DNA of 13,644 bases from Candidatus Agrococcus pullicola. Its GTDB lineage: Bacteria; Actinomycetota; Actinomycetes; Actinomycetales; Microbacteriaceae. This document shows, piece after piece, positions 1-13,644 of the stretch. The notes under the pieces are model-generated. The model saw only the letters and a program-made list of their open reading frames with translations, searched no databases and had not been told where the DNA came from. The DNA is taken from assembly GCA_019115685.1 (NCBI GenBank), contig DXDC01000191.1, positions 1 to 13,644 of the forward strand, written 5' to 3'. Position 1 is the first letter of the stretch. Each line of letters begins with the position of its first letter. The position numbers were made by a program, and so were the translations under genes.

Positions 1-906
1 GACGCGCACGTTGCCGGGCTGATGGGCGCTGTACGCGCGCTGCAGGAGAACCGTGGGCACTGGAAGGGCACATACATTGCAGTTTTCCAGCCGGCTGAAG
101 AACTGGGCTCCGGAGCACACGCGATGGTCGCGGACGGGCTGACGCACGCGGTACCCCGTCCTGATGCGTGCTTCGCGGCACACGTACTGCCGGGTGAGCC
201 CGGACAGGTATTTTCGGCGCCCGGCCCCGTGCTGTCGGCTCTTGACGTCACGAGAGTCGTCGTGTACGGGCGGGGAGGGCACGGATCAATGCCGCACCTG
301 ACCGTCGATCCCATAGTTTTGGCATCCGCGATCGTGCAACGACTGCAGGGCATCGTGTCCCGCGAAGTTGCTCCCGGCACATTCGCGTTGGTCACGGTCG
401 GATCTCTGCACGCGGGATCGACATCGAACATCATCAGCGATTCGGCCGAGCTGCAGATCGACATCCGCAGTTACGACGAAGACGTGCAGGATCGTTTGCG
501 CGCCGCGGTCGAGCGCATCGTTCGGGCGGAGTGCGCTGCATCCGGATCTCCTCGCGAGCCGGAGTTTCATTACGACGTGCCGTGTCCGGTAACCGTCAAC
601 GACGCAGCCTTGACCGCAACGGTATCGACAGCCTTTCGTGAAGCGTTCGGCGACGACGCCACTTCCGCGTCCCGGGTGACGGCGTCCGAGGACTTCGACG
701 CTATTCCCGCGGCATTCGATTCTCCGTACTGCTACTGGTTCGTCGGTTCGACACCGAAGGAGCTGTGGGATGCAGCGAGTGCAGGCGAGGTCGGCGCAGA
801 AATCCCGAGCAACCATTCACCAGCGTTCGCTCCGACTCCCGTGCCGACACTCGAGCGGCTCAGCGCATCCCACATCGCCGCCGCGCTCACGCTGCTGCGA
901 CCGTAA
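1..906 (+). CDS. M20 family amidohydrolase (5' truncated)
   Basis: This gene is open at the left edge; 301 codons remain. It is a zinc-dependent amidohydrolase of the M20D group (hippurate, N-acyl-amino acid or IAA-conjugate hydrolases), cleaving N-acyl or peptide-like amides in the cytosol. The first three codons, DAH, are the end of the metal-binding GHDxH motif. FQPAEE follows, with the catalytic and metal-binding Glu pair at residues 33-34 of the fragment. The metal His lies in AAHVLPGEPG (His61). The inserted dimerisation domain runs from about residue 78 with GRGGHGSMPH. The last metal ligand is in NHSPAF near the C-terminus, after SEDF. All visible motifs are intact, so the truncation is only the window edge. 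There is no secretion signal in what is visible. The true substrate cannot be told from sequence. The downstream thioesterase-like gene has its own likely promoter. Confidence 0.93.
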   Translation, partial: DAHVAGLMGAVRALQENRGHWKGTYIAVFQPAEELGSGAHAMVADGLTHAVPRPDACFAAHVLPGEPGQVFSAPGPVLSALDVTRVVVYGRGGHGSMPHLTVDPIVLASAIVQRLQGIVSREVAPGTFALVTVGSLHAGSTSNIISDSAELQIDIRSYDEDVQDRLRAAVERIVRAECAASGSPREPEFHYDVPCPVTVNDAALTATVSTAFREAFGDDATSASRVTASEDFDAIPAAFDSPYCYWFVGSTPKELWDAASAGEVGAEIPSNHSPAFAPTPVPTLERLSASHIAAALTLLRP

Positions 907-980
907 CGATCACGCGAACGGGCATCCGCGTTCACAAACAACAGTGTCGCAGGAACGACTCTGCTATGCGCGTCAGCGGG

Positions 981-986
981 TAGTGT
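981..986 (+). promoter_or_regulatory. Likely -10 element for the thioesterase-like gene
   Basis: TAGTGT fits the actinobacterial -10 pattern TANNNT. Transcription from it would begin near 993 and give a leader of about 28 nt carrying GAGGA (1013-1017) before GTG 1021. It overlaps the alternative GTG at 985, which argues against that start. No good -35 is visible. Confidence 0.4.
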
Positions 987-1020
987 GGGGAGCCGGTATC
1001 CCCCATCGCAGCGAGGAACA

Positions 1021-1818
1021 GTGACAGAAGCAACGTCGTATTTCGTCCGAATCGATGAACGCACTTTCAAGGCGACCGAGCACGTCTCAGGGGCGTGGAA
1101 CGTCGATGAGCAACATGTCGCGCCCTCCTTTGGACTACTCGTTCATCTGATCGAACAGGAACACATGGGCAGACGGGATGACCGCTTGGTCATCGGCAGG
1201 CTGTCGTACGACATCCTCGGAGTGTTCACGCTGGACGAAATCGAGATCGACATTCGCGTTCTTCGACCGGGTAGGACCATCGAGCTGGTCGAGGCGACGC
1301 TGTCGCAGGGCGGCCGAGCTGCTGTCATTCTGCGAGCGTGGTTCATGCAGCCTTTCGATACTGCGGCGATAGCGGCCAATGAGCTGCCCGGCATTCGGGA
1401 TCGCGAGGACATGGGAGCAGGCCGCATCACCGACGAATGGCCCGGAGGATGCGTGCGATCGATCGACGTTCGCAGCAGTGAAGAGCACCCCGGTCGCGCC
1501 TCGTCATGGGTGCACCCGTTGGTTCCGCTGATCGAAGACGAGCCCACGAGCGACCTCGCCCGGATAATCGGCATGGTGGATTTCGCGAACGGCCTGACGC
1601 CGAGACAAGCAATCAACTCCGTCGCCTTTCCCAACCTGGACCTGACCATTCACATGATCCGCCAGCCGTCGGGAGAACGCCTCGGATACGACACGTCGGT
1701 CTCGTATGGTGCGAGCGGCGTCGGTCTCACACACACGGTTCTGCACGACGAATCGGGCCCGTTCGGCGTCGCGGCTCAAAGCCTGACGGTGCGCCCTTTG
1801 TCAGCGCTACCCCAGTAG
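1021..1818 (+). CDS. Thioesterase-like (double hotdog) protein
   Basis: This 265-aa protein resembles the acyl-CoA thioesterase-like (TesB / 4HBT_3) proteins common in actinobacteria. They carry two fused hotdog folds and would hydrolyse or bind acyl-CoA in the cytosol. The first hotdog half is visible: FGLLVHLIEQ is the helix region, and GRLSYDILGVF followed by IEIDIRVLRPGRTIELVEA are strands typical of the family, where a bulky motif is followed by 'R.Gr..e.v.a.l.q'. The second half runs from about residue 150 and includes DFANGLTP and an NLDLTIHMIRQP strand near residue 210. I chose GTG 1021 because GAGGA lies just upstream and an in-frame GTG at 985 falls inside the probable -10 box. The 3' end overlaps the convergent response-regulator gene by 12 nt. 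Substrate unknown; the fold assignment is firmer than the activity. Confidence 0.8.
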   Translation: MTEATSYFVRIDERTFKATEHVSGAWNVDEQHVAPSFGLLVHLIEQEHMGRRDDRLVIGRLSYDILGVFTLDEIEIDIRVLRPGRTIELVEATLSQGGRAAVILRAWFMQPFDTAAIAANELPGIRDREDMGAGRITDEWPGGCVRSIDVRSSEEHPGRASSWVHPLVPLIEDEPTSDLARIIGMVDFANGLTPRQAINSVAFPNLDLTIHMIRQPSGERLGYDTSVSYGASGVGLTHTVLHDESGPFGVAAQSLTVRPLSALPQ

Positions 1819-2478
1819 CCCCTCGTGCAGCGCCCGCAGCACTGCGTGGGTTCTGTCTCTGGCTCCGAGTTTGACGAGCAGCGTCGAAACGTGGTTCTTG
1901 ACCGTGCCTTCGGCGAGGAACAGCACTTCGGCGATCTCCCTGTTCGTGTAGCCCTCCGCCATGAGCCGCAGCACCTCTGTTTCCCGTTCCGTGAGCGGCC
2001 GCATAGGGGGCGCATCGGCTCCGACCGGAGACGGTCCCGACTTGATCGCTCGCAGCAGCCGGTCGGTGATGGAGGGAGCGATAAGCGTGCCGCCCGCCGC
2101 CAACGACCTCACGGCCTGCGCGAGCTGCTCGAGCGTGACGTCCTTCAGCAGGTAGCCTCGCGCGCCGCCGCGAAGCGCGTCGAGCACGAGCGTGTCATCG
2201 TCGAACGTGGTGAGCACGAGCACGGGCACTTCTGATTCACGCTCAGCCAACTGAGCGAGCGCCCACAGCCCGTCATACTTCGGCATCCTGAGATCGAGAA
2301 GCACGACGTCGGGCTGCTCTTCCTCAATGACCTCGATGGCGCGGGCCCCGTCATCCGCTTCCCCGACAACCTCGATCTCCGCAATCGTCAGCAATGTCCG
2401 TATACCTTGCCGAACGAGCGTCTGGTCGTCGACGATGACAACTCTGGGCCGGCTGCCGGACCCCGCTTCGCCGCTCAT
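1807..2478 (-). CDS. NarL/LuxR-family response regulator
   Basis: This 223-aa DNA-binding response regulator has an N-terminal receiver domain (about residues 12-125) and a C-terminal LuxR-type helix-turn-helix (about 160-215). Acid-pocket residues are Asp17/Asp18, the phosphoacceptor is Asp62 in LLDLRMP, the switch Thr is Thr90 and the conserved Lys is Lys112 in GYLLKD. The HTH shows LTERETEVLRLMAEGYTNREI followed by EGTVKNHVSTLLVKLG. The ATG overlaps the stop of the histidine kinase gene as ATGA (2475-2478), so the two are translationally coupled and form one two-component system. Its likely targets are the divergent ABC genes and its own operon; a dyad lies between them at 3639-3675. The 3' end overlaps the convergent thioesterase gene by 12 nt, leaving no room for a separate terminator. 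All key residues are present. Confidence 0.95.
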   Translation of the reverse strand: MSGEAGSGSRPRVVIVDDQTLVRQGIRTLLTIAEIEVVGEADDGARAIEVIEEEQPDVVLLDLRMPKYDGLWALAQLAERESEVPVLVLTTFDDDTLVLDALRGGARGYLLKDVTLEQLAQAVRSLAAGGTLIAPSITDRLLRAIKSGPSPVGADAPPMRPLTERETEVLRLMAEGYTNREIAEVLFLAEGTVKNHVSTLLVKLGARDRTHAVLRALHEGLLG

Positions 2479-3602
2479 ACGGCGGGCACCTGCCGCGCGG
2501 CCAACGGAACTCGAGCGACGATGCCGAATCCGTTCGAACCATCGAGTTCGACATCTCCATCGATGGCGTCGAACCGCTCGATCATGCCCCGCAACCCATT
2601 TCCCGGTACCGGATGTGCGGCTCCCCTGCCGTCATCCAGCGCTTCGAGACGAACCGCGCCATCCTCCTCGTACCGGACACGAATCTGCAGCTGATGCGCG
2701 TCCGCGTGCCTCATGGTGTTGGTCGCGATCTCTTGCACGGCACGCACAAGCACCTCCTGCACATCTCCGTCGACGCGTACGTCTTCGTCAACACTGACAG
2801 CGATGTCCAGACTCGGAATCCCGTCGACAACGCCCTGCAACGCTCCGGTGAGGTCCGATGACTCCTCTCGCATCTCGCTGACCGTAGCGCGCAGGTCGCC
2901 CAGCACCTCACGTGCCACCGATGAAGCCTTTTCGACGTGCGTACGAGCTGCCTCGTCTTCGCTGTGCCTGGCGGCTTCGAGTTCGAGGCTCAGCACGGTT
3001 AACTTGTGCCCAATGGAATCGTGGAGATCTCGCGAGATCCGCAAACGTTCCGCGGTACGAGTGCTCTCCTCGAGCAGTACACCGGCAGCCTGCAACTCGA
3101 TGTTCTTCTCAGAGAGCCGCTTTCGCATCGTCTGCTCGCGGATGATGGCGGAAGACGACAGCGCGGTGCCGACCTGCAGGAGCAAGTAGAGCCCGGTCAC
3201 GAGCACGATCTCCGTAACGTTCGGAGCACTGAGGTACGACGCGACAGCAAGAACAATCGTATTCCCCAGGATGACGCATCCAACGAGGATGAAGGGCACG
3301 ATATAGACGCTGACCGCCGCGAACACGACAGAAATGATCGCCAGGAATCCGGTACTGCCCGCCGTCGTCAGCAGCAGCACCCACGAGGCGACGACACCGA
3401 CGCAGAAGAGCACCGTCCCCCACCGCTGACCGTCGCTGAGTAGACTGAGCGTCGCTGCAGCGAGCATGCCGATGAAGACACCGACCCAGGCGAGGTACGG
3501 TATAGACGGTTCCACGAGACGGAACAGCACCGGATACGCTGCACCGACCACAACGGCAATCATCGCCAGCCCGGCCCAGTAGTCGGCAGTCATTTGTTTC
3601 AC
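2475..3602 (-). CDS. DesK/NarX-type sensor histidine kinase
   Basis: This 375-aa membrane sensor kinase autophosphorylates on His and passes phosphate to the overlapping response regulator. The N-terminal third (about residues 8-155) is a run of five or six hydrophobic segments with almost no extracytoplasmic domain, as in kinases that sense within the membrane. A short helical linker follows. The HisKA_3 box is RISRDLHDSIGHKLT with His194. The ATPase domain has the N-box around Asn295 (EIATNTMRHA), DDGRG at 323-327 and GNGLRGM at about 335-341. I chose GTG 3602 because TACCCT lies exactly 6 nt upstream, the leaderless arrangement shared by its divergent neighbour. ATG 3593, three codons in, is the alternative. 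By analogy with YvfT or LnrJ, the divergent exporter suggests it senses a membrane-active compound. The ligand cannot be read from sequence. Confidence 0.93.
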   Translation of the reverse strand: MKQMTADYWAGLAMIAVVVGAAYPVLFRLVEPSIPYLAWVGVFIGMLAAATLSLLSDGQRWGTVLFCVGVVASWVLLLTTAGSTGFLAIISVVFAAVSVYIVPFILVGCVILGNTIVLAVASYLSAPNVTEIVLVTGLYLLLQVGTALSSSAIIREQTMRKRLSEKNIELQAAGVLLEESTRTAERLRISRDLHDSIGHKLTVLSLELEAARHSEDEAARTHVEKASSVAREVLGDLRATVSEMREESSDLTGALQGVVDGIPSLDIAVSVDEDVRVDGDVQEVLVRAVQEIATNTMRHADAHQLQIRVRYEEDGAVRLEALDDGRGAAHPVPGNGLRGMIERFDAIDGDVELDGSNGFGIVARVPLAARQVPAV

Positions 3603-3608
3603 ACTTTC

Positions 3609-3614
3609 AGGGTA
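3609..3614 (-). promoter_or_regulatory. -10 element of the histidine kinase operon (leaderless)
   Basis: TACCCT on the minus strand is followed by 6 nt and GTG 3602, so transcription should begin at or next to the start codon. The -35 position (about 3632-3637) reads GGGCAG, far from TTGACA, which suggests dependence on an activator. Confidence 0.5.
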
Positions 3615-3638
3615 ATCGCACCGTAGCCCACCTGCCCC

Positions 3639-3675
3639 TGCCAAAAGTCATGCACCGGGAACGTGACAGCTGGCA
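3639..3675. promoter_or_regulatory. Spaced dyad, candidate operator of the response regulator
   Basis: The pattern is TGCCA-N3-GTCA-N13-TGAC-N3-TGGCA, centred on base 3657. Twelve of its 18 base positions pair symmetrically. A further inverted pair, CACCTG (3629-3634) and CAGGTG (3676-3681), flanks it. The centre is the midpoint between the two divergent start codons (3602 and 3713), leaving 37-38 bp to each, where a dimeric LuxR-type activator would touch both promoters. The symmetry is seen directly; the protein that binds is inferred. Confidence 0.5.
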
Positions 3676-3700
3676 CAGGTGCGGGAGTGAAACGCGCGCA

Positions 3701-3706
3701 TAACGT
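3701..3706 (+). promoter_or_regulatory. -10 element of the ABC exporter operon (leaderless)
   Basis: TAACGT is followed by 6 nt (CGAAGC) and ATG 3713. No Shine-Dalgarno sequence precedes the ATG, which fits a leaderless mRNA. The -35 position (about 3678-3683) is poor, matching the weak -35 of the divergent kinase operon. Confidence 0.5.
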
Positions 3707-3712
3707 CGAAGC

Positions 3713-4453
3713 ATGACGAAAGAACTAGCGGTCGAGACCACGAATCTTCGCAAGAGTTACAAGGGCAGAGCCGTAGTCGATGGCATCAGTCTCGGCATCG
3801 AGAAAGGCACGACGTACGGCATCCTCGGGCCGAACGGCGCAGGTAAGACAACCACGGTGGAGATGATCGGCGGGCTGCGCAAACCGGACTCCGGCGCTGT
3901 ATCCGTGCTGGGGCTGCATCCTGTTCGAGAACGGGCTCGGCTACGACAGGTGCTCGGCATCCAGCTGCAGAGCGCTCTCCTGCACGATGCGCTGACGGCT
4001 AAGGAGCTCGTCGATCTCTATAGGAGCTTCTACCCGAACCCCCGTTCGGTGGAAGAGACTCTCGGACTCGTGCACCTGAGCGAACAGCGGAACACACGGT
4101 TTCAGAAACTGTCCGGCGGTCAACAGCAACGACTCTCGGTCGCTCTCGCGCTCGTGGGACGTCCGGAAGTCGTGATCCTCGACGAGATCACGACAGGGCT
4201 CGACCCCACCGCCAGGCGGCGCATCTGGGCAACGCTCGAAACTCTGCACGACGACGGCGTCACCGTGTTGATGGTCAGTCATGCCATGGATGAGGTCGAG
4301 CGGCTGTGCGATCGAGTCGCGCTCATCAAGGACGGTCGCGTTCTCATCGAAGACACACCCGCAGGCATCACCGAATCGGCCGGAGCCGAGAACCTCGAAG
4401 AAGCGTTCGTCAGCCTCACCGGCACCGAAATCTATGAAGGAGAAGCAGCATGA
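3713..4453 (+). CDS. ABC-2 type exporter, ATP-binding protein
   Basis: This 246-aa cytoplasmic ATPase energises the permease encoded next to it; family members export antibiotics, lipids or peptides (DrrA/NodI-like). Walker A is GPNGAGKTT (residues 39-47), the Q-loop is near Gln84, the signature is LSGGQQQR (133-140), Walker B ends in LDE at 156-158, the D-loop is GLD (162-164) and the H-loop His is His190 in MVSHAMDE. The proline after the catalytic Glu (DEPT in most ABC proteins) is Ile159 here; hydrophobic residues at this place occur in related actinobacterial exporters, so it is probably functional. The stop overlaps the permease ATG as ATGA. The gene is divergent from the two-component system, implying control by it. 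Substrate unknown; an exporter for a toxic membrane-active compound is the best guess. Confidence 0.94.
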   Translation: MTKELAVETTNLRKSYKGRAVVDGISLGIEKGTTYGILGPNGAGKTTTVEMIGGLRKPDSGAVSVLGLHPVRERARLRQVLGIQLQSALLHDALTAKELVDLYRSFYPNPRSVEETLGLVHLSEQRNTRFQKLSGGQQQRLSVALALVGRPEVVILDEITTGLDPTARRRIWATLETLHDDGVTVLMVSHAMDEVERLCDRVALIKDGRVLIEDTPAGITESAGAENLEEAFVSLTGTEIYEGEAA

Positions 4454-5229
4454 CCACGGAACTCACGCGGGCGACAGCACGCCGACCCGGTCCCCGCGCA
4501 TGGAAGATGCTCATCCTCTCGGAAGCGAAGAGCCTCGCACGCGATTACGCGAGTCTGCTCCTGCCGCTCGGGCTTCCTCTTTTGGTGCTCCTTACGAGCG
4601 CAAGCATGGCTTCGTCCGAGGCGATCGGAACGGACGGATTCACCGCCTTCGAGTTCTATGTCCTACCGATCGTGCTGACGATGGTCTTCGCATACATCGG
4701 CATGCTGAATATGCCGACGTATCTCTCCTACTATCGCAAGTCGGGCATCCTGCGCCGGCTGGGAGCAACTCCTGCCTCGCCCATGATGGTGCTCGTTTCG
4801 CAAATCGTGGTCAATGCGCTGCTGTCGCTCATCGGTATTGCGCTCGCGCTCACGGTATCCTTCGTGTTCTTCGACGCTGTTGCACCGGCAAGCGTGCTCG
4901 CGGTTGCCGGAGCGGTCCTGCTCGTCATGGTCAGCATGTACGGCATCGGCATGATCGTAGCATCGCTCGCGCCGACCACGAATGCGGCGATTGCGATGGG
5001 TATCATCCTGTTTCTTGGTTTGGGCGCCCTCGGCGGCATGTTCGGGGGCAGAAATATCCTGCCGGATGCGTTGCAAGATGTAAGTCAGTACTTGCCGTTC
5101 GGCGCGGCATCCGACCTTTTGGCCGCGACCTGGACCGGGCAGCCGGTGGAGCTGTCGATGATCGTGCCGCTCGTCGTAGCTGCCGGTTGCAGTGTCATCA
5201 TCTCGCTGCTGTTCTTCCGTTGGGAGTGA
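4450..5229 (+). CDS. ABC-2 type exporter, permease
   Basis: This 259-aa inner-membrane subunit pairs with the ATPase just upstream, whose stop overlaps its ATG. Six hydrophobic spans are visible at roughly residues 35-51, 69-88, 112-140, 147-172, 178-197 and 236-256. Between spans two and three lies YRKSGILRRLGATP (95-108), the coupling region typical of the ABC2_membrane family, where 'E/RxxG.L.RL..TP' contacts the ATPase. QYLPFGAASD at 213-222 is the usual loop before the last span. The length is normal for a half-transporter, so two ATPases and two permeases would form the complex. It ends 8 bp before the convergent flavoprotein gene, with no obvious terminator between them. Function as a drug or lipid exporter is inferred from family and from the adjacent two-component system. 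Confidence 0.92.
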   Translation: MTTELTRATARRPGPRAWKMLILSEAKSLARDYASLLLPLGLPLLVLLTSASMASSEAIGTDGFTAFEFYVLPIVLTMVFAYIGMLNMPTYLSYYRKSGILRRLGATPASPMMVLVSQIVVNALLSLIGIALALTVSFVFFDAVAPASVLAVAGAVLLVMVSMYGIGMIVASLAPTTNAAIAMGIILFLGLGALGGMFGGRNILPDALQDVSQYLPFGAASDLLAATWTGQPVELSMIVPLVVAAGCSVIISLLFFRWE

Positions 5230-5237
5230 TGCCGGAG

Positions 5238-6320
5238 TCAGCCGTCCAGATACTCGACCAGGCGCCTCACGGCGACGCGACCGGCCCGGTTCGCGCCGAC
5301 CGTTGAGGCGCTCGGTCCATAACCAACCAGGTGCACACGGGGTTCGCCCGCCACGGTCGGCGGATCCATTACGATCCCTCCTCCGGAGCCACGCAGCCCC
5401 AGGGGCGACAGATGGTCGATATCCGCTCGGAATCCCGTGGCCCACAGGATGACGTCAACGGGTTGGAACCCTCCGTCCTGCAACCGAACTCCGCCGGGTT
5501 CGATCCGTGTGAACATCGGTTGCCGATTCATAGCACCCCTGCGCTTGGCTGCGATAAGCGTCGGTGTCCAACGCAAACCGGTAACCGCGACGACGCTCTT
5601 CGGCACCAATCCCTGGCGCACGCGCTCATCGACTTTTTCGACGGCGAGGGTCAGTTGCTCACGCCGAAAGTCACCATCGACGAACTCCGGCTCACGACGT
5701 GTGAACCAGCTGGTCGAAGTCACCTTCGAGAGTTCGGCGAGGAATCCGACGGCTGATATTCCGCCACCGACCACCGCAACGTGACGCCCGGAGAATCGGT
5801 CGGCGGCGACATAGTCCACGGTCCGTACGTGCTGCCCTCGAAAGTCCCGCATTCCGGGAACGAACGGCACGAACGGCTGGCGCCAGGTACCGGTAGCGTT
5901 CACGAGCGCCCGGAATCGAATCGTGCCGATCTCGGTGTCGGCCAGCAGCATCCCGCGAGGATCACCCGGCTCCTCGAAACGCACCCCTTGGACGCCCACC
6001 GGTCGCAAGACATCCAGGTCGAAACGTTGCTCGAACCGCGCGAAGTACTCGGGTAGTACCGTGCTCGAGGGCAAGGTCGAGTCGACCTCTTCCTGTGGCA
6101 TGCCCGGGAGGTTGTAGATGCCGTTGACGCTGTCCATCGTGAGGCTGTCCCACCGATGCCGCCACGCACCGCCAGGCCCGTCTTCCGCGTCGAGCATCAG
6201 AAACGATCGTTCTCCTGAGCTCGATCGTGACAGCGGCACGAACCCCTTGCGCACGAGATGGTAGGCGACGGAGAGCCCGGCCTGCCCTGCTCCGATCACC
6301 AAGACATCCGTTTCGCGCAC
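5238..6320 (-). CDS. FAD/NAD(P)-binding flavoprotein (monooxygenase-like)
   Basis: This 360-aa cytosolic oxidoreductase belongs to the CzcO/FMO-like group. The N-terminal FAD-binding Rossmann motif is VIGAGQAG (residues 8-15), with a downstream GPGGAW...W segment (49-57) usual in this family. A second dinucleotide motif, VVGGGISA (183-190), binds NAD(P)H. ATGT (142-145) and ATGF (294-297) are the paired motifs that close over the flavin. FRGQH at 160-164 is a shortened version of the FMO fingerprint FxGxxxH, so I do not call it a classical FMO or Baeyer-Villiger enzyme. The GTG at 6320 is supported by TAGAGT exactly 6 nt upstream. It is divergent from the zincin gene with overlapping promoter regions. 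The substrate is unknown. Oxidation of a sulfur, nitrogen or ketone group is typical of relatives. Confidence 0.88.
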   Translation of the reverse strand: MRETDVLVIGAGQAGLSVAYHLVRKGFVPLSRSSSGERSFLMLDAEDGPGGAWRHRWDSLTMDSVNGIYNLPGMPQEEVDSTLPSSTVLPEYFARFEQRFDLDVLRPVGVQGVRFEEPGDPRGMLLADTEIGTIRFRALVNATGTWRQPFVPFVPGMRDFRGQHVRTVDYVAADRFSGRHVAVVGGGISAVGFLAELSKVTSTSWFTRREPEFVDGDFRREQLTLAVEKVDERVRQGLVPKSVVAVTGLRWTPTLIAAKRRGAMNRQPMFTRIEPGGVRLQDGGFQPVDVILWATGFRADIDHLSPLGLRGSGGGIVMDPPTVAGEPRVHLVGYGPSASTVGANRAGRVAVRRLVEYLDG

Positions 6321-6326
6321 TCGGTC

Positions 6327-6332
6327 ACTCTA
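6327..6332 (-). promoter_or_regulatory. -10 element of the flavoprotein gene (leaderless)
   Basis: TAGAGT on the minus strand, 6 nt (GACCGA), then GTG 6320. There is no room for a Shine-Dalgarno sequence if transcription starts here. The matching -35 position (about 6350-6355) overlaps that of the divergent zincin gene. Confidence 0.5.
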
Positions 6333-6369
6333 TCGCCACGACGTCGAGATCGAAGCGAGATTCTCACCG

Positions 6370-6375
6370 TAGGCT
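6370..6375 (+). promoter_or_regulatory. -10 element of the zincin gene (leaderless)
   Basis: TAGGCT, 6 nt (GGTGGC), then ATG 6382. The geometry is the same as for the divergent flavoprotein promoter. The two -10 boxes are 37 bp apart, so their -35 regions (about 6347-6352 and 6350-6355) overlap. Confidence 0.5.
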
Positions 6376-6381
6376 GGTGGC

Positions 6382-6726
6382 ATGATCGACATGGATCTTG
6401 AGACATTCGAAGAGCTCGTCGTCGAGGAACTCGACAAGCTTCCTGACGAAATGTTCGAGGGGCTCGACAACGTCGTTTTCATGGTGGAGGACCGCCATGA
6501 GACCGAGGAACTGCTGGGGATCTACGAAGGCGTCGCGATCACGGACCGAGGGCAATACGGATTCGGTGAGCTACCGGACCGCATCGTCGTCTTCCGCGAA
6601 ACCCATCTCGCAAGGCACTCCGACATCGAACGGCTCCGAGACGAGGTCCACACCACGCTCGTACACGAGATCGCGCACTTCTATGGCATCGACGATGATG
6701 AGCTGCACCGACTTGGATGGGCATGA
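6382..6726 (+). CDS. Zincin-like metallopeptidase family protein
   Basis: This 114-aa protein matches the small Zincin_1 family (PF06262), found widely in actinobacteria and some other bacteria. The zinc motif is HEIAHFYG (His95, Glu96, His99), followed by IDDDELHRLGW at the C-terminus, the family's characteristic extension. The N-terminus is acidic (FEELVVEELDKLPDE), also typical. The length is normal and there is no signal peptide, so it should be cytosolic. The biological substrate of the family is not established, so protease activity is a structural expectation only. The start is supported by TAGGCT 6 nt upstream. The gene is divergent from the flavoprotein gene; whether the two share a role is unknown. 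A possible 45-codon ORF follows 64 bp later on the same strand. Confidence 0.92.
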   Translation: MIDMDLETFEELVVEELDKLPDEMFEGLDNVVFMVEDRHETEELLGIYEGVAITDRGQYGFGELPDRIVVFRETHLARHSDIERLRDEVHTTLVHEIAHFYGIDDDELHRLGWA

Positions 6727-6790
6727 CTCACGACGATCTCAGCGCGGTCAGCGCCAACGGCTGAAGCATTGCGGTCGTTGATCGCGCAGT

Positions 6791-6928
6791 ATGCACTCGG
6801 TCACGCTCGACTTCACATCGAGCCAGCGCGATGTCGCCCAGAGCATTTCGGATGCCGCGGAACGCCCGTACAGAGCATTGGGCAGCGGTCACCACCTCGA
6901 ATGGGAGCAGTTGCCGCTGAGAGCGTAA
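6791..6928 (+). CDS. Possible small ORF, 45 aa, unknown
   Basis: An ATG-to-TAA frame of 45 codons fills most of the 210-bp convergent gap between the zincin gene and the padR-type gene. The product begins MHSVTLDFTSSQRDV and ends WEQLPLRA. Roughly three quarters of its codons end in G or C, as in the real genes around it, and it reads more like protein than the other frames of this gap. Against it, I see no Shine-Dalgarno sequence, no TANNNT box at leaderless distance, and no family I recognise. An in-frame TGA at 6779 rules out a longer form. It could be a true small protein, a gene remnant, or chance. Apart from this the gap holds only a weak interrupted hairpin at 6748-6764. Confidence 0.3.
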   Translation: MHSVTLDFTSSQRDVAQSISDAAERPYRALGSGHHLEWEQLPLRA

Positions 6929-6936
6929 CCGCGAAG

Positions 6937-7458
6937 TCACTCCTCGGGCAGGTACTCCTCCGCCCACCGCAGCGCCGTCCGCCCAGTTGCGATACCGTAC
7001 TGCAACGTGGCCAACTGATAGTGCGCTACCTCTTCAAAGCCCTCGGGTACCGCCGTGCTCGGCAATTGCGAGTCGAGCTGCTCCAAACGCGCAAGGTCCT
7101 GTCGGATGCGGTCATGGATGCGAGCCGCTGCAACCGAACGGTCCTCGCCCTGGAGGAGCCCGAGGAAGAACGTGCGAGCGAGGATCGCGGTCTCCGGGTC
7201 TCCCCCGTTTGCTTCAACCAGCATCCACCGCCGGAACTCGGTACGGCCCTCGTCGCTGATCGAGTAGGTCTTCTTCCCTCTCGGGCCGCTGGCCGATTCG
7301 ACCGCGATCCAGCCTTCGGAGAGCAGACGGTCGAGGGCTCGCTTGATGCTGCCCGTACTCGCACTGTAGAACAGCGAGACTCCGGCTTCGAAGTGTTTCG
7401 TCAGATCGTAGAGGCTCTGGGGCCAAAGCATCAGAAGACCGAGAATCACATGAGCCAT
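6937..7458 (-). CDS. PadR-family transcriptional regulator
   Basis: This 173-aa repressor of the PadR family has an N-terminal winged helix (about residues 1-75) that opens with the characteristic VILGLLMLWPQSLYDLTKHF. The recognition region is STGSIKRALDRLLSEGWI and the wing is KKTYSISDEGRTEFRRWM. The C-terminal half (about 90-165) is helical and forms the dimer, as in the longer (Vir/AphA-like) PadR subgroup. PadR proteins normally repress a neighbour and their own gene until a small hydrophobic ligand or stress releases them. The gene is divergent from a serine hydrolase, with a 30-bp near-palindrome between them that overlaps its own -35 region, so autorepression and repression of the hydrolase are the natural inference. 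TACACT 7 nt upstream of the ATG suggests a leaderless mRNA. The inducer is unknown. Confidence 0.93.
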   Translation of the reverse strand: MAHVILGLLMLWPQSLYDLTKHFEAGVSLFYSASTGSIKRALDRLLSEGWIAVESASGPRGKKTYSISDEGRTEFRRWMLVEANGGDPETAILARTFFLGLLQGEDRSVAAARIHDRIRQDLARLEQLDSQLPSTAVPEGFEEVAHYQLATLQYGIATGRTALRWAEEYLPEE

Positions 7459-7465
7459 GCGGTTG

Positions 7466-7494
7466 AGTGTAGCCCTTGACGCGGCTCAAGTCTA
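7466..7494 (-). promoter_or_regulatory. Promoter of the padR-type gene (leaderless)
   Basis: On the minus strand, TAGACT (7489-7494) matches TTGACA at four of six bases. A 17-nt spacer separates it from the -10 TACACT (7466-7471), which lies 7 nt before ATG 7458. The -35 box runs into the palindrome at 7491-7520. Confidence 0.5.
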
Positions 7495-7505
7495 TCTAGT
7501 AGATA
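7476..7505 (+). promoter_or_regulatory. Promoter of the serine hydrolase gene
   Basis: TTGACG (7476-7481) matches the -35 consensus at five of six bases. After 18 nt comes a weaker -10, TAGATA (7500-7505). It interleaves with the padR-type promoter on the other strand. The -10 lies inside the palindrome, so a bound repressor would occlude it. Confidence 0.4.
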
Positions 7506-7520
7506 TATCTATTAGATAGA
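7491..7520. promoter_or_regulatory. 30-bp near-perfect palindrome, probable PadR operator
   Basis: The outer arms TCTATCTA (7491-7498) and TAGATAGA (7513-7520) are exact inverted repeats. The core TAGATATATCTA (7500-7511) is itself a perfect palindrome. Only the pair 7499/7512 fails to match, so 14 of 15 base pairs are symmetric about 7505/7506. It is strikingly AT-rich for this GC-rich DNA and lies between the divergent padR-type and hydrolase genes. Confidence 0.8.
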
Positions 7521-7546
7521 TACTTGCGCGACACTGAGGGGTAACC

Positions 7547-8620
7547 GTGAACGTCAACACTGCCATTCGGAAAACCGTCGAACGGCTCGAGCGGACAAGC
7601 AGCCGCAGGTACCCCGTACCGCCGACCGCACTCATAAGTGGTCCGAAGCTGAACTTCTCAGCCGGAGATCTCGATCAGCCGTTCTGGATCGCGAGCATCG
7701 ACAAGGTGTTCATTGCTGCACTCCTCGGCCAACTGTTCGATGAGGGCTATTGCACGCCAGACACCCCGATCGGCCGGCTGCTGCCGGCGGAAGAACTCGC
7801 ACCACTCCCTGCGAAAGAGGGCGTCGACAACGCGAAAGACGTCACCGTGCAGCATCTGCTCTCGCATACATCCGGCCTTCCGGACGTCGTACTGCCGCCC
7901 CGTGGATACAGCACGACGTGCTCCATCAAAGAGCTCCAGAAGCACCCCGAGCGAGTCTGGACAATCCCTGACTTCCTCCAGCAGGCCGACCATCTGCCCC
8001 CGTTCGCGAAACCGGGTGAGCGATTTCTGTACAGCGACACTGCCTACCTGCTGTTGATCCGCATTATCGAGGAAGCGCGCGACACCGGCTATGCAGAACA
8101 GTTGGCCAGCCGCATCTTCGAGCCGTCCGGCATGGCGGATTCAATCGAGTGGGTGAATGCTGACGACTACAACCTCGCCCGGCTTGTGCCGAAACTCGCG
8201 CCCTTTTGGCTCGGCGGATCAAAGGAGGACGACAAAGTCCCGTTCGCCCCCAACCTCACCTGGTGGAACGGGATGGGTGGGGCGTCGACCGCGAACGACC
8301 TCTTGCGGTTCCAGCGAGAGCTGCACAGAGGCAATCTGTGCGATATCAAGTGGGTTCGATACTTCGGGACCCCTCGCAGCAGGTTCCGGCCCGGCATTCA
8401 CTACGGAACAGGAATGGTGAGCATCCGATTCGGAGGATTCTTCCCGCTCATGCGAGGCTACCCGCAACCCACGGGAGGGCTCGGCTATACCTCGACCCAC
8501 ATGTTCTACTACCCGCAGCAAGACACGCACGTAATCCTGAACTACCACGCGCATCGGCGCATGAACACGAGCTTCCAGATGCACATCCGAATCGCGGGGC
8601 TCATCAACCGCTACGGCTGA
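7547..8620 (+). CDS. Serine hydrolase, beta-lactamase/PBP-like fold
   Basis: This 357-aa member of the beta-lactamase (PF00144) superfamily includes esterases, D-aminopeptidases and class C-like enzymes. The nucleophile motif SxxK is SIDK (Ser50-Lys53). The second motif is YSD (Tyr162), the usual variant of YxN in this branch. PTGG (307-311) in PTGGLGYTS occupies the third-motif position. LLSHTSGLPD (104-113) is also diagnostic. There is no signal peptide or lipobox, so it is likely cytosolic, which makes a role in cell-wall synthesis unlikely and an esterase role more plausible. GTG 7547 has a good Shine-Dalgarno sequence (GAGGGG, 7536-7541) 5 nt upstream. It is divergent from the padR-type gene, with the presumed operator over its promoter. 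The NmrA-like gene follows after 79 bp and may be co-transcribed. Substrate unknown. Confidence 0.9.
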   Translation: MNVNTAIRKTVERLERTSSRRYPVPPTALISGPKLNFSAGDLDQPFWIASIDKVFIAALLGQLFDEGYCTPDTPIGRLLPAEELAPLPAKEGVDNAKDVTVQHLLSHTSGLPDVVLPPRGYSTTCSIKELQKHPERVWTIPDFLQQADHLPPFAKPGERFLYSDTAYLLLIRIIEEARDTGYAEQLASRIFEPSGMADSIEWVNADDYNLARLVPKLAPFWLGGSKEDDKVPFAPNLTWWNGMGGASTANDLLRFQRELHRGNLCDIKWVRYFGTPRSRFRPGIHYGTGMVSIRFGGFFPLMRGYPQPTGGLGYTSTHMFYYPQQDTHVILNYHAHRRMNTSFQMHIRIAGLINRYG

Positions 8621-8699
8621 ATCCATTCACGCGTGGCGCGGGCGAAGCCACTCTCCACGACTGATTAGACGGCTGAACATAAAGCTGAGACGATCACCC

Positions 8700-9602
8700 A
8701 TGGATCAGCCAAGATTGTCGCGGTTCACTGGATGCATGGCTCAAACAACCAAGACTCAGCAACCACACGACACGCGACAGCCCGCCGAGCTCATTCTTGT
8801 CCTCGCGGCAACGGGCAAAACCGGTCGCAGGGTCGTCGATCGCCTGCATGCCGCTGGCTTGAACGTCCGCGCCGCCTCACGGAGTAGCGAGGTTCAGTTC
8901 GATTGGAACGACCGCGCCACGTGGTCGTCAGCCCTCAACGGGGTGTCCACCGTCTACGTCGCCTTGCCACTGACTCCCGCCCCGGTAGAAGATTTTGTAG
9001 CTCAGGCGACCGCTGCGGGTGTCAGGCGGTTCGTTGCTCTCTCCGGTCGTGGTGCCGACGTTTGGGAAACCCACGGTCGGGAGATGGTCGAACTCGAGGA
9101 TGCGGTGCGGCACTCGGGCGTGGAGTGGTCGATCCTGCGAGCAAGCAACTTCGCGCAGAATTTCGATGAGGACGTTTTCCGAGAAGCGATCATGGCTGGA
9201 GAACTGATACTGCCGGTCGGCGGCGTGACCGAGCCGTTCGTCGACGTAGAAGACGTAGCCGACGTAGCCGTAGCACTGCTCACCGGGGAGAACCGGGGCG
9301 GCCGGATCGTCGAGGTCACGGGTCCGGAATCTCTCGCTTGGGGCGAAGCGGTTGCGATAATCGCAAGAGAGTCGGGTCTTGAACTCCGATTTGCCGATGT
9401 CTCGCCCGAGCAGTACGCGACGCATTTGCTTGCTCAAGGTCTACCCGACGCAGACGCCAAGGCATTGGACACTATGTTCGCCGAGATTCGCCGCGGCCGC
9501 TTGACGGAGCCGACCAACGGCGTTCGAGAGATCCTGGGCCGGGATGCGCGCACATTCCGCGACTACGCTGCCCGGGCCGCTGCCGCGGGTGCGTGGAGTT
9601 GA
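8700..9602 (+). CDS. NmrA/EasG-like NAD(P)-binding protein
   Basis: This 300-aa atypical short-chain dehydrogenase resembles the NmrA / ergot EasG-type group (agroclavine-dehydrogenase-like, TIGR03649-type). The Rossmann motif is ILVLAATGKTGRRV with AATGKTG at 36-42; the first glycine of the usual GATGxTG is Ala here. QFDWNDRATW (about 66-75) is a hallmark of the EasG-like proteins. GVRRFVALSG (about 111-120), RASNFAQNF and the FVDVEDVADVAV segment are family features that place the substrate next to the cofactor. Members act as NAD(P)H-dependent reductases or redox-sensing regulators; the function here is unknown. The ATG at 8700 has no convincing Shine-Dalgarno sequence. An in-frame ATG at 8736 would remove 12 residues and is equally possible. 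It may be co-transcribed with the hydrolase and thus under PadR control. Confidence 0.85.
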   Translation: MDQPRLSRFTGCMAQTTKTQQPHDTRQPAELILVLAATGKTGRRVVDRLHAAGLNVRAASRSSEVQFDWNDRATWSSALNGVSTVYVALPLTPAPVEDFVAQATAAGVRRFVALSGRGADVWETHGREMVELEDAVRHSGVEWSILRASNFAQNFDEDVFREAIMAGELILPVGGVTEPFVDVEDVADVAVALLTGENRGGRIVEVTGPESLAWGEAVAIIARESGLELRFADVSPEQYATHLLAQGLPDADAKALDTMFAEIRRGRLTEPTNGVREILGRDARTFRDYAARAAAAGAWS

Positions 9603-9704
9603 AGTCCGGCAGTGCCGGTCACGCATGTCAATGTTCCTACACAGACGATTGCGACACCTCGATCCGCATCAAACACCTCGGATGCGATTGTGAGATGCGC
9701 GCCC

Positions 9705-10178
9705 CTAGTCGGAGAGATTCACAACCTCGGTCGCGAGACCGCGTGGGTCATGGCGGTCGAGGTGGATGCGTTCCTGCTGTTTCCAGCCCTCCCACCAGGA
9801 GTCGTCGCCATCGCGGGCGAGCGCACGCGCGTGACGCACATCCTCTGGGGTATCCAGCCAGATCGCCCGTTCCGCGAAGACAACGGTAATGGGCGTAATA
9901 GCACCGCATCCCTCGACGATCAACGACTCGTGCGGATCAAGGGTGCGCTCATCGCCCCAGGCGTATGCGTGCCAGTCCCAATCGCGCCAACAAGCGATCC
10001 GACCGGCTGCACGCTCTGTGAGGATGCGCTCGAGGGTCGCGCAACCGATCATGAGCCCTTCCCAGCCCTCGTAGAGGTAGTCCATGGTGAGGATGCGTGT
10101 CCCGTCCGACGCAGCGAGCCTGCGCGCGTACGACGACTTGCCTGCACCTGAGCGCCCGTCGATCAGCGTCAGGCTCAC
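9705..10178 (-). CDS. P-loop kinase-like ATP-binding protein in thiamine operon
   Basis: This 157-aa P-loop NTPase looks like a small nucleoside/nucleotide kinase (uridine-kinase-like). Walker A is GRSGAGKS (residues 8-15). MDYLYEGWEGL (32-42) takes the place of the substrate-binding 'DDFY' segment of such kinases. RDWDWHAY (65-72) resembles the 'R.WDW' substrate motif of relatives. LIVEGCG (86-92) is the Walker B-like strand. ARALARDG with WWEGWKQQE (117-136) provides Arg residues of a lid. It should transfer phosphate from ATP to a small molecule in the cytosol. Its GTG overlaps the ykoC stop as GTGA, so it is translationally coupled as the last gene of the TPP-riboswitch operon. I do not recognise a family of known substrate. 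A thiamine, HMP or thiazole salvage kinase is a hypothesis from position alone. An incidental nucleoside kinase is the alternative. Confidence 0.82.
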   Translation of the reverse strand: MSLTLIDGRSGAGKSSYARRLAASDGTRILTMDYLYEGWEGLMIGCATLERILTERAAGRIACWRDWDWHAYAWGDERTLDPHESLIVEGCGAITPITVVFAERAIWLDTPEDVRHARALARDGDDSWWEGWKQQERIHLDRHDPRGLATEVVNLSD

Positions 10179-10930
10179 TGCGACCCCACGAGCCGGTAGC
10201 TTCCCGTCGCCACGGCGATGCCGATCGCAGCCGCAGCGATTCCCAGTGCGACGGCCACGACCACCCAGTCACGCCATGACACGGTCGAAGGCCTGGCCCA
10301 CGTGCGCTCCCCCGCACCGAACGCTCTTGCCTCCATGGCCGTCGCGAGCAGGGAACCTCGACGGATCGCGGCGACAAGCAGGGCGAACGCCATCGTGAAC
10401 CAGCGGCGTGCCGCTCCGTGATCTCCCAACCCGCGAGCACGACGCGCACCGGAGAGCGAACGCCAGTCGTCGGCGAGCACGCTGAACAAGCGCGTGCCCG
10501 CAAGCGCGCCCAGAACGAACCGTGACGGCAGCTTAACCACCTGGGCGAGCGAGTCGGCGAGTCTGGTCGGGTCTACCCCGACGAGGGCGACGAGCGTCGG
10601 AATGCCGATCGCCAGCACGCGCACGACGATCGCGGTGGCGAGCTCGATGGAGTTGTCGGTGACGTTGATCAGCCACCACGAGAAGTACGCCTCCCCTCCC
10701 GGCTTGGCGTACAGCAGCATGCTGATGCCGCTCAGGGGTGCGGCGAGGAGCAGCGGCCAGGTGCGGCGGACGATCGTTCTCGGGCCGATCCCCGCGCAGA
10801 AGAACAACAGCAACCAAATCCCAAGTGCCACCGATGCGCTGACGATGTCGATACTGGTGAGCATCGGAATCGAGTAGAGCATCGCCGCGAAGAACGGCAT
10901 AACGGGGTTCAGACGGTCAACGAGTTTCAC
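10175..10930 (-). CDS. ykoC: ECF transporter transmembrane (T) component, YkoC-like
   Basis: This 251-aa EcfT subunit is a membrane scaffold that couples ATP hydrolysis in YkoD to the substrate-binding YkoE. It has several hydrophobic spans (about 12-48, 58-74, 95-118, 180-196 and 222-242). The two coupling-helix motifs of EcfT are visible: RRARGLG (163-169, with ARG at 165-167) and MEARAFG (199-205). They insert into the grooves of the two ATPase halves. GTG 10930 overlaps the ykoD stop as GTGA, and its own stop overlaps the kinase GTG in the same way. The open frame extends 53 codons further upstream, but that stretch is out-of-frame translation of ykoD and has no membrane character. Family and context make thiamine or HMP the likely cargo. 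Confidence 0.92.
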   Translation of the reverse strand: MKLVDRLNPVMPFFAAMLYSIPMLTSIDIVSASVALGIWLLLFFCAGIGPRTIVRRTWPLLLAAPLSGISMLLYAKPGGEAYFSWWLINVTDNSIELATAIVVRVLAIGIPTLVALVGVDPTRLADSLAQVVKLPSRFVLGALAGTRLFSVLADDWRSLSGARRARGLGDHGAARRWFTMAFALLVAAIRRGSLLATAMEARAFGAGERTWARPSTVSWRDWVVVAVALGIAAAAIGIAVATGSYRLVGSQ

Positions 10931-12390
10931 AAGCCGCCCCTTTGACTCACGTCCGCGTGCAGAGCCAGCTTCTCCAAATGGATCCTCGCATCCCCGAGCA
11001 GTCGGATGAACTGCTCGTCGTGAGTCACCGACACCGCAGCGCCACCGGCATCGACGTGCTCTGCGATCATGACGGCGAGTTCGCGCCATGTCGTGCGATC
11101 CTGCCCGAACGTGGGTTCATCCAGCACGAGCACCCTCGGAGCGGTCGCGAGCACAGTGGCGACCGAGAGACGTCGTTGTTCGCCGCCCGACAGCGTGAAG
11201 GGGTGCGCGTTCGCAAGGTGCGACAGTCGCAAGCTCTCGAGCAGGCGGTCGACGATCGCCCCGGCGCCGGGGAGCTTCGCGACGCGCGGGCCGACGGTGA
11301 GTTCTTCACGTACACTCGCGGCGACGAACTGGTGCTCCGGCTGTTGGAACTCGGTACCGATCCGGGTGAGCAGGTCACGCGAGCGCCACCTGTAGGGATG
11401 CGGCGACCGAGAAGGCGCGAAACCGTCCGTGGCGTTCACGCTGCCAGCAATCGGTGCCGTGAGGCCTGCGAGCGCGTGGGCCAGAGTGGTCTTGCCTGCG
11501 CCATTCTCGCCGGTTATCACCAGTGATTCGCCGGCTCGCACGGCCATATCGACGCCCTGCTGCACGACGGTTTCGCCGAAGCCGACCGCCACTCCCGACG
11601 CGGTCAGCAGCACTCCGTTCGGGTTCGGTGTGCGATCGATAGTGATCGGGTGCCCGGGAATCCAGACCCCTCTCGCAGCAAGCGAGTCCCCGTGCTCCCC
11701 GATAACAGCATCCTTTGCGCCGTCCGCGAGCACGCCCCCGCCCGGTTCCAGCACGATGATGCGGTCAATGACGTCGTACCAGGCCTCAACCCTGTGCTCG
11801 ACGACGACCAGAGTGGTGCCAGATGCCGAAACGGTGCGATCGACAGTCTCGCGCACCTCGGTGATGCCGGCCGGGTCGAGGTTTGCCGTCGGCTCGTCGA
11901 GCAGCAGCAAGCCCGGCTGCATGGCCAGAACACCGGCCAGCGCGAGCCGTTGCCGTTCACCGCCGGAAAGCTCCGTGGTCGAACGTTCAAGCGGGTACCG
12001 CAGCCCAACCGCATCGAGCGCGCCGTCCACTCGATGCCAGATCTCCTCGCGCGGCACCCGCAGGTTCTCGCAGCCGAAGGCGACGTCATCCCCAATGCGC
12101 GAGAGGATCGTGTTCGCCTGCGGATCCTGCAGCACCAGGCCCGCACGGCCTCGCAGTTCGGATGCTCGGGTGCCGTCGATGGTCAACGATCCCGATTCGT
12201 CCCCCTCGTCCGCGCCGCCGAGCACGCCGGCCATCGCCGCCAGCAACGTTGATTTCCCCGCCCCCGACGGCCCCAGCAGCAGTACGCGCTCCCCCGGCTC
12301 GATCGTGAAATCGACACCGTCGAGTGCCGGATGGCGGCGAGATGCGTGCCGCCACCCCCACCCTTCGGCGACGATTCGGGCTCCTGTCAC
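10927..12390 (-). CDS. ykoD: ECF transporter ATPase with two fused ABC domains, YkoD-like
   Basis: This 487-aa protein holds both ATPase domains of an energy-coupling-factor transporter in one chain. In the first half, Walker A is GPSGAGKST (40-48), the Q-loop is Gln88, the signature is LSGGERQR (141-148), Walker B/D-loop is LLLDEPTANLD (162-172) and the H-loop is His199. In the second half, Walker A is GENGAGKTT (294-302), the Q-loop is near Gln349-350, the signature is LSGGEQRR (400-407), DEPTFGQD is at 424-431 and the H-loop is His457. Both halves look catalytically complete, joined by a linker at about 220-258. GTG 12390 overlaps the ykoE stop as GTGA. The open frame upstream to 12960 is only a shadow of ykoE. 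The fused double ATPase beside a YkoE-type protein is the B. subtilis YkoEDC arrangement. Confidence 0.95.
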   Translation of the reverse strand: MTGARIVAEGWGWRHASRRHPALDGVDFTIEPGERVLLLGPSGAGKSTLLAAMAGVLGGADEGDESGSLTIDGTRASELRGRAGLVLQDPQANTILSRIGDDVAFGCENLRVPREEIWHRVDGALDAVGLRYPLERSTTELSGGERQRLALAGVLAMQPGLLLLDEPTANLDPAGITEVRETVDRTVSASGTTLVVVEHRVEAWYDVIDRIIVLEPGGGVLADGAKDAVIGEHGDSLAARGVWIPGHPITIDRTPNPNGVLLTASGVAVGFGETVVQQGVDMAVRAGESLVITGENGAGKTTLAHALAGLTAPIAGSVNATDGFAPSRSPHPYRWRSRDLLTRIGTEFQQPEHQFVAASVREELTVGPRVAKLPGAGAIVDRLLESLRLSHLANAHPFTLSGGEQRRLSVATVLATAPRVLVLDEPTFGQDRTTWRELAVMIAEHVDAGGAAVSVTHDEQFIRLLGDARIHLEKLALHADVSQRGGL

Positions 12391-12989
12391 GAGACGCCGC
12401 GAACCTCTCTGCCTGCCGCGAAGCGGTTCAGCGCTCCTGTCGCGGCGAGCGCCCTCGTCAGCAGCCAGCCGAGCAGTCCCGCCAGCAGAGCGCCGGAAAT
12501 GATGAGTGCGATGAGATAGATCGTGAGGAAACCGGCGCCCATCTCGATGTTGCCGGAGAGGAACAGCTCCAACGTCCAGGCAGCGACAGCGGATCCGATG
12601 CCCGCCAGGACAGCGATGACCGCACCGAACCTGCGGTAGAAGAACAGCAGGAAAATGAGCTCCGCGCCCAAGCCCTGGATTATGCCCGAATAGATGGTCT
12701 CGACGGCCCACTGGCTGCCCAGCAGCATCGAAACGGTCGCTGCGAGGGTTTCGACGTAGAGTGCGGCGCCGGGCTTGCGGATGATGAGCCCTCCGAGCAC
12801 ACCTCCGATGAGCCAGACGCCGACGGCGATGCCGCCGAACCCTGGCGTGAATGCGTCCATGGCCGAGAACCACGCGTAACCAGCGAAGTTCCAGAAGACG
12901 AACAACAATCCAACGGCGACACCCAGAACGGATGCCACCACGATGTCGATAACGCGCCACCGCAGTGAGCGCGCAGACTTCTCAGTCAT
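12387..12989 (-). CDS. ykoE: ECF transporter substrate-binding (S) component, YkoE-like
   Basis: This 200-aa membrane protein is the substrate-capture subunit of a YkoEDC-type vitamin transporter, specific for thiamine or its HMP moiety in characterised or predicted relatives. It has about five or six hydrophobic spans (roughly 14-34, 50-70, 78-92, 104-118, 121-143 and 151-177). Family landmarks are FVFWNFAGYAW (30-40), GVWLIGGVLGGLIIRKPGAA (57-76) and SGIIQGLGAELIF (101-113). ATG 12989 has an AAAGG Shine-Dalgarno sequence (12998-13002) 8 nt upstream. The open frame continues to 13190 but would cross the TPP aptamer, so the long form is rejected. It is the first gene of the riboswitch-controlled operon, and its stop overlaps the ykoD start. 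Thiamine specificity rests on both the family and the upstream TPP riboswitch. Confidence 0.95.
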   Translation of the reverse strand: MTEKSARSLRWRVIDIVVASVLGVAVGLLFVFWNFAGYAWFSAMDAFTPGFGGIAVGVWLIGGVLGGLIIRKPGAALYVETLAATVSMLLGSQWAVETIYSGIIQGLGAELIFLLFFYRRFGAVIAVLAGIGSAVAAWTLELFLSGNIEMGAGFLTIYLIALIISGALLAGLLGWLLTRALAATGALNRFAAGREVRGVS

Positions 12990-12994
12990 AACTA

Positions 12995-13019
12995 GTGCCT
13001 TTCGATAGGTGAACGGCAC
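12995..13019 (-). promoter_or_regulatory. Ribosome-site-sequestering hairpin of the TPP riboswitch
   Basis: On the minus strand GTGCC (13015-13019) can pair with GGCAC (12995-12999) across a 15-nt loop. The 3' arm contains the last two bases of the AAAGG Shine-Dalgarno sequence of ykoE (12998-13002). This would block translation. GTGCC can instead pair with GGCGC (13037-13041) at the 3' side of the aptamer, giving a mutually exclusive ON state. Confidence 0.6.
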
Positions 13020-13023
13020 GGGT

Positions 13024-13120
13024 GAGATACCTCCCTGCGCCGGCATTATCCGGTTCAGGTTCGACGGTCGAGGGCTGCTCGCCCTCCTCTCAGCCTGGCT
13101 CCACCAAGCTCCCGTGTACT
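13024..13120 (-). ncRNA. TPP riboswitch (thi-box)
   Basis: Reading the minus strand, the hallmarks occur in order. The P3 stem is CTTGG/CCAGG around a TGGAG loop. The conserved CTGAGA follows, with its last base near 13090. The hairpin GAGGGC/GCCCTC has a 5-nt loop. The conserved ACCTGAACCGGATAATG comes next (about 13060-13044), then CCGG and GCGCAGGGAG (13040-13031). This is the thiamine-pyrophosphate-sensing aptamer; TPP binding turns the operon down. It lies about 35 nt upstream of ykoE, with a Shine-Dalgarno-sequestering hairpin and no T-tract terminator between, so control is probably at translation. The outer boundaries are approximate. Confidence 0.95.
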
Positions 13121-13124
13121 GCCC

Positions 13125-13130
13125 ATGGTA
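13125..13130 (-). promoter_or_regulatory. -10 element of the thiamine transporter operon
   Basis: TACCAT on the minus strand would place transcription start near 13118, just at the 5' edge of the TPP aptamer. The -35 position is not recognisable. It is back to back with the promoter of the SGNH hydrolase gene; the two -10 boxes are 33 bp apart. Confidence 0.4.
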
Positions 13131-13163
13131 GTCGATGCGTCGGCACGGCAGCTCCGGATCGGA

Positions 13164-13169
13164 TAGCTT
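13164..13169 (+). promoter_or_regulatory. -10 element of the SGNH hydrolase gene (leaderless)
   Basis: TAGCTT, then 7 nt (GAAGAAC), then GTG 13177. This fits a leaderless mRNA and supports that GTG over an in-frame TTG at 13168, which would fall inside the -10 box. Confidence 0.45.
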
Positions 13170-13176
13170 GAAGAAC

Positions 13177-13644
13177 GTGGAGATTCGCAAGTACGTCGCG
13201 ATCGGCGACAGCTTCTCGGAGGGTTACGGCGACGAGATCGATGGCGAGGGTCCGCGCGGGTGGGCGGACCTGGTTGCCGGGCGACTCGCGACTGCGCAGG
13301 ATGTCCCGGTCGAATATGCGAATCTCGCGATTCGCGGGCGCAAGATCGCCGCCATCCTCGACGAGCAACTCGACGCAGCCATTTCGCTCGCGCCCGATGT
13401 GATCTCGATCAACGGCGGCGGAAACGACATCATGCGGCCGAGAGTGAGCCCAGCATGGGTTTCCTCGCGGTTGCTGATCGCGGCGCGTCGGATCATGGCT
13501 GCGGGCATCACTCCGATCCTAGTTTCAGGCGCCAACCCGAGCGGTGTCATGCCGCTGGGCTCCGTAATGCAGCGACGCGGCGATGCGCTCGCCGACCACG
13601 TGCAGCGCTGGACCAGCGCCTTCGGGCTCCCCTACGTCAACAAC
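13177..13644 (+). CDS. SGNH/GDSL hydrolase family protein (3' truncated)
   Basis: The first 156 codons are in the window; the gene runs off the right edge. It is an SGNH-fold esterase or lipase (GDSL-like). Block I is YVAIGDSFSEGYGDE, with the catalytic Ser12 in GDS. Block II is NLAIRGRK, giving an oxyanion-hole glycine. Block III is NGGGNDIM, with the oxyanion-hole Asn in GGGND. Block V (DxxH), which supplies the catalytic His, is beyond the window. No signal peptide is present, so this is a cytosolic enzyme of the SGNH_hydro type rather than a secreted lipase. GTG 13177 is supported by TAGCTT 7 nt upstream. It is divergent from the TPP-riboswitch operon; nothing shows that it belongs to thiamine metabolism. 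Confidence 0.88.
   Translation, partial: MEIRKYVAIGDSFSEGYGDEIDGEGPRGWADLVAGRLATAQDVPVEYANLAIRGRKIAAILDEQLDAAISLAPDVISINGGGNDIMRPRVSPAWVSSRLLIAARRIMAAGITPILVSGANPSGVMPLGSVMQRRGDALADHVQRWTSAFGLPYVNN

Follow-up and report, generated by a model that had tools for sequence, protein, structure and literature searches.

A candidate thiamine kinase of the uridine-kinase fold in importer-linked salvage cassettes of Actinomycetes

Genes and riboswitch of the ykoEDC operon

The window, the whole stretch of 13,644 nucleotides analysed from Candidatus Agrococcus pullicola, carries a four-gene operon on its reverse strand. At the operon head lies a TPP riboswitch (positions 13015 to 13124), which matched RF00059 with 57.4 bits (E 2.7e-9), above the gathering score of 54.3. 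The first gene, ykoE (12387 to 12989, ATG at 12989), encodes the 200-aa substrate-capture (S) component of an ECF thiamine importer and scored 129.8 bits against PF09819 (cut-off 25.2). It is followed by ykoD (10927 to 12390), coding for a fused double ATPase of 487 aa with two ABC_tran stretches and a cbiO match above cut-off, and by ykoC (10175 to 10930), coding for the 251-aa T component of the CbiQ family (PF02361, 47.7 bits; cut-off 25). On this T component the cobalt-specific family TIGR02454 reached 54.9 bits, below its cut-off of 111.8. The presence in one operon of a PF09819 S component, a double ATPase and a CbiQ-type T component identifies a YkoEDC ECF thiamine importer.

The last gene (9705 to 10178) encodes a P-loop kinase of 157 aa, the candidate thiamine kinase. 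The four genes are joined by 4-nt GTGA stop/start overlaps, read directly from the sequence, between ykoE and ykoD (12387 to 12390), ykoD and ykoC (10927 to 10930), and ykoC and the kinase gene (10175 to 10178), all on the reverse strand. Both the riboswitch heading ykoE-ykoD-ykoC-kinase and the three successive overlaps had been described in the initial annotation, and are confirmed here.

Family, fold and conserved residues of the kinase

The kinase is a divergent relative of the NCBI family PRK06547 (NF005115), to which it is homologous over nearly its full length (155.1 bits, E 1.1e-45, below the curated cut-off of 173). This family is named "hypothetical protein" and carries no function. 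No curated family of Pfam or NCBIfam scored above its cut-off, so that identification as a uridine or cytidylate kinase was dropped; the udk family TIGR00235 gave 12.5 bits for a cut-off of 220.3. The ThiK family TIGR02721 and the thiamine pyrophosphokinase (TPK) family TIGR01378 were absent among the NCBIfam matches up to an E of 1, and the ribokinase-fold enzymes ThiM and ThiD were absent among the seven Pfam matches up to the same value.

Structure modelling, as proposed in the initial annotation, gave a confident uridine-kinase-like P-loop fold with a full-length structural match to solved members. When solved relatives were sought by single-sequence search, the best E was only 0.034; a profile search gave as best match 1rz3, an uncharacterised P-loop protein (E 1e-9). 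Identity to members of the superfamily of uridine-cytidine kinase, phosphoribulokinase, type I pantothenate kinase and nicotinamide riboside kinase (NRK) is 13-22%. The window kinase differs from them by its own conserved motifs, YxGWxG, WDW and R..R...RDG...W..W, and by its linkage to thiamine importers.

Four conserved elements, again on the reverse strand, were delineated. The Walker A motif GRSGAGKS (residues 8-15, 10134 to 10157), for ATP phosphate binding, has G8, S10, G11, G13 and K14 invariant in 67 homologues. The segment D..YxGWxG (residues 33-41, 10056 to 10082) presumably contributes Asp33 to catalysis and its aromatic side chains to the substrate pocket: Y36, G38, W39 and G41 are invariant in the 67 homologues and D33 is conserved at 90% or more, while among transporter-linked rows W39 occurs in 54/54 and E replaces D33 in 3/54. 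In the WDW motif (residues 67-69, 9972 to 9980), W69 is found in 116/116 aligned kinases and may be a substrate-pocket tryptophan. Finally, R..R...RDG (residues 115-124, 9807 to 9836) contains the presumed lid arginines, with R115, R118, R122, D123 and G124 invariant in the 67 homologues.

Linkage of the kinase to thiamine importers

The genomes sampled for linkage included 130 of the window's family and 177 of the class. In the window's family, the kinase is present in 125 genomes and lies directly after ykoE in 90 of the 102 that have both. Elsewhere it stands behind ThiB-ThiP(-ThiQ) importers in 13 genomes and behind an NMT1-type transporter in one, and these sets bear TPP riboswitches. In another family (f25), 14 of 15 genomes have the kinase behind a PnuC/PnuT-type gene; at all 14 linked loci the pnu gene has a TPP riboswitch match, below the Rfam gathering score. 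On the tree, the importer partner has switched repeatedly.

The arrangement is not uniform. Three ThiB-ThiP-kinase loci have no ATPase gene in the fetched stretch. A TPP match at the gathering score was not found in 3 of 13 scanned yko-linked named loci, nor at the linked loci of families f34 and f35. No recognised importer stands alongside 16 of the 125 window-family kinases (partly judged by eye). One kinase (G295) lies behind a peptide/nickel-type ABC transporter, with no riboswitch above the gathering score. One genome (G300) has YkoEDC with a riboswitch and ThiL, no ThiE and no TPK, yet no kinase. The downstream frames of five kinase-less genomes, inspected by eye with G029 and G071 left out, showed no obvious substitute kinase next to ykoEDC.

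In the class sample, the kinase family occurs in 113 genomes; it adjoins YkoE in only 4 of the 53 YkoE genomes, and six of these 53 have no kinase. Scattering of homologues away from thiamine genes, named beforehand as evidence against a thiamine role, is therefore seen in the wider class, but not in the clades nearest the window. Diverged relatives that are unlinked, or linked to PnuT, might act on other substrates.

Thiamine salvage and the proposed role of the kinase

Among the 130 genomes of the window's family, ThiL was found in 125, ThiE in 45 and TPK in one; ThiK (TIGR02721) gave seven weak matches, none above cut-off. The kinase is present in 79 of the 80 genomes with ThiL and neither ThiE nor TPK. 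Two genomes (G181 and G275) have the kinase and no ThiL match. In the class sample, TIGR01378 had no match above cut-off in 177 genomes. The weak matches in 70 of these were rejected as not genuine: they mostly cover about 40-50 profile positions within open frames of about 400 aa, which we take to be another protein, probably SteA. Since importers and ThiL are present while TPK and ThiK are missing from nearly all window-family genomes, the route from imported thiamine to thiamine monophosphate (TMP) is a gap.

The proposal of a common task for kinase and importer is supported by this gap, and by conserved linkage to several unrelated thiamine importers and TPP riboswitches. With the operon structure, the linkage, the riboswitches, the pathway profile and the predicted fold established directly, we consider it very likely that the 157-aa protein is a thiamine kinase (thiamine + ATP -> TMP) of the uridine-kinase P-loop fold, acting in a salvage cassette. 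Substrate and product are those most likely from genomic context and pathway profile. The new class of vitamer kinase suggested initially thus stands as a candidate, whereas its substrate, left between thiamine, HMP and thiazole alcohol, is narrowed to thiamine because neither HMP phosphate nor thiazole phosphate would be of any use to the genomes that have no ThiE.

The same 79 kinase genomes, with ThiL and no ThiE match, make it most improbable that the kinase supplies ThiE by acting on a precursor (HMP or thiazole alcohol) imported by YkoEDC, as phosphorylated precursors cannot be joined there. In favour of a precursor, NMT1-type binding proteins, often tied to HMP-like precursors, are present at G181 and G110. 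In PMC6593275, YkoEDC is assigned to HMP besides thiamine, but ThiBPQ and PnuT are given as transporters of thiamine, not of precursors. One-step synthesis of TPP by the kinase, as a thiamine pyrophosphokinase, has an equally slight chance: it would suit G181 and G275 and the near absence of TPK, but would leave ThiL without substrate in those 79 genomes. Moreover, the fold resembles kinases that transfer a single phosphate, and TIGR01378 is unmatched.

Still less credible is a nucleoside kinase carried in the operon, or a nicotinamide riboside kinase where a pnu gene is adjacent. The udk score is far below cut-off, the kinase is common to several thiamine importers, and the pnu genes beside it all have TPP riboswitch matches; PMC5301498 likewise reads as PnuT those acI actinobacterial pnu genes that carry a THI element. 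The least probable explanation is a passenger gene with no thiamine role, held by conserved gene order within one family. The rare class-wide adjacency to YkoE would agree with it, but the kinase is linked to importers of unrelated families, has changed partners repeatedly on the tree, and matches almost perfectly the genomes with ThiL and neither ThiE nor TPK, all of which argues against it.

For a thiamine kinase, the following sequence of events can be proposed. Low TPP would let the riboswitch permit operon expression, and YkoEDC would bring thiamine into the cell. The overlapping genes would ensure that the kinase is made in step with the importer; the kinase would convert thiamine to TMP and thereby trap it, and ThiL, encoded elsewhere in the genome, would convert TMP to TPP. 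In related bacteria, kinase relatives are fitted behind ThiB-ThiP(-ThiQ), PnuT-type and NMT1-type importers. More generally, it is likely that a new, unrelated thiamine kinase family of the uridine-kinase fold provides the missing conversion of thiamine to TMP in many Actinomycetes, among them probably the acI/Nanopelagicales that abound in freshwater, and works as a module paired with no fewer than three unrelated importers, tying uptake to phosphorylation. The reaction is already known; its assignment to this family seems new. Among the literature matches listed, neither the family nor an actinobacterial thiamine kinase was described in titles or abstract openings, subscription papers being mostly outside the search. 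An acI genome study describes thiamine auxotrophs that lack nearly all salvage enzymes (PMC5301498).

If correct, one uncharacterised family would close the thiamine-to-TMP gap in many bacteria, providing an exact gene for assay and enabling correct prediction of thiamine salvage in genome models. Thiamine phosphorylation would then have a further, structurally distinct solution, and the swapping of an import-and-trap module among importer families would be clearly exemplified.

Among known systems, gammaproteobacterial ThiK/YcfN performs the reaction proposed here, followed by ThiL, but is of the aminoglycoside-kinase-like type, and its family is matched neither by the window kinase nor, above cut-off, in the window's family. 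ThiN/TPK also salvages imported thiamine, but differs in fold and product from those proposed for the window kinase. PnuC with NadR or NRK pairs a nicotinamide riboside importer with its own P-loop kinase, by which the vitamer is trapped; the same logic would apply here, with thiamine as the probable vitamer and a varying importer family.

Operon, family and fold of the kinase

In the window, the candidate thiamine kinase, a 157-aa P-loop protein (9705-10178, minus strand), is encoded by the last gene of the yko operon. Pfam identified the genes preceding it, on the same strand, as the S component ykoE (12387-12989), the double ATPase ykoD (10927-12390) and the CbiQ-type T component ykoC (10175-10930). 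A TPP riboswitch (RF00059, 57.4 bits; 13015-13124, minus strand) heads this operon and a GTGA overlap is present at every gene junction, bearing out the organization described in the initial annotation. The source genome (G000, completeness 78.7%) contains ThiL (C392:2284-3171) and ThiE (C128:1244-1849), and neither TPK nor ThiK was matched in it. Elsewhere in the window (1807-5229), genes resembling by eye a response regulator and a histidine kinase (minus strand) lie beside an apparent ABC-2-type exporter pair (plus strand).

The kinase matched NCBIfam PRK06547 with an E-value of 1.1e-45, its score (155.1 bits) being lower than the cut-off of 173; this model is still named "hypothetical protein". 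Pfam returned no family at its cut-off, and none of the papers listed by the literature searches described the kinase family, judging by title or abstract start. Searching the database at E ≤ 0.001 retrieved 750 homologues. Among the best 120 of these, named homologues were mostly from Agrococcus, Brevibacterium and Microbacterium, and the nearest named relatives among the matches listed were from Agrococcus (80% identity). Residues invariant in 67 aligned homologues include the Walker A residues, Y36, G38, W39, G41, D68, W69, E89, G90, G92, W107, R115, R118, R122, D123, G124, W129, W132, Q135 and E136. In a basal group of kinases unlinked to importers, W39 is found in 6/10 and W69 in 10/10. 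In the other aligned kinases, D33 is replaced by E in 3/54 linked and 9/42 unlinked ones. Conservation of the motifs is incomplete in distant relatives; the predicted thiamine-kinase function may not reach all of the PRK06547-like family.

Modelling of the structure, which the initial annotation had put forward, gave a confident AlphaFold2 prediction (mean pLDDT 96.6, pTM 0.91). The solved structure closest to this model was uridine-cytidine kinase (Z 17.0, 155 residues aligned), followed by phosphoribulokinase (Z 16.8), pantothenate kinase (Z 15.1) and NRK1 (Z 12.0); Foldseek pointed to the same superfamily. These enzymes are all small-molecule kinases that move one phosphate to a hydroxyl group. 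The common fold does not by itself identify the substrate of the kinase.

Association with thiamine importers

Among 28 related kinase loci from named genomes, ykoE, ykoD and ykoC lie directly upstream of the kinase in 14, a partial operon is present as far as the contig end permits in 4, and no yko genes are found upstream in 10, including one (L022) with less than 1 kb of upstream sequence. The linked loci include Microbacteriaceae, Brevibacterium, Corynebacterium sp. 74A and Propionibacteriaceae. When 13 fully linked named loci were scanned (L028 being left out), 10 displayed a TPP match at gathering, the others being L007, L008 and L014.

We then considered 130 genomes of the source family f1, taken to be Microbacteriaceae on the strength of the Agrococcus relatives of the kinase (completeness filter 90%, G000 counted in). 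Matches to the kinase (E ≤ 1e-12) were obtained in 125 of them, and to YkoE (E ≤ 1e-25) in 104. The coupling noted in the initial annotation holds in this family, the kinase lying 2.3-3.1 kb downstream of YkoE on the same strand in 90 of the 102 genomes with both. Of these 90 genomes, 50 were tested, and each has a same-strand TPP riboswitch within 600 nt upstream of YkoE, a few matches being just under gathering. In G202, G226, G275 and G286, a contig end cuts the operon and ykoC still precedes the kinase. The coupling is rare in the wider class: outside the near clades, homologues stand mostly apart from thiamine genes, which the initial annotation would have held against its proposal, because the kinase adjoins YkoE in only 4/53 YkoE genomes of the 177-genome class sample. 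In this sample, the kinase occurs in 47/53 genomes with YkoE vs 66/124 without (Fisher p 3e-6, kinship ignored). YkoE was present and the kinase not found in G300 and six class genomes.

A further 13 f1 kinases come after ThiB/ThiP genes. Ten belong to the 23 genomes with the kinase and without a YkoE match; the others are in G224, G242 and G297, where YkoEDC is encoded elsewhere. TIGR01254 confirmed ThiB over its cut-off in both loci tested (L073, L074). RF00059 exceeded gathering in 11/13 loci (L072, 53.0 bits; L154, whose stretch starts inside thiP, was uninformative). An ATPase gene separates ThiP from the kinase in 10/13 loci and, in L073, overlaps the kinase gene by GTGA as in the window. 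In L083, L088 and L094, the order is TPP riboswitch, ThiB, ThiP, kinase, and no ATPase gene was found within the stretch; the ATPase must be elsewhere in the genome or shared. The G181 kinase gene is the last of an operon with, in order, a riboswitch, Thiamine_BP, permease, NMT1-type binding protein and ATPase; the lid region of this kinase (L086) departs from the usual RALxRDGD pattern. In G295 (L084), the genes ahead of the kinase encode an ABC transporter of peptide/nickel type, with SBP_bac_5 and a YejF-like double ATPase, which may be a further thiamine importer or an unrelated context. No importer was recognized alongside 16 f1 kinases.

Other families showed other partners. In f25 (15 kinase genomes in the class sample, all of 1.2-1.5 Mb except one of 2.2 Mb), the kinase follows a PnuC-family gene in 14/15 (L126, L127, L140-L151; not L128), and in all 14 the pnu gene has an RF00059 match scoring below gathering (31.0-45.7 bits). 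In acI genomes, a published study places a THI element ahead of genes resembling pnuC, which it interprets as PnuT, and reports that the strains lack almost every de novo and salvage enzyme (PMC5301498). Genome size and this feature suggest that f25 is the acI group. The kinase also follows a PnuC-family gene in G120 (f35; PF04973 confirmed), and in G110 (f34) it is flanked by genes for an NMT1-type binding protein and a permease. No TPP match over gathering was detected in L114 (f34), L121 (f35) or L084.

In a tree of 116 kinases, at least four changes of the YkoEDC label and at least three of the ThiBPQ label fall on well-supported branches. These changes and the varied importer neighbours indicate that the association changed repeatedly, the partner remaining a thiamine importer. 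By eye, unlinked kinases at L012, L068, L087 and L095 adjoin glycogen/trehalose-like genes. Also by eye, an ORF resembling an aminoglycoside-phosphotransferase-type kinase (L063, 4797-5546, minus strand) is convergent to ykoC in G091, the P-loop kinase being elsewhere in that genome.

Thiamine pathway profile

TMP is supplied by ThiE or by a kinase acting on thiamine; ThiL converts TMP into TPP, and TPK bypasses ThiL. Among the 130 f1 genomes, ThiL was matched in 125 (122 over cut-off), ThiE in 45 (42 over cut-off), TPK in one and ThiK over cut-off in none. ThiL was detected in 173/177 class genomes, and TPK over cut-off in 0/177. The kinase is present in 79 of the 80 f1 genomes with ThiL and without ThiE or TPK matches, and in 44 of the 45 with both ThiL and ThiE, the exception among the latter being G240, without a YkoE match.

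Thiamine is the substrate common to these importers and required by these pathways. The best explanation is that the protein is very probably a thiamine kinase of uridine-kinase fold, coupled to thiamine import, and its product should be TMP, because ThiL is kept. The kinase would be a new protein family for an already known reaction.

The exception among the 80 genomes, G300 (L060), has ykoEDC with a TPP riboswitch and ThiL; ThiE, TPK and the kinase were not found. The kinase is present without a ThiL match in G181 and G275, the latter 90% complete in about 150 contigs. Finally, neither the kinase nor ThiL was matched in G189 (0.93 Mb; L061, C1:495500-503000; L062, C1:6000-14000), the sole f1 genome with TPK (TIGR01378, 186 bits), in which YkoEDC is present.
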